Assembly: GCF_017313105.1 (NCBI RefSeq) | Contig: NZ_JAFLND010000003.1 | Location: 498,879 to 562,878, forward strand | Direction: 5' to 3' | From: [Muricauda] lutisoli (nom. illeg.) | GTDB taxonomy: Bacteria > Bacteroidota > Bacteroidia > Flavobacteriales > Flavobacteriaceae | Length of the DNA: 64,000 nucleotides | Shown: in pieces, positions 1 through 64,000 of the stretch | How the letters are laid out: each line of letters begins with the position of its first letter | Numbering within the stretch: the first letter of the stretch is position 1 | Made by a program: the position numbers and the translations under genes | The notes under the pieces: generated by a model | Told to the model about the DNA's origin: nothing | The model's input: only the letters and a program-made list of their open reading frames with translations | Databases searched by the model: none

Positions 1-122
1 ATATTCCCTTTATTTTTAATCGTACTAAACTCATAATCTCTTCCTAAAGCAAAAGGGCCATTCAAATAAGTGGCTTTACCAGTTATCTGAACAGCCCCTT
101 GCAATGGGCAAATTAACAAAAT
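1..122 (-). other. open in-frame stretch at left edge, possible partial gene
   Basis: On the minus strand, directly after the etfA stop and in the same frame, the reading frame stays open to the window edge (about 38 codons). It contains protein-like text such as GKATYLNGPFALGRDYEF. The other two minus frames and all plus frames are closed by stops. No ATG is present; a TTG would have to serve as start. I do not recognise a family. It could be the 5' end of a small gene downstream of etfA, or chance. Confidence 0.25.
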
Positions 123-1091
123 TTAAGCGTTTTGTGCTTTAAATTCTTTTAATTTTTCGATGAGTTCGGGCACTACTTCGAAGGCATCTCCGACAATTCC
201 ATAATCTGCAGCCTTAAAGAAAGGTGCCTCGGGGTCGTTGTTGATGACCACTTTTACTTTGGAAGCATTGATTCCTGCCAAATGTTGAATGGCTCCCGAG
301 ATACCTATGGCGATGTATAGATTACTGGCCACGGGTTTTCCCGTTTGGCCCACGTGTTCGCTATGTGGGCGCCATCCCATATCGGAAACTGGCTTGGAAC
401 ATGCGGTTGCGGCCCCCAATACATCGGCCAACTCTTCGATCATGCCCCAGTTTTCGGGTCCTTTAAGCCCACGTCCTCCAGACACCACGATATCGGCATC
501 GGCAATGGTTACTTTTCCGGTTACCCTGTCCACTTCCACTGATTTGGCGGTGAATGCATCATCACCCACCGATGGGCTGAAATCTTCAACTGCAGCGGAT
601 ACATTGTTTTCCACTACTCCGAAAGCATTGTTGGAAACACCAATGATTTTGATGTCTGCCGAAATCTCGGTCATGGCAAAACCTTTATTACTGAAAGCTG
701 TTCGCTTTACTACAAAAGGTGAAGTGCTTTCTGGAGCAGCCACTACATTGGGTACGTATCCAGCGGCTAATTTAGCTGTTAAAATAGGTGCCAAAAACTT
801 ACTGTCCGCGCTGGAACTCAATATAATTACTTTGGCGTCCTCTGCTTTGGCAGCCTGTTCCAATACACTGGCATAGGCTTTGGCATTAAAGGTGGCCAAC
901 GAGTCGTCCGATACCTTCAAAACTTTGGAAACCCCATAGGTTCCCAGTGAGGCATCGTCCTCTGCGTTAAAAGATACCGCTGTAACGGTCGTGCCTAAAT
1001 CTTGGGCCACTTTATGTGCATAAGAGGCCACTTCGAAAGCATTTTTTTTGAATTTTCCCTTCAGGGATTCTGTATATACTAGTACTGACAT
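123..1091 (-). CDS. etfA: electron transfer flavoprotein, alpha subunit
   Basis: ETF alpha forms a heterodimer with ETF beta. It holds FAD and passes electrons from acyl-CoA and other dehydrogenases to the quinone pool through ETF:quinone oxidoreductase. The 322-residue length is normal for the family. The C-terminal half carries the FAD-binding signature: SGGRGLKGPENW near residue 205, then HVGQTGKPVASNLYIAIGISG, which matches the conserved flavin site. The N-terminal half is the ETF alpha/beta-type fold. It lies 16 bases downstream of etfB on the minus strand and ought to be cotranscribed with it. Identification rests on these motifs and the partner gene and is secure. Confidence 0.96.
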   Translation of the reverse strand: MSVLVYTESLKGKFKKNAFEVASYAHKVAQDLGTTVTAVSFNAEDDASLGTYGVSKVLKVSDDSLATFNAKAYASVLEQAAKAEDAKVIILSSSADSKFLAPILTAKLAAGYVPNVVAAPESTSPFVVKRTAFSNKGFAMTEISADIKIIGVSNNAFGVVENNVSAAVEDFSPSVGDDAFTAKSVEVDRVTGKVTIADADIVVSGGRGLKGPENWGMIEELADVLGAATACSKPVSDMGWRPHSEHVGQTGKPVASNLYIAIGISGAIQHLAGINASKVKVVINNDPEAPFFKAADYGIVGDAFEVVPELIEKLKEFKAQNA

Positions 1092-1107
1092 AATTTTTTA
1101 ATCTTGT

Positions 1108-1854
1108 TTAGATGACTTTTGCTTCGTTGTGCAGTAGTTCGACCAATTCCCCGACATTTCCGGCATCCACTAACTTAACGGGACCTTTGGCCGCAGGTTT
1201 TTCAAATTTTTGGTCTTGTGTGGGCTGTGCGGCATCAACTGGTTCAACCACGTTTAATGCTTTTTTTCGAGCCATCATAATACCTCTCATATTGGGAATA
1301 CGAAGGTCACTTTCCTCGACCAATCCTTTTTGTCCACCAATTACCAATGGAAGTGATGTACTTATCGTTTCTTTACCTCCATCAATTTCGCGAACTGCGG
1401 TTGCCGTGTCTCCATCGATTTCCAGGCCAATGCAAGTGTTCACAAAGTTCATATCCAAAAGCGTGGCTAAAATTCCTGGTACCATTCCACCATTGTAGTC
1501 AATGGATTCCCGTCCTGCAATTACAAGGTCGTAATCACCATTTTTTACCACCTCGGCCAACTGTTGGGCTACGAAAAATCCATCCTTTGGTTCTGCATTT
1601 ACCCGAATGGCCTCATCGGCTCCAATGGCCAACGCTTTTCTAATGGTCGGCTCGGTTTGTTGGCCTCCTACGGTAACCACATGAACTGCAGCTCCTTGCT
1701 TTTCCTTGAACCACATTGCACGTGTCAACCCAAACTCGTCGTTTGGATTAATAACAAATTGAACCCCGTTTGTGTCAAACTGGGTATCGCCTTCCGTAAA
1801 ATTGATTTTGGAAGTAGTATCCGGTACGTTGCTTATGCAAACTAAAATCTTCAT
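1108..1854 (-). CDS. etfB: electron transfer flavoprotein, beta subunit
   Basis: This is the second ETF subunit, which binds AMP as a structural cofactor and contacts the partner dehydrogenases. The protein is 248 residues, the usual length, starting MKILVCISNVPDTTSKI as in Bacteroidota homologues. The AMP-binding region is visible as AGRESIDYNGGMVPG near residue 115. It is the first gene of the etfBA operon. A TAnnTTTG element on the minus strand and a 28-bp perfect palindrome lie immediately upstream, so transcription is probably repressible. Acyl-CoA dehydrogenase partners are not in the window. Confidence 0.96.
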   Translation of the reverse strand: MKILVCISNVPDTTSKINFTEGDTQFDTNGVQFVINPNDEFGLTRAMWFKEKQGAAVHVVTVGGQQTEPTIRKALAIGADEAIRVNAEPKDGFFVAQQLAEVVKNGDYDLVIAGRESIDYNGGMVPGILATLLDMNFVNTCIGLEIDGDTATAVREIDGGKETISTSLPLVIGGQKGLVEESDLRIPNMRGIMMARKKALNVVEPVDAAQPTQDQKFEKPAAKGPVKLVDAGNVGELVELLHNEAKVI

Positions 1855-1876
1855 ATATACTTAAGCTTTAGGTGTC

Positions 1877-1884
1877 CAAATATA
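1877..1884 (-). promoter_or_regulatory. predicted -7 element of the etfBA promoter
   Basis: Read on the minus strand this is TATATTTG, a perfect match to the Bacteroidota -7 consensus TAnnTTTG, 23 bases before the etfB ATG. The expected -33 position falls inside the palindrome at 1898-1925. Confidence 0.6.
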
Positions 1885-1897
1885 GTTATAAAATCCG

Positions 1898-1925
1898 AAA
1901 TTTATTATGCATGCATAATAAATTT
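1898..1925. promoter_or_regulatory. 28-bp perfect palindrome, likely operator for etfBA
   Basis: The sequence is a perfect inverted repeat centred on GCATGC (core TTATTATGCATGCATAATAA) with no mismatches over 28 bases. It begins 14 bases upstream of the predicted etfB -7 element, so it covers the -33 region where a bound repressor would block polymerase. It is not followed by a T-run, so it is not a terminator. A TetR-type dimeric regulator of acyl-CoA oxidation would be a natural ligand, but that is inference; no regulator gene is adjacent. Confidence 0.6.
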
Positions 1926-1972
1926 TGTTCTTTTTTTGGATTTTCCCCAAGCTATTTTCGGGTAGTTTTTGC

Positions 1973-1980
1973 TATTTTTG
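1973..1980 (+). promoter_or_regulatory. predicted -7 element of pdhB
   Basis: TATTTTTG matches TAnnTTTG and lies 42 bases before the pdhB ATG. No clear TTG at the -33 position was seen. Confidence 0.4.
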
Positions 1981-2021
1981 CTTGCGTTTTTAAGCAGACT
2001 ATAAATATTTAGTACGATTTA

Positions 2022-3002
2022 ATGAAAACATTACAGTTTAGGGAGGCAATAGCCGAGGCTATGTCCGAAGAAATGCGAAGAGATGATACCATTTATTTAA
2101 TGGGCGAGGAAGTAGCCGAGTATAACGGTGCTTATAAGGCTTCCAAAGGCATGTTGGATGAATTCGGACCAGAGCGGGTGATCGATACCCCGATTTCAGA
2201 ACTTGGTTTTGCCGGTATTGGTGTTGGTTCGGCAATGAACGGCAATAGGCCCATCATAGAATTTATGACATTCAACTTTTCTTTGGTTGGAATTGACCAA
2301 ATTATAAACAATGCTGCCAAAATTCGCCAAATGTCCGGCGGGCAGTTCAACTGTCCTATTGTATTTCGAGGTCCTACAGCTTCTGCAGGACAATTGGCCG
2401 CAACCCACTCTCAAGCTTTTGAAAGCTGGTATGCCAACACTCCCGGTCTTAAGGTTGTGGTTCCATCAAACCCAGCCGACGCAAAAGGATTGTTAAAATC
2501 GGCCATTCGTGATGACGACCCTGTAATTTTCATGGAATCTGAGCAGATGTACGGGGACAAAGGAGAAGTACCAGAAGGGGAATATACCATTCCACTAGGT
2601 GTAGCCGATATTAAAAGAGAAGGTACGGATGTGACCATCGTTTCTTTTGGAAAAATCATCAAAGAAGCCTACAAGGCTGCCGATGAATTGGAGAAAGATG
2701 GGATTAGCTGTGAAATCATTGATTTGAGGACAGTTCGTCCAATGGATCACGAAACTATTTTGGCTTCCGTGAAGAAAACCAACAGAATGGTGATTCTGGA
2801 AGAAGCATGGCCTTTTGGTAATGTGGCCACTGAAATTATTTATCACGTTCAGGATAAAGCATTCGATTATTTGGATGCCCCTATTGTAAAATTGAACACT
2901 GCAGATACCCCTGCACCGTACTCACCGGTGCTTTTGGCAGAGTGGTTGCCAAATCATGAAGATGTTATCAAGGCTGTTAAGAAAGTGTTATATAAGTTAT
3001 AA
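2022..3002 (+). CDS. pdhB: pyruvate dehydrogenase E1 component, beta subunit
   Basis: This is the E1 beta chain of the two-subunit type E1, which with the alpha chain and thiamine diphosphate decarboxylates pyruvate and passes the acetyl group to E2. The length (326 residues) and text such as MGEEVAEYNGAYKASKGM, DTPISELGFAGIGVG and LEEAWPFGN match E1 beta. The pyruvate assignment, rather than branched-chain 2-oxo acids, follows from close resemblance to the Bacteroidota pdhB pattern but is not certain from sequence alone. The alpha and E2 genes are not adjacent: etfBA is divergent upstream and an unrelated DUF5686 gene lies downstream behind a terminator. Confidence 0.92.
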   Translation: MKTLQFREAIAEAMSEEMRRDDTIYLMGEEVAEYNGAYKASKGMLDEFGPERVIDTPISELGFAGIGVGSAMNGNRPIIEFMTFNFSLVGIDQIINNAAKIRQMSGGQFNCPIVFRGPTASAGQLAATHSQAFESWYANTPGLKVVVPSNPADAKGLLKSAIRDDDPVIFMESEQMYGDKGEVPEGEYTIPLGVADIKREGTDVTIVSFGKIIKEAYKAADELEKDGISCEIIDLRTVRPMDHETILASVKKTNRMVILEEAWPFGNVATEIIYHVQDKAFDYLDAPIVKLNTADTPAPYSPVLLAEWLPNHEDVIKAVKKVLYKL

Positions 3003-3024
3003 AACCATATTTGTAAGGTATATT

Positions 3025-3057
3025 AGCCCTGTCAACTTTGTTGATGGGGCTTTTTTT
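3025..3057 (+). terminator. Rho-independent terminator after pdhB
   Basis: Imperfect hairpin AGCCCtGTCAAC / GTTGATgGGGCT followed by seven T, 23 bases after the pdhB stop. Confidence 0.8.
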
Positions 3058-3155
3058 AGGGAATATTTTTTGATTAGAAATTACTTTGAACCAAATTTGA
3101 CCTAAGTTTAGTGGGTAAACTTTTAAGGGTTGCCCATTGTCCCATATACCTGCCT

Positions 3156-5651
3156 ATGAAAAGAATCTTTTCTGTTTTTTTTCTCCTCTTTATTGTTAGT
3201 GTTGCTGCACAAACCAAAATCGAAGGTGTGGTTACCGATGATACAGGTATGCCCATCGCTTTTGCCAACATAATTTTTGTAAACTCCTCTGAGGGCACCA
3301 TAACCAACGACAATGGACATTTTTACCTGGAGTCGGATGAAACTTATAATACCATAAAAGTATCTTTCATCGGTTATGAAACCAAGGAAATTCCGCTGGA
3401 ACAAAAGGTGAGCTACGGTATGGAGATCGTGTTGACCGAATCTGCCGAGCAACTTCAGGAAGTGGTCATATATACAGGAAAACAATCCAAGAAGAATAAT
3501 CCGGCCATAGATATTCTGAGAAAAATATGGGCTAAAAAGCGGGAGAATGGCGTGCGCAAGTTCAAACAGTACCAATACGATAAGTATGAAAAAATTGAGT
3601 TTGATCTGAATGCCATAGATAGTGCACTGATCAAAAGTAAACTCTTTAAGGGGCTGGAATTCATGTTCGAGGACCTGGATACTTCAAGAATCACGGGGAA
3701 GACCTATTTGCCCATGTTTCTGAACGAAACATTTTCAAAAGTTTACGGCGATAACGTACTGGATAAGGAGAAGGAGGATGTCCTTGGCAACAAAAATTCT
3801 GGATTTAGCGGTAATCAGTCAATAACTGCATTTGTGGAAGACCTCTATTCAGATTACGACATTTACGATAATTACCTGAAGTTTTTTGATAAGAGTTTTA
3901 CAAGTCCATTGTCCAAAACAGGGGTAGATGTATACAATTATGTGTTGTCCGACAGCACATTTATTGATAACAAATGGTGTTACAACATTATTTATTACCC
4001 TAGGCGAAAGAACGAACTCACCTTTAAAGGCGATTTTTGGGTAAACGATACCACTTTCGCTATCAAAAAGATCAACATGCAGGTCACTAAGAGTGCCAAC
4101 ATCAACTGGGTAAAGGAAATTTATATCGAACAGGATTTTGATGTGGTCAGCGATTCGGTTTTTTTGTTGAGGCGAGACTACATGTTAAGCGATTTCAGTT
4201 TCTCCAAAAAGGAAGATTCTCGGGGGGTGTATGGCAAACGAACCACGGTTTTTGATAATTATAATTTTGACAATCCACGTTCCGAAGATTTTTATAAGGC
4301 CGTTGCAGATCCGTATGACCCTAGGGTGTTCTCGCAGGATAGTGTTTTCTGGAAAAATGCAAGATTGGAAAGCTTAAATGACGATGAATCGGGGATCTTT
4401 AAGCTGTTGGATACCTTAAAGACCGTTCCCAAGTTCAGGACCTACTACGATATTGTCAGTATTTTGGGCTCGGGCTATGTTGAAATCGATAAGTGGAATA
4501 TCGACATTGGGGATATCTACAGCACTTTTGGTTATAACGATGCCGAAGGTATTCGATTAAGAGCTGGCGCAAGAACATATTATGGCCAGAACGATATGTG
4601 GCGTTTGGAGGGTTATATGGCCTATGGTTTTGATGATAAGAAGTTCAAGCATGGGTTTTCAGGAAGATTTTTATTGGATCGAAAAAACCGTCTGATCATC
4701 TCTGGAGGAAATCGTCGGGATATTGAACAATTGGGGCTGAGCCTTACCAGTACCAATGATGTGATGGGTAGGAGCATCGCTTCATCCTCTTTGGTTACCG
4801 TAGGCTCCAACAATCGTTTGACCAATATTAATCTCTCTACACTAAACATGGAAATGGAACCGGTAAAAAATCTCAAGATCAATGTAGGCGGCTCGTTCCG
4901 TACCTTGAGTTCGGCATTGCCGGAAGCTTTCAGTTTGGATTATATAGACCCCACATCACCAACCGGTATTTCATCAGAAATAAGACAGTTCGACCTTAAT
5001 ACCACAGTGGTGTATACCCCGGGCAAACGTACAATTGGATATGGCGTGGAGCGCTCCGACATCAACGATGATTACAGTACTCTGGTGCTTAAATACACCA
5101 AAGGTGTAGATGGGTTTTTAGAGAGTGATTTCGATTATGAGAAAATCCAGTTTTCGTACCAACAGCCATGGCAAATAGGTGGTTTTGGTAGATTGACGAG
5201 CAGCGTTGAATTGGGTAAAACTTTTGGAACCGTGCCATTGGGGCTCTTGAGTGTTGTTCCCGGAAACCAAACATTGTTCTCACTTTACAATGTGTTTCCG
5301 AATCTGGATTTTTATGAATTCGTTACCGATACATACGCTACGGTTCACTTGGAGCACAACTTTAATGGAAGGTTGTTTTCTCGAATTCCATTGTTGCGTA
5401 AACTCAACCTCAGGGAAATTGTGGGTCTAAGAGGGGCGTGGGGCCAATTGTCCGAAGAAAATATCGCTTTGAGTGCCCCTACCAATATTCCCCTCATGGC
5501 GCCAGAAGACCAGGTGTATTGGGAATATTCTTTTGGTATAGGGAACATTTTTAAAATACTTCGGATAGACTTTAATTTTAGAGGAAATTATCTTCAAAAT
5601 CCAGATGCCAGGGCATTTGGGATAACCGGAACCTTCGGATTTAATTTTTAA
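3156..5651 (+). CDS. DUF5686 / carboxypeptidase-like regulatory domain outer-membrane protein
   Basis: The protein is 831 residues from the ATG at 3156. That start is preferred over an in-frame start 45 bases upstream because it opens directly on a signal peptide (KRIFSVFFLLFIVSVAAQ). Residues about 20-110 form a carboxypeptidase-regulatory-like beta-sandwich (IEGVVTDDTGMPIAFANIIF). The rest is the DUF5686 region, rich in alternating beta strands and ending in Phe (FGFNF), as expected of an outer-membrane barrel. The family is common in Bacteroidota and resembles the N-terminal layout of TonB-dependent receptors but lacks the plug. Function is unknown. It appears to be monocistronic. Confidence 0.85.
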   Translation: MKRIFSVFFLLFIVSVAAQTKIEGVVTDDTGMPIAFANIIFVNSSEGTITNDNGHFYLESDETYNTIKVSFIGYETKEIPLEQKVSYGMEIVLTESAEQLQEVVIYTGKQSKKNNPAIDILRKIWAKKRENGVRKFKQYQYDKYEKIEFDLNAIDSALIKSKLFKGLEFMFEDLDTSRITGKTYLPMFLNETFSKVYGDNVLDKEKEDVLGNKNSGFSGNQSITAFVEDLYSDYDIYDNYLKFFDKSFTSPLSKTGVDVYNYVLSDSTFIDNKWCYNIIYYPRRKNELTFKGDFWVNDTTFAIKKINMQVTKSANINWVKEIYIEQDFDVVSDSVFLLRRDYMLSDFSFSKKEDSRGVYGKRTTVFDNYNFDNPRSEDFYKAVADPYDPRVFSQDSVFWKNARLESLNDDESGIFKLLDTLKTVPKFRTYYDIVSILGSGYVEIDKWNIDIGDIYSTFGYNDAEGIRLRAGARTYYGQNDMWRLEGYMAYGFDDKKFKHGFSGRFLLDRKNRLIISGGNRRDIEQLGLSLTSTNDVMGRSIASSSLVTVGSNNRLTNINLSTLNMEMEPVKNLKINVGGSFRTLSSALPEAFSLDYIDPTSPTGISSEIRQFDLNTTVVYTPGKRTIGYGVERSDINDDYSTLVLKYTKGVDGFLESDFDYEKIQFSYQQPWQIGGFGRLTSSVELGKTFGTVPLGLLSVVPGNQTLFSLYNVFPNLDFYEFVTDTYATVHLEHNFNGRLFSRIPLLRKLNLREIVGLRGAWGQLSEENIALSAPTNIPLMAPEDQVYWEYSFGIGNIFKILRIDFNFRGNYLQNPDARAFGITGTFGFNF

Positions 5652-5698
5652 TTCACACGAAACCTCCAATTTATGGGGCCTATTCCAGTTATACTGGT

Positions 5699-5706
5699 TA
5701 TTTTTG
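5699..5706 (+). promoter_or_regulatory. predicted -7 element of ppa
   Basis: TATTTTTG matches TAnnTTTG, 21 bases before the ppa ATG. A small inverted repeat CCAGTtatACTGG (5685-5697) sits immediately upstream. Confidence 0.5.
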
Positions 5707-5727
5707 CATTATAAATATATCACTAAC

Positions 5728-6255
5728 ATGTCTAAAAAACCACGTATAACCTTTGATGTACTAGTAGAAATTCCCAAAGGTAGTAGAAACAAGTACGAAT
5801 ACGATTTTACGCTTAACAAAATTAGATTTGACCGAACCTTATTTTCCTCGATGATGTATCCCGGGGACTACGGTTTTATTCCGGAAACCTTGGCTTTGGA
5901 CGGCGATCCATTGGATGTATTGGTTCTTTGCACAGAGCCAACCTATCCCATGGTTGTAGTGGAAGTAAAGCCGGTCGGTGTTTTCCATATGACGGATGAA
6001 AAAGGTCCGGATGAAAAGATAATCTGTGTACCTGTTTCCGACCCGATTTGGAGCAAAAGGGATGACATCAGTGAGTTGAACCCACATAGATTAAAAGAGA
6101 TCGAACACTTCTTTCAGGTATATAAAGACCTAGAGGAGAAGAAAGTAGATACTGGAGGTTGGGGAGACGTTAATGAAGCGGTCAAAATCTATCACGAGTG
6201 TGTGAAACGCTATGAAGAAAGTGATCATAAAAAGAGACGTGCCTACACTATATAG
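5728..6255 (+). CDS. ppa: soluble inorganic pyrophosphatase (family I)
   Basis: This enzyme hydrolyses cytoplasmic pyrophosphate to two phosphates, pulling biosynthetic reactions forward. The protein is 175 residues from the ATG at 5728, typical for bacterial family I enzymes. The metal-binding signature DGDPLDVLVL is present near residue 59, along with EIPKGSRNKYEYD at the N-terminus and MYPGDYGFIPETL. A TTG 24 bases upstream would also be in frame, but the ATG fits the family start. It is followed by its own terminator and then by the membrane pyrophosphatase hppA, so both PPi-consuming systems are neighbours but probably separately transcribed. Confidence 0.95.
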   Translation: MSKKPRITFDVLVEIPKGSRNKYEYDFTLNKIRFDRTLFSSMMYPGDYGFIPETLALDGDPLDVLVLCTEPTYPMVVVEVKPVGVFHMTDEKGPDEKIICVPVSDPIWSKRDDISELNPHRLKEIEHFFQVYKDLEEKKVDTGGWGDVNEAVKIYHECVKRYEESDHKKRRAYTI

Positions 6256-6275
6256 ATTACATAACAATAAGTTTA

Positions 6276-6314
6276 AAAAAATGCGCTTTTAATAATTAAA
6301 GGCGCATTTTTTTT
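6276..6314 (+). terminator. Rho-independent terminator after ppa
   Basis: Hairpin AATGCGC-TTT / AAAG-GCGCATT followed by an eight-T tract, about 20 bases after the ppa stop. Confidence 0.85.
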
Positions 6315-6371
6315 ATTACTTCGTATTTTACTACATTAGCGGGCATTAAAAAATTCTAAACAAGCTAATCT

Positions 6372-8774
6372 ATGGATTTAATCGTAAAATTTTTGCCCGT
6401 ATTTGGTGTCTTGGGCCTTCTCTATGTATTCATTAAGAACGTATGGATTTCTAAACAAGAGGTCGGAGACGAAAAAATGGCAAGGATTGCCAAGAACATT
6501 GCGGATGGTGCAATGTCATTCTTAAAGGCTGAATATAAAATACTGAGCATTTTTGTTATTGCTGTGGCCGTATTGCTTTTCTTCAAAGGAAGTAATGAGG
6601 CTGGTTCCAATGGAATGGTGGCCGTATCTTTTGTTGTTGGTGCCATTTGTTCGGCCCTTGCCGGATTTATCGGAATGAAAGTCGCAACCAAGGCAAATGT
6701 AAGAACAACCAATGCCGCCAGAACTTCTTTAGGTAAGGCACTTGAAGTTGCATTCGCCGGAGGAGCGGTCATGGGTCTTGGAGTTGTAGGTTTAGGTGTT
6801 CTTGGATTGAGCGGACTCTTCATGATTTATAGTGGACAAGGTTGGGAAATTGCCGAAGTGCTCAATGTGCTTTCTGGTTTTTCACTTGGAGCATCGTCCA
6901 TAGCCCTTTTTGCACGTGTAGGCGGTGGTATCTATACGAAAGCTGCCGATGTTGGAGCTGACTTAGTGGGTAAAGTAGAAGCTGGAATTCCTGAGGATCA
7001 CCCATTGAACCCAGCGACCATTGCGGATAATGTGGGTGATAACGTTGGGGATGTTGCCGGAATGGGGGCCGACCTTTTCGAATCTTATGTGGGATCCATA
7101 ATCGGTACTATGGTTTTAGGAGCCGTTTTTGCCGGTTTACCGGAGTTTCAAACTGCTTTTGATGGACTTGGAGCTGTATATCTACCATTGGCATTGGCTG
7201 CCGTAGGGATTATCATGTCAATCATCGGAACATTCTTCGTGAGAGTAAAAGATGGTGGAAATCCGCAGACCGCATTGAATATAGGAGAGTTTGGTTCAGC
7301 AGCGTTAATGTTGGTTGCATCATACTTTATAATCAACGCCATGTTACCTGAAACTTGGGTAGAAGGTGGAAAAGAATTTACGGCAATGGGTGTTTTCTGG
7401 GCAACTATTGCTGGTCTGGTAGCTGGATTGCTAGTAGGAAAGGTAACGGAATATTATACAGGTACAGGTACAAAACCGGTCAACTCCATTGTACGTCAGT
7501 CCGAAACAGGTTCTGCAACAAACATTATTGCAGGGCTTGGTGTGGGAATGATGTCCACGGCCATACCGATCATATTGATTGCTGCGGCTATTTTGGTTTC
7601 CCATTATTTTGCCGGCTTGTATGGAATTGCGATTGCCGCTGTAGGTATGTTGGCCAATACGGGTATTCAACTTGCCGTTGATGCCTACGGACCTATTTCG
7701 GATAATGCAGGTGGTATTGCTGAAATGGCGGAATTGCCTGGAGAAGTTCGTGATAGAACCGATAAATTGGATGCCGTAGGAAACACTACAGCAGCCATTG
7801 GTAAAGGATTTGCCATTGCATCTGCTGCATTAACGGCATTGGCATTGTTTGCCGCCTTTATGAAAACAGCTGGTGTTAAATCCATCGATGTTTCCCAGCC
7901 AGATATTATGGCAGGGCTCTTGGTAGGCGGTATGCTTCCCTTTGTATTCTCTGCACTTTCAATGAATGCTGTTGGTAGAGCTGCTATGTCCATGATTGAA
8001 GAAGTCCGCAGGCAATTCAAGGATATTCCGGAATTAAAAGCTGCCTTGGCGGTAATGCGTAAATATGATTCTGATCTTTCCAAGGCCAATAAGGAAGACA
8101 TGGAGATTTTTGAAGCCGCGGATGGTAAAGCAGAATATCAAAAATGTGTGGCGATTTCTACGCAAGCATCCATTAAAGAAATGGTGTTGCCAGGTTTGTT
8201 GGCTATCGCCGTGCCAGTAGCTGTAGGATTTATTGGCGGCGCTGAAATGTTAGGAGGTCTTTTGGCCGGTGTAACCACAGCAGGTGTGCTGATGGCTATT
8301 TTCCAATCCAACGCTGGTGGAGCATGGGACAATGCCAAAAAAACGATCGAAAGCGAAGGTCGTAAAGGTAGTGATGCCCATAAGGCCGCCGTTGTAGGGG
8401 ATACTGTTGGTGATCCTTTTAAGGATACATCGGGTCCTTCCTTAAATATTTTGCTTAAATTGATGTCTGTTGTTGCTCTGGTCATAGCGCCTAGTTTAGT
8501 GAGTCTAGCGCCCGCCGATGAAGTGGGAATGTTGAAAGAGGATGCAACCATGATCACCATTACCGAAGAGGGGATGAAAGAAACCAAGGCGGTTGAAAAA
8601 CAGATTAGGGTTGAGGTCAGTAACACAGCGGATGGAGCATACAAAGCTATTGTTACTTCCAGTACCAATAGCAATGGAGAAGTAGTGGAGGAAACAGATG
8701 AGTTTACTGCCGATACCAAAGAAGAATTGGAAAAAATGATACAAGAATATAAGAGTGCTGAGGCAAAGAATTAG
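6372..8774 (+). CDS. hppA: ion-translocating membrane pyrophosphatase with C-terminal extension
   Basis: This integral-membrane enzyme couples pyrophosphate hydrolysis to H+ or Na+ export. The substrate motifs are present: [39 protein letters not shown] and [17 protein letters not shown]. At about residues 470-479 the text is [10 protein letters not shown]. Ala and Gly at the two positions where K+-independent enzymes carry Lys and Thr place it in the K+-dependent branch, which includes the Na+ pumps. The protein is 800 residues; the last 88 or so (from about 713) form a charged soluble tail with a [15 protein letters not shown] helix, beyond the normal family end. An ACATTAG box lies upstream. 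Confidence 0.95.
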
Positions 8775-8797
8775 CTCTCGCTTTAAGGCAAAGCTGG

Positions 8798-8827
8798 AAA
8801 AACCACGCCATCGGCGTGGTTTTTTTA
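8798..8827 (+). terminator. Rho-independent terminator after hppA
   Basis: Perfect 7-bp stem CCACGCC / GGCGTGG with a three-base loop, flanked by A-run and seven T. Confidence 0.9.
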
Positions 8828-8893
8828 TTTAAGTTATAAAAAAAAGATGTAAAAATGTTTATGACTTTTTAATACTCGCTTATATTAGGGACA

Positions 8894-10159
8894 ATGGATT
8901 ATTCGGATTTAACTACTTTGGGTATTACGTTCGGCTTAGGTCTAATCGTAGGGCTTCAGCGGCAACATACTGGTCAAAAAATGGCTGGGATACGTACGTT
9001 TACCCTTATAGGTGTTTTGGGTACCGTAACTGGCTTTATGACCCGTGATTTCGAAAACCCTTTTATCCTCCCCGCTTTTGGTATTGCATTGGCAGCCCTG
9101 CTTATTACGGCCAATATTCTTAAACTCAAAAAATCTGATGAAACTGATGTTGGACAGACCACTGAGGTCGCGGCTTTGCTTATGTTCGCTCTTGGAGCCT
9201 ATCTTGTATTGGGCAATCAGGTAATAGCTATAATTGTTGGTGGTGCAATGGCTATACTACTTTATGTTAAAGATAAAATGCACGGATTTATTGATAAGCT
9301 TAAGGATAAGGACATTTCTGCCATTATGACCTTTGTCGGTATTTCGTTAATAGTGCTTCCTATTTTGCCCAACAAGACTTATGGTCCTCTTGATGTACTT
9401 AATCCAAACAACATCTGGTTGATGGTCGTGCTAATTGTCGGGATTAGTGTGACGGGATATTTCATTTACAAGTTGGTGGGCAAGAAAACTGGTATTATTT
9501 CCAATGGAATTTTAGGAGGTTTGATCAGCAGTACAGCTACCACCATTAGTTATGCAAGAAGGACCTCCAAGGTTAAATCTGTTAATACCATCGCGGCATT
9601 TATCATAACTGTTGCTTCTGCTGTTTCCTTTGTAAGGGTACTTATAGAGGTAGGCGTGGTAATACCCGACAATTTACCTCAGATCATTTTACCTATGATC
9701 CTTGAGTTTTTGATATTGTCGATTGTTAGCATCTTTTTATTCTACCTTATAAACAAGGAAGAAAAAGGTGATGAAATGCCAGAGCCTAAAAACCCTGCCC
9801 AATTCAAAAGCGCATTGATCTTTGGACTGCTATACGGATTCATCTTATTGGCAGTGGCCTTTTCCAAAGAAGAGTTCGGCAACGACGCCCTCTATGCAGT
9901 AGCGATCATCAGTGGTCTTGCCGATGTTGATGCCATTACCCTTTCCCTATCCCAGTTGATTAAGGGAGGAAGCTTGGATGCATCTTTTGGATGGAAACTT
10001 ATTCTTATGGCCTCTCTATCCAATTTATTGTTCAAGGGGATTATGGCAGCGATCTTAGGCACAAAAGGATTGGCCAAACTAATTGCTGTTTGTTTTGGAA
10101 TCTCTATTTGCTCTGGATTGCTCATTATATGGTTGTGGCCAGAAAGTTGGCATTTTTAA
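8894..10159 (+). CDS. MgtC/SapB N-terminal plus DUF4010 membrane protein
   Basis: A 421-residue polytopic membrane protein. The first ~140 residues match the MgtC/SapB pattern (ITFGLGLIVGLQRQ, then MAGIRTFTLIGVLGTVTG). The remainder is the DUF4010 region with further hydrophobic segments and the conserved SGLADVDAITLSLSQL near residue 340. MgtC-like proteins are linked to Mg2+ limitation and membrane-potential effects, but the role of the DUF4010 branch is unknown. The gene stands alone, converging on the tonB-family gene with only 11 bases between the stops. Confidence 0.85.
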   Translation: MDYSDLTTLGITFGLGLIVGLQRQHTGQKMAGIRTFTLIGVLGTVTGFMTRDFENPFILPAFGIALAALLITANILKLKKSDETDVGQTTEVAALLMFALGAYLVLGNQVIAIIVGGAMAILLYVKDKMHGFIDKLKDKDISAIMTFVGISLIVLPILPNKTYGPLDVLNPNNIWLMVVLIVGISVTGYFIYKLVGKKTGIISNGILGGLISSTATTISYARRTSKVKSVNTIAAFIITVASAVSFVRVLIEVGVVIPDNLPQIILPMILEFLILSIVSIFLFYLINKEEKGDEMPEPKNPAQFKSALIFGLLYGFILLAVAFSKEEFGNDALYAVAIISGLADVDAITLSLSQLIKGGSLDASFGWKLILMASLSNLLFKGIMAAILGTKGLAKLIAVCFGISICSGLLIIWLWPESWHF

Positions 10160-10170
10160 ACTGGCCATAA

Positions 10171-10884
10171 TTAGTTTAATTTGAATGTGATAGGGATGGA
10201 ATATGAAACTTTTACAGGCATGCCTCTCTGTTGACCTGGTTTCATGTTTGGTAATTTTGAAATAATTCGGGCAGCTTCCTCTTCCAAAGATTTATGAGGT
10301 CCTCGAAGTCGAACATTATCAATATTTCCATCTTTTTCAATTGTAAACATGATACTTACTCGGCCTTGTAATCCCATTTCTTTAGCAGGATCTGGATAAC
10401 GGAAGTTTTTCCTGATATGTTTTTGAATCATTTTTTGAAAACAATCTCTTTTGTCTTCTTCTGTTTTCTCTTTTTCGCATCCAGGAAATATAGGGGCATT
10501 CTCCACCAATACAATGGGAATCTCTTCCGTAATTTCCTCTTCGGCAACCTCAATACTTTCTATGGGTGCAACCTCGGTGCTCTGGTCCGGTTCAGACGCT
10601 TCTATTACTGTTTCTTCTATATCCTTTTCGTCCTCCACAACATCAATTATAGGTGGAGTCTGAATTTTTGGTTTGGGCAACTCTAACTTTTGAAATGTAA
10701 TTGGAGGCTCATCTTCAATCAGAAGGTCAGGGTTAACTTGACTTGTCTCCCAATCCGATGTTGGGTAGTAACTTTTCCATTCCAACGCCATATAGGCCAT
10801 AAGTAAAACCAAGGTCATTCCCACAAAAAAGTAGAGTAGACTATTTCGGTTTACATCCAGTTGAGGATTCTTTTTTGGTTCCAT
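10171..10884 (-). CDS. TonB-family energy transducer
   Basis: The protein is 237 residues from MEPKKNPQLD; an ATG nine bases further upstream is also possible. A single transmembrane segment lies at about residues 16-36. A Pro/Glu-rich periplasmic linker follows (IEDEPPITFQKLELPKPK). The C-terminal TonB fold is at about 150-237 (QGRVSIMFTIEKDGNIDNV, then SKLPNMKPGQQRG). A two-cysteine stretch, FPGCEKEKTEEDKRDCF, precedes the fold, as in many Bacteroidota TonB proteins. It should couple the proton motive force to outer-membrane receptors with ExbB/ExbD encoded elsewhere. Which receptor it serves cannot be told. Confidence 0.88.
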   Translation of the reverse strand: MEPKKNPQLDVNRNSLLYFFVGMTLVLLMAYMALEWKSYYPTSDWETSQVNPDLLIEDEPPITFQKLELPKPKIQTPPIIDVVEDEKDIEETVIEASEPDQSTEVAPIESIEVAEEEITEEIPIVLVENAPIFPGCEKEKTEEDKRDCFQKMIQKHIRKNFRYPDPAKEMGLQGRVSIMFTIEKDGNIDNVRLRGPHKSLEEEAARIISKLPNMKPGQQRGMPVKVSYSIPITFKLN

Positions 10885-11094
10885 AATTTTCAAGTTTTTT
10901 CACCTTTGTAAGGGTGCAGTTAATAGCAGTGGGCTTATCCCGACTCTAAACTACCTTGAAAAAGTTCCGAAGTAAACCGCCAATGAGTAAAAAGCCGGTT
11001 TGAGTGAGGGAAATGGAAATCCAGGGTTCAATTACTGAACCAAAAAACCAAAGTGTTTGAAAATTGAAGATAAAATACGGGTTCTTGACCGAGA

Positions 11095-11712
11095 TTATTC
11101 GAACAAACCGTGAATTTCTCCATCAATGCGGTTGATCACTTCGCCCAAATCTTCTGGGTTGTCCACAAAATCAAGATTGTCCACATCAAAAATGAGCAGT
11201 TTACCCTTTTCATAAGTGTTCACCCAGGCTTCATAGCGTTCGTTCAAGCGGCTTAGGTAATCAATGGAAATGGAGTTTTCATAATCGCGACCACGCTTAT
11301 GTATTTGCTTTACCAGGTTTGGAATGGTACTCCGTAAATAAATCAATAGGTCCGGTGGTTGCACTAAACTCTCCATCAACTCAAAAAGACCTTTGTAATT
11401 TTCAAAATCACGATTGGTCATTAAGCCCATAGCGTGCAGGTTGGGAGCAAAAATATGAGCGTCCTCGTAAATGGTTCTGTCCTGGATCACATTTTTGCCA
11501 CTTTCCCTGATCTTTAAAATTTGCCGATACCTGCTGTTCAAAAAATAGATTTGGAGGTTAAAACTCCAACGCTCCATTTGTGTATAAAAATCATCCAGAT
11601 AGGGATTGTCCACCACATCTTCAAAATGGGCCTCCCACCTGTAATGTTTTGCAAGTAAATTGGTCAACGTCGTCTTTCCGGCCCCAATGTTGCCTGCCAC
11701 AGCAATATGCAT
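11095..11712 (-). CDS. deoxynucleoside kinase
   Basis: This enzyme phosphorylates deoxyribonucleosides with ATP in the nucleotide salvage pathway. The 205-residue protein has the P-loop GNIGAGKTT at residues 7-15, the DRT motif in VIQDRTIYEDA (the substrate and Mg-binding DR[ST] signature), and a lid region KRGRDYENSISIDYL. The length and text match the deoxyadenosine/deoxyguanosine kinase group found in Bacteroidota. Exact base preference cannot be read from the sequence. It is transcribed divergently from metK across a 317-base region that holds the metK promoter and riboswitch. Confidence 0.9.
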   Translation of the reverse strand: MHIAVAGNIGAGKTTLTNLLAKHYRWEAHFEDVVDNPYLDDFYTQMERWSFNLQIYFLNSRYRQILKIRESGKNVIQDRTIYEDAHIFAPNLHAMGLMTNRDFENYKGLFELMESLVQPPDLLIYLRSTIPNLVKQIHKRGRDYENSISIDYLSRLNERYEAWVNTYEKGKLLIFDVDNLDFVDNPEDLGEVINRIDGEIHGLFE

Positions 11713-11858
11713 AAGATGTGATTGTTTTTAAGTGTTTGTACCAGGGAAATCTAATCGTCGCAATATACAAAGTATATCCACTTATTGAAAAAAAACCGGC
11801 TCAAAAGACCTATCCAATAATAGCTTGGAACAAAGTTTTATAATATGTTGCAAATATG

Positions 11859-11866
11859 TACTTTTG
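11859..11866 (+). promoter_or_regulatory. predicted -7 element of metK
   Basis: TACTTTTG matches TAnnTTTG and lies 10 bases before the SAM-II P1 stem, so the transcript would begin at the riboswitch and carry a ~155-base leader. Confidence 0.6.
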
Positions 11867-11876
11867 CGCTTCAAAA

Positions 11877-11943
11877 CGAGGAAAGATTTGACTGATTGCA
11901 ACCTCGGTTACCTTAAAAAGGTATACGAAAAATGCTAAAGCAG
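11877..11943 (+). ncRNA. SAM-II riboswitch upstream of metK
   Basis: P1 is CGAGG (11877-11881) with CCTCG (11902-11906). The loop between them contains GATTTGACTGATTGCAA, the SAM-II core that forms the pseudoknot with the 3' strand AAATGCTAAAGCAG (11930-11943). I compared it with the known SAM-II text GAUUUAACCGUAUUGCAAGC followed by AAAUGUAGCUAAAAAG. An extra hairpin GTTACCTT / AAGGTATAC (11907-11926) is inserted between P1 and the 3' strand. The 3' strand GCTAA can alternatively pair with TTAGC at 11992-11996, which could be the expression platform. No T-run follows, so control is probably translational. Confidence 0.8.
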
Positions 11944-12029
11944 TTCTTGTCAGCTACCGCCGGCATCTCTTCACCAAGGGTTTGGAACTTCTTAGCGCAT
12001 TTGTCAAATCTTCATTTTAAAAAAGAGAA

Positions 12030-13283
12030 ATGGCGTATTTGTTTACATCAGAATCCGTTAGTGAGGGACATCCAGATAAGATTGCGGATCAAATCAGTGA
12101 TGCTTTGTTGGATAATTTTTTGGCCTTTGACCCTGAAAGCAAAGTAGCCTGCGAAACTATGGTGACCACGGGTCAGGTAGTGTTGGCGGGAGAGGTGAAA
12201 AGCCATACTTATGTGGATTTACAAAGCATTGCAAGGGAAGTCATCAACAAAATCGGATATACCAAAGGGGAATATAAGTTTAGCGGTGATTCCTGTGGAG
12301 TGATCTCTTTGATCCATGAACAATCACAGGATATTAACCAAGGGGTCGATCGCGGTACCAAAGAAGAACAAGGTGCGGGCGACCAAGGAATGATGTTTGG
12401 CTATGCAACCACGGAGACGGAGAACTATATGCCCTTGGCATTGGATATCTCACACAAGATTTTGGAAGTACTGGCCGATTTGAGAAGAGAGGGGACCCGA
12501 ATTCCATATTTGCGTCCCGATGCAAAGGCCCAGGTAACTATTGAATATTCCGATGATAATGTCCCACAACGCATTGATACCATTGTTGTTTCTACTCAGC
12601 ACGACGAATTTGATGCTGATGAGGCGATGTTGACCAAGATCAAGGACGATGTCATCAATATTTTGATTCCAGAAGTAAAAAAGTTGCTGCCGGAGAGCAT
12701 TCAAAAACTCTTCACGGACAATATAAAATATCACATTAACCCAACTGGAAAATTCGTGATTGGCGGACCACATGGGGATGCAGGACTGACAGGAAGAAAG
12801 ATAGTGGTGGATACCTACGGAGGTAAAGGCGCTCACGGAGGAGGTGCTTTTAGCGGTAAAGACCCCAGCAAGGTAGATCGAAGTGCTGCTTATGCAGCGA
12901 GGCACATGGCCAAGAATTTGGTGGCTGCAGGAGTTGCGGGCGAGATTCTGGTACAGGTAAGCTACGCCATTGGAGTAGTGGAACCCACATCCATTTTTGT
13001 GGACACCTATAAATCTTCCAATGTGAACATGACAGATGGCGAGATTGCACAAAAAGCGTCCGAACTCTTCGATATGCGACCATTTGCCATTGAGGAACGT
13101 CTGAAGCTGCGAAACCCTATTTATTTGGAAACTGCCGCCTATGGTCATTTGGGCAAAGAGCCCAGAACCGTGACCAAGGTTTTTGAATCTCCCTATAATG
13201 GAAGAATCGAAAAAGAAGTGGAACTGTTTACCTGGGAGAAACTGGATATGGTTGATCAAGTTAAAGAAGCTTTCGGCCTCTGA
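12030..13283 (+). CDS. metK: S-adenosylmethionine synthetase
   Basis: MetK makes SAM from methionine and ATP. The 417-residue protein starts [21 protein letters not shown]. It carries the methionine/ATP-binding hexapeptide GAGDQG (near residue 118) and the phosphate-binding [19 protein letters not shown], both diagnostic. Its length is slightly above the ~385-400 typical of other phyla. It is preceded by a SAM-II riboswitch and followed by a strong terminator, so it is a single-gene unit under product feedback. Genes for methionine synthesis follow from 15.6 kb under SAM-I riboswitches. Confidence 0.97.
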
Positions 13284-13305
13284 CACAACCACATAAATGA
13301 AATAT

Positions 13306-13332
13306 AAAAGGAGCTTTTTCGCTCCTTTTTTT
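13306..13332 (+). terminator. Rho-independent terminator after metK
   Basis: Perfect hairpin AAAAGGAGC / GCTCCTTTT ending in a T-run, 23 bases after the metK stop. Confidence 0.9.
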
Positions 13333-13386
13333 ATTGGTATACTATCATGAACTTTAGTAGCTTTAGCGTATCAAAAAAGAGTAAAA

Positions 13387-15321
13387 ATGAGAAGTTCAGT
13401 TAGAGTCCTGTTGTTGAGTATTTTAATGTTGACGGTAACCGTCAGCTGTAAAAAAACCGTCAAGACCGAAGTAAAGGAAGTCGATACCTATGTGGCCGAC
13501 AACTACACCAAAAAAGAGGTGGACATTGAAATGCGTGATGGAATAAAACTGCACACTACTATTTATTCGCCCAAAGACACTTCCAAGGAGTATCCGATCA
13601 TTATGCAGCGCACTCCCTACAGTTCCAGACCTTATGGAGAAGGGAATTTTAGGACCAAAATAGGTCCGAACGAACATTTGATGAAGGAGGGAAACATCAT
13701 TGTGTACCAAGATGTTCGTGGGAGATGGCTCAGCGAAGGCCATTACGTAAATATGAGGGCCTACATTCCCAATAAAACCTCGGATGAACAAGTAGATGAA
13801 AGTTCGGACACCTACGATACCATTGAATGGTTGGTAAACAATGTGGAAAACAATAATGGAAACGTTGGAATATGGGGTATTTCCTATCCCGGGCATTATG
13901 CCACCTATGCTACCGTAGATGCACACCCAGCATTAAAAGCAGCTTCACCGCAGGCTTGTATCGGAGATTTCTTTTTTGATGATTTTCACCATAACGGGGC
14001 GTATTTGTTGAGTTATTTCAGGGCAACATCCCTTTTTGGAACACCGCGTCCCAATGGCGATGCACCGATTGATACAGCTTGGTATACTTTACCCAATTTG
14101 CCAACGGAAGACCAGTACCAATTCTTTTTGGATGCTGGCCCATTGGAAAATTTAGATCACTTTTTTGAATACGAAACCGCCGATACCCCGACCATGCGTC
14201 CGGAGGGAGTGACCGATGATTACTTTTGGAACGAGCTCAAAGAACACCCGAACTATGATGCCATGTGGCAGAGTAGAGGGCTCATTCAACATTTAAAAAA
14301 TGTGAAGAGCAGTGTGGCGACTATGATCGTAGGCGGGTGGTTTGATGCCGAGGACCTATACGGGCCGCTGGAAACCTATAAAAACATTGAAAAATACAAT
14401 GAAGGCAACTACAATACCATGGTATTTGGACCTTGGGACCATGGCGGTTGGGCACGGGACAAAGAACGTAATGTAGTGGGCAACTACTATTTCGGGGATT
14501 CCATTTCGTTGTTCTACCAGAAGGATATTGAGACCAAGTTCTTCAACCATTTCCTAAAAGAAGAGGGTGATATGGATTCTGGGTTGCCCGAAGCCTATGT
14601 GTTTGATACGGGTAAAAAAGAATGGAAAAAATATGATGTTTGGCCTCCAGAAAATGCAGTGAAGAAGACGATGTACCTGTCCGATGACCAAGAACTCACT
14701 TCTGAACCTAAAGCAATTACCGGAATTCAGTTTGTTAGTAACGTAAAAAAACCCGTTCCATATTCCGAAGATGTGAAGACCGTTTTCACTCCAAGAAAAT
14801 ACATGACGGATGATCAACGTTTTGCGGCACGTCGTTCCGATGTACTCGTTTTTGAGACCGAGGCGATGGATGAAGATTTGACCTTGGCAGGAGATATTAT
14901 GGCCAAATTAAAAGTGGCCACTACAGGTACAGCTGCCGATTGGATCGTAAAAGTAATAGATGTACACCCAGCTGATGCCGAGACCAACGAGGAAATGCAA
15001 GACCACCTTAAAATGAGCAACTATCATTTAATGGTGCGTAGTGAAGTACTTCGTGGTCGATTCAGAAATAGCTTTTCCGATCCTGAACCATTTACACCCA
15101 ACCAAAAGACCGATGTGGACATCAAGCTTCAGGATGTGTTCCATACCATTAAAAAAGGGCACAAATTACAGATTCAGGTCCAGAGTACATGGTTCCCACT
15201 TATCGATTTGAACCCACAAACGTATGTGGACAACATCTTTAAGGCGGACGAGTCGGATTTCAAAACACAGACACATACCGTTTTTACCGACTCCAACATT
15301 GAGTTTACGGTATTGAAATAA
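13387..15321 (+). CDS. CocE/NonD-family (S15-like) hydrolase, lipoprotein
   Basis: The 644-residue protein begins with a lipoprotein signal (LLLSILMLTVTVSC, lipobox Cys21), so it is probably anchored in the outer or inner membrane. The alpha/beta-hydrolase nucleophile elbow is GISYPG with Ser166. A C-terminal jelly-roll region typical of PepX/CocE enzymes includes FRNSFSDPEPF and GHKLQIQVQSTWFPL. The family includes Xaa-Pro dipeptidyl-peptidases, cocaine esterase and glutaryl-7-ACA acylases, so the substrate (peptide or ester) is not determined. It lies alone between the metK terminator and the next SAM riboswitch. Confidence 0.88.
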   Translation: MRSSVRVLLLSILMLTVTVSCKKTVKTEVKEVDTYVADNYTKKEVDIEMRDGIKLHTTIYSPKDTSKEYPIIMQRTPYSSRPYGEGNFRTKIGPNEHLMKEGNIIVYQDVRGRWLSEGHYVNMRAYIPNKTSDEQVDESSDTYDTIEWLVNNVENNNGNVGIWGISYPGHYATYATVDAHPALKAASPQACIGDFFFDDFHHNGAYLLSYFRATSLFGTPRPNGDAPIDTAWYTLPNLPTEDQYQFFLDAGPLENLDHFFEYETADTPTMRPEGVTDDYFWNELKEHPNYDAMWQSRGLIQHLKNVKSSVATMIVGGWFDAEDLYGPLETYKNIEKYNEGNYNTMVFGPWDHGGWARDKERNVVGNYYFGDSISLFYQKDIETKFFNHFLKEEGDMDSGLPEAYVFDTGKKEWKKYDVWPPENAVKKTMYLSDDQELTSEPKAITGIQFVSNVKKPVPYSEDVKTVFTPRKYMTDDQRFAARRSDVLVFETEAMDEDLTLAGDIMAKLKVATTGTAADWIVKVIDVHPADAETNEEMQDHLKMSNYHLMVRSEVLRGRFRNSFSDPEPFTPNQKTDVDIKLQDVFHTIKKGHKLQIQVQSTWFPLIDLNPQTYVDNIFKADESDFKTQTHTVFTDSNIEFTVLK

Positions 15322-15397
15322 AAAAATGAGAGTTCGTGGGGGAAACCCGATTGATGAAAATTTTCCAAAAGATTAGGAAAATCAACCTTTCCATCAG

Positions 15398-15405
15398 TAT
15401 ATTTG
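15398..15405 (+). promoter_or_regulatory. predicted -7 element for the met fusion operon
   Basis: TATATTTG matches TAnnTTTG, 29 bases upstream of the riboswitch P1 stem, so the riboswitch would be in the 5' leader. Confidence 0.55.
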
Positions 15406-15433
15406 TCCCACGAAGTTCAAAAATGTATTGTTA

Positions 15434-15569
15434 GTTATCAAGAAAGGTGGAGGGAATAGACCCGATGAAGCCTTAGCAACCCTTGGCGCTTGTCAAGAAG
15501 GTGCTACGTTCTATCCCATTGGGAATAGATAACATCTCAGGTAGTTTCTGCCCTCTTCTTTCTTATAAC
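15434..15569 (+). ncRNA. SAM-I (S-box) riboswitch
   Basis: The S-box core is present: AAGAAAGGTGGAGGGA, then GATGAAGCCTTAGCAACC, then AAGAAGGTGCTACGTTC. P1 pairs GTTAT-AAGAAAG (from 15434) with CTTTCTT-ATAAC (ending 15569). A hairpin TTCTATCCC / GGGAATAGA forms the P4-like arm. The leader continues about 50 bases to the ATG and contains GACCC / GGGTC (15591-15605) near the start codon but no terminator, so regulation may act on translation. It controls the MetX-aspartokinase-homoserine dehydrogenase fusion and metZ. Confidence 0.93.
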
Positions 15570-15618
15570 CTTTACTATTTATTAATTTTTGACCCGCTGT
15601 GGGTCTATAGTTGTTTAT

Positions 15619-18600
15619 ATGGATTTAAGGCATTTGGCCATATCGGATTTTAAAACGTTGAGCGGGTCCGTTCAGGACATAAAATTGTCGTATCAAGTTT
15701 TTGGAAAACCCTTGCACACCGCGCCCATTATTTTGGTGAACCACGCGCTTACGGGTAACTCCAACGTGGCAGGGGAAAATGGATGGTGGTCCGATTTGAT
15801 CGGGGATGGAAAATGCATCGATACCGAGAAGTATACCATTTTATCCTTCAATATTCCAGGGAACGGCTTTGATGGATTTATCATCGAAAACTACAAGGAT
15901 TTTGTTGCAGGGGATATAGCTAGAATATTCCTCTGGGGGTTGAAGCAATTGGAGATCAACAAACTGTTTGCCATTATTGGAGGTTCTTTGGGAGGTGGCA
16001 TTGCTTGGGAAATGACTGCTATCGACCCAAATATTACGGAGCATTTGATACCCGTCGCATCCGATTGGAAATCGACAGATTGGTTGATTGCCAACTGTCA
16101 GATACAAGAACAATTTTTGGTCAATTCCAAACAGCCCGTACACGATGCGCGTATGCATGCAATGCTTTGCTACCGCACGCCAGAATCGTTCAAGGAAAGA
16201 TTTAAAAGAAGTACCAACGAGGAACTCAAGGTTTTTAATGTGGAATCTTGGTTGATGCACCACGGTAAAAAATTGCAGGAGCGTTTTCAGCTTTCGGCGT
16301 ATAAGTTGATGAACCAACTGCTGAAATCCATCGATATAACTAGAAATGGGGAAGAAGCCTTCAAGGCATTGCAGGAAAGTGATACCAAAATTCACATTAT
16401 AGGTGTGAACTCCGATTTGTTTTTTACCGCTGAGGAGAATAAAGAAACCTTTAAAAGATTGGCACAGGCCAACACCAACGTAACCTATGGTGAGGTGCAA
16501 TCTGTGCATGGTCATGATGCCTTTTTGATGGAGTTTGAACAATTGGAAAAATTGTTGGAGACTGTTTTTCATAAGAATACCGAACGAATCAAAATTTTGA
16601 AGTTCGGAGGAAAATCCTTGGCCAACGGAGAAGGTATTGACCATGTATTGAACATCATCAAGAAAAGGTTTAAAGAAGGAGAGCACTTTGCAGTAGTGGT
16701 CTCTGCTCGTGGCAAGGCTACCGACCAGTTGGAGAATTTATTGGAAAAGGCAGCCAAGGGGGCTGACTTCAAAGCTGACTTGAAGAAGTTCGTGGACTAT
16801 CAAAAAAATAATTTTGATGGTTTGAATATTGAGGAAGAACTGGCCGCCATTGAAAAAATATTGAGCGGGGTTTCCTTAACGGGTGATTACAGTCTTAAGA
16901 CCAAGGATGAGGTCTTGTCATTTGGTGAACTATTGTCAGCTAAATATGTAACGGCCGCCCTTAACGCATCAGGATTAAAGGCAAAGCTTTTGGATTCTCG
17001 AAAATTAATCACTACAGATGATAATTTCAGTAATGCGGAAGTGGATCAAGGCACATCCAAGGAAAATGTGCTTCGGTATTTCCATGAACTGGAAAAGGAT
17101 ACCATTCCAATAATTACTGGGTTTATTGGTTCCAACCGGGGAGGGACAACCACTACCTTGGGTAGAAATGGAAGTAACTATTCCGCTGCCTTGTTGGCCA
17201 ACTTTTTGGATGCTGGCGAGTTGATCAATTACACCCATGTAGATGGTATTTTTACCGCCAATCCTGATCTAGTGAAAGATGCCAAGGTAATAGATGTGAT
17301 ATCGTACAGTGAGGCTAACGAGTTGGCCAATTTTGGAGCAAATATTTTGCACGCGAAGACCATAATCCCTTTGATAGAGAAAAATATTCCGCTACGTATT
17401 TGCAACACCTTCAACGATGAAAGTGAAGGAACCTTGATTGGTCCAAAAACCAACAATGGTGGAATAAAGTCGTTATCGGTACTGGATAATATGGCCCTGA
17501 TCAATTTGGAGGGTAGGGGATTGCTAGGTAAAGTTGGTGTGGATATGCGAATTTTTAGAGCCCTTGGTCAAAACGGTATCAGCGTAGGTATTGTTTCTCA
17601 AGGTTCATCCGAGCGAGGTATCGGTTTGGTTGTGGATGAATCTGAAGCGGATAAGGCCAAAAAAGTACTCGATCAAGAATTCGAGACCGATTACTCCTCT
17701 CAAGATATTAACCAAATTACTGTGGTGAAAGATGTTTCGGTCATATCCATTGTGGGAATGGACTTGAGCAGCTTTCACAAACCGTTCAATGCTTTAGCCA
17801 AGAATCAGGTTATTCCATTGCTTTTTAACAACACGGTTACGGGGAAGAACGTGAGTATGGTGGTAAAAAAATCCGATCTGCACAAAGCCATAAATGTGAT
17901 TCATGGGCAAATCTTCGGGATTGCCAAAAAAATCAACTTGGCATTGTTCGGTCACGGTAATGTGGGAGGTACCTTGATCAGTCAGATTTTGGACTCGGAA
18001 AAAAGCATTGAAGAACGAAAAAGTATCGATTTAAAAGTGTTTGCGGTTGCAAACTCAAGAAAAGTACTTCTGGATGCTTCGGGAGTTGGTTCTGATTGGA
18101 AAGAGCGTTTGGAAAAAGAGGGCCAACCCTATCAAATTGAAGATATTACCGCATTTGCCAAACAACACCATCTGGAAAATTTGATTGCGGTGGACAATAC
18201 GGCGAGCAAAACATTTGTAGAACAATACGAAACACTGATCGAGCATGGTTTTGATTTGGTTTCATCAAACAAAATTGCAAATACGTTGAGTTTTGAGAAA
18301 TACAGATCGGTTCGAAAACTTTTGGATAAAAATCAAAAACAATATCTCTACGAAACCAATGTGGGGGCAGGCCTTCCACTTATTGACACTATCAAATTGT
18401 TACATCTTTCGGGGGAGAACATTACCCGAATCAAAGGAGTGTTTTCAGGGTCGCTGAGCTATATTTTCAATACCTTTTCGGAGAAAGAGGTTTCTTTTTC
18501 AGAAATTGTAAAGGAAGCGATGGGAAGGGGCTTTACCGAACCCGACCCAAGAGAAGATCTGTCTGGTAACGATGTAGGGAGGAAGTTGTTGATCTTGGCC

Positions 18601-19002
18601 AGGGAATTGGATCTTCAGAACGAATTTTCTGATATTGATGTCCAAAACCTGATTCCTGGAGAGTTGCAAACCTTGGATTTTGAAAAGTTCATGGAGCGAA
18701 TTGAGGAAATGGATAATATTTTCAAGGATATCAAAGAGAAGCAAGAGTCTGGTCACGTGCTGCGCTATGTAGGTGACTTGCATGGAGATTTGCAGCAGGA
18801 TAAAGGAATTTTGGAGGTAAAACTGATTTCGGTGCCCAAAGAAAGTGCTTTGGGACAGGTAAAAGGGTCCGATTCCATTATTGAGATTTATACGGAATCC
18901 TACGGGGAGCATCCTTTGGTGATTCAAGGAGCTGGTGCAGGAGCCGCCGTAACGGCGAGAGGTGTATTTGGTGACATTTTAAGAATAGCAGAGAAGATAT
19001 GA
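15619..19002 (+). CDS. trifunctional fusion: MetX-like acyltransferase, aspartokinase, homoserine dehydrogenase
   Basis: One 1127-residue protein holds three enzymes. Residues 1 to ~322 are an alpha/beta-hydrolase homoserine O-acyltransferase (MetX-like) with Ser123 in GGSLGG, Asp266 and His299 in HGHDAFL. Residues ~325 to 770 are an aspartokinase (KFGGKSLANG, then GRNGSNYSAALLA) with ACT domains. Residues ~775 to the end are homoserine dehydrogenase (ALFGHGNVGGTL, then GVFSGSLSYIFNTFSEKEVSF). Together they cover aspartate to aspartyl phosphate and aspartate semialdehyde to O-acylhomoserine; Asd is missing. The ATG at 15619 is preferred over an in-frame TTG at 15589. The acyl donor (acetyl or succinyl) is not determined. 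The stop overlaps the metZ start by four bases. Confidence 0.93.
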   Translation: MDLRHLAISDFKTLSGSVQDIKLSYQVFGKPLHTAPIILVNHALTGNSNVAGENGWWSDLIGDGKCIDTEKYTILSFNIPGNGFDGFIIENYKDFVAGDIARIFLWGLKQLEINKLFAIIGGSLGGGIAWEMTAIDPNITEHLIPVASDWKSTDWLIANCQIQEQFLVNSKQPVHDARMHAMLCYRTPESFKERFKRSTNEELKVFNVESWLMHHGKKLQERFQLSAYKLMNQLLKSIDITRNGEEAFKALQESDTKIHIIGVNSDLFFTAEENKETFKRLAQANTNVTYGEVQSVHGHDAFLMEFEQLEKLLETVFHKNTERIKILKFGGKSLANGEGIDHVLNIIKKRFKEGEHFAVVVSARGKATDQLENLLEKAAKGADFKADLKKFVDYQKNNFDGLNIEEELAAIEKILSGVSLTGDYSLKTKDEVLSFGELLSAKYVTAALNASGLKAKLLDSRKLITTDDNFSNAEVDQGTSKENVLRYFHELEKDTIPIITGFIGSNRGGTTTTLGRNGSNYSAALLANFLDAGELINYTHVDGIFTANPDLVKDAKVIDVISYSEANELANFGANILHAKTIIPLIEKNIPLRICNTFNDESEGTLIGPKTNNGGIKSLSVLDNMALINLEGRGLLGKVGVDMRIFRALGQNGISVGIVSQGSSERGIGLVVDESEADKAKKVLDQEFETDYSSQDINQITVVKDVSVISIVGMDLSSFHKPFNALAKNQVIPLLFNNTVTGKNVSMVVKKSDLHKAINVIHGQIFGIAKKINLALFGHGNVGGTLISQILDSEKSIEERKSIDLKVFAVANSRKVLLDASGVGSDWKERLEKEGQPYQIEDITAFAKQHHLENLIAVDNTASKTFVEQYETLIEHGFDLVSSNKIANTLSFEKYRSVRKLLDKNQKQYLYETNVGAGLPLIDTIKLLHLSGENITRIKGVFSGSLSYIFNTFSEKEVSFSEIVKEAMGRGFTEPDPREDLSGNDVGRKLLILARELDLQNEFSDIDVQNLIPGELQTLDFEKFMERIEEMDNIFKDIKEKQESGHVLRYVGDLHGDLQQDKGILEVKLISVPKESALGQVKGSDSIIEIYTESYGEHPLVIQGAGAGAAVTARGVFGDILRIAEKI

Positions 19003-20171
19003 GCAAGAAAGACAAACAATTCGAGACACAGGCAATAAGAACGCAAATGGAACGTAGTCAAAATTTGGAGCATTCCAGCCCCATTTACATGACTTCAAGC
19101 TTTGTTTTTGAAGATGCAGAGGACATGCGTGCATCCTTTGCGGAAGAGAAACAACGTAATATCTATTCCAGATATTCCAACCCCAATTCGAACGAACTCA
19201 TAGAAAAAGTATGTAAGATGGAAGGTGCGGAGAATGGTTTTGCCTATGCCTCGGGTATGGCTGCTGTTTTTTCAACTTTGGCCGCTTTGCTCGATGCTGG
19301 TGACCATGTGGTTTCATCTAAAAGTATTTTTGGATCTACACATACCTTGTTCACACAGTTTTTTCCAAAATGGAATATCGAAACCAGTTATTTCGATGCT
19401 AATGATCTATCAACAATTGAAGGGTTAATACAGCCAAATACTAAAATACTTTATGCGGAAACCCCGACCAATCCAGGGGTAGACGTGTTGGATTTGGAGG
19501 TGTTGGCAAACATTGCCAAAAAGCATGACCTTATTTTTGTGGTCGATAACTGCTTTGCGACACCTTATTTGCAACAGCCCATAAAATTTGGTGCGGACTT
19601 GGTTATTCACTCGGGAACCAAGTTAATGGACGGACAAGGCCGGGTTTTGGCGGGAATCACGGTAGGTAGTGGCGAATTAATGGATAAAGTATATCGTTTT
19701 TCGCGGATTACCGGGCCCGCATTGTCGCCCTTCAATGCTTGGGTATTGTCCAGAAGTTTGGAAACTTTGGCCATTCGAGTGGATAGGCATTGTGAAAACG
19801 CCTTGAAGTTGGCGACCTACCTTGAAGGTCACGATAAAATTGAGTGGGTGAAATACCCATTCTTAAAATCACACCCGAAACATGAAATTGCCAAAAAGCA
19901 GATGAAAGCAGGTGGCTGTGTGGTTGCCTTTGGGGTAAAAGGGGGTCTGGAAGCAGGTCGCGAATTTTTTGATAGTATTCAACTATTGTCTTTATCCGCC
20001 AATTTGGGGGATGCCCGAAGTATCGTGACACATCCTGCCTCTACTACCCACAGCAAACTGACAACAGAGGAACGCAATGCCGTTGGCATTTCCGATGGTA
20101 TGGTGCGGGTGTCTGTTGGTTTGGAGCATATTGACGACATTATCGCGGATATTGAACAGGCTTTGGAATAA
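18999..20171 (+). CDS. metZ: O-acylhomoserine sulfhydrylase (PLP, trans-sulfuration family)
   Basis: This 390-residue Cys/Met-metabolism PLP enzyme joins an activated homoserine to sulfide to give homocysteine. The Schiff-base lysine is in HSGTKLMDGQGRVLAG (about residue 208), and the DGQGR text is typical of MetZ rather than cystathionine beta-lyase. The start ATGA overlaps the fusion gene stop, implying translational coupling behind the same SAM-I riboswitch. Direct sulfhydrylation fits the sulfide-producing genes downstream. O-acetyl versus O-succinyl preference is not readable. Confidence 0.92.
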   Translation: MSKKDKQFETQAIRTQMERSQNLEHSSPIYMTSSFVFEDAEDMRASFAEEKQRNIYSRYSNPNSNELIEKVCKMEGAENGFAYASGMAAVFSTLAALLDAGDHVVSSKSIFGSTHTLFTQFFPKWNIETSYFDANDLSTIEGLIQPNTKILYAETPTNPGVDVLDLEVLANIAKKHDLIFVVDNCFATPYLQQPIKFGADLVIHSGTKLMDGQGRVLAGITVGSGELMDKVYRFSRITGPALSPFNAWVLSRSLETLAIRVDRHCENALKLATYLEGHDKIEWVKYPFLKSHPKHEIAKKQMKAGGCVVAFGVKGGLEAGREFFDSIQLLSLSANLGDARSIVTHPASTTHSKLTTEERNAVGISDGMVRVSVGLEHIDDIIADIEQALE

Positions 20172-20224
20172 TGTTTATAGCCTCTAGATTTGAGGGGTAG
20201 ATTGTTAATTTTCCCTATATTCGT

Positions 20225-20635
20225 ATGATGCTCTCAAAGAAGACAAAATACGGTTTAAAGGCACTTACATTTCTTGCCAAAGTAAGGGATAGGGAACCCA
20301 TTCAAATTGCTGAAATAGCTAAGCATGAGAATATATCCCAGAAGTTTTTGGAAAGTATTTTGCTCACCCTTCGAAGAAATGGTCTTTTGGGATCCAAAAA
20401 AGGAAAAGGTGGAGGATATTACCTTATAAAGGAACCCGAAGACATTCTAATGACTACTGTAATGCGCATTTTGGAAGGTCCTATTGCCATGGTGCCCTGC
20501 GTTAGTCTTAATTTCTACGAAAAATGTGATGACTGCCCGGATGAAGAGGAGTGCTCTGTTCATAAACTGATGCTTCAAGTAAGGGACAGTGCTCTAGAGG
20601 TGTACCGAAACAACACACTGGCCGATTTGCTCTGA
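20225..20635 (+). CDS. Rrf2-family transcriptional regulator
   Basis: The 136-residue protein starts MMLSKKTKYGLKALTFLA, the characteristic Rrf2 N-terminus, with a winged helix at about residues 25-68 (IAEIAKHENISQKFLESIL, then SKKGKGGGYYL). Four cysteines at 92, 101, 104 and 110 sit where IscR-type members bind an iron-sulfur cluster, though the spacing differs. Rrf2 members such as CymR control cysteine and sulfur genes. Its place directly before cysH, and a repeated 17-base motif before cysH and the sulfite reductase gene, suggest it is the local sulfur repressor. Either of two adjacent ATGs could start it. Confidence 0.9.
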   Translation: MMLSKKTKYGLKALTFLAKVRDREPIQIAEIAKHENISQKFLESILLTLRRNGLLGSKKGKGGGYYLIKEPEDILMTTVMRILEGPIAMVPCVSLNFYEKCDDCPDEEECSVHKLMLQVRDSALEVYRNNTLADLL

Positions 20636-20662
20636 CACTCTTAATTCTTAAAGGATTTAAAA

Positions 20663-20884
20663 ATGTTTACTGCTTTTTTGGAAATTTCAGGAGCCTATGT
20701 CCGTTATCTGTTCTTCAAGTTTGTCAGCTTATTGTTTGAAAAAAAGAAAAGAGATTTTGATTCATTCTTAAAGGAAAAACCAAAAAATCATATCGCCAAT
20801 ACAAATAATGATTTTTGGAATGGAATAGTTGGTTTTCTATTATTTGCTCTTTTACTACTAATTCTCTATTTGATTTTTGTTTAA
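20663..20884 (+). CDS. small membrane protein of unknown function
   Basis: A 73-residue protein 27 bases after the Rrf2 gene and probably cotranscribed with it. The N-terminal half is amphipathic with aromatic residues (GAYVRYLFFKFVSLLF). A Lys-rich stretch follows, then one C-terminal transmembrane segment at about 52-73 (GIVGFLLFALLLLILYLIF). I do not recognise a family. Its position between the regulator and the cys genes is the only clue to a role. Confidence 0.6.
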   Translation: MFTAFLEISGAYVRYLFFKFVSLLFEKKKRDFDSFLKEKPKNHIANTNNDFWNGIVGFLLFALLLLILYLIFV

Positions 20885-20936
20885 ACAGACTTATATCTTT
20901 ATCAAAATTTTAAAATGCAATGGATTTTTTTATTAA

Positions 20937-20953
20937 TCTACTAAAACTATAGG
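20937..20953 (+). promoter_or_regulatory. cys motif, copy 1 (upstream of cysH)
   Basis: TCTACTAAAACTATAGG. First of three copies of TCTAnWAAAACKATAGR around cysH and the sulfite reductase gene. It lies 91 bases before the cysH ATG and may be an Rrf2 operator. Confidence 0.5.
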
Positions 20954-21015
20954 ATAAAAGTAAGTTTAAAGTTTATTTTACTTTTTGTTCTAAAATTAAT
21001 TTTATTTTTGAAAAC

Positions 21016-21032
21016 TCTAGTAAAACTATAGA
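21016..21032 (+). promoter_or_regulatory. cys motif, copy 2 (just upstream of cysH)
   Basis: TCTAGTAAAACTATAGA, identical to copy 1 at 15 of 17 positions and ending 11 bases before the cysH ATG, where binding would overlap the transcription or translation start. Confidence 0.5.
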
Positions 21033-21043
21033 TTATATATTTT

Positions 21044-21667
21044 ATGGCGTTCAATATTGATTTGGAATATTACAATAAGCAATTTAGAGGGATACCCCCT
21101 GAAGAGATTATCAGTTGGGCATTGCAATTGTCAAACAGAAGAATAGTAACAACAAGCTTTGGTAAATACTCTGCGGTGCTTCTGAATACATTCAGTATGG
21201 AAGACCCTGATATCAATGTGGTTTGGTGTGATACGGGTTATAATTTGCCAGAAACCTATGAGCATGCTGCATATTTGACAAATTTGCTCAATCTTAATCT
21301 TAACACCTACGTCCCTAAAGAAACAAGGGCCTTTACAGAACATCGTTTAGGCTTTCCTTCAGTAGACCAGCCCGAACATGCCGAATTTTCTGAGATTGTT
21401 AAACTTGAGCCCTTCCGCAGAGCTTTGGTGGATTTTAAACCGGATATTTGGTTTTCCAACATTAGAATACGACAAACGGAATTAAGAAGTTCAAAGGATA
21501 TTTTGAGTTATAGTAAAGACGGTATTCTTAAAATCAGCCCTTTTTATTATTGGACAGATGAAGACTTGGATGGCTATTTGGAAGAACATAATTTGCCTAA
21601 GAACAGCACATATTTTGATCCTGTAAAAGCTTTAGAAAGCAGAGAGTGTGGCATTCATCTTCAATAG
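21044..21667 (+). CDS. cysH: phosphoadenosine phosphosulfate reductase-type CysH
   Basis: CysH reduces activated sulfate to sulfite with thioredoxin. The 207-residue protein has the nucleotide-binding TTSFGKYSAVLLNTF (about 36-50), RQTELR, and the C-terminal catalytic ECGIHL. Only two cysteines are visible (WCDTGYN and ECG), so the paired cysteines that hold a [4Fe-4S] cluster in APS reductases are missing. By family logic this points to PAPS rather than APS. The ATP sulfurylase genes cysD and cysN, often next to cysH in relatives, are not in the window. Confidence 0.9.
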   Translation: MAFNIDLEYYNKQFRGIPPEEIISWALQLSNRRIVTTSFGKYSAVLLNTFSMEDPDINVVWCDTGYNLPETYEHAAYLTNLLNLNLNTYVPKETRAFTEHRLGFPSVDQPEHAEFSEIVKLEPFRRALVDFKPDIWFSNIRIRQTELRSSKDILSYSKDGILKISPFYYWTDEDLDGYLEEHNLPKNSTYFDPVKALESRECGIHLQ

Positions 21668-21719
21668 ATAAATGAAGTAGATGGATGAAATAACTTAAGA
21701 TGATTTATTTTATTATTTA

Positions 21720-21736
21720 TCTATAAAAACGATAGG
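21720..21736 (+). promoter_or_regulatory. cys motif, copy 3 (upstream of sulfite reductase)
   Basis: TCTATAAAAACGATAGG in the 80-base gap between cysH and the sulfite reductase gene, 12 bases before its ATG. It suggests a separate regulated promoter for the sulfite reductase unit. Confidence 0.45.
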
Positions 21737-21747
21737 AAAACTAGATT

Positions 21748-23838
21748 ATGCAAAGTTTTAGAACAGAAATAGAAAACCCAGTTGTAGAAAAGGACATCAT
21801 TGAATTGGAGAAAAAAATCCGCCAGTTCAAAGGTGGAAATATAGAAGAGGAAAAATTCCGAAGTCTACGATTGGCGCGTGGAGTTTACGGACAGCGTCAA
21901 CAGGGCGTGCAGATGATTCGTATTAAATTGCCCTATGGAAAGGTCACCTCCAATCAATTGCTTCGAATCGCCGATGTTTCCGATGAATATTCCAGGGGAC
22001 GATTGCATATCACCACACGTCAGGATATCCAGATTCATTATGTTGATTTGGAACGTACACCTGAGCTGTGGGCACAGCTCGAAAAGGACGAGGTAACCCT
22101 TCGCGAAGCCTGTGGGAACACCGTTCGAAATGTAACCGCTAGCGAAACTGCAGGAATCGATGTGGACGAACCATTTGATGTGTCTCCTTATGCACAAGCG
22201 GTCTTCGAATATTTCCTACGAAATCCGATCGGACAGGAAATGGGAAGAAAGTTCAAGGTTTCGTTCTCCGCGAGTGATGCTGATACAGGACTTTCCTACA
22301 TGCACGATCTTGGTTTTATAGCCAAAGAAAAGAATGGTGAAAGAGGATTTAAAGTGATGTTGGCCGGTGGTCTTGGTTCACAACCGCGCCACGCCGATGA
22401 GCTTTATAGTTTTTTGCCCACAGATAAAATTATTCCATTAATGGAACGTGTAATCCGTGTATTCGATAGATACGGGGAGCGTAAGAGTAGGGCCAAGGCC
22501 AGAATGAAATTTTTGCTGAAGGATATCGGGTTGGATGGATTTAAACAATTATTGGAAGAAGAACAAACAGCTGTTCCCCACCAAACCTATCCCATCAATT
22601 TCGAAGACTACCCAAAAGTTAAAGTGGCCGAGGTTGAAATTCCAGAGATTTCAATCGAAGACCAAGAAGCTTTTAGTCATTGGAAGTCGACCAACTTGGT
22701 GCCTCAAAAGCAAGAAGGCTATGTGGCTATCGGAATCAAAGTACTATTAGGGGATTTCTACACGGATAAAGCTCGTGAATTGGCCAAATTGGTACAAGAT
22801 TATGCTGCAGGTGAAATTCGTTTGTCACTTAGGCAAAACATATTGATACCCTATGTTAAGGAGAAACTGGTTCCTTTCTTTTATAAGGAACTCAAAAAAC
22901 TGGGCTTTGCCGAAGCAGGTTATAACAAGGCTTTGGACATTACTGCCTGTCCGGGAACCGACACTTGTAATCTTGGTATTGCCAGTAGTACAGGAATTGC
23001 AGATGAGTTGGAAAGGGTTATCAAGGCGGAATACCCACAGTATATCAATAATCCAGACGTTGTTATTAAGATCAGTGGCTGCATGAACGCTTGTGGTCAA
23101 CATAATATGGCGCATATCGGCTTTCAGGGAATGTCGGTAAGAACGAAGGATAAGTTGGTGGCCCCCGCTCTTCAAGTATTGTTGGGAGGTGGAAATTATG
23201 GTGACGGACGAGCAAGATTTGCAGATAAAGTAGCTAAGATTCCAAGTAAAAGAGGTCCACAGGCATTGCGCCTTATTTTGGACGATTTTGAAGCGAACGG
23301 AAATGGAGCATCCTTTACCGATTATTACGAGGAAAAAGGACAACATTATTTCTACGACTTCCTTAAACCTTTGACCGATGTGGATAATTTGACCCAAGAC
23401 GATTTTATTGACTGGGGCAACGAGGAAAAGTATAAAAAAGAGATAGGTATTGGCGAATGTGCAGGGGTCATTGTGGATTTAGTGGCCACATTGTTCTTTG
23501 AAAGCCAAGAGAAGATAGAAAATGCCGAAGAGGCCATCAAAGAAGGAAAATGGGCGGCAAGTATCTATTATTCCTATCAATCCATTGTGAATTCAGCCAA
23601 AGCATTACTGACCGCTGAAAAAGTAAAGACCAATACCCATGCAAGCATCATCAAGGATTTTGATAAGCTGTATGTGGAAGAAGGAAAAATAGCCTTTGAG
23701 GGCGGGTTTGGAGAAGTGGCCCTTCAATTAAACAAGAACGAACCATCCGAAGCTTTTGCCAAAAGCTATTTGAAAGATGCCAAAACCGTTTTGGAACGGT
23801 TGGAAACGTTCAGAAAGTTAGAGTTGGAACATGCATAG
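21748..23838 (+). CDS. siroheme sulfite reductase with C-terminal HEPN-like domain
   Basis: The first ~550 residues are a nitrite/sulfite reductase hemoprotein that reduces sulfite to sulfide with six electrons. Ferredoxin-type half-domains are visible (LRIADVSDEYSRGRLHITTRQDIQ). The siroheme/[4Fe-4S] ligands are Cys401 and Cys407 (ACPGTDTC) and Cys445 and Cys449 (GCMNAC). Residues ~565-696 are an extra all-helical region (EEAIKEGKWAASIYYSYQSI, then SAKALLTAEKV) resembling HEPN domains but without the RxxxxH nuclease motif. Sulfite rather than nitrite is inferred from cysH upstream and cobA (siroheme) and a ferredoxin reductase downstream. It overlaps cobA by eight bases. Confidence 0.88.
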   Translation: MQSFRTEIENPVVEKDIIELEKKIRQFKGGNIEEEKFRSLRLARGVYGQRQQGVQMIRIKLPYGKVTSNQLLRIADVSDEYSRGRLHITTRQDIQIHYVDLERTPELWAQLEKDEVTLREACGNTVRNVTASETAGIDVDEPFDVSPYAQAVFEYFLRNPIGQEMGRKFKVSFSASDADTGLSYMHDLGFIAKEKNGERGFKVMLAGGLGSQPRHADELYSFLPTDKIIPLMERVIRVFDRYGERKSRAKARMKFLLKDIGLDGFKQLLEEEQTAVPHQTYPINFEDYPKVKVAEVEIPEISIEDQEAFSHWKSTNLVPQKQEGYVAIGIKVLLGDFYTDKARELAKLVQDYAAGEIRLSLRQNILIPYVKEKLVPFFYKELKKLGFAEAGYNKALDITACPGTDTCNLGIASSTGIADELERVIKAEYPQYINNPDVVIKISGCMNACGQHNMAHIGFQGMSVRTKDKLVAPALQVLLGGGNYGDGRARFADKVAKIPSKRGPQALRLILDDFEANGNGASFTDYYEEKGQHYFYDFLKPLTDVDNLTQDDFIDWGNEEKYKKEIGIGECAGVIVDLVATLFFESQEKIENAEEAIKEGKWAASIYYSYQSIVNSAKALLTAEKVKTNTHASIIKDFDKLYVEEGKIAFEGGFGEVALQLNKNEPSEAFAKSYLKDAKTVLERLETFRKLELEHA

Positions 23839-24607
23839 AGGAAAATTGACAGTTGTGGGGGCAGGCCCCGGCGATGTGGATTTGATAACCCTAAAAGGAA
23901 TCAAAACCCTACAAAATGCAGATGTTGTTCTGTATGATGCTTTGGTGTCTCCAGAGCTATTGGAATATGCGCCGGAAGCGGAGAAAATATTTGTCGGCAA
24001 ACGCAAGGGGTGCTATTCCTATCAGCAAAATCAAATCAATGATTTGATTGTTGAACGAGCCCAACAGGGATTACAGGTAGTGAGATTGAAGGGCGGAGAT
24101 CCTTTTGTATTTGGAAGAGGAGCGGAAGAGATGGAATATGCCGCAGCATCCGGAGTGGAAGTGGCCGTAGTGCCAGGGATTTCATCCTCGGTATCGGTAC
24201 CAGCATCACAAAACATTCCGGTGACCAAAAGAGGTGCTGCCGAAAGTTTTTGGGTGATTACAGGAACAACCAAGGAACACAAGCTTTCAACCGATGTGGC
24301 ATTGGCCGCAAAATCCAGCGCAACAGTAATCATTCTTATGGGGATGTCCAAGCTTGGAGAAATTATGGAACTTTTCAAGAAAGAAGGGAAAGAAGATACA
24401 CCAGTGGCCATCATTCAAAATGGCACAACCGATTACGAAAAGATTGGAGTTGGCACTGTTGCTTCTATTGAGGACAAGGCAAGGGAGCAGCAGCTATCCA
24501 ATCCTGCCATAATAATCATAGGAGAGGTGGTGAACCATCGCCAACAACTCTTGGATGTTCAAAAGAAATATCAAAATCAGGGAAAAGAATTGCTAGAGAA
24601 AGTTTAA
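23831..24607 (+). CDS. cobA: uroporphyrinogen-III C-methyltransferase
   Basis: This SAM-dependent enzyme converts uroporphyrinogen III to precorrin-2, the first step to siroheme, the cofactor of the sulfite reductase encoded just upstream. The 258-residue protein has the N-terminal VVGAGPGDVDLITLKG, the SAM-binding GDPFVFGRGAEE near residue 90, and PGISSSVSVPA, all standard for SUMT. It overlaps the preceding gene by eight bases. The dehydrogenase/ferrochelatase step that completes siroheme is not encoded here. The name is used for function; it is not fused to CysG. Confidence 0.95.
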   Translation: MHRGKLTVVGAGPGDVDLITLKGIKTLQNADVVLYDALVSPELLEYAPEAEKIFVGKRKGCYSYQQNQINDLIVERAQQGLQVVRLKGGDPFVFGRGAEEMEYAAASGVEVAVVPGISSSVSVPASQNIPVTKRGAAESFWVITGTTKEHKLSTDVALAAKSSATVIILMGMSKLGEIMELFKKEGKEDTPVAIIQNGTTDYEKIGVGTVASIEDKAREQQLSNPAIIIIGEVVNHRQQLLDVQKKYQNQGKELLEKV

Positions 24608-24613
24608 TCAAAA

Positions 24614-24643
24614 ATGTCAGCTCGAGCATAGTCGAGAGCAATT
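24614..24643. repeat. short palindromic intergenic repeat
   Basis: Between cobA and the next gene lies TGTCAGCTCGAGCATAGTCG followed by AGAGCAATT. It contains the inverted repeat CTCGA / TCGAG. It resembles intergenic palindromes of the form gtcagttcgagcgcagtcgag that I recall as scattered in flavobacterial genomes. Only this copy was found in the window. Confidence 0.4.
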
Positions 24644-24655
24644 AAAAGGAGAATT

Positions 24656-25717
24656 ATGATAAAAACAGACATCATTATAATCGGAGCAGGCCCAACAGGA
24701 TTGTTCACCGTTTTTGAAGCGGGATTACTCAAACTCAAGTGTCATTTAATTGATGCTTTGCCACAGCCTGGAGGACAATGTTCAGAAATATATCCAAAGA
24801 AACCCATTTACGATATTCCCGCGTACCCGGAAATTTTGGCTGGTACTTTGGTTGATAACCTTATGGAGCAGATCAAGCCGTTTGAACCAGGATTCACCTT
24901 GGGGGAACGTGCCGAAACTTTGGATAAACAAGAAGACGGGTACTATATCGTGACCACCAATAAGGGAACACAGCATCATGCCCCTGTAGTGGTCATTGCA
25001 GGTGGACTCGGTTCTTTTGAACCAAGAAAACCCATGATTCCCAATATCGGTCTCTTTGAAAGCAAGGGGGTGGAATATATGATCAAAGACCCGGAACAGT
25101 TCCGCGATAAGAAAGTGGTGATCTCTGGCGGAGGCGATTCGGCGTTGGACTGGGCAATCTTTTTGGCCGATGTGGCTTCCGAAGTTTCTTTGGTGCACCG
25201 TAGAAATGAGTTCCGTGGTGCCCTGGATTCTGTTGAAAAGGCACGTGAACTGGCCAAGCTGGGTAAGATTCAATTGTACACCAAAGCCGAAGTAAAGGAA
25301 ATACACGGTAAAAAAGATCTACAAGCCGTGGTCATCAAGTATAATGATGAGGAAAAGGAATCCACCTATGTGGAGACCGATTACTTTATTCCTTTGTTCG
25401 GATTGTCTCCGAAATTGGGGCCACTGGGTAATTGGGGCTTGGAAATCGAGAAAAACGCCATCAAGGTAAACAATGCCAAGGATTACCAGACTAATCTTCC
25501 AGGGGTGTTTGCCATTGGTGATGTCAACACCTACCCAGGTAAACTAAAGTTGATTCTGTCCGGATTCCACGAGGCGGCCGTAATGTGCCAGTATGCCTAT
25601 CAAATCATCAACCCGGATAAACGGTTTGTAATGAAGTATACCACCGTTGGAGGTGTGCAGGGATTTGATGGTTCCAAGAAAGAGGCAAAAAAAGAAGTCG
25701 TGCAGAGCATCAATTAA
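24656..25717 (+). CDS. ferredoxin-NADP+ reductase, thioredoxin-reductase-like type
   Basis: A 353-residue flavoprotein with the FAD-binding IGAGPTGLFTVFEAG at the N-terminus, the NADP-binding ISGGGDSALDWAIFLA near residue 160, and the second FAD motif GVFAIGDVNTYPGKL near 285. It lacks the CxxC of thioredoxin reductases, matching the YumC-type ferredoxin/flavodoxin-NADP reductases. As the last gene of the cys block it probably supplies electrons, through a ferredoxin encoded elsewhere, to the sulfite reductase. A terminator follows. Confidence 0.88.
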   Translation: MIKTDIIIIGAGPTGLFTVFEAGLLKLKCHLIDALPQPGGQCSEIYPKKPIYDIPAYPEILAGTLVDNLMEQIKPFEPGFTLGERAETLDKQEDGYYIVTTNKGTQHHAPVVVIAGGLGSFEPRKPMIPNIGLFESKGVEYMIKDPEQFRDKKVVISGGGDSALDWAIFLADVASEVSLVHRRNEFRGALDSVEKARELAKLGKIQLYTKAEVKEIHGKKDLQAVVIKYNDEEKESTYVETDYFIPLFGLSPKLGPLGNWGLEIEKNAIKVNNAKDYQTNLPGVFAIGDVNTYPGKLKLILSGFHEAAVMCQYAYQIINPDKRFVMKYTTVGGVQGFDGSKKEAKKEVVQSIN

Positions 25718-25741
25718 TATGAGTTGTTTTTAGAAGCTGAG

Positions 25742-25777
25742 ACACCTTCCAGAAGTAATTTTGGAGGGTGTTTTTTG
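25742..25777 (+). terminator. Rho-independent terminator of the cys block
   Basis: Hairpin ACACCtTCC / GGAgGGTGT followed by six T, 25 bases after the reductase stop. Confidence 0.8.
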
Positions 25778-25823
25778 ATTTGGGAATTATCGTCCTAAAC
25801 CTTAAAAAAGCGATACTAACCCT

Positions 25824-25831
25824 TACATTTG
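25824..25831 (+). promoter_or_regulatory. predicted -7 element of the SDR gene
   Basis: TACATTTG matches TAnnTTTG, 22 bases before the ATG at 25854. Confidence 0.5.
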
Positions 25832-25853
25832 TTTCAAATCAAAATATTTGGAA

Positions 25854-26615
25854 ATGACAACAACTAAGATTGCCTTGATCACAGGAGGTAGCCGTGGTCT
25901 GGGAGAAGATATGGCCTTAAAAATCGCAAAAAAGGGAATAGATGTGGTCCTTACTTACCATACCAACAAAGACCTGGCTGAAGATGTGGTGGCGAATATC
26001 CAAAAATTGGGACAAAAGGCATTGGCCCTACAACTGGATACATCGAACATTACAACTTTTGAAGCTTTTTATGAGCGATTGGCAAAGGGTCTCAAAGAAG
26101 GGATGGGAACTTCCAAAATCGACTTTCTTGTCAATAATGCCGGAACCGGAATCTATGAACCGTTTGTTTCGACTACCGAAGAACAATTTGACGAGATGAT
26201 GAACATTCATTTAAAAGGTGTTTACTTCCTCACACAAAAATCACTTCCGTACCTTAATGATGAAGCTAGAATCATCAATATATCTTCGGGATTGGCAAGG
26301 TTCAGCCTTCCAAATTCGTCGGCCTATGGAGCCATGAAGGGAGGGGTGGAAGTGTTCACTAGATATTTGGCCAAGGAGCTGGCCGATAGAAAAATAAGGG
26401 CTAACGTGGTCGCACCAGGTGCTGTGGCAACCGATTTTGGAGGAGGAGAGAACAAGACCAATGAGGCCAAGCGGAAAGCAGTAACCAATTTCACGGCACT
26501 GGGAAGGGTCGGTGAGCCTGATGATATCGGAGGTGTGGTCGCTTTCCTGTGCACGGAAGATGCCAAATGGATCAATGCACAGCGTATCGAAGTATCGGGT
26601 GGTATCATGATTTAA
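25854..26615 (+). CDS. short-chain dehydrogenase/reductase
   Basis: A 253-residue classical SDR with the NAD(P)-binding TGGSRGLG at the N-terminus, NNAGTG near residue 93, and the catalytic Ser (NISSG) and YGAMK near residue 158. The start at 25854 is chosen over a TTG six bases upstream because the family usually begins close to the glycine motif. The substrate is not predictable from sequence. It sits alone between the cys block and the metH riboswitch. A weak hairpin AATCCA / TGGATT lies about 40 bases downstream. Confidence 0.88.
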   Translation: MTTTKIALITGGSRGLGEDMALKIAKKGIDVVLTYHTNKDLAEDVVANIQKLGQKALALQLDTSNITTFEAFYERLAKGLKEGMGTSKIDFLVNNAGTGIYEPFVSTTEEQFDEMMNIHLKGVYFLTQKSLPYLNDEARIINISSGLARFSLPNSSAYGAMKGGVEVFTRYLAKELADRKIRANVVAPGAVATDFGGGENKTNEAKRKAVTNFTALGRVGEPDDIGGVVAFLCTEDAKWINAQRIEVSGGIMI

Positions 26616-26760
26616 AAAACATCACATGATCAAACTAAAAATTGACTGAGCGATCAATCCATTTTTTATTGTTGGATTTCTAAAAATTCAGGGGCTTTTT
26701 TTGCTTTTGACTAAGGAGTGCCGTTTCTTTGCAGTTCAGTTCATTTATAAATTGAAAGTG

Positions 26761-26933
26761 TTATCAAGAAAGGTGGAGGGATTGGACCCTGTGAAGCCTT
26801 AGCAACCCTCGACTTCGAGAAGGTGCTACATTCTACCCTTGTCTTGAATTTTTTCAAGACCTTTAGGAAGTTTAACCTGTAAGGGGAAGGATAACGAACG
26901 AATACAGTACCGTATCCACACACCTTTCTTGAT
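26761..26933 (+). ncRNA. SAM-I (S-box) riboswitch upstream of metH
   Basis: The S-box core is clear: AAGAAAGGTGGAGGGATTGG, GTGAAGCCTTAGCAACCC, and GAGAAGGTGCTACATTC. P1 is a perfect 13-bp stem ATCAAGAAAGGTG (26763-26775) with CACCTTTCTTGAT (26921-26933). The P4 arm is long, with GTCTTGAA / TTCAAGAC. A possible promoter, TTTG with TAAATTGA 17 bases later (26748-26755), precedes it. No terminator separates it from the metH start 34 bases downstream, so translational control is likely. Confidence 0.95.
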
Positions 26934-26967
26934 CTCGCTACATCCTTTTTTGAAGGGAAATTATACT

Positions 26968-27969
26968 ATGGAAAAAATTGAGGACATATTGAAGAAGCGG
27001 ATTTTAGTGCTGGATGGGGCTATGGGCACCATGCTGCAGCGCTATAAATTCAAGGAAGAGGATTTTAGGGGGGAACGATTCAAGGATTGGCCAAGTGACC
27101 TGCAAGGGAACAACGATTTGTTGTCCATAACACAACCCGAGGCCGTAAAAGAAGTCCATCGGAAGTTTTTGGAAGCCGGAGCGGATATCATCGAAACCAA
27201 CACCTTTTCTGGTACTACCATAGCCATGGCAGACTACGGCATGGAAGAATTGGTGTATGAACTGAATTACGAATCAGCGAAGATTGCAAAGCAAGTAGCC
27301 GAAGAATTCACACAAAAGAATCCGAGCAAACCAAGGTTTGTGGCCGGTAGTATTGGTCCGACCAATAAGACCGCCAGTATGTCTCCGGATGTTAACGACC
27401 CAGGTTTCCGTGCCATTACATTTGACGAACTGCGTGTCGCCTACAAACAGCAAGTGGAGGCCCTGCTCGATGGTGGTGCCGATATTTTATTGGTGGAGAC
27501 CATATTTGACACGCTTAATGCCAAAGCAGCGCTTTTCGCTATTGAAGAGGTGAAAGATGAACGCAATATCAAAGTGCCCGTAATGGTCAGCGGTACCATT
27601 ACAGACGCTTCGGGAAGAACATTGTCCGGACAGACCGCCGAAGCCTTTTTGATTTCCATTTCCCACATCCCGATTTTATCCGTAGGCTTTAATTGCGCTT
27701 TGGGAGCCAAACAACTGGTGCCCCATTTGGAAGTGGTTTCAGCAAAGTCGCAATTTGCAGTTTCCGCTCACCCTAATGCGGGACTGCCCAACGCCTTTGG
27801 CGAGTATGACGAAACACCTGAGCAAATGGCTGTACAGATTAAAGAATATGCAGAAAAAGGATTAGTGAACATTGTTGGAGGATGCTGCGGCACCACTCCA
27901 GAACATATCAAGGCCATTGCCGATGTTGTAAAGGATTATGAACCGAGAAAACTTCTGGCTCCAGCATAG
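26968..27969 (+). CDS. homocysteine S-methyltransferase domain, N-terminal half of split MetH
   Basis: The 333-residue protein is the homocysteine-binding barrel of cobalamin-dependent methionine synthase ([17 protein letters not shown] at the N-terminus). The zinc-binding cysteines are in GFNCALG and GGCCGTTP. In most bacteria this barrel is the N-terminus of one ~1200-residue MetH; here the chain ends at 27969 and the rest starts nine bases later as a separate gene. The ATG at 26968 is preferred over an in-frame TTG at 26929, which lies inside the riboswitch P1. Confidence 0.92.
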
Positions 27970-27978
27970 TTTAAGTAT

Positions 27979-30657
27979 ATGGCAACGAACAACGAACAAC
28001 GATATCTAAAACTCTCGGGCCTAGAGCCCTTGGTCGTAACCCCGGAAAGCAATTTCATTAATGTGGGGGAGCGGACCAATGTGGCAGGTTCCAAGCGGTT
28101 TTTACGGCTGATAAAGGAAGAAAAGTTTGATGAAGCACTGGACATTGCCCGCGAACAAGTGGAAGGTGGCGCCCAGATCATCGACATTAATATGGACGAT
28201 GGTCTGATTGATGGCAAGGAGGCCATGGTCAGATTTCTTAACCTGATCGTTTCAGAACCCGATATCGCCAGGGTTCCCATTATGATCGATAGTTCCAAAT
28301 GGGAGATCATTGAGGCTGGATTGCAAGTAGTGCAAGGAAAATGTGTGGTCAACTCCATCAGCTTAAAAGAAGGGAAAGAAGAGTTTGTACACCATGCTAA
28401 ATTGATCAAGCGTTATGGCGCTGCGGTGATTGTAATGGCCTTCGACGAGGTGGGACAAGCAGATACCTACGAACGCCGTATTGAAATTGCCAAGCGTTCC
28501 TATGATATTTTGGTCAACGAAGTAAATTTCCCTCCCGAGGATATCATTTTTGACCTCAATATTTTTCCTGTGGCCACAGGAATGGACGAACATAAAAACA
28601 ATGCCGTCGATTTTATCGAGGGAACCCGTTGGGTTCGTGAAAACCTACCCTATTGTAGTGTTAGTGGAGGTGTGAGCAATGTTTCTTTTTCATTTAGGGG
28701 TAACAATCCCGTTCGCGAGGCTATGCATTCCGCCTTCCTGTTCCACGCCATTAAAGCAGGTATGAACATGGGAATCGTGAACCCGACCATGTTGGAAGTA
28801 TACGACAATATTCCCAAGGATTTGTTGGAACACGTAGAAGATGTGCTGCTCAACAGACGTGATGATGCTACCGAGCGCTTACTGGAATTTGCAGAGACCG
28901 TTGTGGGAACGGCTAAAGAAAGTAAGGTTGATCTGTCTTGGAGGGAAGAACCGCTTCAGGACCGTATTACCAGAGCTTTGGTGAAAGGTATTGACCAATA
29001 CATTGTTGAAGATGTTGAAGAGGCCCGTAAACAGGCTGCCAAACCTTTGGAAGTAATCGAAGGCAACTTGATGACAGGCATGAACGTGGTCGGAGATTTG
29101 TTCGGAAGTGGAAAAATGTTTTTACCACAAGTGGTGAAATCTGCGCGAGTAATGAAAAAGGCCGTGGCCTACCTAACCCCCTATATTGAGGCATCAAAAG
29201 AAAAAAACGCCAAGGCAGCTGGAAAAATACTCATGGCTACCGTTAAAGGCGATGTGCACGATATCGGGAAAAATATCGTGAGCGTGGTTCTGGCCTGTAA
29301 CAACTACGAAATTGTGGATTTGGGAGTGATGGTGCCCCCTGAAAAAATCATCAATAAGGCCAAGGAAGAGCAAGTGGATATTATTGGTTTGAGCGGATTG
29401 ATCACGCCATCTTTGGATGAAATGGTTTTTTTGGCCAAGGAAATGGAGCGTCAAAACTTTGAAGTACCTCTTTTGATCGGTGGTGCAACAACAAGTAAGG
29501 CGCATACAGCGGTTAAAATAGATCCACAGTACAGTAATTCCGTAGTGCACGTCAATGATGCGTCTAGAGCGGTAACGGTAGTGGGCAATTTGCTTCAGGA
29601 TGAGACTTCGGTCAAGTATAAAAAATCCATCAAGTTGGATTATGAGAGTTTTAGGGAGAAGTTTTTAAAGCGTGGAAAACAAAAGGAGTACCTGACCTTG
29701 GAGGAAGCAAGGAAAAACAAACTTCAGATCGATTGGAACTCATCCGATATTAAAAAACCAAATCAACTCGGCATTGAGGTCTGGGAAGATTTTGATTTGA
29801 ACAAATTGGAAGCATTTATCGATTGGTCCCCTTTCTTCCGTAGTTGGGACTTGCATGGTAAGTATCCGGATATATTGACCGATGAGGTGGTCGGGAAGCA
29901 AGCCAAAGAACTGTTTGAGGATGCCCAAGTACTTTTAAAACGTATTTTGGATGAAAAACTTCTGAAAGCCAAAGCCATATTCGGGTTGTTTCCTGCCAAT
30001 CAGGTTAATGATGATGATATTGAAGTGGACAAGGAAGGAGAAACCTTTATTTTTAGAACGCTTCGCCAACAATTGAAAAAGCGCGAAGGGGTTCCCAATA
30101 TTGCCTTGGCCGATTTTATTGCACCAAAGGATACTGGAATTCAGGATTATATTGGTTGTTTTTGTGTAAGTACGGGATTTGGGACGCAAGAATTGGCTGC
30201 TGAATTTGAAAAGAACCATGATGATTATAATGCGATTATGATCAAAGCCCTGGCGGACCGATTTGCAGAAGCTTTTGCAGAATATCTACATAAAGAGGTG
30301 CGAACAAAATTCTGGGGTTATGTCGTTGACGAAGACTTGGACAACGATGCGTTGATCAAGGAAAGGTATCGCGGAATTCGACCTGCGCCTGGCTATCCCG
30401 CATGTCCCGACCACTTGGAGAAACTTACCATTTGGGAAATGATGGAGGTAGAGGAAAAAATTGGGGTAAAACTCACCGATAGTTTGGCCATGTGGCCAGC
30501 TGCCAGTGTAAGCGGCTACTATTTTGGTCATCCAGAGGCCAAGTATTTTGGACTGGGAAAAATAAAGCAAGACCAAGTTCAGGATTTTGCTGAGCGAAAA
30601 AATATAAAATTGGAGGAAGCCCAAAAGTGGCTTGCTCCCAATATTGTTGATGCATAA
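27979..30657 (+). CDS. metH: methionine synthase, methyl-THF/cobalamin/reactivation part
   Basis: The 892-residue protein has the pterin-binding barrel ([17 protein letters not shown], then [12 protein letters not shown]), the helical cap, the B12-binding domain with DVHDIGKNI (the DxHxxG cobalt-ligand histidine, about residue 424) and [12 protein letters not shown], and the C-terminal SAM-dependent reactivation domain with [15 protein letters not shown]. With the upstream barrel protein it reconstitutes MetH and transfers the methyl group of 5-methyl-THF to homocysteine. The nine-base gap to the upstream gene implies stoichiometric co-translation. Confidence 0.95.
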
Positions 30658-30660
30658 GCG

Positions 30661-31614
30661 ATGAAAATTACCGATCACATAAAACAAGCCAAGGGAGAAA
30701 CGCTTTTCAGTTTTGAAATTGTACCGCCCGTAAAAGGAAAAAGCATTCAGGAGTTGTACAATAACATCGATCCCTTGATGGAGTTCAAACCTCCGTTTAT
30801 TGATGTGACCACTTCTCGGGAGGAATATGTCTACAAGGAGAAAGATGGGTTATTGGACAAAAAATTGACACGAACACGTCCTGGTACTTTGGGTATTTGT
30901 GCTTCCTTAAAGCATAAATATGATGTTGATACAGTGCCCCATGTGCTTTGTGGTGGATTTACAAAAGAGGAGACCGAGTATCTTCTGGTGGACTGCCAAT
31001 ATTTGGAAATAGAAAATGTAATGGCACTTCGCGGAGATGCCCGAAAAGAGGAGAAGTATTTTACCCCCACCAAAGGTGGACATCAATATGCCACGGAATT
31101 GGTAAAGCAAATACAGGATATTAATGAAGGTTACTATTTGCATGATACTATAGAGTCAAATGATTTAAGTAGTTTTTGCATTGGTGTGGCTGGCTATCCC
31201 GAAAAACATATGGAAGCTCCATCCTTGCAATCCGACCTAAAACGTTTAAAGCAAAAAGTGGACCTGGGTGCCGATTATGTAGTAACCCAAATGTTTTTTG
31301 ACAACCAAAAATTTTTCGATTTTGTTAAGGCAGCACGTGATATGGGCATCGATGTTCCGATTATTCCCGGGATTAAACCGATAGCTGTAAAACGACATCT
31401 GCAGCTGTTGCCACAGGTGTTTCGGGTAGACCTTCCCCAAGATTTGATTGATGCTGTTGAGGCCTGTAAAAACAACAAAGAAGTACGTCAGGTAGGAGTG
31501 GAATGGGCCATTCAACAATCTAAAGAATTGCGAGAAGCAGGTGTGCCCGTATTGCATTATTATTCCATGGGAAAATCAGATAATATAAAGGCAATAGCCA
31601 AGGAACTTTTTTAA
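30661..31614 (+). CDS. metF: 5,10-methylenetetrahydrofolate reductase
   Basis: MetF is an FAD enzyme that reduces methylene-THF to the methyl-THF used by MetH. The 317-residue length and features such as FEIVPPVKG at the N-terminus, DVTTSREE, the LRGDARKEE variant of the flavin-binding LRGD region, and GADYVVTQMFFDN match the family. It starts three bases after the metH stop, completing a riboswitch-controlled operon of two MetH polypeptides and their substrate-generating reductase. Confidence 0.95.
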   Translation: MKITDHIKQAKGETLFSFEIVPPVKGKSIQELYNNIDPLMEFKPPFIDVTTSREEYVYKEKDGLLDKKLTRTRPGTLGICASLKHKYDVDTVPHVLCGGFTKEETEYLLVDCQYLEIENVMALRGDARKEEKYFTPTKGGHQYATELVKQIQDINEGYYLHDTIESNDLSSFCIGVAGYPEKHMEAPSLQSDLKRLKQKVDLGADYVVTQMFFDNQKFFDFVKAARDMGIDVPIIPGIKPIAVKRHLQLLPQVFRVDLPQDLIDAVEACKNNKEVRQVGVEWAIQQSKELREAGVPVLHYYSMGKSDNIKAIAKELF

Positions 31615-31633
31615 TTTCCTACTTTAGTGCCCC

Positions 31634-32734
31634 ATGAGGTACCTACTTAGCCTATTCTTGTTTTTGATTGCATTTTTTGGGAGGTCCCAAACCCCGGATG
31701 TTCCAAAAGATTTTGTGCTGGATGTAAATCAATTTTACGGTTCCATACTTTTGCACAACCCGGATATTTCCCATTTGATCACGGACCACCCTGGGGGTGT
31801 TATATTGGGAGTTAGCAGAAAAACCTATGGACATAAAGAGTGGGAAGCCGATTTTGGATATCCGGATACGGGCTATACTTTTGTTTATCAAAACACCAAC
31901 AACGATACATTAGGTGAGCTTTACGGCGTTTATGGCCATTACAATTTTTACCTTTTCAACCGAAATTTTCAACTTAGAATAGCACAAGGATTGGCTTACA
32001 GTACCAATCCCTATCATAAGGATGAAAATTTTCGAAACAATGCCTACGGGAGTCACATTTTAAGTAGCACCTTATTGATGATGAACTATCATAAGGAAAA
32101 CCTCTTTGCCGGTCTGGGGGTGAAGGCCGGATTGTCTTTGATCCACTATTCCAATGCCAATTTTAAGGCGCCGAATACCTCCACCAATACATTTGCATTC
32201 AATGTGGGCTTAACCTATAATCTTGATAAGGATGCGGCATATGCGTATGTAAAACCAGAACCTAAAGAAAAAATCAAGGAACCCATTCGTTATAATTTAG
32301 TACTAAGGGGAGGAGCTAACGAAAGCGATGTAATCAATATGGGCAGATATGGTTTTGCCATTGTTTCTGCTTATGCAGATAAGCGTTTGGGAAAACGAAG
32401 TGCCATTCAATTGGGAACAGATATTTTCTTCTCCAACTTTCTAAAGGAATTGATTCGATATCAATCAATATCGTTTCCTGAATTGGATGTTGCACCTGAT
32501 ACGGACTATAAAAGGGTAGGGGTGTTTTTGGGACATGAACTCTTTGTGAACAAATTGAGCGTAATTGCCCAATTGGGGTATTATGTCTATTATCCTTTTG
32601 ATTTTGAAGGTAAGGTCTATAACCGAATCGGGTTGAAGCGATATTTTGGTGATAAGATATTCGGCGCTGTTACCTTAAAATCGCACGGAGCCAAGGCAGA
32701 GGCCATTGAATTTGGAATAGGTATAAGATTATAG
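31634..32734 (+). CDS. acyloxyacyl hydrolase / PagL-like outer-membrane protein
   Basis: The 366-residue protein has a signal peptide (YLLSLFLFLIAFFGRSQ) and strand-rich text ending in IRL, as in outer-membrane barrels. Residues 170-176 read IHYSNAN, matching the PagL lipid A 3-O-deacylase motif with His171 and Ser173. The third catalytic residue is not obvious; the equivalent position appears to be Asn185. Beyond PagL length there is a second strand-rich repeat region (from about 215). It may remodel lipid A, but activity is uncertain. Confidence 0.7.
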   Translation: MRYLLSLFLFLIAFFGRSQTPDVPKDFVLDVNQFYGSILLHNPDISHLITDHPGGVILGVSRKTYGHKEWEADFGYPDTGYTFVYQNTNNDTLGELYGVYGHYNFYLFNRNFQLRIAQGLAYSTNPYHKDENFRNNAYGSHILSSTLLMMNYHKENLFAGLGVKAGLSLIHYSNANFKAPNTSTNTFAFNVGLTYNLDKDAAYAYVKPEPKEKIKEPIRYNLVLRGGANESDVINMGRYGFAIVSAYADKRLGKRSAIQLGTDIFFSNFLKELIRYQSISFPELDVAPDTDYKRVGVFLGHELFVNKLSVIAQLGYYVYYPFDFEGKVYNRIGLKRYFGDKIFGAVTLKSHGAKAEAIEFGIGIRL

Positions 32735-32741
32735 TATTGAG

Positions 32742-33542
32742 ATGTCAGTTGTAAGAAATTTATTTGGTTTTAAAAATGTTTCCAGCGCAGTCGCTAAGTT
32801 CTTTTCGTCGGCTATTTTTCTCATACTGATTTCCTGCAATGGTGATAACGTTCCCGATTGTTTTCAGAATGCCGGTGAGATGGTTCGTCGTCCAGTGGAT
32901 GTTTCACAGTTTAGTTCCATTACAGTTTTTGAAAACCTGAATGTAGTTTTAAAGCAAGGCGATAATCAGTTGGTGGAGGTGGAAACAGGAGAATACCTCT
33001 TGAACGATTTTTCAGCTGTGGTGGAGGACAATCGCCTGGTACTTAGAAATGAAAATAGCTGCAATTATGTTCGGGATTATGGTTTGACAACGGTGTATAT
33101 TACTTCCCCCAATATTTCTGAAATACGCAGCAGTACAGGAATGCCCATTACCAGCGATGGTGTCCTTAATTATCCCAGTTTAAGTTTGGTGTCAGAAAGC
33201 TTTAATAATCCTGATGCAGAGACTACGGACGGGTCCTTTGATTTGAACTTGAATGCTTCCACAGTTCGAATAGTGGTCAATGGTATTGCTTATTTCAAGC
33301 TTAAAGGAGCCACCGAAAATTTTAATGTAACAGTGGCCGCCGGAGATTCTAGGATTGAAGCGGAAGAATTGGTCGCGGAAAGTGTGACCATCAACCATAG
33401 GGGCTCCAATGATGCGATTGTCAACCCACAACAAAGTTTAAGTGGCATAATTCGCGGGACAGGTGATGTGATAAGCGTAAATCGACCTGATGAAGTAAAT
33501 GTTGAGGAATTATTCAATGGTAGATTGATATTCCAAGATTGA
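32742..33542 (+). CDS. GIN-domain (DUF2807) lipoprotein
   Basis: The 266-residue protein has an N-terminal hydrophobic segment ending in a lipobox (ILISC). The head-GIN/DUF2807 pattern then follows, starting with an FSSITVFENLNVVLKQGD strand pair, the usual first two strands of this beta-helix-like adhesin domain. Such proteins are common surface or periplasmic components in Bacteroidota; function is unknown. It follows the PagL-like gene by seven bases and is probably cotranscribed. Confidence 0.8.
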   Translation: MSVVRNLFGFKNVSSAVAKFFSSAIFLILISCNGDNVPDCFQNAGEMVRRPVDVSQFSSITVFENLNVVLKQGDNQLVEVETGEYLLNDFSAVVEDNRLVLRNENSCNYVRDYGLTTVYITSPNISEIRSSTGMPITSDGVLNYPSLSLVSESFNNPDAETTDGSFDLNLNASTVRIVVNGIAYFKLKGATENFNVTVAAGDSRIEAEELVAESVTINHRGSNDAIVNPQQSLSGIIRGTGDVISVNRPDEVNVEELFNGRLIFQD

Positions 33543-33617
33543 GTTCCCTTCAAACTATGACATAAATCCTCATGCCCTTTCATATTTCTCATTAATTTCG
33601 AGTTTCAAATCGAATGT

Positions 33618-34703
33618 TTGGGTAGTTTTTTTACACATATCAGAAACTTGTTTGTCCCATTCCCAAAGTCGAAATCTTTGGAAGGATTGCACGGTTTGGA
33701 AAAAGCCAATGTTCTTTTCAACAATCTTGTGGCAGAAAAAAAAGTGCCCGGTTTGGCCGTGACCATTTTGGATAAAGGAGAAATATTGCTTCAAAACGGA
33801 TATGGTTTTGCTGATATTGATAAAAGGATTAAGGTCCATCCAGTACATACGGTTTTCCGTATGGCAAGTATTTCCAAATGTATCACGGGATTGGCCCTGG
33901 GTAAAATGGTAGAAGATGGTATTGTGGATTTGGACGAATCTCTTTATACCTATGTTACTTACTACCCCAAAAAGAAATACGACTTCACGCTGCGACAATT
34001 GGCTAGCCACACTGCAGGTATTCGAGGATATCGTGGAAAGGAATACGCTTTGAACCTGGAATGCTCCATCAAAGATGGAATAGAAGTCTTTAAAAACGAC
34101 CCATTGTTTTTTGAACCCGGTACAAGTTTCCTCTACAATAGCTTTGATTTTGTGTTGCTGTCCTTGGCCATGGAAGAAGCTAGTGGTATTCCTTTCAAGG
34201 ACTATGTAAAAGAGCATATTTTGACACCCTTGGGATTAAAATACACCTTTTCTCCAGAGGATTTTGATTTCAGTTCGAAGGCAGTCAAGACCAAAGCACG
34301 GTTCTATACCAGGCGCTCTTTGTACTTTCAAGAGGCTGTTGAGGTTAACAATACTTATAAGTTGGCCGGAGGTGGGTATTTGTCGACTTGTGACAATGTG
34401 GCTAAACTGGGACAAGCCATTTTAGAGCGAAAATTACTCAAGAACGAAACCTACGAACAGTTGCTTACTTCCCAAACCATAGATGGCAAACCCATATATT
34501 ATGGTCTCGGGTTTCAGGTGAGTCAGGATTCAAAGGGTAGGCCGTTTGTTGGTCACGTTGGTAACAGCGTAGGAGCTTACACCAATCTTTTTGTGTATCC
34601 GAATGGCCAAAAAGTTGTTGCGGTCTTGATCAATTCTACGGACCCGAAGGTACAGTCTATATTGGATGAGGCCATTGATGCTCTTTTTGAAGTTATGGCT
34701 TAG
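33618..34703 (+). CDS. serine hydrolase, beta-lactamase class C-like
   Basis: A 361-residue member of the penicillin-binding/beta-lactamase-like family with the catalytic SxxK as S84-I-S-K87, a YNS motif (FLYNSFDF) and a C-terminal HVGNSVGAY in the KTG position. No signal peptide is visible. The start is unclear: the frame opens with TTG at 33618, while an ATG at 33614 in another frame runs into a stop after three codons. One base fewer in the GGG that follows would join that ATG to this frame. The stop overlaps the convergent decarboxylase gene by four bases. It may act on peptidoglycan peptides or esters. Confidence 0.82.
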   Translation: MGSFFTHIRNLFVPFPKSKSLEGLHGLEKANVLFNNLVAEKKVPGLAVTILDKGEILLQNGYGFADIDKRIKVHPVHTVFRMASISKCITGLALGKMVEDGIVDLDESLYTYVTYYPKKKYDFTLRQLASHTAGIRGYRGKEYALNLECSIKDGIEVFKNDPLFFEPGTSFLYNSFDFVLLSLAMEEASGIPFKDYVKEHILTPLGLKYTFSPEDFDFSSKAVKTKARFYTRRSLYFQEAVEVNNTYKLAGGGYLSTCDNVAKLGQAILERKLLKNETYEQLLTSQTIDGKPIYYGLGFQVSQDSKGRPFVGHVGNSVGAYTNLFVYPNGQKVVAVLINSTDPKVQSILDEAIDALFEVMA

Positions 34704-36205
34704 ACTTTGCTCGCTAACTGCTCCTCAATTTCAAGTGCATATTTTTTACAAAGGTCAAAGGTGTCGGTAATGTCCTTCATCGTTGTTCTGGGATTGATGA
34801 GGCACATCCGAAGCACGATCTGTCCATTTAAAATAGTGGTCACAAGCATGGCCTTTCGCGAATCCATAACTTTTCCCGAAATGTATTGGTTGATCTTGTC
34901 CAGCTCCTTCTCCGAGTATTTTTTGTTGATGGGATGGTACCTGAAGTTGATAACCGCCAAGGTAGCTGGATACACCACCTCCCAACTTTTACTGCCACGA
35001 AGCATTGTTTCCACTTCTTCCGCCAAATCAATATTATATGTAATGGCATCACGGAACTCCTTTAAACCAAAGGTTTTCAGAGACATATAAAACTTGAGCG
35101 CTCTAAATCTTCTGGTTAACTGTATCCCATGATCATAAAAATTGATTTCAGAAGTATTCCCTTCGATATCCCTTAAATATTCAGGTTTTTCGGTAAAGGT
35201 ATGGCTCAAGTTTTTGTGGTTTCGCACCAAAAGGCAACCCATTTCGTAGGGCTGGAAGAACCATTTATGTGGATCCACGGTCAACGAGTCGGCTTTTTCA
35301 ATGCCTTTCATTGCCTGTTTGCCCTTTTGGGATAAAATAGCGGCTCCGCCATAGGCACCATCAATATGGAACCAGATATCCTCTTTCTTGCATATTTTTC
35401 CCAATTCCACCAATGGGTCCACTGTGCCTGTATTAGTGGTTCCGGCGGTGGCAATCAAACAGAGGGGGTAAAGTCCTTCCAATCTGTCCTTGGCAATACA
35501 GTTTTTCAATTTATTTACCGAAAACTTGAGCTCGCTATCCGTAGGAATAATTCTGATCTGTTCTTTTTTAAAGCCCAGCACGCGAATGGCCTTAATGTTG
35601 GATGAGTGCGCTTGATCGGATAGATAAATAACGGCCTTGGAGAAATCATCACCACACTTTATCCTACGGGCCGTTGCCACAGCGGTAAGGTTGGCCATGG
35701 ATCCTCCACTGGTAAAAATACCTCCCCCTTTTCTCTTGGGGAAACCAAAGATCTTCAATAACCACTGAATGGTCACGATTTCCAATTCGGCCGCAGCAGG
35801 ACTGGCTGCCCATCCGCCGGAGAAGATGTTGTAACCCGTGGCCAAAGCATCCGCCATTACACTAACGTAGTTGCTAGGGCCAGGTACAAAAGAAAATGAT
35901 CTAGGGTGAGCCAAGTTTGCACTGTTGGTCATTACCTTTTCTAGAACAAAGTTCAGGACTTGGGAAGGGTCCGAACCTTTTTCAGGTGCCTCTTCCAAGA
36001 ACAAAGAGTCCATTTCCTCCCGAGAGCCAAGGGCTACAGGTAATTTTTCGTGTTGGTTGGCATGGTGTTCCACTATGGCATCAACAACTTGATACCCATA
36101 ACTCTTCATTTCTTCTTTGGAAAGTTCCAATCTGGCGTTGTTATTCTTCATAGAGGCCGTTTTCTTCTGTCCTGCAAAAGTACCATATTTGAAACGGTTT
36201 TCCAT
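34700..36205 (-). CDS. PLP-dependent group II amino acid decarboxylase
   Basis: The 501-residue protein belongs to the aromatic-amino-acid/glutamate decarboxylase family. The PLP lysine is in VDPHKWFFQPYE. Other markers are the HIDGAYGGAA aspartate region, AHPRSFSFVPGPSNY and the GIFTSGGSMANLTA cofactor loop. The substrate, which could be tyrosine, tryptophan, DOPA or 2,4-diaminobutyrate, is not determined. An internal ATG at 36151 (MKNNNARLELS) is an equally good start. It converges on the serine hydrolase gene. On its other side gldA lies upstream on the same strand, with 42 bases between the gldA stop and this start. Confidence 0.88.
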   Translation of the reverse strand: MENRFKYGTFAGQKKTASMKNNNARLELSKEEMKSYGYQVVDAIVEHHANQHEKLPVALGSREEMDSLFLEEAPEKGSDPSQVLNFVLEKVMTNSANLAHPRSFSFVPGPSNYVSVMADALATGYNIFSGGWAASPAAAELEIVTIQWLLKIFGFPKRKGGGIFTSGGSMANLTAVATARRIKCGDDFSKAVIYLSDQAHSSNIKAIRVLGFKKEQIRIIPTDSELKFSVNKLKNCIAKDRLEGLYPLCLIATAGTTNTGTVDPLVELGKICKKEDIWFHIDGAYGGAAILSQKGKQAMKGIEKADSLTVDPHKWFFQPYEMGCLLVRNHKNLSHTFTEKPEYLRDIEGNTSEINFYDHGIQLTRRFRALKFYMSLKTFGLKEFRDAITYNIDLAEEVETMLRGSKSWEVVYPATLAVINFRYHPINKKYSEKELDKINQYISGKVMDSRKAMLVTTILNGQIVLRMCLINPRTTMKDITDTFDLCKKYALEIEEQLASKV

Positions 36206-36247
36206 CCATTTTGGATGGTTGTTCCATCTGTTGGGATAAAAGGAAAG

Positions 36248-37141
36248 TTAGGACGTAAGTTCGGTGAACAAGCTCTCCAGGTTTTTGTTCTTTCTGCTGA
36301 GCTGAAGCGTCTTGAGTTTGTTGTCGTGTGCAAAATCGAATACGGCGGGCCTCATATCCTTGGAAGTGCCAAAAGTGATTTCGTAGACAAAACCACCTGT
36401 GTTTTTCACTTTGGAAACATTGGGCATTTGTTGCAGTAATTGTTCTTCTACGCGATAATCAAATTCCACCTCAATGATTTGTTCTTCGGCTTCACGAAGT
36501 TCCTCCAGTTTTTTATCGGCCACCAATTCTCCCTTGTTGATGATGATGACCCGGTCGCAAACGGCTTCCACTTCTTTCATAATATGTGTGGAAAGTAAAA
36601 TGGTTTTTTCTTTTCCTATTTCTCGGATCAGTTTTCGGATTTCAATCAATTGGTTGGGGTCGAGTCCCGTGGTGGGCTCATCGAGAATCAAAACTTCCGG
36701 GTCGTGCAAAAGGGCCGCCGCAAGTCCAACCCGCTGACGATAGCCTTTGGATAGCTGCCCAATTTTTTTGTGGGCCTCGGGAGACAACCCTGTTTGTTCG
36801 ATGACATCATTTATTTTGGACTTGTCCACTTTATAAACATCGGCATTAAAGGCCAAGTATTCCTTAACATACATCTCCAAATACAACGGATTATGCTCTG
36901 GCAGGTAACCAATGCTTTTTTGAACGTTCTTTTCAGCGCTCAACACATCAAAACCATTTACAGTGGCTTCACCCTCATCTGCTTTGTAGTAAGTGGTCAA
37001 AATCCGCATCATAGTGGACTTTCCTGCGCCGTTGGGACCTAAAAAACCGACCACTTCACCTTTGTTGATGGTGAACGAAACATTGTTCAATGCTTTTTGG
37101 GAGCCAAAGCTTTTTGTGATGTTTTGTACGGTGATGGACAT
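36248..37141 (-). CDS. gldA: gliding-motility ABC transporter ATP-binding protein GldA
   Basis: The 297-residue ATPase has Walker A GPNGAGKST (35-43), signature LSKGYRQRVG (about 131), Walker B LILDEPTTGLD and the H-loop LLSTHIMKEVE. The N-terminus MSITVQNITKSFGSQKALN and the C-terminal tail LQLSRKNKNLESLFTELT match GldA, which pairs with GldF and GldG in an ABC exporter associated with gliding motility in Flavobacteriia. gldF and gldG are not adjacent. Assignment beyond a generic ABC ATPase rests on resemblance to GldA. Confidence 0.88.
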   Translation of the reverse strand: MSITVQNITKSFGSQKALNNVSFTINKGEVVGFLGPNGAGKSTMMRILTTYYKADEGEATVNGFDVLSAEKNVQKSIGYLPEHNPLYLEMYVKEYLAFNADVYKVDKSKINDVIEQTGLSPEAHKKIGQLSKGYRQRVGLAAALLHDPEVLILDEPTTGLDPNQLIEIRKLIREIGKEKTILLSTHIMKEVEAVCDRVIIINKGELVADKKLEELREAEEQIIEVEFDYRVEEQLLQQMPNVSKVKNTGGFVYEITFGTSKDMRPAVFDFAHDNKLKTLQLSRKNKNLESLFTELTS

Positions 37142-37360
37142 TCAAAATAAATTTAATGATTCCAAAAATACACTTTTAGATGCTTTAATCCTTCAGTTTC
37201 AAAAGCAAGGATTTTATTCTATGAATCTTTTCAAAATTATTGACAAGATGAGAATTCGTAAAAAAGTATCATTTCTGTAAAATAATGTGCAGCAAAAATG
37301 CTTTTTTTGAGAAAATTCAAAAAAAATTTAGGAATGTCTGTGTGTTTCCAATTGAATACC

Positions 37361-37368
37361 TAAATTAG
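37361..37368 (+). promoter_or_regulatory. possible -7 element of the aromatic operon
   Basis: TAAATTAG is one mismatch from TAnnTTTG and lies 26 bases before the leader-peptide ATG. No clear -33 element was seen. Apart from this, the leader peptide and the terminator, I see nothing else in the 376 bases between gldA and pheA. Confidence 0.3.
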
Positions 37369-37386
37369 CCGACAATTAACAACGAG

Positions 37387-37458
37387 ATGACAAACACGTA
37401 TTTCTGGAACCGTTTTTATTTTTACTTCTTTTTTGAGAGAGGAGCGGGACTATTATAG
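37387..37458 (+). CDS. pheL: Phe/Tyr-rich leader peptide of the pheA operon
   Basis: A 23-codon ORF (ATG 37387, TAG 37456) 59 bases before pheA. Residues 9-16 are RFYFYFFF. In total there are six Phe, three Tyr and one Trp among 23 residues. It ends just before a terminator, and its own 3' end carries CGGGACT (37445-37451), which can pair with the terminator's 5' arm. Charged tRNA-Phe/Tyr would let the ribosome reach the stop codon and mask this segment, so the terminator forms. Stalling at the Phe codons would free it and prevent termination. This is the standard attenuation layout; the symbol is by analogy. Confidence 0.88.
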   Translation: MTNTYFWNRFYFYFFFERGAGLL

Positions 37459-37485
37459 ATACGTTTTAAGTATAACCAATTTATA

Positions 37486-37514
37486 AAGTCCCGATACATC
37501 GGGACTTTTTTTTT
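37486..37514 (+). terminator. attenuator terminator upstream of pheA
   Basis: Perfect 10-bp stem AAGTCCCGAT / ATCGGGACTT with a two-base loop, ending in a nine-T run, only three bases before the pheA ATG. AGTCCCG in the 5' arm is complementary to CGGGACT inside the leader ORF (37445-37451), giving a mutually exclusive antiterminator. Confidence 0.93.
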
Positions 37515-37517
37515 GCA

Positions 37518-38345
37518 ATGGAATTAAAAGTTGCCATACAAGGAATAAAGGGTTCCAACCACCATCAGGTGGCCGCCGATTTTTTTGGAGATAACATTGA
37601 GTTGATCGAGTGTAGCTCTTTTGATGCCGTTATCGATAGCTTATTGATGGGTGAAGCCGACAAGGGCATTATGGCCATCGAGAACTCCATTGCAGGGTCT
37701 ATTATTCCCAATTACAACCTGGTGTACCATAATAATATCCATGTTATCGGGGAGCACTACTTGAACATCCACCATAACCTTATGGTTATGAAGGGTAAAA
37801 CTTTTGATGATATCCAAGAGGTACATTCACACCCAATGGCATTGCTACAGTGCAAGGAGTTTTTCAAAACGCACCCACAGATCAAATTGGTGGAGAGTGT
37901 GGATACGGCCGAGACAGCAAAAAGAATCAAGGAGGAAGGACTTGGGCATATAGCTGCGATTGCTCCTAAAAAGGCAGCCGAATTGTACGATCTCGAAATT
38001 ATAGCGGATAACATCCAGACCATTGTTAATAATTCAACCAGGTTCATTGTTCTTAAAAAACAGAACAAGGTGCTGCCAGAGGAAGAGATCAACAAGGCCT
38101 CTTTACGATTTATAACCGATCACAAAAGAGGAAGTTTGGCAACGGTATTGAATGTGATGAGCGACTGCAATATGAATATGACCAAGATTCAGTCCCTACC
38201 TGTGATAGAGACCCCGTGGAAGTATGCCTTTTTTGTGGATGTAACCTTTGATAAATACGAGCACTTTGCCAAAACCAAATCGTTGATGCAGATCATGGCC
38301 GAGGATTTCAAGGTGTTGGGTGAATATAAAAATGCATTGTTGTAA
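37518..38345 (+). CDS. pheA: prephenate dehydratase
   Basis: This enzyme converts prephenate to phenylpyruvate for phenylalanine synthesis. The 275-residue protein has the dehydratase domain (MAIENSIAGSIIPNY, then NNSTRFIVLKK with the catalytic Thr of the TRF motif) and a C-terminal ACT domain (KRGSLATVLNVMSDCNMNMTKIQS) for Phe feedback. The usual ESRP of the ACT site reads QSLP here. It lacks the N-terminal chorismate mutase of enterobacterial PheA; that activity is on the DAHP synthase gene at the operon's end. It overlaps the next gene by one base (TAATG). Confidence 0.95.
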   Translation: MELKVAIQGIKGSNHHQVAADFFGDNIELIECSSFDAVIDSLLMGEADKGIMAIENSIAGSIIPNYNLVYHNNIHVIGEHYLNIHHNLMVMKGKTFDDIQEVHSHPMALLQCKEFFKTHPQIKLVESVDTAETAKRIKEEGLGHIAAIAPKKAAELYDLEIIADNIQTIVNNSTRFIVLKKQNKVLPEEEINKASLRFITDHKRGSLATVLNVMSDCNMNMTKIQSLPVIETPWKYAFFVDVTFDKYEHFAKTKSLMQIMAEDFKVLGEYKNALL

Positions 38346-39487
38346 TGATAACGGCAGATAGGTTAAATAGTATACAGGAATATTACTTCTCTAAAAAATT
38401 GAGAGAGGTCAGGGGATTAATGGCCGATGGCAAGCCCATTATCAACATGGGAATTGGCAGCCCGGATTTGGCACCATCACCGCAGGTACTGGAAACCCTT
38501 CGGGACTCCATTATCGAAGCGGGGGCACATCAATACCAAAGCTATCAAGGATTGCCACAACTTCGGGAGGCCATTGCGCATTTCTATCAGCAAAAATTTG
38601 AGGTGACCGTAGACCCATCTTCCGAAGTTTTGCCCTTAATGGGTTCCAAGGAAGGCATTATGCACATTAGTATGGCCTTTTTAAATGAAGGTGATGAGGT
38701 GTTGTTGCCAAATCCTGGGTATCCTACCTATACCTCGGTTACCAATTTGGTAGGTGGAGCACCGGTTAGTTATGACTTGAAAGCTGAAAATGGGTGGTTC
38801 CCCGATTTGGAGGAACTGTCCAAAAAAGATTTGTCCAAAGTAAAGGTAATGTGGATCAGCTATCCGCATATGCCGACAGGTGCTACGGCGACCAAGGAAC
38901 AACTGGAGTCTTTGGTGGAATTTGCCAAGGAAAACGAAATCCTTTTGGTGAACGATAACCCTTATAGTTTTGTCCTCTCCAGCAATCCCACCAGTATTTT
39001 GTCCATCGACGGGGCTAAAGATTGCACTCTGGAACTGAATAGTTTAAGCAAGACCTTCAACATGGCAGGCTGGCGAGTTGGAATGGTACTGGGTAGTGCA
39101 GAACATATCACCGCAGTGCTGAAAGTGAAGAGCAATATGGACTCAGGAATGTTCTATGGCATACAAAAAGGTGCGATCGCGGCCTTGCAAAGCGGGCCTG
39201 AGTGGTTCGAAGCATTGGACAAGGTGTATACCAAACGGCGAGAGTTGATGTTTCAATTGGCGGATAAATTGGGATGCACCTACGATAAAAATGCGGTGGG
39301 AATGTTTGTTTGGTGCAAGCTGCCCAAAGGTGCCGAACCCTCAGAGGACTTTATAGATAAGGTATTGCACGACAAAGACATTTTCATTGCGCCAGGAACC
39401 ATATTCGGGAGCAATGGAGAAGGCTACATTCGTTTTTCCCTTTGTGTGAAAGAAGAAAAGATTGAAGAAGCCATTGAAAGATTTTAG
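38345..39487 (+). CDS. class I aminotransferase, aromatic pathway
   Basis: A 380-residue PLP aminotransferase with the Schiff-base lysine in NSLSKTFNMAGWRVG (about residue 237), GIGSPDLAPSP near the N-terminus, and a NPGYPTY loop. Its place between pheA and tyrA, with a one-base overlap with pheA, indicates it transaminates phenylpyruvate and hydroxyphenylpyruvate. Aspartate or methionine use cannot be excluded. Text matches LL-DAP/aspartate-type class I enzymes. Confidence 0.88.
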   Translation: MITADRLNSIQEYYFSKKLREVRGLMADGKPIINMGIGSPDLAPSPQVLETLRDSIIEAGAHQYQSYQGLPQLREAIAHFYQQKFEVTVDPSSEVLPLMGSKEGIMHISMAFLNEGDEVLLPNPGYPTYTSVTNLVGGAPVSYDLKAENGWFPDLEELSKKDLSKVKVMWISYPHMPTGATATKEQLESLVEFAKENEILLVNDNPYSFVLSSNPTSILSIDGAKDCTLELNSLSKTFNMAGWRVGMVLGSAEHITAVLKVKSNMDSGMFYGIQKGAIAALQSGPEWFEALDKVYTKRRELMFQLADKLGCTYDKNAVGMFVWCKLPKGAEPSEDFIDKVLHDKDIFIAPGTIFGSNGEGYIRFSLCVKEEKIEEAIERF

Positions 39488-39490
39488 ATT

Positions 39491-40351
39491 ATGAAAGTAG
39501 TCATTATAGGAGTTGGATTGATAGGCGGTTCTTTTGCCAAGGATGTAAAAAAGCTACATCCCGAAGCGGAAATCGTTGGGGTGGACAAAAGTGATGCGCA
39601 TTTGGAGGAAGCGCTGCAACTTCAGATCATTGATAAAAAAGGAGACTACGGCGTTTTGGCAACCGCGGATATGGTTTATGTGGGAATCCCGGTAAATGTA
39701 CTGGTTACAGAATTGCCCACAATTTTGGATGCGGTTGGTGAGGAAACCGTGGTAATGGATGCCGGGTCCACCAAGCGATTGATTTGTGAGCAAGTTGCCG
39801 ACCATCCCAATCGAAGAAACTTCATGGCCTGCCACCCGATTGCTGGTACTGAGTTTTCAGGGCCAACGGCGGCTTTGGAAGGGTTGTATTCGGGTAAAAC
39901 CATGATCATCTGCGAAGTAGAGAAAACAGCCTTCAAGCTTCAGGAAAAAGCATTGGCCATTTTTCAGGATATCGGGATGCGAATCCGGTACATGAACCCC
40001 GAAGCGCACGACAAGCACATTGCCTACGTATCCCATTTATCACACATTAGCTCTTTTATGTTGGGAAAGACGGTTATTGAGAAAGAAAAAAATGAGCGTG
40101 ATATTTTTGACATGGCGGGAAGTGGTTTTGAGAGCACCGTTCGCTTGGCAAAAAGTTCCCCGGATATGTGGGCACCCATTTTTGAACAGAACAAGGACAA
40201 TGTTGTGGAAACGTTGGAAGAATACATACAGAACCTAACCACGTTCAAACAACTGATATTGGACAACGATTTCGAGAATGTCCACCAAGAAATGAGTAAT
40301 ACCAATAAAATAAAACAAATACTAAAAGGAATACCACTTACAAAAAAATAG
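39491..40351 (+). CDS. tyrA: prephenate dehydrogenase
   Basis: The enzyme oxidises prephenate to 4-hydroxyphenylpyruvate with NAD(P). The 286-residue protein begins with the Rossmann motif VIIGVGLIGGSFAKD. It has MACHPIAGTEFSGP (the substrate-binding HPxxG region) and AYVSHLSHISSF. There is no ACT or chorismate mutase domain. It lies three bases after the aminotransferase gene. Confidence 0.94.
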   Translation: MKVVIIGVGLIGGSFAKDVKKLHPEAEIVGVDKSDAHLEEALQLQIIDKKGDYGVLATADMVYVGIPVNVLVTELPTILDAVGEETVVMDAGSTKRLICEQVADHPNRRNFMACHPIAGTEFSGPTAALEGLYSGKTMIICEVEKTAFKLQEKALAIFQDIGMRIRYMNPEAHDKHIAYVSHLSHISSFMLGKTVIEKEKNERDIFDMAGSGFESTVRLAKSSPDMWAPIFEQNKDNVVETLEEYIQNLTTFKQLILDNDFENVHQEMSNTNKIKQILKGIPLTKK

Positions 40352-40359
40352 AGAGTATT

Positions 40360-41442
40360 ATGGAAAACAAAAAGGAAATGAGGAAATGGTTGGATGACAT
40401 GAATTTGGGTCATCCCTTGGTAGTAGCAGGTCCGTGCAGTGCGGAAACCGAAGACCAAGTGCTGAAAATAGCGCACGATCTTAAAGATACCGACGTGAGC
40501 TATTACCGTGCCGGAATCTGGAAACCAAGAACTCGTCCAGGGAACTTTGAAGGTGTAGGGGCCATTGGATTAAAGTGGTTGCAAAAGGTAAAAGAGGAGA
40601 CCGGGCTAAAAACCGCTACCGAAGTGGCCAACAGAACACACGTTGATTTAGCTTTGGAGCACGATGTGGATTTGTTGTGGATCGGAGCGCGTTCTACCGT
40701 AAGCCCATTTATCGTACAGGAAATTGCCGATGCTTTGGAAGGGACCGATAAGATCGTTTTGGTCAAGAACCCGGTAAACCCGGACTTATCGCTTTGGTTG
40801 GGAGCTGTGGAACGTTTGCACTCTGCCAATATCGAAAAGTTAGGAGTGATTCACAGAGGTTTCTCTACCTACGAAAAAACCAAATACCGTAATATTCCAG
40901 AATGGCAGTTGGCCATTGAGTTGCAAACCAAATTTCCTGATTTGCCCATCATCAATGACCCAAGCCACATTACCGGGAAGCGAGATATGATTTTTGATGT
41001 ATCGCAAACGGCTTTGGATTTGAACTTTGATGGTTTGATGATCGAAACGCATTACGATCCGGACAATGCATGGAGTGACGCCGCTCAGCAGGTAACCCCA
41101 AAAACATTGGTTCAGATTATGAAAGACCTACGCATTAGAAAAGAGACAGACGAGGAAGCCGAATACAAGAACAATTTGAGCAACCTAAGGGCTCAGATTG
41201 ATGTGTTGGACAACCAATTGATCGATCTTTTGGGAAAAAGAATGAAAGTTTCCGACGGAATAGGGGAGCTTAAAAAGCAAAAGAACGTTGCTGTGCTCCA
41301 GAGCAATCGTTGGAACGCCATATTGGGCAATATGATCTTGGAAGGTGAGCAAAGAGGATTGAGCGAGGAATTTGTTTTGAAAATGTTCAAGGCAATCCAC
41401 CAGGAGTCCATTAACCACCAAGAAAAAATCATCAACGCTTAG
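40360..41442 (+). CDS. bifunctional DAHP synthase / chorismate mutase
   Basis: The 360-residue fusion has an N-terminal DAHP synthase of the KDO8P-synthase-like type (VVAGPCSAETEDQVLK, then IGARSTVSPFIVQ and INDPSHITGKRD), which makes the first shikimate intermediate. Its C-terminal AroQ chorismate mutase spans about 270-360 (LRAQIDVLDNQLIDLLGKRM). The operon therefore encodes entry to the pathway, the branch-point mutase and both prephenate branches. A fused mutase commonly confers prephenate-sensitive feedback on the synthase. A terminator follows. Confidence 0.93.
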   Translation: MENKKEMRKWLDDMNLGHPLVVAGPCSAETEDQVLKIAHDLKDTDVSYYRAGIWKPRTRPGNFEGVGAIGLKWLQKVKEETGLKTATEVANRTHVDLALEHDVDLLWIGARSTVSPFIVQEIADALEGTDKIVLVKNPVNPDLSLWLGAVERLHSANIEKLGVIHRGFSTYEKTKYRNIPEWQLAIELQTKFPDLPIINDPSHITGKRDMIFDVSQTALDLNFDGLMIETHYDPDNAWSDAAQQVTPKTLVQIMKDLRIRKETDEEAEYKNNLSNLRAQIDVLDNQLIDLLGKRMKVSDGIGELKKQKNVAVLQSNRWNAILGNMILEGEQRGLSEEFVLKMFKAIHQESINHQEKIINA

Positions 41443-41470
41443 ACTGATTTTTAATCAGGTTGATTCAAGA

Positions 41471-41517
41471 ACTATTTGTGGCCTTGATTTATTTAGGGGC
41501 TGCAAATAGTTTTTTTG
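41471..41517 (+). terminator. terminator of the aromatic operon
   Basis: Long hairpin AACTATTTG / CAAATAGTT with inner GCC / GGC pairs, ending in seven T. A smaller hairpin CTGATT / AATCAG (41445-41459) precedes it. Confidence 0.8.
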
Positions 41518-41575
41518 TTTTAAACTGTAACAAAAGAGTGAACAGGTCATCTTTCAGGAGTAAAAACACTCTATC

Positions 41576-42250
41576 ATGAAAAAAATATATACACTAAGTC
41601 TTTTGTTACTTCCCTTGGTTATGTTTTCGCAACGAATCATTGATAAGGAAGTTGGGGAATTCAACAAAATCAAAGTTTTTGATTTGATCGAGGTCAACTT
41701 GATCCAGTCTGATGAGAACAAGATCATGATCAAAGGCTGGAATGTTGATGACATTAAATGGACAAACAAAAATGGGGTCTTGAAACTACGAATGCAATTG
41801 GATAAAAAGTTTCAGGGCGAGGATACCATGATCGAAGTCTACTACACCGACCTGGATGTGATCGATGGAAACGAAGGTGCCCAGATTACCTGTAACGAAA
41901 TGGTGCAAAAAAGTAGAATTGAGCTCCGGGCCCAAGAAGGAGCGGCCATCCGTATTGGAATGGATGTGGACTATGCCGAGATCAGAGCGGTGACTGGCGG
42001 TATTGTCCAAGCTTCTGGTTTGGCAAAAAATCAATCAATTGTAATTAATACAGGGGGGATTTTTGAAGGAAGGGAACTAAGGACCGCTACGACCGATGTG
42101 AAAATTTCCGCTGGCGGTGAGGCTGATGTGTTTGCTTCGGAATTAGTGGACATCAATGTAAAGGCCGGTGGTGATGTTTATGTGTACGGAAACCCGGAAA
42201 CGGTACATAAAAAAACCTTTGTGGGCGGAAGAATCTACATAAAGGATTAA
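41576..42250 (+). CDS. GIN-domain (DUF2807) secreted protein
   Basis: The 224-residue protein has a cleavable signal peptide (KKIYTLSLLLLPLVMFSQ). The head-GIN/DUF2807 fold of repeated short beta strands follows (VGEFNKIKVFDLIEVNLIQ, ending VGGRIYIKD). It is a second GIN protein in the window, about 8 kb from the lipoprotein at 32742, but without a lipobox. Function unknown. It is monocistronic and ends at a bidirectional terminator. Confidence 0.82.
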   Translation: MKKIYTLSLLLLPLVMFSQRIIDKEVGEFNKIKVFDLIEVNLIQSDENKIMIKGWNVDDIKWTNKNGVLKLRMQLDKKFQGEDTMIEVYYTDLDVIDGNEGAQITCNEMVQKSRIELRAQEGAAIRIGMDVDYAEIRAVTGGIVQASGLAKNQSIVINTGGIFEGRELRTATTDVKISAGGEADVFASELVDINVKAGGDVYVYGNPETVHKKTFVGGRIYIKD

Positions 42251-42266
42251 TGAAACTTGTTGCCAC

Positions 42267-42297
42267 GAAAAAGCCCTCCAAAATGGAGGGCTTTTTT
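42267..42297. terminator. bidirectional terminator between convergent genes
   Basis: Perfect stem GCCCTCC / GGAGGGC flanked by A-run on the left and T-run on the right, shared by the GIN protein gene and the convergent secreted-protein gene. Confidence 0.9.
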
Positions 42298-42321
42298 ATT
42301 CGTGGTTATATTTTGGCACGT

Positions 42322-42762
42322 TTACTTTTTAAAGATGTAACGGGTAATGAAAATACCTTGTCCGTCACCTTTTCCACCTTCACTTTCAACACCGCTTACC
42401 ACAAAGGCCAGTTCCCATCCATTGGAAACCATGTCGTTGATCATTGAAGTGATCAGGGCATCGTTGGCTGCAATGTTCTGAAAACGGATACCTCCAATGT
42501 TATAAAAGTTCAAAAGTTTGGTTTCTTCGAAATTCTTTACACGGATTTCGCTCCTGCTGGATTTGTTTCGAGTATTGTCATCTTCAGTTTGGACACTTGT
42601 AAATTCTTTGTAATCCTTGTCTTCCAAGGCATTTATAATTCGAGATCTTCCCAGTCCGTTTGGTACGATTGACTCAACGCTGGTTACTACATGGTACTGT
42701 TGCGCACTCATGGTGAATGTTGCTGCAAGCATCGCCACGGCAGCCAAAATGATTTTTTTCAT
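42322..42762 (-). CDS. small secreted protein of unknown function
   Basis: The 146-residue protein starts at MKKIILAAVAMLAATFTMSAQ, a clear signal peptide, so the ATG at 42762 is chosen over one 36 bases upstream. The mature part is polar, with NGWELAFVVSGVE near the C-terminus, reminiscent of the short DUF4177-like pattern 'GWELV', but I do not assign a family. It is monocistronic, convergent with the GIN gene and divergent from rsgA. Confidence 0.65.
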   Translation of the reverse strand: MKKIILAAVAMLAATFTMSAQQYHVVTSVESIVPNGLGRSRIINALEDKDYKEFTSVQTEDDNTRNKSSRSEIRVKNFEETKLLNFYNIGGIRFQNIAANDALITSMINDMVSNGWELAFVVSGVESEGGKGDGQGIFITRYIFKK

Positions 42763-42856
42763 GATTAAAATGTTAATGATCGTTAAAACTGTTAACAAAG
42801 ATATACGACGAAAAAGCAGTAATATTGTTTCTTTGTAATCAAAATATGAACAAATA

Positions 42857-43795
42857 GTGAACGGAACTGTTTATAAATCAACTGGGAGCTGGTATACCGT
42901 AAAGTCCTCGGAAGGAGAATTTTACGAATGTCGCATCAAGGGCAAGTTCCGAACACAGGGTATTAAAAGTACCAATCCGGTTGCCGTAGGGGACCATGTG
43001 GAGTTCCATTTGGAAAATATTGGGGACGAAACGGTTGGTGTTATTTCTAAAATTGGAGATCGCAAGAACTATATTGTCCGTAGGTCGGTCAAACTTTCCA
43101 AACAAACCCATATCATAGCGGCCAACCTAGATCAGGTTTTTCTGCTCGTCACCTTGAACAACCCCCCTACGTTTACCAGTTTTATAGATCGATTTTTGGT
43201 AACTGCAGAGGCCTACGATATTCCTGTAGTACTTCTTTTCAATAAAATGGATGTTTACAGTGAAAAGGAAAAGTCTGAAGTTGAGCATTTAGTGGACTTA
43301 TATACCAAAATTGGTTATACGTGCATTCAAATTGAAGCTAAGAAAGGCAAGAATGTGGACAAGGTAAAAGCGCTGATGCTGGGCAACACAAGTATGTTCG
43401 CGGGACATTCAGGCGTTGGTAAGTCAACTTTGGTAAATGCCTTGGAGCCGGGCCTCAAGTTAAAAACCGCCGAAATTTCGGAGCAACACATGCAAGGGCA
43501 GCACACCACCACTTTTGCCGAGATGTACGACCTTTCTTTTGATGCACGGATTATAGATACTCCTGGAATAAAAGGATTTGGTATTGTGGATATGGATAAG
43601 CATGAAATCGGAGACTATTTTCCAGAGTTTTTTGCTTTGAAATCGGAATGCAAATTCAATAATTGCCTCCACTTGGATGAACCCAAATGTGCGGTAAAAG
43701 AGGCTTTGGAGAATAATGAAATTGCCGCAAGCCGTTATCGCAGCTACGTGCAAATGTTGACGGGGGAAGAGGATAATCCATATAGGGAAAGATAA
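42857..43795 (+). CDS. rsgA: ribosome small-subunit-dependent GTPase A
   Basis: RsgA is a circularly permuted GTPase that checks late 30S maturation. The 312-residue protein has an OB-fold N-terminus and the permuted G motifs: FNKMD (G4) first, then the P-loop GHSGVGKSTLVNAL and DTPGIKGFG (G3). The C-terminal zinc knuckle contains CKFNNCLHLDEPKC. It begins with GTG; no ATG lies at a suitable position. The next gene dtd starts on the base after its stop. Confidence 0.94.
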   Translation: MNGTVYKSTGSWYTVKSSEGEFYECRIKGKFRTQGIKSTNPVAVGDHVEFHLENIGDETVGVISKIGDRKNYIVRRSVKLSKQTHIIAANLDQVFLLVTLNNPPTFTSFIDRFLVTAEAYDIPVVLLFNKMDVYSEKEKSEVEHLVDLYTKIGYTCIQIEAKKGKNVDKVKALMLGNTSMFAGHSGVGKSTLVNALEPGLKLKTAEISEQHMQGQHTTTFAEMYDLSFDARIIDTPGIKGFGIVDMDKHEIGDYFPEFFALKSECKFNNCLHLDEPKCAVKEALENNEIAASRYRSYVQMLTGEEDNPYRER

Positions 43796-44248
43796 ATGAG
43801 AACAGTACTGCAACGAGTTTCAAATGCGAGTGTAACGGTAGATGATAAAGTTGTTTCATCTATTGGTAAGGGCCTATTGGTGTTGTTGGGTATTGAGGAT
43901 GCCGATACACAAGAGGATATTGATTGGTTGACCAATAAAATTCTAAATCTTCGCATTTTTAATGATGAAAATGATGTAATGAACCGCTCCGTTCAGGATG
44001 TTGATGGAGATATCATCGTGGTTAGTCAATTTACGTTGCATGCGCTCACAAAAAAAGGTAATCGTCCATCTTACATTAAGGCAGCGAAACCCGATTTCGC
44101 TGTACCCATGTACGAGAAATTCGTTCAGGTTTTGGAACAAAAACTGGGTAAAAAAGTAGGCACCGGAATTTTTGGTGCAGATATGAAAGTTGGACTCCTT
44201 AACGATGGTCCCGTCACCATCACAATGGATACAAAAAATAAGGAATAA
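43796..44248 (+). CDS. dtd: D-aminoacyl-tRNA deacylase
   Basis: Dtd removes D-amino acids (and glycine) mischarged on tRNA. The 150-residue length and the two catalytic signatures are present: VSQFTLHA (SQFTL near residue 79) and NDGPVTITMD near the C-terminus. The start abuts the rsgA stop, so the two form a small translation-quality operon. Confidence 0.96.
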   Translation: MRTVLQRVSNASVTVDDKVVSSIGKGLLVLLGIEDADTQEDIDWLTNKILNLRIFNDENDVMNRSVQDVDGDIIVVSQFTLHALTKKGNRPSYIKAAKPDFAVPMYEKFVQVLEQKLGKKVGTGIFGADMKVGLLNDGPVTITMDTKNKE

Positions 44249-44331
44249 TATTTTTTTTGTATCATATTTTTTGACTTTTTGTAAGAAATTCATCACATTA
44301 GCGTTAACTAACCTAACCGTAACTGTACTTA

Positions 44332-46233
44332 ATGCGATTTCGTGCGCCTATCTTTTTTTGTCTTTTTTTTAATTTTATTTATTCCCAAAACTATAGTGTA
44401 ACATCCATTCCCAAGGACCTTTTGCCAGGTGCCGATGCGGTTGTTCGTTTGGATAAAATGAACGTCTTAGTGACCGCTCAGGATCAAATGGAGATTACTT
44501 CCAAGCGGGTGGTGACTGTTTTTAACGATGCAGGAAATGATGATGTTCATGCCTACGCCTTCTATGAGAAAAATGATAAGATCTCCAAAATTGAGGCCCT
44601 TGTTTATAATTTGAACGGTGAGTTAATCAGAAAGTTCAAGAAAAAGGATTTTTTGGACCAAAGTGCGATTAGCGGTGGAACACTTTATTCCGATTCTAGG
44701 GTCCTTTACCTTAAATATACACCGACCGAGTATCCTTATACAATTGAATTTACCAAAACATATTCCACTCCCAATACTGCCTTCTCTCCCACCTGGTATT
44801 TTTTAGATGATTATGGGGTGAGCACAGAAAAAAGTGAATTCATATATACTGTCGACTGTGATATTGATATCAGATATAAAGAATCAAATTTTGAAGGGCA
44901 TAATATTGAATCGGAGAATACCAAAAGTAGATTGCATTATACCGCAAAGAATATTGGTGCAATAAAAAGGGAACCCATGTCGCCTGCCTTTAGAGAATTC
45001 GCACCAGGAATTAAGGTGGCATTGAGCAATTTTCATTTGGAAGGTATAAATGGGTCCGCCAATACTTGGCAGGAACTCGGTAAATGGATTTACGAAAAGT
45101 TGCTTGTTGGCAGAGGTAATTTAGATCAAAACACCATTGCAAAGGTCAATAATATGGTTAAAGGGGTAGAAGACCCATTTGAAAAAACAAGAATAGTTTA
45201 TGAATATGTTCAGAGTAATACACGCTATATAAGCGTGCAATTGGGAATAGGAGGATGGATGCCCATAAGTGCACAAGATGTGGATAGGGTAAAATATGGT
45301 GACTGTAAAGGGTTGACCAATTATACCAAGGCTTTGTTGAGTGCCATAGGTGTGGATTCGTATTATACTGTGGTATATGGAGGTAGTCGAGTAAGGAATT
45401 TGGATAGTGATTTTCCTTCCATGCAGGGAAACCATGTATTTCTTAATGTTCCAATAAATGGAGAGGATGTTTGGTTAGAGTGCACAAGTCAAACCACACC
45501 CATGAACCATTTAGGTATGTTCACTGACAATCGGAATGTTTTAAAGGTTACCCCTGAAGGAGGGGAACTGATTAAAACCAGAGCAAATCCCGATGAGAAG
45601 AATTATCAAAAAACCACAGGTAAATATTATATAACCAATGAAAGGAATATCGAAGGTGAAGTGGAAATTCTTTCAAAAGGAACGCAATACGATCAAAAAT
45701 ATCGGATAAAGGATGAATCCAGAAAAGATCAGGATGAATTCTATAAAAACTATTGGGATTATATAAATAACGTTGCACTGGGGGATATCACTTTTACAGA
45801 TGATAAGCAAAAGATAGAATTTACCGAAAGAATTCAATTGCAGGCCCAAAATTACTTGTCCAGTGTTAATGAACAATTAATACTTGCCCCAAATGCCTTC
45901 AATAGGAATTTGTTGGTGCCGACCAGGGTTAGGAACCGATCAATGGAAATGGTGATTTCGAGAGGGTATTTGGACGAAGATGAATACGTGATTTACTTAC
46001 CTGAAGGCGTTAGTCCGGAAAATTTGCTGGATCCTATTGAGGTTGAGAGCAAGTTTGGTTCTTATTATGCATCCTTGGAGCAAGTGGAACCAGGGGTATT
46101 GAAATACCAAAGAAAATTGCTGATTAAATCAGGAAGGTACTCCAAGGAAGACTATAAACTTTATCGGGATTTTCGTAGAAAAGTAGCCCGTAACGATAAC
46201 GCTAAAATCATACTAAACAAACCATTGAAATGA
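44332..46233 (+). CDS. DUF3857/transglutaminase-like protein, paralog 1 (catalytic residues kept)
   Basis: The 633-residue protein has an N-terminal signal peptide (FFCLFFNFIYSQ), an N-terminal DUF3857 beta domain, a transglutaminase-like core and a C-terminal beta domain. The putative catalytic Cys325 (YGDCKGL) and His368 (GNHVFL) are present; the third residue is Glu383 (VWLECTS) where Asp is more usual. It is the first of three tandem paralogs and overlaps the next gene by four bases (ATGA). Periplasmic or surface location is inferred. Substrate unknown. Confidence 0.85.
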   Translation: MRFRAPIFFCLFFNFIYSQNYSVTSIPKDLLPGADAVVRLDKMNVLVTAQDQMEITSKRVVTVFNDAGNDDVHAYAFYEKNDKISKIEALVYNLNGELIRKFKKKDFLDQSAISGGTLYSDSRVLYLKYTPTEYPYTIEFTKTYSTPNTAFSPTWYFLDDYGVSTEKSEFIYTVDCDIDIRYKESNFEGHNIESENTKSRLHYTAKNIGAIKREPMSPAFREFAPGIKVALSNFHLEGINGSANTWQELGKWIYEKLLVGRGNLDQNTIAKVNNMVKGVEDPFEKTRIVYEYVQSNTRYISVQLGIGGWMPISAQDVDRVKYGDCKGLTNYTKALLSAIGVDSYYTVVYGGSRVRNLDSDFPSMQGNHVFLNVPINGEDVWLECTSQTTPMNHLGMFTDNRNVLKVTPEGGELIKTRANPDEKNYQKTTGKYYITNERNIEGEVEILSKGTQYDQKYRIKDESRKDQDEFYKNYWDYINNVALGDITFTDDKQKIEFTERIQLQAQNYLSSVNEQLILAPNAFNRNLLVPTRVRNRSMEMVISRGYLDEDEYVIYLPEGVSPENLLDPIEVESKFGSYYASLEQVEPGVLKYQRKLLIKSGRYSKEDYKLYRDFRRKVARNDNAKIILNKPLK

Positions 46234-48245
46234 AAATAAGATTTATCCTTTTGTTCCTAATTGTAGTCCAGTTTGGCTTTGCAAACGAATTTAAGTTTGG
46301 TAAAGTCAGTAAAGAAGAAGTAATGGCTAAGGAACACCATCTTGATCCAGAGGCCAATGCGGCCATTTTATTTAAAAAGGAATGGGTACATTATACTTAC
46401 GACAACAATTTGGGTTGGAGTCTTATTCGGGAAGTAAATTATCGGATTAAAATTTATAATAAAGATGGGTTTGAATGGGCGACTTTAGGGGTGCCATTAT
46501 ATGCCGCTAGTGGTATGGAGGAAAATATCTCGTCCATCAAAGGCTATACTTTCAATATGGAGGGAGATAAACTGGTAAGTGAAAAACTTAAAAAAGATGG
46601 GATTTTCGAAGAAGAGGTAAATAAATACAGAAACAAGGCTTCCATTACAATGCCCAATGTGAAAGAGGGAAGTGTTTTGGATATTGAGTACAAGGTTTCA
46701 TCACCAATATATTGGTATATGGATGAATTTAAGCTACAATATCAAATCCCTTTAGATCATGTAGAAATAAAATTGGAAATTCCAGAATACTTCATTTTTC
46801 GAAAATATGGAAAGGGCTCACATCCGATTGAAGTGAATCAAAGTAAGGAGAATAGGTCTGTCAACATATCTTATACAACCAAGGACTTGGGAGCCAGGTA
46901 TATTGGAAGAGGTACCACCAAGCACACTGACAAAGTGGAATTTATGGAGAATATACACCATGTGATAACCGATAATATTCCAGCATTGTTGGATGAAAAG
47001 TATACAAGCAATATAGATAACTATCGTACTTCAATTAAGTTTGAGCTTGCAGCGACCCGATTTCCAAATAGTCCCTATGAAAATTATAGTTTAACATGGG
47101 AAGGAGTGGCCAAGTCCATCTACGATTATGATGATTTTGGCAATGAGTTGAAGAAGACCAATTATTTCAGGGAAGATTTGGAAAACTTATTGAATGGGTT
47201 GGGGAGTGATGAAGAAAAGGCCATCACAATTTTTGAATTCGTAAAGACCAAGATGAACTGGAACAACTATGTTGGAGTTACATGTGAGTCGGGGGGTGTG
47301 CGGAAGGCATACAAAGAAGAAACAGGGAATGCGGCAGAAATAAACCTAATGCTGACTTCTATGTTTAGGTATGCTGGTCTAAAGGCCAATCCGGTTTTAA
47401 TAAGTACTAGATCTAATGGAATCCCATTATTTCCAACAAGTGATGGTTTTAACTATGTGGTTGCTGCATTGGAAATGCAAGACAATGTTCTACTCTTCGA
47501 TGCAACCGAGAAAAACAGTCTTCCGAACATTATGCCCTTAAGGGCTTTAAACTGGACCGGCAGGCTAATTCGAGAAGATGGGAGTTCAGCTCAGGTAGGC
47601 TTAATCCCCAAAAAGAAATCATTGGATGTGACCATGATGACTGTTGATGTACATGAAGATGGATTTGTTTCAGGTAAAATTAGAGAACAATTCACCGTAT
47701 ATAATGCATTTAGTTTCCGTAAAAAGTATTTCAGCGTTGGAGAGGACTCATTTTTGGAATCCTTGGAAAAAAAACAAGGGGACATTGAAATATCCGATTA
47801 TGAGATACAAAACAAGGGCAATCTGTCAAAACCTGTTGTTCAATCTTTTGGTTTTGTAAAAGAGGGTGCTTTTGAAGCTATTTCCGGTAAATTGTATGTT
47901 TCACCACTTTTTCATCTTGCTACGTTGGAAAATCCGTTCAAAGCGGATAAAAGAGAGTTTCCTATTGATTTTGGCTTCCCTTGGGAGGATAGATATGTAG
48001 TTAATATAAATATTCCTGATGGATATGTGGTGGAGTCTTTGCCGGAACCTATTGCTGTAGCACTACCAGATGATTTAGGGCAGTTTAAATACAATATTAA
48101 GGCGAATCAAAATGTGGTCAGCGTTAATGTAGTGGTGGGTATCAACAGTGGTATTCTGCCTGCCCGATCATATCAAGATTTAAAAGAGTTGTATCGTCAC
48201 ATAGTCGAAAAAGAGTCCGAAAAAATTGTTTTTACTAAATCATAA
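46230..48245 (+). CDS. DUF3857/transglutaminase-like protein, paralog 2 (Cys and His lost)
   Basis: The 671-residue protein has the same domain order as its neighbour and a signal peptide (IRFILLFLIVVQFGFA). In the transglutaminase core the position of the catalytic Cys reads TGNAAEINL (Ala368) and the His position reads GFNYVVAAL (Tyr), while the Asp is kept (LLFDATEKN). It should therefore be catalytically dead and may act as a binding or scaffold protein. It is translationally coupled to paralog 1. Confidence 0.85.
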   Translation: MKIRFILLFLIVVQFGFANEFKFGKVSKEEVMAKEHHLDPEANAAILFKKEWVHYTYDNNLGWSLIREVNYRIKIYNKDGFEWATLGVPLYAASGMEENISSIKGYTFNMEGDKLVSEKLKKDGIFEEEVNKYRNKASITMPNVKEGSVLDIEYKVSSPIYWYMDEFKLQYQIPLDHVEIKLEIPEYFIFRKYGKGSHPIEVNQSKENRSVNISYTTKDLGARYIGRGTTKHTDKVEFMENIHHVITDNIPALLDEKYTSNIDNYRTSIKFELAATRFPNSPYENYSLTWEGVAKSIYDYDDFGNELKKTNYFREDLENLLNGLGSDEEKAITIFEFVKTKMNWNNYVGVTCESGGVRKAYKEETGNAAEINLMLTSMFRYAGLKANPVLISTRSNGIPLFPTSDGFNYVVAALEMQDNVLLFDATEKNSLPNIMPLRALNWTGRLIREDGSSAQVGLIPKKKSLDVTMMTVDVHEDGFVSGKIREQFTVYNAFSFRKKYFSVGEDSFLESLEKKQGDIEISDYEIQNKGNLSKPVVQSFGFVKEGAFEAISGKLYVSPLFHLATLENPFKADKREFPIDFGFPWEDRYVVNINIPDGYVVESLPEPIAVALPDDLGQFKYNIKANQNVVSVNVVVGINSGILPARSYQDLKELYRHIVEKESEKIVFTKS

Positions 48246-48258
48246 ATAACAGTAGGGA

Positions 48259-50229
48259 ATGGCAAAAAAACTCATATTGTCAATATTACTTTTCCAATGT
48301 TTAATATCCTACGGGCAAATGGATTTAGGTTTCGGAGAACTCTCCATTTTTGAGTTAGAACTTGAATCATATGAAAAAGATACTACGGCTCATGCTGTAT
48401 ATCTGTATGAAAAAGGGGAAAATTATTTTGAGGTCCGCAATGGATATGTCATGTTGATCACAAAATACTACGCCAAAAAGAAAATTTTTAATAAAAAAGG
48501 GTTTTCCGAGGCCGAAATTAAAATTCCCTATTATCATTCCGAAAATACCACTGAAAAGGTCAGTAATATTAAGGCAATCACACACAATGGCAAAGTAAAG
48601 ATCAGTTTGGTCCAAAATAACATTTATGATGTGGATATCAATGAACGTTGGTCCGAGAAAAGGTTCACGTTTCCCAATGTTCAAGAAGGGTCGGTGTTGG
48701 AATACACCTATGAAATTCAATCACCCTTTTTATATAATCTCAGTGGATGGAATTTTCAAGACGATATTCCAAAAGTCCATTCGGAATATAATGCTAAGAT
48801 TCCTGGAAACTATGTATATAACCGAACCTTGATCGGGGAACTCAAATTAGATGTAAATGAAGCGACCCTAACAAAAAGATGTTTCTATTTGCCACATAGG
48901 AGAGATAGACCTGCGGACTGTGAGGTACTCAAATATGTGATGCAGGATGTTCCAGCCTTTAAGGAAAATGAAGAATACATGCTTGGGGCAAGTAACTATA
49001 AGTCAAAACTCGAATTTGAATTGTCTGAAGAATTGGGATTTGATGGTATCGATACTAAGTATACAAAGTCATGGAGGGATGTGGATCGTAAACTGCGTGG
49101 AGATAATGATGTAGGAGGTCAATTAAGGAAGAAGAATTATTTCGAAAGAAATATACCCTTGGATATTCTTGCGGGGAGCGAAGATAAACTTACCAGAGCA
49201 AAGAACATCTATAGATTTGTGCAGTCTTACTACACTTGGAACGAAGAATTTGGAGTGCTTTGGGATAATAGTGTGAAACAGGCCTTTGATGAAAAATCAG
49301 GCAATGTGGCAGAAATCAATATTACCTTGATCAATTTGCTCAATGCCGCGGATATTGAAACCGATGCGATGTTGTTGTCCACACGTGCGCATGGATTACC
49401 TAAAAGGAGCCATCCGGTGATGACCGATTTTAATTATTTGGTGGCCAAGGTTGATATTGATGGAACAACTTATTTGTTGGATGCCACAGAAAAGAATTTA
49501 GCTTTTGGGATGCTTCCATATAGATGTCTTAATTATTATGGCCGGGTAATGGATATGGATGAAGGCAGTTATTGGTTTGATATTGAACCGGAAAAATTAA
49601 ATATTAGATCAATAAGGCTTCAAGTTGATTTGGATTTTGAGTCGGGCACCAGTACCGGGGTTTTTGATGAAATATCAAGAGGTTATGAAGCCTATTTTAA
49701 AAGAGAGAATCTATCCTCAATGACAGAAGTGGAATACTTGGATCAAATTGAGAAAAGCGAAGAGGATAATTTCAGGATAGATAATTACCAAATAGATCAA
49801 GATAAATCGAACGAAAAGCAATTGGTGGAACATTATGAGTTCACTGTGGAAAGTGGTAATAGTGGTGAAACAATTTTGGTAAACCCATTTACTGTTCAAT
49901 ATTTTAAAAAGAACCCTTTCGAATCGGAAACAAGGTATTACCCTGTGGATTTCGGTTATTTAAGAACCTATAGGTATTATGCAAACTTCACAGTTCCCAA
50001 AGGGTACAGGGTAAAAGAACTTCCTTCTTCAATAAATTTAGGTTTGCCGGGCAATAGTGGGACCTTGCTTTTTAATTGTATGGAATCAAAGGGACAGATT
50101 ATGGTTCAATTTGCTCTGCAATTAAAATACACTCAATATGCAAGTGAGGGATATGCCTATGTGAAAAAATTGTTTGAAAATGCCGTGAATGTCCAAAATA
50201 ACAGCTATTTGGTTTTTGAAAAGATATAA
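48259..50229 (+). CDS. DUF3857/transglutaminase-like protein, paralog 3 (Cys and His lost)
   Basis: The 656-residue protein has a signal peptide (LILSILLFQCLISYGQ) and is clearly closer to paralog 2 than to paralog 1. The core reads SGNVAEINITL, with Val350 in place of the Cys, and DFNYLVAKV with Tyr in place of His. The Asp is kept in LLDATEKN. It lies 13 bases after paralog 2, so the three form one operon. Function unknown; the shared TEK(N/S) loop of paralogs 2 and 3 suggests a conserved non-catalytic role. Confidence 0.85.
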   Translation: MAKKLILSILLFQCLISYGQMDLGFGELSIFELELESYEKDTTAHAVYLYEKGENYFEVRNGYVMLITKYYAKKKIFNKKGFSEAEIKIPYYHSENTTEKVSNIKAITHNGKVKISLVQNNIYDVDINERWSEKRFTFPNVQEGSVLEYTYEIQSPFLYNLSGWNFQDDIPKVHSEYNAKIPGNYVYNRTLIGELKLDVNEATLTKRCFYLPHRRDRPADCEVLKYVMQDVPAFKENEEYMLGASNYKSKLEFELSEELGFDGIDTKYTKSWRDVDRKLRGDNDVGGQLRKKNYFERNIPLDILAGSEDKLTRAKNIYRFVQSYYTWNEEFGVLWDNSVKQAFDEKSGNVAEINITLINLLNAADIETDAMLLSTRAHGLPKRSHPVMTDFNYLVAKVDIDGTTYLLDATEKNLAFGMLPYRCLNYYGRVMDMDEGSYWFDIEPEKLNIRSIRLQVDLDFESGTSTGVFDEISRGYEAYFKRENLSSMTEVEYLDQIEKSEEDNFRIDNYQIDQDKSNEKQLVEHYEFTVESGNSGETILVNPFTVQYFKKNPFESETRYYPVDFGYLRTYRYYANFTVPKGYRVKELPSSINLGLPGNSGTLLFNCMESKGQIMVQFALQLKYTQYASEGYAYVKKLFENAVNVQNNSYLVFEKI

Positions 50230-50241
50230 TCAGGTTGTTCT

Positions 50242-50249
50242 TACCTTTG
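50242..50249 (+). promoter_or_regulatory. predicted -7 element of the MazG-like gene
   Basis: TACCTTTG matches TAnnTTTG, with a TTG 23 bases upstream (50216-50218) in the -33 zone. Confidence 0.5.
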
Positions 50250-50278
50250 TGGTAAATAAGGACATAAAATAAGTAAAG

Positions 50279-50605
50279 GTGAACATAGAAAACGCACAAA
50301 AAGCCGTTGACGAATGGATCAAGAACCACGGGGTCCGTTATTTTAACGAACTCACCAATATGGCCCAGCTTACCGAGGAGGTTGGGGAGGTGGCCCGTAT
50401 TATCGCTCGTAGGTATGGCGAACAAAGTGAAAAGGAATCCGATAAAGCCAAGGATCTGGGTGAAGAGCTCGCCGATGTGGTTTTTGTGGTACTTTGCTTA
50501 GCGAACCAAACGGGAATTGATTTACAGCAAGCGTTCGACAAAAAATTGGACCTAAAGACCAAACGCGACCACGACCGCCATCAAAATAACAAAAAGCTTA
50601 AATAA
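50279..50605 (+). CDS. MazG-like nucleoside triphosphate pyrophosphohydrolase
   Basis: The 108-residue all-helical protein has the MazG metal-binding signature: EEVGEVARIIARRYGE (EExxE) followed by GEELADVVFVVLCLA (ExxD). It hydrolyses NTPs or dNTPs to monophosphates and PPi, probably for pool cleaning. The single-domain length fits the small MazG-like group. It starts with GTG. It lies alone before aroA. Confidence 0.88.
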   Translation: MNIENAQKAVDEWIKNHGVRYFNELTNMAQLTEEVGEVARIIARRYGEQSEKESDKAKDLGEELADVVFVVLCLANQTGIDLQQAFDKKLDLKTKRDHDRHQNNKKLK

Positions 50606-50647
50606 AGTTGTCCTAGTAAAGGGACATTAGGGCTGTTTTTTCTAGTT

Positions 50648-51904
50648 TTGACAATTCATTCAAACCCTAAAGAATTGAGACTCCAGCTTTCTTCGCCCAA
50701 CGATAGTAAAATCCAAAAAACAATAGCGATCACAGGTTCTAAAAGTGAAACCAATCGCTCATTGTTGTTGCAGGCACTGTTCCCTAACATCAAAATAGAG
50801 AACCTTTCCAATTCCGATGATGGCGAAGTAATGCAAAAGGGATTGGCCAAATCAACGGGAGAGGTGGATATTCATCATGCAGGTACGGCCATGCGGTTTT
50901 TAACCGCTTATTTTGCTTCTCAAGAAGGAAAGGAAGTTGTACTTACAGGGTCGCAGCGTATGCATGAACGGCCCATAAAAGTATTGGTGGAAGCACTACG
51001 ATCGTTAGGTGCAGATATTCAATATGAAAAAGCGGAAGGGTACCCACCGTTAAAAATTAAAGGAAAAAAACTGAATAAGAGCCATGTCTCTCTTCCGGCC
51101 AATATCAGTAGCCAGTATATATCTGCCTTGTTGTTGGTGGCACCCAGTTTGGAAAATGGTCTTGAATTGGAACTGATTGGAAAAATCACTTCTGTTCCCT
51201 ATATAAAAATGACCCTGGCCCTTTTGGAACAGATTGGGGTGCAAACTTCCTTTGAAGGAAACAACATCAAGGTTTCTCCAAAAAAAGCTGTGACAGACAC
51301 CACTTTGGTCGTAGAATCCGATTGGAGCTCGGCCAGTTATTTTTACAGCATCGTAGCCATGTGCGAAGCGGGTACGGAGATACAATTGTCCTCTTACAAA
51401 CAAAATTCCTTGCAAGGGGATAGTGTTTTGGCCGAAATCTATACGGATTTTGGTGTGGAAACCACGTTTTCAAACAATACCATTCTCCTCAAAAAAACCA
51501 ATGGTGTTAAGTCAACCCACTTGGAGTACGAGCTTTCCAATGCCCCCGATATTGCACAGACCATTGCTGTTACATGTCTTGGTTTGGGCATAGGATGCCA
51601 TCTCACAGGATTACATACCCTGCCCATAAAGGAAACCGACCGCTTGGCCGCATTGCAGACCGAGTTGGGCAAATTTGGGGCTACAGTGGATATTGATGCC
51701 GAAAGTTTGACGCTTAAAGCCCAGCCAACTTTACTTACCGGGGTTTCCGTAGATACCTATAACGACCACAGAATGGCGATGGCCTTTGGACCATTGGCCC
51801 TCAAAGCGAATTTTATAGTGAACGATGCCGAAGTGGTTTCCAAGTCCTATCCCGATTTTTGGAAAGACCTCAAGATCCTGGGATTTGGCATTGAGGAACT
51901 GTAA
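50648..51904 (+). CDS. aroA: 3-phosphoshikimate 1-carboxyvinyltransferase (EPSP synthase)
   Basis: This enzyme adds PEP to shikimate 3-phosphate in the shikimate pathway. The 418-residue protein has the substrate site GSKSETNRSLLLQAL, GTAMRFLTAYFAS (the GTAxR motif), and KETDRLAALQTEL with DTYNDHRMAMAF. No ATG precedes the conserved region: the frame opens with TTG at 50648, but that TTG overlaps TAGTTTTG, a perfect -7 element, so a second TTG at 50675 may be the real start. It is not linked to the aromatic operon at 37 kb. Confidence 0.93.
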   Translation: MTIHSNPKELRLQLSSPNDSKIQKTIAITGSKSETNRSLLLQALFPNIKIENLSNSDDGEVMQKGLAKSTGEVDIHHAGTAMRFLTAYFASQEGKEVVLTGSQRMHERPIKVLVEALRSLGADIQYEKAEGYPPLKIKGKKLNKSHVSLPANISSQYISALLLVAPSLENGLELELIGKITSVPYIKMTLALLEQIGVQTSFEGNNIKVSPKKAVTDTTLVVESDWSSASYFYSIVAMCEAGTEIQLSSYKQNSLQGDSVLAEIYTDFGVETTFSNNTILLKKTNGVKSTHLEYELSNAPDIAQTIAVTCLGLGIGCHLTGLHTLPIKETDRLAALQTELGKFGATVDIDAESLTLKAQPTLLTGVSVDTYNDHRMAMAFGPLALKANFIVNDAEVVSKSYPDFWKDLKILGFGIEEL

Positions 51905-51951
51905 ACCACATTTAATCATCAAATTACTTGACATCCGCTATCGCGAGGTTG

Positions 51952-51959
51952 TATATTTG
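51952..51959 (+). promoter_or_regulatory. promoter of queA (-7 element)
   Basis: TATATTTG matches TAnnTTTG, with TTG at 51928-51930, 21 bases upstream. It is the best -33/-7 pair seen in the window. Confidence 0.65.
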
Positions 51960-51991
51960 CCATTCTTTAAAAAAACCGAAAAAAAGTCCAC

Positions 51992-53041
51992 ATGAAATTA
52001 TCGAACTTCAATTTTGAATTGCCTAAGGAACTATTGGCAGAATATCCTGCGGAACACAGGGATGAATCCAAATTAATGGTGGTTCATAGGGATACTGGAA
52101 AAATTGAACATAAAATGTTCAAAGACCTTGTTGATTACTTTGATGAAGACGATGTAATGGTCTTGAACAATACCAAGGTATTTCCTGCAAGACTTTTTGG
52201 TAACAAGGAAAAAACCGGTGCTAGAATCGAAGTTTTCTTGTTGAGGGAACTTAACCAAGAACAGCGTCTTTGGGATGTGTTGGTGGATCCGGCAAGAAAA
52301 ATCCGTATAGGAAACAAACTTTATTTTGGTGAAGACGAAAGCTTGGTTGCAGAGGTTATAGACAACACAACCTCAAGAGGGAGAACATTGCGTTTTCTTT
52401 ACGATGGTTCGTACACCGATTTTAGAAGAAAGCTTAGGGAATTGGGGGAAACCCCACTTCCAAAATATATAAAGAGGGAGGTAACCCCGGAAGATGAGGA
52501 ACGTTACCAGACTATTTATGCAAAGCACGAAGGTGCCGTAGCGGCTCCAACTGCTGGTCTCCACTTTTCCAAGCATTTGTTGAAACGTTTGGAAATTAAA
52601 GGAATCAATTTTGCCGAAGTAACACTTCATGTTGGTTTGGGAACCTTTAACCCTGTTGAAGTAGAGGACTTGTCCAAGCACAAAATGGACAGCGAAGAGT
52701 TGGTGATCGATGAGAAAGCCACCGAGATCGTAAATACGGCCAAAGCAAATAAAAGAAAAGTATGTGCCGTGGGCACAACGGTTATGAGAGGATTGGAAAG
52801 TGCGGTATCTTCCGAGCATACATTGAACACCTTCGAGGGTTGGACCAACAAGTTCATCTTCCCTCCATATGAGTTCAGTATTGCAAACTGTATGATCACA
52901 AACTTCCATTTGCCAAAATCAACATTATTGATGATGGTCTCTGCATTTGCAGGTCACGATTTAATCAAAAAAGCATACAAGCAGGCCATTTTGGAAGGCT
53001 ATCGCTTCTATTCCTACGGGGATGCAATGTTGATTCTATAA
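51992..53041 (+). CDS. queA: S-adenosylmethionine:tRNA ribosyltransferase-isomerase
   Basis: QueA transfers the ribosyl part of SAM to preQ1 in tRNA, the penultimate queuosine step. The 349-residue protein has [20 protein letters not shown] at the N-terminus, [22 protein letters not shown] and [13 protein letters not shown], all hallmark text. It is monocistronic, with its own promoter and terminator, and consumes SAM made by MetK. Confidence 0.96.
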
Positions 53042-53063
53042 AAACAAAATCACATAGGAAAGG

Positions 53064-53097
53064 AATCCCGTTCGCTTTATGGCCAGCGGGATTTTTT
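53064..53097 (+). terminator. terminator after queA
   Basis: Hairpin AATCCCG / CGGGATT with a longer loop, followed by six T. Confidence 0.75.
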
Positions 53098-53115
53098 CTT
53101 GCTTATCTTTAAGAA

Positions 53116-54156
53116 GTGGAAATCAAAAAAAAGGACATACGGGCATTGACCAAGGAACAGCTTCGCAATTTTTTTGTGGAGCAGGGCGATAAGGCATTTC
53201 GTGGAAACCAGGTATACGAATGGTTGTGGCAGAAATCTGCCCACGATTTTGATGCCATGACCAATATATCCAAGGAAACCCGAAAAATGTTGGAAGATAA
53301 CTTTGTGATCAACCATATTCGCGTAGATCAAATGCAACGTAGTTCGGATGGCACCATTAAAAATGCCGTTCGATTACACGATGGTTTGGTCGTTGAATCC
53401 GTTTTGATTCCAACCGAAACCCGAACAACTGCCTGTGTGTCCAGTCAGGTAGGGTGTAGTTTGGACTGTAGGTTTTGTGCTACCGCCCGCCTAAAGCGTA
53501 TGCGAAACTTGAATCCGGATGAGATTTATGATCAAGTGGTGGCCATCGACAATGAGAGTCGTTTGTATTTTGACAGACCGTTGAGCAATATTGTATTTAT
53601 GGGTATGGGCGAGCCTTTGATGAACTATAACAATGTGCTCAAGGCCATCGACAAGATAACCTCTCCCGAAGGATTGGGAATGTCCCCCAAAAGAATTGTG
53701 GTGTCCACTTCCGGAGTGCCCAAGATCATTAAAAAAATGGCAGATGAGGAGGTGAAGTTTGGTTTGGCCGTGTCCCTTCACTCCGCTATAGATGAGGTGC
53801 GTACCTCCATCATGCCGTTCAATGCCACATTTCCATTAAAAGATCTTCGTGAGGCACTGGAATATTGGTACAGCAAGACCAAGAACAGGATTACCTACGA
53901 ATACGTAGTTTGGAAAGGCATCAACGATACACAAGAAGCTGCCGACGCTTTGGTGAAATTCTGCAAGTTTGCTCCGTCAAAGGTCAATATCATTGAATAC
54001 AACCCCATTGATAACGGTGAGTTTCAGCAAGCTCCCAATAGTGCTATTGAAATGTACCAGAATACTTTGGAGCGAAATGGTATTACGGTGACCATACGTA
54101 GATCTCGCGGAAAGGACATTGATGCCGCATGTGGACAACTGGCCAATAAAAGCTAG
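53116..54156 (+). CDS. rlmN: 23S rRNA/tRNA (adenine-C2) methyltransferase RlmN
   Basis: RlmN is a radical-SAM enzyme that methylates A2503 of 23S rRNA and A37 of some tRNAs. The 346-residue protein has the cluster motif CSLDCRFC (CxxxCxxC), MGMGEPLMNYNNV, and the C-terminal catalytic Cys in DIDAACGQLA. The gene begins with GTG 75 bases after queA; the conserved start IRALTKEQLRNFF leaves no better ATG. Confidence 0.95.
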   Translation: MEIKKKDIRALTKEQLRNFFVEQGDKAFRGNQVYEWLWQKSAHDFDAMTNISKETRKMLEDNFVINHIRVDQMQRSSDGTIKNAVRLHDGLVVESVLIPTETRTTACVSSQVGCSLDCRFCATARLKRMRNLNPDEIYDQVVAIDNESRLYFDRPLSNIVFMGMGEPLMNYNNVLKAIDKITSPEGLGMSPKRIVVSTSGVPKIIKKMADEEVKFGLAVSLHSAIDEVRTSIMPFNATFPLKDLREALEYWYSKTKNRITYEYVVWKGINDTQEAADALVKFCKFAPSKVNIIEYNPIDNGEFQQAPNSAIEMYQNTLERNGITVTIRRSRGKDIDAACGQLANKS

Positions 54157-54216
54157 GTTTTTCAATGTTCAATCAGCAATAAACGGTTTTACAATCCACC
54201 CTTCATCCTTTACCCT

Positions 54217-54346
54217 TCACTCTTCAACAGAATACCACTTCCCCTGCAAATCATCGATACTTTTAGGACTGTATCTTAAAACTTCGATTTCATTCCAACA
54301 ACTCTTGCATTTTCCCTACTTTTAGGGTTTCAAAACCAAACACCAC
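54217..54346 (-). pseudogene. possible frameshifted small gene remnant
   Basis: On the minus strand two overlapping frames read like one protein: VVFGFETLKVGKMQELL in one, then WNEIEVLRYSPKSIDDLQGK and WYSVEE before a stop in the next. They join only with a one-base shift near 54298. The text looks coding but I know no family. Apart from this I see nothing else in the rlmN to polyprenyl synthetase gap (199 bases). Confidence 0.25.
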
Positions 54347-54355
54347 ACCGTTACG

Positions 54356-55330
54356 TTGAAGATCGTTTCGCAGATAAGGGAGCCCATAGAAAATGAGATG
54401 CAGCTTTTTGAGGAAAAATTCCTCAAGTCCATGTCCTCCAAAGTCGCATTGTTCAACAGGATCACCTACTACATTGTTAACCGAAAGGGCAAGCAAATGC
54501 GCCCTATGTTCGTTTTCTTGACCGCCAAATTATTGAATGGGGAGGTCAATGAACGGACTTATACAGGAGCTTCCATCATCGAATTGATACATACCGCCAG
54601 TTTGGTGCATGATGATGTGGTGGATGATAGTAACAAGCGCAGAGGCTTTTTCTCCATCAATGCCTTGTGGAAGAACAAAATTGCTGTCTTGGTAGGCGAT
54701 TTTCTTTTCTCCAAAGGACTTTTGGTTTCCTTGGAAAACAAGGATTACGATTTGCTTCATATTATTTCCAATGCGGTCCGTGATATGAGCGAAGGGGAAT
54801 TGCTTCAGATTGAAAAAGCGCGATTGTTGGATATTACAGAAGAGGTGTACTACGACATCATCCGACAAAAAACAGCAACCTTGATAGCAGCCTGTTGCAG
54901 TATGGGCGCTTGTTCTGTTAGACCCGATTCAGAAGAGGTGGAAACTTTTAGGAAGTTCGGCGAGCTCTGTGGAATGGCCTTTCAAATTAAGGATGACCTT
55001 TTTGATTACGGTGCGGAAAAAATTGGAAAGCCTACGGGAATCGATATCAAGGAACAGAAAATGACCCTTCCGTTGATCTACGCATTGAACAATAGCGATA
55101 AGGAAAGGAAAAAATGGTTGATCAACTCCATCAAAAAGCACAACAAGGACAAAAAACGGGTTAAGGAAGTTATTGCCTACGTCAAAGAAAAGGGCGGACT
55201 GGATTATGCCGTGGTCAAAATGCTGGAGTTTAAGGACGAAGCTTTGGCCATTTTGGACAATTATCCCGATTCAGAGTACAAAAGTGCCCTCATCCTTATG
55301 GTCAACTACGTGGTAGATCGTAAAAAATAG
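54356..55330 (+). CDS. polyprenyl diphosphate synthase
   Basis: A 324-residue trans-prenyltransferase that extends isoprenoid chains, probably for menaquinone or undecaprenyl precursors. The two aspartate-rich motifs are DDVVDDSNKRR (about residue 84) and DDLFDYGAEKIGKPTGID (about 211). The start is TTG at 54356, since MKIVSQIREPIENEMQLFEE aligns with the usual family N-terminus and no ATG precedes it. Chain length is not readable. It is followed by a promoter-sized gap and the sigma factor gene. Confidence 0.9.
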   Translation: MKIVSQIREPIENEMQLFEEKFLKSMSSKVALFNRITYYIVNRKGKQMRPMFVFLTAKLLNGEVNERTYTGASIIELIHTASLVHDDVVDDSNKRRGFFSINALWKNKIAVLVGDFLFSKGLLVSLENKDYDLLHIISNAVRDMSEGELLQIEKARLLDITEEVYYDIIRQKTATLIAACCSMGACSVRPDSEEVETFRKFGELCGMAFQIKDDLFDYGAEKIGKPTGIDIKEQKMTLPLIYALNNSDKERKKWLINSIKKHNKDKKRVKEVIAYVKEKGGLDYAVVKMLEFKDEALAILDNYPDSEYKSALILMVNYVVDRKK

Positions 55331-55441
55331 AAATTTAAAAAACTGAATATCAATTTGATACTGAAAATTTTTATTTTTCAGGCAACTCTTTGTGTTTAGA
55401 TTCCGTCTATTTAAATAGAAGCACTTTTGTAAACCAAACTT

Positions 55442-56017
55442 TTGAAGATCATCACGCTACATAGCAACGAAAAACAATTGATCAAAAAATCGATCAAAGG
55501 GGACCAACAGGCCCAACGATTGTTGTACGATAAATTTTCCCCAAAGATGTTAGGGGTGTGTAGGCAGTACATCAAAGACCTTCATTTTGCGGAAGATGTA
55601 ATGATCAACGGTTTCGTTAAGGTTTTTAACCACTTGGGTTCCTATCAGCATAAAGGTAGCTTTGAAGGTTGGGTCAGGACCATAATGGTACGGGAAAGTA
55701 TTTCGTATTTGCGCAAAAGGCAGTTTGTGGTCTACGATGATGAAGCCATGGAAGTAAAACGAGAAGTTTCAACTTCCAACGATGGACTTTTGGATGTTGA
55801 ATATGTGCAACATCTGATCGATGAACTTCCCGAGGGCTATAAAGCGGTATTCTTGCTTTATGCTATCGAAGGTTACGGCCATAAAGAGATTGCGGAGTTG
55901 TTGGAAATATCCGAAGGAACTTCAAAATCGCAATTGTTCAAGGCTCGAAAGATGCTCCAAGAGAATTTAAGTTTAAAAGGAATGTCGCCCAAATCAAGAT
56001 CGGCGAGCAAAAAATAG
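55442..56017 (+). CDS. ECF-type RNA polymerase sigma factor
   Basis: The 191-residue protein has region 2 (YDKFSPKMLGVCRQYIKDLHFAED, then FEGWVRTIMVRESISYLR) and region 4 (LPEGYKAVFLLYAIEGYGHK, then ISEGTSKSQLFKARKML), with no sigma-3 region, so it is a group IV sigma factor. It starts with TTG at 55442; LKIITLHSNEKQLIKK fits the family. A 14-bp palindrome lies upstream. The next gene encodes a membrane protein that may be its anti-sigma factor. Confidence 0.9.
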   Translation: MKIITLHSNEKQLIKKSIKGDQQAQRLLYDKFSPKMLGVCRQYIKDLHFAEDVMINGFVKVFNHLGSYQHKGSFEGWVRTIMVRESISYLRKRQFVVYDDEAMEVKREVSTSNDGLLDVEYVQHLIDELPEGYKAVFLLYAIEGYGHKEIAELLEISEGTSKSQLFKARKMLQENLSLKGMSPKSRSASKK

Positions 56018-56022
56018 AGGGT

Positions 56023-56754
56023 ATGGATAAACTGGAAAAACACATCAAGGAGAAGTTGCAGGAGCGTACCATTGCCCCATCAAAAGGAACTTGGGACAAA
56101 ATCGCTTCGCAGATAAAGGAGCCAGCACCAAGAAAAAGAAATACGTGGTTCCCGTATGCCATAGCCGCAAGTGTTGTGGGGATCGTGCTGGTATCGGTCT
56201 TCTATTTTACCAAGGGTGATCCTGAAACAAATCAGGTTCAGATGGTAGAAACCGAAAATACAATAGATAAAGAAACACAAATTCAGTCCAAGGACAAGGT
56301 CGTTGAAAAATCGGTAAAGCAAAATCAAACCGAGGTTGCAGAAACCAAATCTGAATCCATTGTGCCTGACCAAACTCGAGAGTTCAGTACAGAGCCTCAA
56401 GTTTCGAGTACAGTAGTTACCAAACAAGAGGTGAAGGAACCGTTGCAGGATGATATCAAAATAAATTCTGATGAGTTGATAGCACAAAAGGTAGAAGAAG
56501 TGGTGGCACAGGTACAGCTCATGGAGAATGCAAAGCAGGATGTTACCGATGCCGAAGTGGATTCCCTTTTACGGGCGGCACAACGACAGATTTTGACCGA
56601 TAAGTTATTTGCCGATGGCGGGTCCGTGGATGCCATGTCACTATTGGCCGAAGTAGAAGATGAGCTGGACGAATCGTTCCGTGACCAGATCTTTGATGCC
56701 TTAAAATCGGGTTACCTTAAACTACGTACCGCCGTGGCAGACAGAAATCAATAA
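56023..56754 (+). CDS. membrane protein, candidate anti-sigma partner
   Basis: The 243-residue protein has a cytoplasmic N-terminus of about 40 residues (KHIKEKLQERTIAPSKGTWD), one transmembrane segment at about 44-64 (FPYAIAASVVGIVLVSVFYF) and a polar, Gln/Glu-rich external region. It begins five bases after the sigma gene stop. The topology and position fit an anti-sigma or sigma-associated membrane protein, though the zinc-binding HxxxCxxC motif of ZAS anti-sigma factors is missing. Inference from context only. Confidence 0.65.
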   Translation: MDKLEKHIKEKLQERTIAPSKGTWDKIASQIKEPAPRKRNTWFPYAIAASVVGIVLVSVFYFTKGDPETNQVQMVETENTIDKETQIQSKDKVVEKSVKQNQTEVAETKSESIVPDQTREFSTEPQVSSTVVTKQEVKEPLQDDIKINSDELIAQKVEEVVAQVQLMENAKQDVTDAEVDSLLRAAQRQILTDKLFADGGSVDAMSLLAEVEDELDESFRDQIFDALKSGYLKLRTAVADRNQ

Positions 56755-56839
56755 AATTATTCATCAATCAAGACAAACCTTCTACAACTTCCTGTTCCAT
56801 TCGGGCAGGAAGGAGGGAGGTTTATAATCCAAAACAATC

Positions 56840-57910
56840 ATGAAAACAATTACATTTTATTCCGCAGTTTTATTCTTGTTCTTGGTTTCCCAAGTATCAT
56901 TTGGGCAAGAGGACTATCAAAAGAAAATAGAGACTTTAAAAATTGAAAAGCAACGCATTGTTGAGCAAGAGAAGAATGCTTTAAAGTTTGAGGTAAGGGA
57001 TATCAACAAGCGACTAGAGAATGGTGATATCACTGAAAAAGAGGCAAGGATACTTAAAGAGGAAGTAGCGAAGCAACGAGCCTTGAACATTGAAAACCGT
57101 GTAGCCATCATCGAGAACAGGATCGCTTTATTGGAGCGAAACAAAGGTGATGTTTTGACATTGACAGCATCCGATACCATTTATGGTGATAGGGTGCGGC
57201 TTGGTCTGCTCATCGATGGAAACCCAGTCTTTACTTTAAAACCAAAACGAAGAAATAGGGAAATCAAATACGATAGACGCACCTATTCCGATTTTGTGAT
57301 GGCCATAGGGCTGAACAACGCCTTGATCGAGGGACAGTCACTCTCCGATTCCCCCTATAAAATTGGCGGAAGCCGATTTTTTGAAATGGGCTGGCAATGG
57401 AGGACCAGAGTATTCAAGAATTCCAATTGGCTACGTTTTAACTATGGGTTTTCGTTCCAGTTCAATGGGTTAAAGCCTGATGGAAATAGAATATTTGTTC
57501 AAGAGGATGGTCAAACGGTGTTGCAGGAATTCGAGTATGATTTGGATAAATCCAAGTTTCGAATGGACAATCTTGTGTTTCCAGTTCATTTTGAGGTTGG
57601 CCCCTCTCGCCTAAAGAAAACAGAGCGAAGCATCCGTTATTCAATACGGGACCAATTTAGGTTAGGTTTTGGAGGGTATGGCGGATTTAGCCTGGGTACT
57701 CGTCAAAAATTAAAATACAACCGAGATGGTGATAATGTAAAGGATAAACTTAAAAGGGATTATAACAGCAGTGACCTAATTTATGGGGTGAGCGGATATA
57801 TGGGTATAGACGGTGTTTTACTTTATTTAAAATACGACCTGAACCCGATTTTTAAAGATGCAGATGTAAAACAAAACAATATTTCACTAGGCCTTCGGTT
57901 CGACATTTAA
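56840..57910 (+). CDS. secreted protein with coiled coil and barrel-like C-terminus
   Basis: The 356-residue protein has a signal peptide (ITFYSAVLFLFLVSQVSFGQ) and a charged coiled-coil region at about 25-95 (KKIETLKIEKQRIVEQEKNA, then NIENRVAIIENRIALLER). A strand-rich C-terminus ends LGLRFDI, typical of outer-membrane beta-barrels. It follows the sigma/membrane-protein pair by 85 bases and may be a target or a member of that regulatory unit. No family recognised beyond barrel-like outer-membrane protein. Confidence 0.7.
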   Translation: MKTITFYSAVLFLFLVSQVSFGQEDYQKKIETLKIEKQRIVEQEKNALKFEVRDINKRLENGDITEKEARILKEEVAKQRALNIENRVAIIENRIALLERNKGDVLTLTASDTIYGDRVRLGLLIDGNPVFTLKPKRRNREIKYDRRTYSDFVMAIGLNNALIEGQSLSDSPYKIGGSRFFEMGWQWRTRVFKNSNWLRFNYGFSFQFNGLKPDGNRIFVQEDGQTVLQEFEYDLDKSKFRMDNLVFPVHFEVGPSRLKKTERSIRYSIRDQFRLGFGGYGGFSLGTRQKLKYNRDGDNVKDKLKRDYNSSDLIYGVSGYMGIDGVLLYLKYDLNPIFKDADVKQNNISLGLRFDI

Positions 57911-57933
57911 TCATTTTTGAACCTTGAACAAAT

Positions 57934-57961
57934 ACGGCCAGGACTTTCTTGGCCGTTTTTT
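57934..57961. terminator. terminator between convergent genes
   Basis: Stem ACGGCCA / TGGCCGT followed by six T; it overlaps the last bases of the convergent zinc-ribbon gene. Confidence 0.8.
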
Positions 57962-58202
57962 ATGCCGATAGTGCCCGCTCCATTTCCGGGGTAAAGTCCT
58001 CTTTGTGGTACACTTTTTTACAATGGGAACATTCCGCATAGCGAATGTTGTTGATGGTAAAGAGTGGAATCCAGAACAAATGGGCATAGTTGGGTTGCGC
58101 CACTGCGGTCAAGGTACCTGTTTGGTTGCAGTAAGGACAGGTAACATTGTTCAGTACTTTGGTTTCTTTTTTACCAGGTCTTGTTCCGAAGAAAAGTATC
58201 AT
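57960..58202 (-). CDS. small zinc-ribbon protein
   Basis: An 80-residue protein with two CxxC pairs (CPYCNQTG near residue 22 and CSHCKKVY near 58), a classic zinc ribbon, and a hydrophobic patch between them (YAHLFWIPLFTINNIRY). It matches small zinc-ribbon proteins common in Flavobacteria. The role is unknown. It is monocistronic and divergent from the 2OG oxygenase gene. Confidence 0.75.
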   Translation of the reverse strand: MILFFGTRPGKKETKVLNNVTCPYCNQTGTLTAVAQPNYAHLFWIPLFTINNIRYAECSHCKKVYHKEDFTPEMERALSA

Positions 58203-58310
58203 TTTTCTTATTGCTGTTGTTCCAATTCAAAGTTAGAGCTTTCATGGGCTAATGAAAAAAATGATTTTCGTTTTTAAAAATTTTCTACATTCGCCCACAT
58301 TTTTGAAACA

Positions 58311-58940
58311 TTGAACGCCTACCACGGTTTGGAGGATTGGTTGTCCTGGATGGACGACATCTCCAGTAAGGATTATGTGATTATCGATAACTTTCTTCGG
58401 GAAGAACTCTACTTTGAAATCAAATCTTTTTTTCTTGGTAAACTGCCCAACTTTAAGGAGGCAGGGATAGGTGCGCATTCCGATAACCAGATAGACAGTG
58501 CGGTTCGCGGAGATTTCACCTATTGGTTGGATAGAAACCGCGATGCCCATTTAAAGTCCTATTGGAATCTGCTTGACGAGACCATGCATATTTTCAACCG
58601 CTATTGCTATTTAAGTTTATCGGGGTATGAGTTCCATTTGGCACATTATCCGTTCGGGGGACATTACGATAAACACCTGGATCAGTTCGAAAACCGTAAC
58701 AACCGGATGATCTCCATGATCATTTATTTAAATGATGATTGGCAACCCGGCGATGGAGGGGAACTGGAAATTTTTGAAAAGGACGACTCAAGTTTCTTGG
58801 TGGAACCCTTGGCTGCCCGCTGTGTCATGTTCAAAAGTGCAGAGGTGCCCCATGCAGTCTTGGAAGCCCGAAAAAGTAGGTTTAGCCTAACGGGTTGGTT
58901 GTTGTACCAACCCTCGTCAGTAGGTAAACTCTTCGTGTGA
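58311..58940 (+). CDS. 2-oxoglutarate/Fe(II)-dependent oxygenase
   Basis: The 209-residue protein has the iron-binding facial triad as H-Y-D (GGHYDKHLDQF) and a distal His (EVPHAVLEA), followed by the 2OG-binding Arg (KSRFSLTGW). The fold and length match prolyl-4-hydroxylase-like enzymes. The frame opens with TTG at 58311; the nearest ATG (58350) would remove the first 13 residues. The substrate, protein or small molecule, is unknown. Confidence 0.85.
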   Translation: MNAYHGLEDWLSWMDDISSKDYVIIDNFLREELYFEIKSFFLGKLPNFKEAGIGAHSDNQIDSAVRGDFTYWLDRNRDAHLKSYWNLLDETMHIFNRYCYLSLSGYEFHLAHYPFGGHYDKHLDQFENRNNRMISMIIYLNDDWQPGDGGELEIFEKDDSSFLVEPLAARCVMFKSAEVPHAVLEARKSRFSLTGWLLYQPSSVGKLFV

Positions 58941-59252
58941 TTATTTCTTTTTGCGCTCAATCTGCTTAATAAGGTTCTCATTTTGTGCAGTGGATGAGCC
59001 ATAGGACATCACCATTGTTCCCTTTGTGCCATCTTTGGCCTCAATGGTAAATACTATGGATTCATCACTAGGGTTCGTCATACCTTCAAAACGATACGAA
59101 TCGATGATCTTAAGTTCGCTGGGCTGATATTCTTTTTTGGAATACAATGCCTTTATGCAAGTTTCATCTGCTTCAAAATCTTCTTTGTAGCCTTCTTCTT
59201 GGGTAAGTGTGTTCACTGCTTCGGAAAGCGTGTCAAAACTATATTTGTCCAT
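58941..59252 (-). CDS. small conserved protein of unknown function
   Basis: A 103-residue soluble protein (DTLSEAVNTLTQEEGYKEDF, then SYRFEGMTNPSDESIVFTIE). This resembles a short family that is often labelled phosphoribosylpyrophosphate synthetase in Bacteroidota genomes, although it lacks any PRPP synthetase motif and is far too short. I treat that label as misleading. Its stop adjoins the 2OG oxygenase stop and it follows the flavodoxin gene by eight bases, so it is probably cotranscribed with it. Confidence 0.65.
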   Translation of the reverse strand: MDKYSFDTLSEAVNTLTQEEGYKEDFEADETCIKALYSKKEYQPSELKIIDSYRFEGMTNPSDESIVFTIEAKDGTKGTMVMSYGSSTAQNENLIKQIERKKK

Positions 59253-59260
59253 AGGTGTTT

Positions 59261-59794
59261 TTATGTTTTTAAATTAGTTATAAAATGAAGGACGTCCTCT
59301 TTCACCTTTGACCAATCTGTGTACTCGTGATCTTGGCTGGTATCAACGGATCCTCCTTCTTTTTTAGCGATGGAACGCATTATGAGCTTTTTAAAATAAT
59401 TATATTTTGTGTATTTCAAAGCCCCGGCGATATGCCATACGGTTTTAGTGTTCCATGTAGTGTCTTTTAAAAAGTCCTTTGCAATTTGCGATGCTTCCTC
59501 GTGCTCTTCCTTAATGTCGGATGCTACCGCCATGCTTACAGAGAAAAAAGCACTTGGCTTTTGGTTTAATATATCAATATTTTCTTGAACATAGTCCTTG
59601 ATCAGCGTATTGTATTTATGAATATGTATTGAACTGCCGACAAGAACTGCATCAAAATTGTTTGGGACAGGAGGGTCTTCTACAGCATTTGCTATAACTA
59701 CTTGATGCCCTTTCTCTTGGAGAACATTCTCCATAAACCTTGCGATTTTTCGGGTTTGGCCTTCTACCGTTCCGTAGATTATCAAAATTTTCAT
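59261..59794 (-). CDS. HemG-like flavodoxin-domain protein
   Basis: The 177-residue flavodoxin-fold protein has the phosphate loop TVEGQTRKIA at residues 9-18 and ALKYTKYNYFKKLIMRSIA with GGSVDTSQDHEYTDWSKV near the C-terminus. These match the menaquinone-dependent protoporphyrinogen oxidase HemG group, whose long insert loop is in this region. A heme role is therefore likely but not proven; related flavodoxins exist with other roles. Confidence 0.78.
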   Translation of the reverse strand: MKILIIYGTVEGQTRKIARFMENVLQEKGHQVVIANAVEDPPVPNNFDAVLVGSSIHIHKYNTLIKDYVQENIDILNQKPSAFFSVSMAVASDIKEEHEEASQIAKDFLKDTTWNTKTVWHIAGALKYTKYNYFKKLIMRSIAKKEGGSVDTSQDHEYTDWSKVKEDVLHFITNLKT

Positions 59795-59879
59795 GACTAT
59801 AGGTTTGATTGTTGCACTACCCTAAAGTCACGTAATATTTTTGAAAATCTCTATGATTTTGGTCAGTTGCACCCGACTT

Positions 59880-60584
59880 TTATTCTACTCTTTCAAAAGA
59901 ATTGCCTGTCCAAACCTCATGGGTGACTTCGCAGTACGAACATACGTCTATGAGGTTGGTCTCCGTATCAAGAGCTCCAATATTTTTGATGAGGAGTTTA
60001 CTGTCTTTTTTAAATTCCGAACCTAAAGAAGTTACAGGGCCATCGTATATTTTTCCCGTAATTCGGTCAACAATAACCCCAGCTTGACAGGGCGATCCAC
60101 ATCCCCAGGTAACCAAAGTGTAATGTCCAGCAAAATTGATGCCTTCCGAACATGCCTGTTTGATTCGGGTAATAAAGTTTTTTGCATCTGGATTGGTGGT
60201 AAAATCGGGCGCTGCCAATTCCCCTTCATAAACTTCTACGCTGTAATCCTCAAAAGATGAATCGGGGTTGTACTTTCTATAGATTCTAACGTCTTCGTAA
60301 GCCACATCTTTGCCCATGATAATGTCATCTCCATAACTGGCCAATTGATTGTAAATGGGAAAGCTATCCATAGCTGTATTTTGAACAACCATGATTTCGG
60401 CTGGTTTTTTTCCCAATATTAGATAATCAAAAGACTCGAAAATAGGTTTTAGAATATGTTCTTCTTGCGTTATTGTTTTTAGAATGGTGCCCTGCTGGCT
60501 TTCGGTTTGTTCTTTATTGTCTTTCTTTTTGGGCTGGCAAGAAAAAAAGACTGTGCAGCACAGTAATAAGATACATCGAGTCAT
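59880..60584 (-). CDS. lipoprotein of unknown function
   Basis: The 234-residue protein has a lipoprotein signal (ILLLCCTVFFSC) and a Lys/Gln-rich spacer. A C-terminal region with NFAGHYTLVTWGCGSPCQAG and a second Cys pair (IDVCSYCEVT) may be disulfide-bonded. The 'AGHYTLVTWGCG' text is shared by a family of uncharacterised secreted proteins; I know no function. It lies three bases after the S15-type peptidase gene and is probably in the same transcript. Confidence 0.65.
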   Translation of the reverse strand: MTRCILLLCCTVFFSCQPKKKDNKEQTESQQGTILKTITQEEHILKPIFESFDYLILGKKPAEIMVVQNTAMDSFPIYNQLASYGDDIIMGKDVAYEDVRIYRKYNPDSSFEDYSVEVYEGELAAPDFTTNPDAKNFITRIKQACSEGINFAGHYTLVTWGCGSPCQAGVIVDRITGKIYDGPVTSLGSEFKKDSKLLIKNIGALDTETNLIDVCSYCEVTHEVWTGNSFERVE

Positions 60585-60587
60585 TTT

Positions 60588-62417
60588 TTAAAATTTGATT
60601 TCTCCACCCACCACAGGTAATGTGAGTTCAGTGGCATCCAAGTCCACCGTTAGTTCCGTTCCCGGTTTTGGCCAAAGCGTGAATTCCTTATCACTTGAAA
60701 AAATCATCAATCCGATTTGTTGTCCTTTTGGAATAATTTGATCATCTGGCATCAACTCAAATTCCATTTCGTAAAATTTGTTTGGAACCAAAGGTTCGCT
60801 CTCTGTTAGCGAGCTATGATTTTGGGGATCTGCCCATCCGCGGGTAATAATGTTGTCCGTAATTTTTGTGTTCAATGCCTCGGTCCATGGAAGGGATACC
60901 AACCAAACCGATAAATTGGCAGCAGGCTTGCTACTGGCCAGTTTAATCTTGATCTTTGGTACTCCGGAAATATGAACATCTTCGGTTAAGGGAGCGGTAA
61001 CATAAAGCAATCGGTGTTCTGTGGTTTTAGCTTTTGCCAAACTGGCCCCGGAAAAGGAATAGTTGTCCACCAAGGTCTCGGTGCCTTGTTTTTTGGGTCT
61101 GCTTGTCGTCAATTGACCTTTGGCGGGAGCTCCTGTACTAAGATATAGTTGAATGTCTTTTGCATCAGGATTGGGATAATCTTCGTAAGGTGTGGGATTG
61201 TTTTTTTTGTCGTTTTCACGAACAATCCATGCTTTTGGTTCGTTTTCCACTCCGTTTTCCACTCCATACAGATAACGGGTAAACCATCGGTTCATCATGG
61301 AAATGGGGGGTGGCCCACCATGTCCGTTTTGATGGTAGTAAATTCGTGCCGGCAGTCCCATTTCTTTAGCTTTTTTGTAAATACGATAACTGTGTTCGGG
61401 CATTACGTTCCAATCATTAAAACCGTGGGACATTAAAAGGGCGGCTTTCATGGGTTTCATGTCGTTCAGATAATCCCTACCGGCCCAAAAATCGTTGTAA
61501 TCTCCCGTTATACGATCTTGTCCGTTCTTCATTTCCGTATCACGAACAACCTCATTGTTCCTTGCTCTTTTGGATTCATCACCACTGTGGATAAAATCGT
61601 AGAGGACATCAATATCCTCTCCCAAGTATCCTCCTGGCGAACGCACTAGACCATTGGAACGATAGTAATGATAATATGAGGTGTTCGGTGCAATGGGGAT
61701 AATGGCCTCAAGACCATCTACTCCCGTGGTAGCTGCGGCCAGTGGAATAGTTCCATTGTAGGAGGTGCCAGTCATGCCCACTTTTCCTGTAGACCAATAA
61801 GCTTTCACTTCTATGTCGCCATTCCGTTCTGTATATGCTTTTGCTCTTCCATTGAGCCAATCTATTACGGCTTTTGGTGCGAGGGACTCGTTGTCGCCAC
61901 CGACCGTTGGGGCACCATCGGAAAGTCCAGTACCGGGAGAAGAAGAGTGTACTACAATATACCCTCTTGGAACCCATGTCATAATTTGTGAATTGGATAT
62001 GATTGGGCGTTCACCTACACGGGTAACTTCGGGGTGGTTTCTGGGTTTCGCTGGCTCACCGAGCTCATGCTGTACATCCCAAAAAATACCTTTGTCCAAT
62101 CCAGCTGTTCCGGCATAATACGGGCTGGATTCGTAGATAACAGGAAGTTTTAGATTTTCTGTGTCCGTTTGCTCTGGGCGTGTAACATCTACATGCATGC
62201 GGTCCAGTTTACCATCACCATCGGAATCAAAAGTGGTTTCTACCCAAAGATCATGGCGTATCCATTGGCTGGGGTCGGAAAATGCCTCGACCACCTGGGC
62301 CTCGCCATTTTCTATGACCGGACCGGCTTTTTTCGCCATTTGGCCCTGGCCGATAAAAACAAAGGCAATTAAAAACGTGGCAAGTGTCCAATAATGTCTA
62401 AATTTTCGCTGTATCAT
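60588..62417 (-). CDS. Xaa-Pro dipeptidyl-peptidase-like (S15/CocE) hydrolase
   Basis: The 609-residue exported protein has a signal peptide (WTLATFLIAFVFIGQGQ). The nucleophile elbow is GTSYNG with Ser219; downstream are the VMPEHSYRIY loop and NGHGG, which likely holds the catalytic His. The C-terminal jelly-roll (KFYEMEFELMPDDQIIPKGQ) is typical of PepX/CocE enzymes. It is the second member of this superfamily in the window but distant from the lipoprotein at 13387. It probably cleaves X-Pro dipeptides from secreted peptides; an esterase role is possible. Confidence 0.87.
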   Translation of the reverse strand: MIQRKFRHYWTLATFLIAFVFIGQGQMAKKAGPVIENGEAQVVEAFSDPSQWIRHDLWVETTFDSDGDGKLDRMHVDVTRPEQTDTENLKLPVIYESSPYYAGTAGLDKGIFWDVQHELGEPAKPRNHPEVTRVGERPIISNSQIMTWVPRGYIVVHSSSPGTGLSDGAPTVGGDNESLAPKAVIDWLNGRAKAYTERNGDIEVKAYWSTGKVGMTGTSYNGTIPLAAATTGVDGLEAIIPIAPNTSYYHYYRSNGLVRSPGGYLGEDIDVLYDFIHSGDESKRARNNEVVRDTEMKNGQDRITGDYNDFWAGRDYLNDMKPMKAALLMSHGFNDWNVMPEHSYRIYKKAKEMGLPARIYYHQNGHGGPPPISMMNRWFTRYLYGVENGVENEPKAWIVRENDKKNNPTPYEDYPNPDAKDIQLYLSTGAPAKGQLTTSRPKKQGTETLVDNYSFSGASLAKAKTTEHRLLYVTAPLTEDVHISGVPKIKIKLASSKPAANLSVWLVSLPWTEALNTKITDNIITRGWADPQNHSSLTESEPLVPNKFYEMEFELMPDDQIIPKGQQIGLMIFSSDKEFTLWPKPGTELTVDLDATELTLPVVGGEIKF

Positions 62418-62546
62418 GATTTTTTTTATTCTTCTAAATGAAGTAATGAAGTTCCCAAGATACTAAATCTTAAACAGGGATTTGATTTTTGAATTCACCA
62501 AAACTTTGTTTTTATTTACCTTTAACAGCTATTTTAACAGAACGCC

Positions 62547-64000
62547 TTGATTTCAAAAACCACCATAGACCAAGTATATGAAACCGCCCGTTTGGAGGAG
62601 GTGATCGGTGATTTTGTCCAGTTGAAGAAATCAGGTTCCAATTTTAAGGGTCTGAGTCCATTTACTGATGAACGCACCCCTAGTTTTATGGTATCTCCAG
62701 TAAAACAGATTTGGAAGGATTTTAGTAGTGGTAAAGGGGGCAATGTGGTTGCTTTTTTGATGGAGCACGAACATTTTACCTATCCCGAAGCCATAAAATA
62801 CTTGGCTAAAAAGTACAATATAGAGGTAGAGGAAACCGAGCAAACGGATGAGCAAAAAGAACAGGCCAATGAGCGTGAGAGCATGTATCTGGTCTCTGAG
62901 TATGCCCAAAAGTATTTTACCGAAACACTTTGGGAATCTGAACCCGGAAAAGCCATTGGACTGACATACTTTAAGGAGCGTGGATTTACTGATGCGACTA
63001 TCAAGAAATTTGGGCTCGGCTATAGTTTGGACGAGTGGGAAGCTTTTACCAAAACAGCTTTGGATAACGGATATAAGCTCGAGTTTCTGGAGAAAACGGG
63101 CCTCACCATTGTTAAGGAACAGGTCGGTGGCGAAAATCGAAAATTTGATAGGTTCAAGGGACGTGTAATGTTTCCTATCCATTCCATGAGCGGTCGTGTG
63201 CTCGGATTTGGTGGTAGAATATTGACCAACGATAAAAAAGCAGCAAAATATCTAAACTCGCCGGAAAGCGAGATCTATCACAAAAGCAAGGTGCTGTATG
63301 GGATTCACTATGCCAAACAGGCCATCGCCAAAGAAGATAACTGCTATTTGGTAGAAGGTTATACCGATGTCATCCAAATGTACCAGCGAGGGGTGGAGAA
63401 TGTAGTGTCATCGAGTGGAACGGCTTTAACGCCTGAGCAGATTCGACTCATTAACCGGCTCACAAAAAATATTACCGTTCTGTTTGATGGTGATGCCGCA
63501 GGTCTTCGTGCGTCCTTACGCGGTATCGACCTTATTTTGGAACAGGGCATGAATGTTAAGGTCTGTACGTTTCCAGAAGGCGAAGACCCCGATAGTTTTG
63601 CCAAAAACAACACCTACGAAGATCTGGTGCAGTACTTGGGGGAAAATGCCAAGGATTTTATTCAGTTCAAGACCTCCCTATTGGCCAAAGAAGCTGCCAA
63701 CGACCCCATAAAACGAGCGGATACGGTACGTGATATAGTAAACAGTATCAGTAAAATACCAGATCGTATTCGACAGGAAATCTACGTGCAGGAGTGTGCA
63801 AAAATCATGCAGATTTCCGAGGATGTACTGTACAATACCTTGGCCCAGATCGATAAAAAACATCAAACCGATATCTCCAAAAAGGCAAAGAAAGAACATA
63901 AGGCCTTTGAGGTGGTAAAGAACGACGCCGTAGTAGAGAAAGTTGATGTACAGTACGAATTGGAACGAAAGATCATTGAGGTGCTGTTGCTTTACGGGAA
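62547..64000 (+). CDS. dnaG: DNA primase (5' part), zinc ligands missing
   Basis: The frame runs open from a TTG at 62547 to the right edge (about 484 codons). N-terminal text ISKTTIDQVYETARLEEVIG and KQIWKDFSSGKGGNVVAFL correspond to the CHC2 zinc-binding domain. The four zinc ligands are replaced by Ser37, Thr40, Asp58 and Ser61, and no Cys or His occurs in the first 70 residues. The catalytic core is normal: GFGGRILTNDKKAAKYLNSPE, the TOPRIM glutamate in VEGYTDVI and LFDGDAAG. It synthesises RNA primers at the fork. The C-terminal helicase-binding domain is outside the window. Confidence 0.95.
   Translation, partial: MISKTTIDQVYETARLEEVIGDFVQLKKSGSNFKGLSPFTDERTPSFMVSPVKQIWKDFSSGKGGNVVAFLMEHEHFTYPEAIKYLAKKYNIEVEETEQTDEQKEQANERESMYLVSEYAQKYFTETLWESEPGKAIGLTYFKERGFTDATIKKFGLGYSLDEWEAFTKTALDNGYKLEFLEKTGLTIVKEQVGGENRKFDRFKGRVMFPIHSMSGRVLGFGGRILTNDKKAAKYLNSPESEIYHKSKVLYGIHYAKQAIAKEDNCYLVEGYTDVIQMYQRGVENVVSSSGTALTPEQIRLINRLTKNITVLFDGDAAGLRASLRGIDLILEQGMNVKVCTFPEGEDPDSFAKNNTYEDLVQYLGENAKDFIQFKTSLLAKEAANDPIKRADTVRDIVNSISKIPDRIRQEIYVQECAKIMQISEDVLYNTLAQIDKKHQTDISKKAKKEHKAFEVVKNDAVVEKVDVQYELERKIIEVLLLYG

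Follow-up and report, generated by a model that had tools for sequence, protein, structure and literature searches.

A very probable leader-peptide attenuator before the pheA operon of Flavobacteriaceae, with Phe and Tyr codons and with similar leaders in other Bacteroidia

In E. coli, the leader pheL contains Phe codons and is not known to contain Tyr codons, and it precedes a single bifunctional gene, for chorismate mutase/prephenate dehydratase. Other leaders in E. coli combine codons for several products of the pathway that they control: thrL has Thr and Ile codons, and ilvL is another example. Work by Vitreschak in 2004 and by Lopatovskaya in 2010 reportedly describes attenuation in other phyla.

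Among the Bacteroidota, a related element has been described from Flavobacterium psychrophilum. According to the main text of a 2021 study, this bacterium has a transcribed and structured 5' element before pheA, which also occurs in other genera of Flavobacteriaceae and which has no hits in Rfam (PMC9723704). The same text speaks of strong indications that amino-acid operons of F. psychrophilum are controlled by leader-peptide attenuation. In Bacteroides thetaiotaomicron, long 5' UTRs with short ORFs are mentioned as "reminiscent of leader peptides" (PMC7366714).

We analyzed a stretch of 64,000 nucleotides from [Muricauda] lutisoli (the window). We are highly confident that its pheA operon is preceded by a classical ribosome-mediated transcription attenuator (Table 1). 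A first-pass annotation, made from the sequence alone, had proposed a leader ORF of 23 codons with 6 Phe, 3 Tyr, and 1 Trp, and both its coordinates and its translation (MTNTYFWNRFYFYFFFERGAGLL) agree with ours. This ORF is below the length of a 60-aa ORF list. The complementary segments that were proposed, CGGGACT near the end of the leader and AGTCCCG in the 5' arm of the terminator, are also where they were said to be. A 10-bp terminator was said to end three bases before pheA, which is correct for the end of the U-tract (37514); the stem itself (37485-37508) ends nine bases before the ATG.

Table 1. Features of the pheA locus, in coordinates of the window.
Feature	Position	Strand	Details
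gldA	start 37141	-	TIGR03522; divergent from pheA
Promoter-like -7 box, putative	37361..37368	+	TAAATTAG; a variant form of TAnnTTTG, the box of Bacteroidota
Leader ORF	37387..37458	+	MTNTYFWNRFYFYFFFERGAGLL; 23 codons + TAG; ATG at 37387, TAG at 37456-37458
Segments 1+2, possible protector hairpin	37405..37452	+	37405-37424 pairs with 37434-37452 (the window's own fold)
Antiterminator 2:3	37445..37493	+	CGGGACT (37445-37451) pairs with AGTCCCG (37487-37493); the longer hairpin extends inward
Intrinsic terminator 3:4	37485..37514	+	10-bp stem AAAGTCCCGA/TCGGGACTTT, loop TACA, U-tract
pheA, prephenate dehydratase	37518..38345	+	NCBIfam NF008865, 198.8 bits; curated cut-off of 219 not reached
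PLP aminotransferase	38345..39487	+	Highest-scoring models: LL-diaminopimelate aminotransferase; cut-off not reached
tyrA, prephenate dehydrogenase	39491..40351	+	NF006307, 386.5 bits; cut-off of 295 exceeded
DAHP synthase/chorismate mutase fusion	40360..41442	+	NF009239, 187.3 bits; cut-off of 279 not reached

The leader, the antiterminator, and the terminator all lie in the gap between gldA and pheA. Because gldA is transcribed divergently, there is no gene upstream that the terminator could serve. Within the operon, pheA and the aminotransferase gene overlap by 1 nt, and the next two gaps, before tyrA and before the DAHP synthase gene, are 3 and 8 nt. Given its context, the aminotransferase is probably an aromatic aminotransferase. 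In the product of the last gene, chorismate mutase models cover the final ~90 residues. The PheA protein is identical in locus L002, from Allomuricauda profundi (current name Flagellimonas profundi). More broadly, an aminotransferase gene lies 3' of pheA in all 80 loci of Flavobacteriaceae from genome contigs, and the order aminotransferase-tyrA-DAHP synthase follows pheA in all 77 loci where 4 kb or more was available. The window also contains one SAM-II riboswitch (RF01726) and two SAM riboswitches (RF00162), all above the gathering score, at 11872-11948, 15432-15535, and 26758-26897, that is, within ~15 kb.

The predicted fold of the element (37387-37514) has an energy of -31.3 kcal/mol, versus a mean of -18.36 for its shuffles (z = -4.40; 0 of 200 shuffles equal it). 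For the individual hairpins, the predicted energies are -18.0 kcal/mol for 2:3 (37444-37494), -13.9 for 3:4, and -11.2 for the window's 1:2. The exact stem of the terminator has a single copy in the genome (counting the exact sequence and not its variants).

Transcription would start from a putative promoter with the -7 box TAAATTAG; TAnnTTTG is described as the -7 box of the flavobacterial sigma-A (PMC9723704). Of the 187 family regions with a leader (see below), 176 have TAnnTT[T/A]G within 60 nt 5' of its start, versus 9.9% of mononucleotide shuffles, and the median position of the box is -26 relative to the start. The strict TAnnTTTG box is present in only 10 of the 187 regions, and we identified no -33 element. 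As for the start of translation, a Shine-Dalgarno-like sequence precedes 2 of the 187 leaders, while 143 of the 187 have an A at -3.

To describe conservation within the Flavobacteriaceae, we used 189 regions upstream of pheA (the family set): L002-L081 (80 regions, from genome contigs), L083-L111 (29), and L112-L191 (80). The window's own copies, L001 and L082, are not part of this set. The last two groups are from 109 genomes (G handles), which are the better-matching part of the 226 genomes, the window's own included, with a match to pheA; the least similar matches, and 23 genomes without a match, lie outside the set. L112-L191 are the first 40 further matches that could be placed and a thinned sample of lower-ranked ones. 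Some species are probably counted twice across the two collections (for example, L059 and L113 share a leader, as do L061 and L109). For alignments, 186 of the 187 elements that were found passed a length filter, and 82 were left at under 83% identity. Alignment A1 contains 40 of these 82, and A2 contains 21. Pair counts are from A1, and A2 was folded only; a third alignment (A3, 45 mixed sequences) was left out of the counts.

In 187 of the 189 regions, an aromatic leader precedes a terminator; the exceptions are L169 and L189. By a simple criterion (6 or more aromatic codons in 8, in an ORF at most 350 nt from pheA), 183 of 189 regions have a leader, versus 1.4% of dinucleotide shuffles and 3 of 189 reverse complements. 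Every one of the 187 leaders contains at least one Tyr, and 184 contain at least two. In codons 5-16 of A1, the variability at codon positions 1, 2, and 3 is 0.046, 0.081, and 0.16. The highest variation is at the third position, which is the pattern expected of a translated frame.

A covariance model built from A1 has one match in this genome, directly before pheA. At E = 0.001 or better, the model matches 187 of 249 family genomes, and in 11 family genomes there is a second match. Among the best 60 matches in the family, 58 are in genomes with a listed place for pheA, and all 58 lie directly upstream of it on the same strand, at a distance of -2 to 331 nt (G031 and G242 are outside this comparison).

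Several loci have extra sequence between the terminator and pheA (L004, L006, L022, L028, L029, and L034), and several of these spacers contain an inverted repeat of the type CCCGAA...TTCGGG. In L119, 385 nt separate the end of the leader from pheA. As judged from these loci, the putative attenuator is tolerant of large shifts in its distance to pheA.

The two mutually exclusive helices, 2:3 and 3:4, show compensatory changes. On A1, 95.7% of the cells of 2:3 are paired, versus at most 59% if the helix is slid by 1-3 columns, and 5 of its 7 pairs have double changes. For 3:4, 99.2% of cells are paired and 5 of 9 pairs have double changes. For both helices, 0 of 500 shuffles match the number of double-changed pairs or cells (shuffling leaves the sequences as related as they were). 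In 2:3 on A1, further pair types are no more numerous than in the shuffles, 143 of 500 of which have as many.

We also counted changes in 2:3 along a tree whose 106 tips are full PheA proteins (109 minus L031, L087, and L111). Across the five central pairs of the seven, which were the ones scored, there were 5 double changes and 14 one-sided changes that kept the pair, and 1 break. The central triplets are GGG/CCC in 112 of 185 sequences and GAG/CTC in 45 of 185, which is a clade-wide swap. On average, a sequence's own segments form 5.54 Watson-Crick pairs of 6, versus 4.81 if the alleles are crossed. Considered one at a time, 148 of 187 sequences have a better 2:3 match than their shuffled leader tails (at most 5 of 100 reach it), while in 39 of 187 the match is ordinary by this comparison. 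Thus, alignment of relatives, which the first-pass annotation had put forward as one way to check its proposal, turned out in its favor: the leader ORF and the pairing segments are conserved, and both the terminator and the antiterminator show compensatory changes.

The remaining hairpin, 1:2, might be a protector. RNAalifold, if given A1, picks the 1:2 hairpin and the terminator unprompted. Its 1:2 helix has 18 pairs, and 94.2% of the cells are paired, versus 49-62% if it is slid. This helix has 12 double-changed cells and 0 of 500 shuffles have as many, but sliding the helix by -3 gives 14. Nor is the number of pairs with a double change unusual: 84 of 500 shuffles have as many, and the slide of -3 has more (5 pairs). 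A narrower 1:2 helix, with 9 pairs, shows no covariation above shuffles on A1. Because of these results with shuffles and with the slide of -3, the support for 1:2 is clearly weaker than for 2:3. In columns 51 and 102 of A1, which are predicted to pair in 1:2, codon 7 (TGG or else TTT/TAT) covaries with the last codon of the leader (TTC or else TTG/TTA); there are 9 double-changed cells, and 10 of the 40 sequences are unpaired.

We then asked what a ribosome at each codon would do to these structures. We computed the probability of the antiterminator, P(2:3), for RNA that is transcribed through segment 3 and with the footprint of the ribosome masked, which is a statement about geometry only. 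For the window's leader (computed for L002, which is identical there), P(2:3) is 1.00 with the A site at any of codons 2-17 and is at most 0.01 from codon 18 to the stop. The first-pass annotation had claimed that stalling would free the antiterminator, which agrees with the model, but the codons it gave (10-14) were too narrow a range. It was right that a ribosome at the stop would cover segment 2 (P of 0.01 or less) and, overall, the classical geometry that it proposed fits the model.

The model gives the same geometry across the family. In 185 of 186 sequences, P(2:3) is above 0.5 at some Phe or Tyr codon and is below 0.1 at the stop. The median across the 186 sequences is 0.92, if averaged over the Phe and Tyr codons, and 0.00 at the stop. 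We checked every fourth sequence (47 in all) for where the aromatic run ends: in 98% of them, the last Phe or Tyr codon of the core precedes the codon at which the structure switches. The median lead is 2, 2, or 1 codons for footprints of +12, +13, or +15 from the P site. In the model, the aromatic codons thus stop just at a point where stalling would still work.

If no ribosome is present, P(2:3) is 1.00 for the window and averages 0.66 across the 186 sequences. P(2:3) for the stalled ribosome is above that of both other states in only 140 of the 186. In the window, 1:2 does not out-compete 2:3 at equilibrium. Since P(2:3) is 1.00 there without a ribosome, basal termination by means of 1:2, as in the trp paradigm, is not obvious.

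We propose the following mechanism. RNA polymerase would start just 5' of the leader, and translation of the leader would begin independently of a Shine-Dalgarno sequence. With an ample supply of charged Phe-tRNA and Tyr-tRNA, the ribosome would reach the stop codon and mask segment 2 (CGGGACT), so that 3:4 forms and RNA polymerase terminates in the U-tract, ahead of pheA. If charged Phe-tRNA (and presumably Tyr-tRNA) runs short, the ribosome would wait within the YF...FYFYFFF run, which would leave segment 2 free to form the 2:3 antiterminator, and the operon from pheA through the aminotransferase gene, tyrA, and the DAHP synthase gene would be transcribed. The sensing of Tyr beside Phe is suggested by the codon content of the leader and by the conservation of that content.

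We also searched for such leaders in other families. This set has 73 regions: 49 of the 50 matches from a search of the class and 24 of the 52 further matches from a search of the order. We found pheA in 57 of 197 genomes in the class search and in 74 of 148 genomes in the order search; because of this low recovery, the set is short of divergent pheA genes. In 39 of the 73 regions, from 17 of 28 family codes, pheA is preceded by an ORF in which 6 or more of 8 codons are aromatic, versus 0.8% of shuffles. All 39 leaders contain at least two Tyr, and 29 of the 39 passed a scripted test for a terminator and for 2:3 pairing. In L212, L216, L224, L228, L232, and L233, which are not counted among the 29, the script found no terminator, and by eye there are mismatched hairpins and then T-runs. 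The pairing sequences vary by family, as in L268 (GAGCGGTC/GACCGCTC) or L217 (AAGCGGGA/TCCCGCTT).

In the other 34 of the 73 regions, there was no leader by the 6-of-8 criterion. These include all 8 regions from family f2, whose pheA is divergent, all 7 regions from f13, and all 4 regions from the 0.6-Mb genomes of f78 (L264-L267), which do contain pheA. L265 has just an ORF that starts with TTG, with 5 of 8 codons aromatic and without a terminator. Attenuator control has apparently been lost in these reduced genomes. L197 and L200 seem to have no leader since pheA, as judged by eye, immediately follows another coding frame.

The strongest alternative, which we consider unlikely, is that the leader senses Phe only, and that the Tyr codons (TAT/TAC) are kept because they resemble Phe codons and keep segment 1 U-rich. 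A shortage of Tyr would then have little effect. Indeed, Phe outnumbers Tyr in the core windows (851 vs. 385). Also, of 33 loci outside the family, as viewed across ~1.5 kb, 5 have only DAHP synthase behind pheA and 3 have the aminotransferase and DAHP synthase without tyrA. The leaders at loci without a visible tyrA still have Tyr, so the Tyr codons are not strictly tied to tyrA. On the other hand, tyrA belongs to the operon here, and Tyr is present in every leader, both in the family (at least one) and outside it (at least two). Furthermore, other U/A-rich codons are nearly absent from the core windows (2 Leu, 4 Ile, and 4 Val); the most common non-aromatic residues are Gly (84), Asn (62), Arg (31), and Ser (20).

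Control might instead be mainly translational, if the hairpin hides the initiation region of pheA in the read-through RNA. The position of the hairpin, 9 nt before the start of pheA, is suggestive, and the stem ends 8-10 nt before the ATG in the window and the sampled close relatives (L002 to L044). In the other sampled rows, this spacing ranges from 6 to 93 nt (excluding one stray hairpin, in L068), and L004, L006, L022, and L119 have extra sequence between the stem and pheA, which makes this explanation highly improbable. It is also highly improbable that the leader is an arrest peptide, whose nascent chain, rather than the charging of tRNA, would stall the ribosome, perhaps in response to free Phe or Tyr. 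The peptide is unusually conserved among close relatives (YFWNGFYFYFFFKRGTGLL-like), but helices 1:2 and 2:3 can account for the conservation of the flanking codons, and in other clades the peptide has been rebuilt (NWFYFFFSKRNETLYV; YYFGYFYYFSKSRG) with its aromatic richness kept. Finally, it is barely credible that the divergent genes are separated just by a common terminator or a small RNA, and that the aromatic ORF arose by chance from a high T content: T-rich DNA does yield Phe codons easily (at least 5 of 8 codons are aromatic in 9.7% of shuffles), but no co-directional gene lies directly upstream, the exact stem is found once in the genome (variants uncounted), and the 6-of-8 enrichment (183/189 vs. 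1.4%), the third-position variation, and the covariation of 2:3 all argue against it.

A ribosome-mediated attenuator before pheA may not be alone in this genome. By eye, we chose leader-like ORFs for his, trp, thr, and ilv from among the genome's short ORFs. Upstream of hisG (L284), the ORF MRNKNTHHHFYTCPQAR leads into the hairpin AACCCGTTTGAGAAATCAAACGGGTT, whose tail is T-rich; together, these are probably a His attenuator, and Rfam gives no match to this leader at E = 0.1. The leader upstream of trpE (L285), MNNRTANNWWWINLRQTS, matches RF01692 with 60.6 bits (the gathering score is 49). A Thr-rich leader-like ORF, MNPFSSTFTITTTTPLG, lies upstream of an aspartokinase gene (an open frame of 816 aa; L290). 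Upstream of the ilvD operon (L295), the ORF MKVNQQVIIEVTIIPKMG (Ile/Val/Thr) is followed by a terminator-like hairpin; this leader scores 47.1 bits against Thr_leader (RF00506), which does not reach the gathering score of 55. Of these four candidates, trp is the only one to pass Rfam's threshold.

We lean slightly towards a broader view, which is that in the Bacteroidia, a dual-sensing Phe and Tyr attenuator would be the old standard control of pheA. It would have persisted in 17 or more other families, although the sequences of the peptide and of the pairing segments were rebuilt several times. It would also belong to a set of controls over amino-acid synthesis (phe/tyr, his, trp, thr, and ilv), in a phylum where most translation begins without the help of Shine-Dalgarno sequences. 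If this is true, then a ribosome must follow RNA polymerase closely over the first ~100 nt of RNA. The pheA leader offers a test of transcription-translation coupling, and of initiation independent of Shine-Dalgarno sequences, in the Bacteroidota. Our alignments could seed a new Rfam family.

How does the pheA leader compare to known systems? By its description, the 5' element of pheA in F. psychrophilum is very probably the same element. The main text of that study (PMC9723704) presents it without the leader's sequence, its pairing, its codon content, or its distribution beyond the family. In the literature that we searched, which mostly does not cover subscription journals, we found no description of a Phe/Tyr leader or its pairing. 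The Bacteroid-trp RNA (RF01692), as outlined in PMC2864571, likewise heads an operon for an aromatic amino acid in this phylum; unlike the pheA leader of the window, it has Trp codons and precedes trpE, and it is absent from the 13 Rfam matches to our leader with E up to 10. The first-pass annotation had offered the element as a clear case in Bacteroidota. The case is well supported, but it is not the first hint, given RF01692 and the 2021 report of the pheA element.

The closest system in mechanism is the pheA attenuator of E. coli (pheL; RF01859), which also has a Phe-rich leader, mutually exclusive 2:3 and 3:4 hairpins, and a terminator before pheA. If the window is compared to the Phe_leader model (RF01859) with cmscan, the whole element is aligned, with the terminator in register, at 30.1 bits (E = 0.0052), which is below the gathering score of 55. 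Unlike in E. coli, the operon also includes tyrA and DAHP synthase. As in thrL and ilvL, one leader has codons for several products, but thrL and ilvL serve other amino acids and other operons. The mechanism of attenuation is itself textbook knowledge and was already known. What appears to be new, on the evidence of the sequences, is the resolved anatomy of the element, its dual content of Phe and Tyr codons, and its depth across the class. Attenuation of the textbook type is indicated to be conserved far from the Proteobacteria, and here it may read two amino acids at once.
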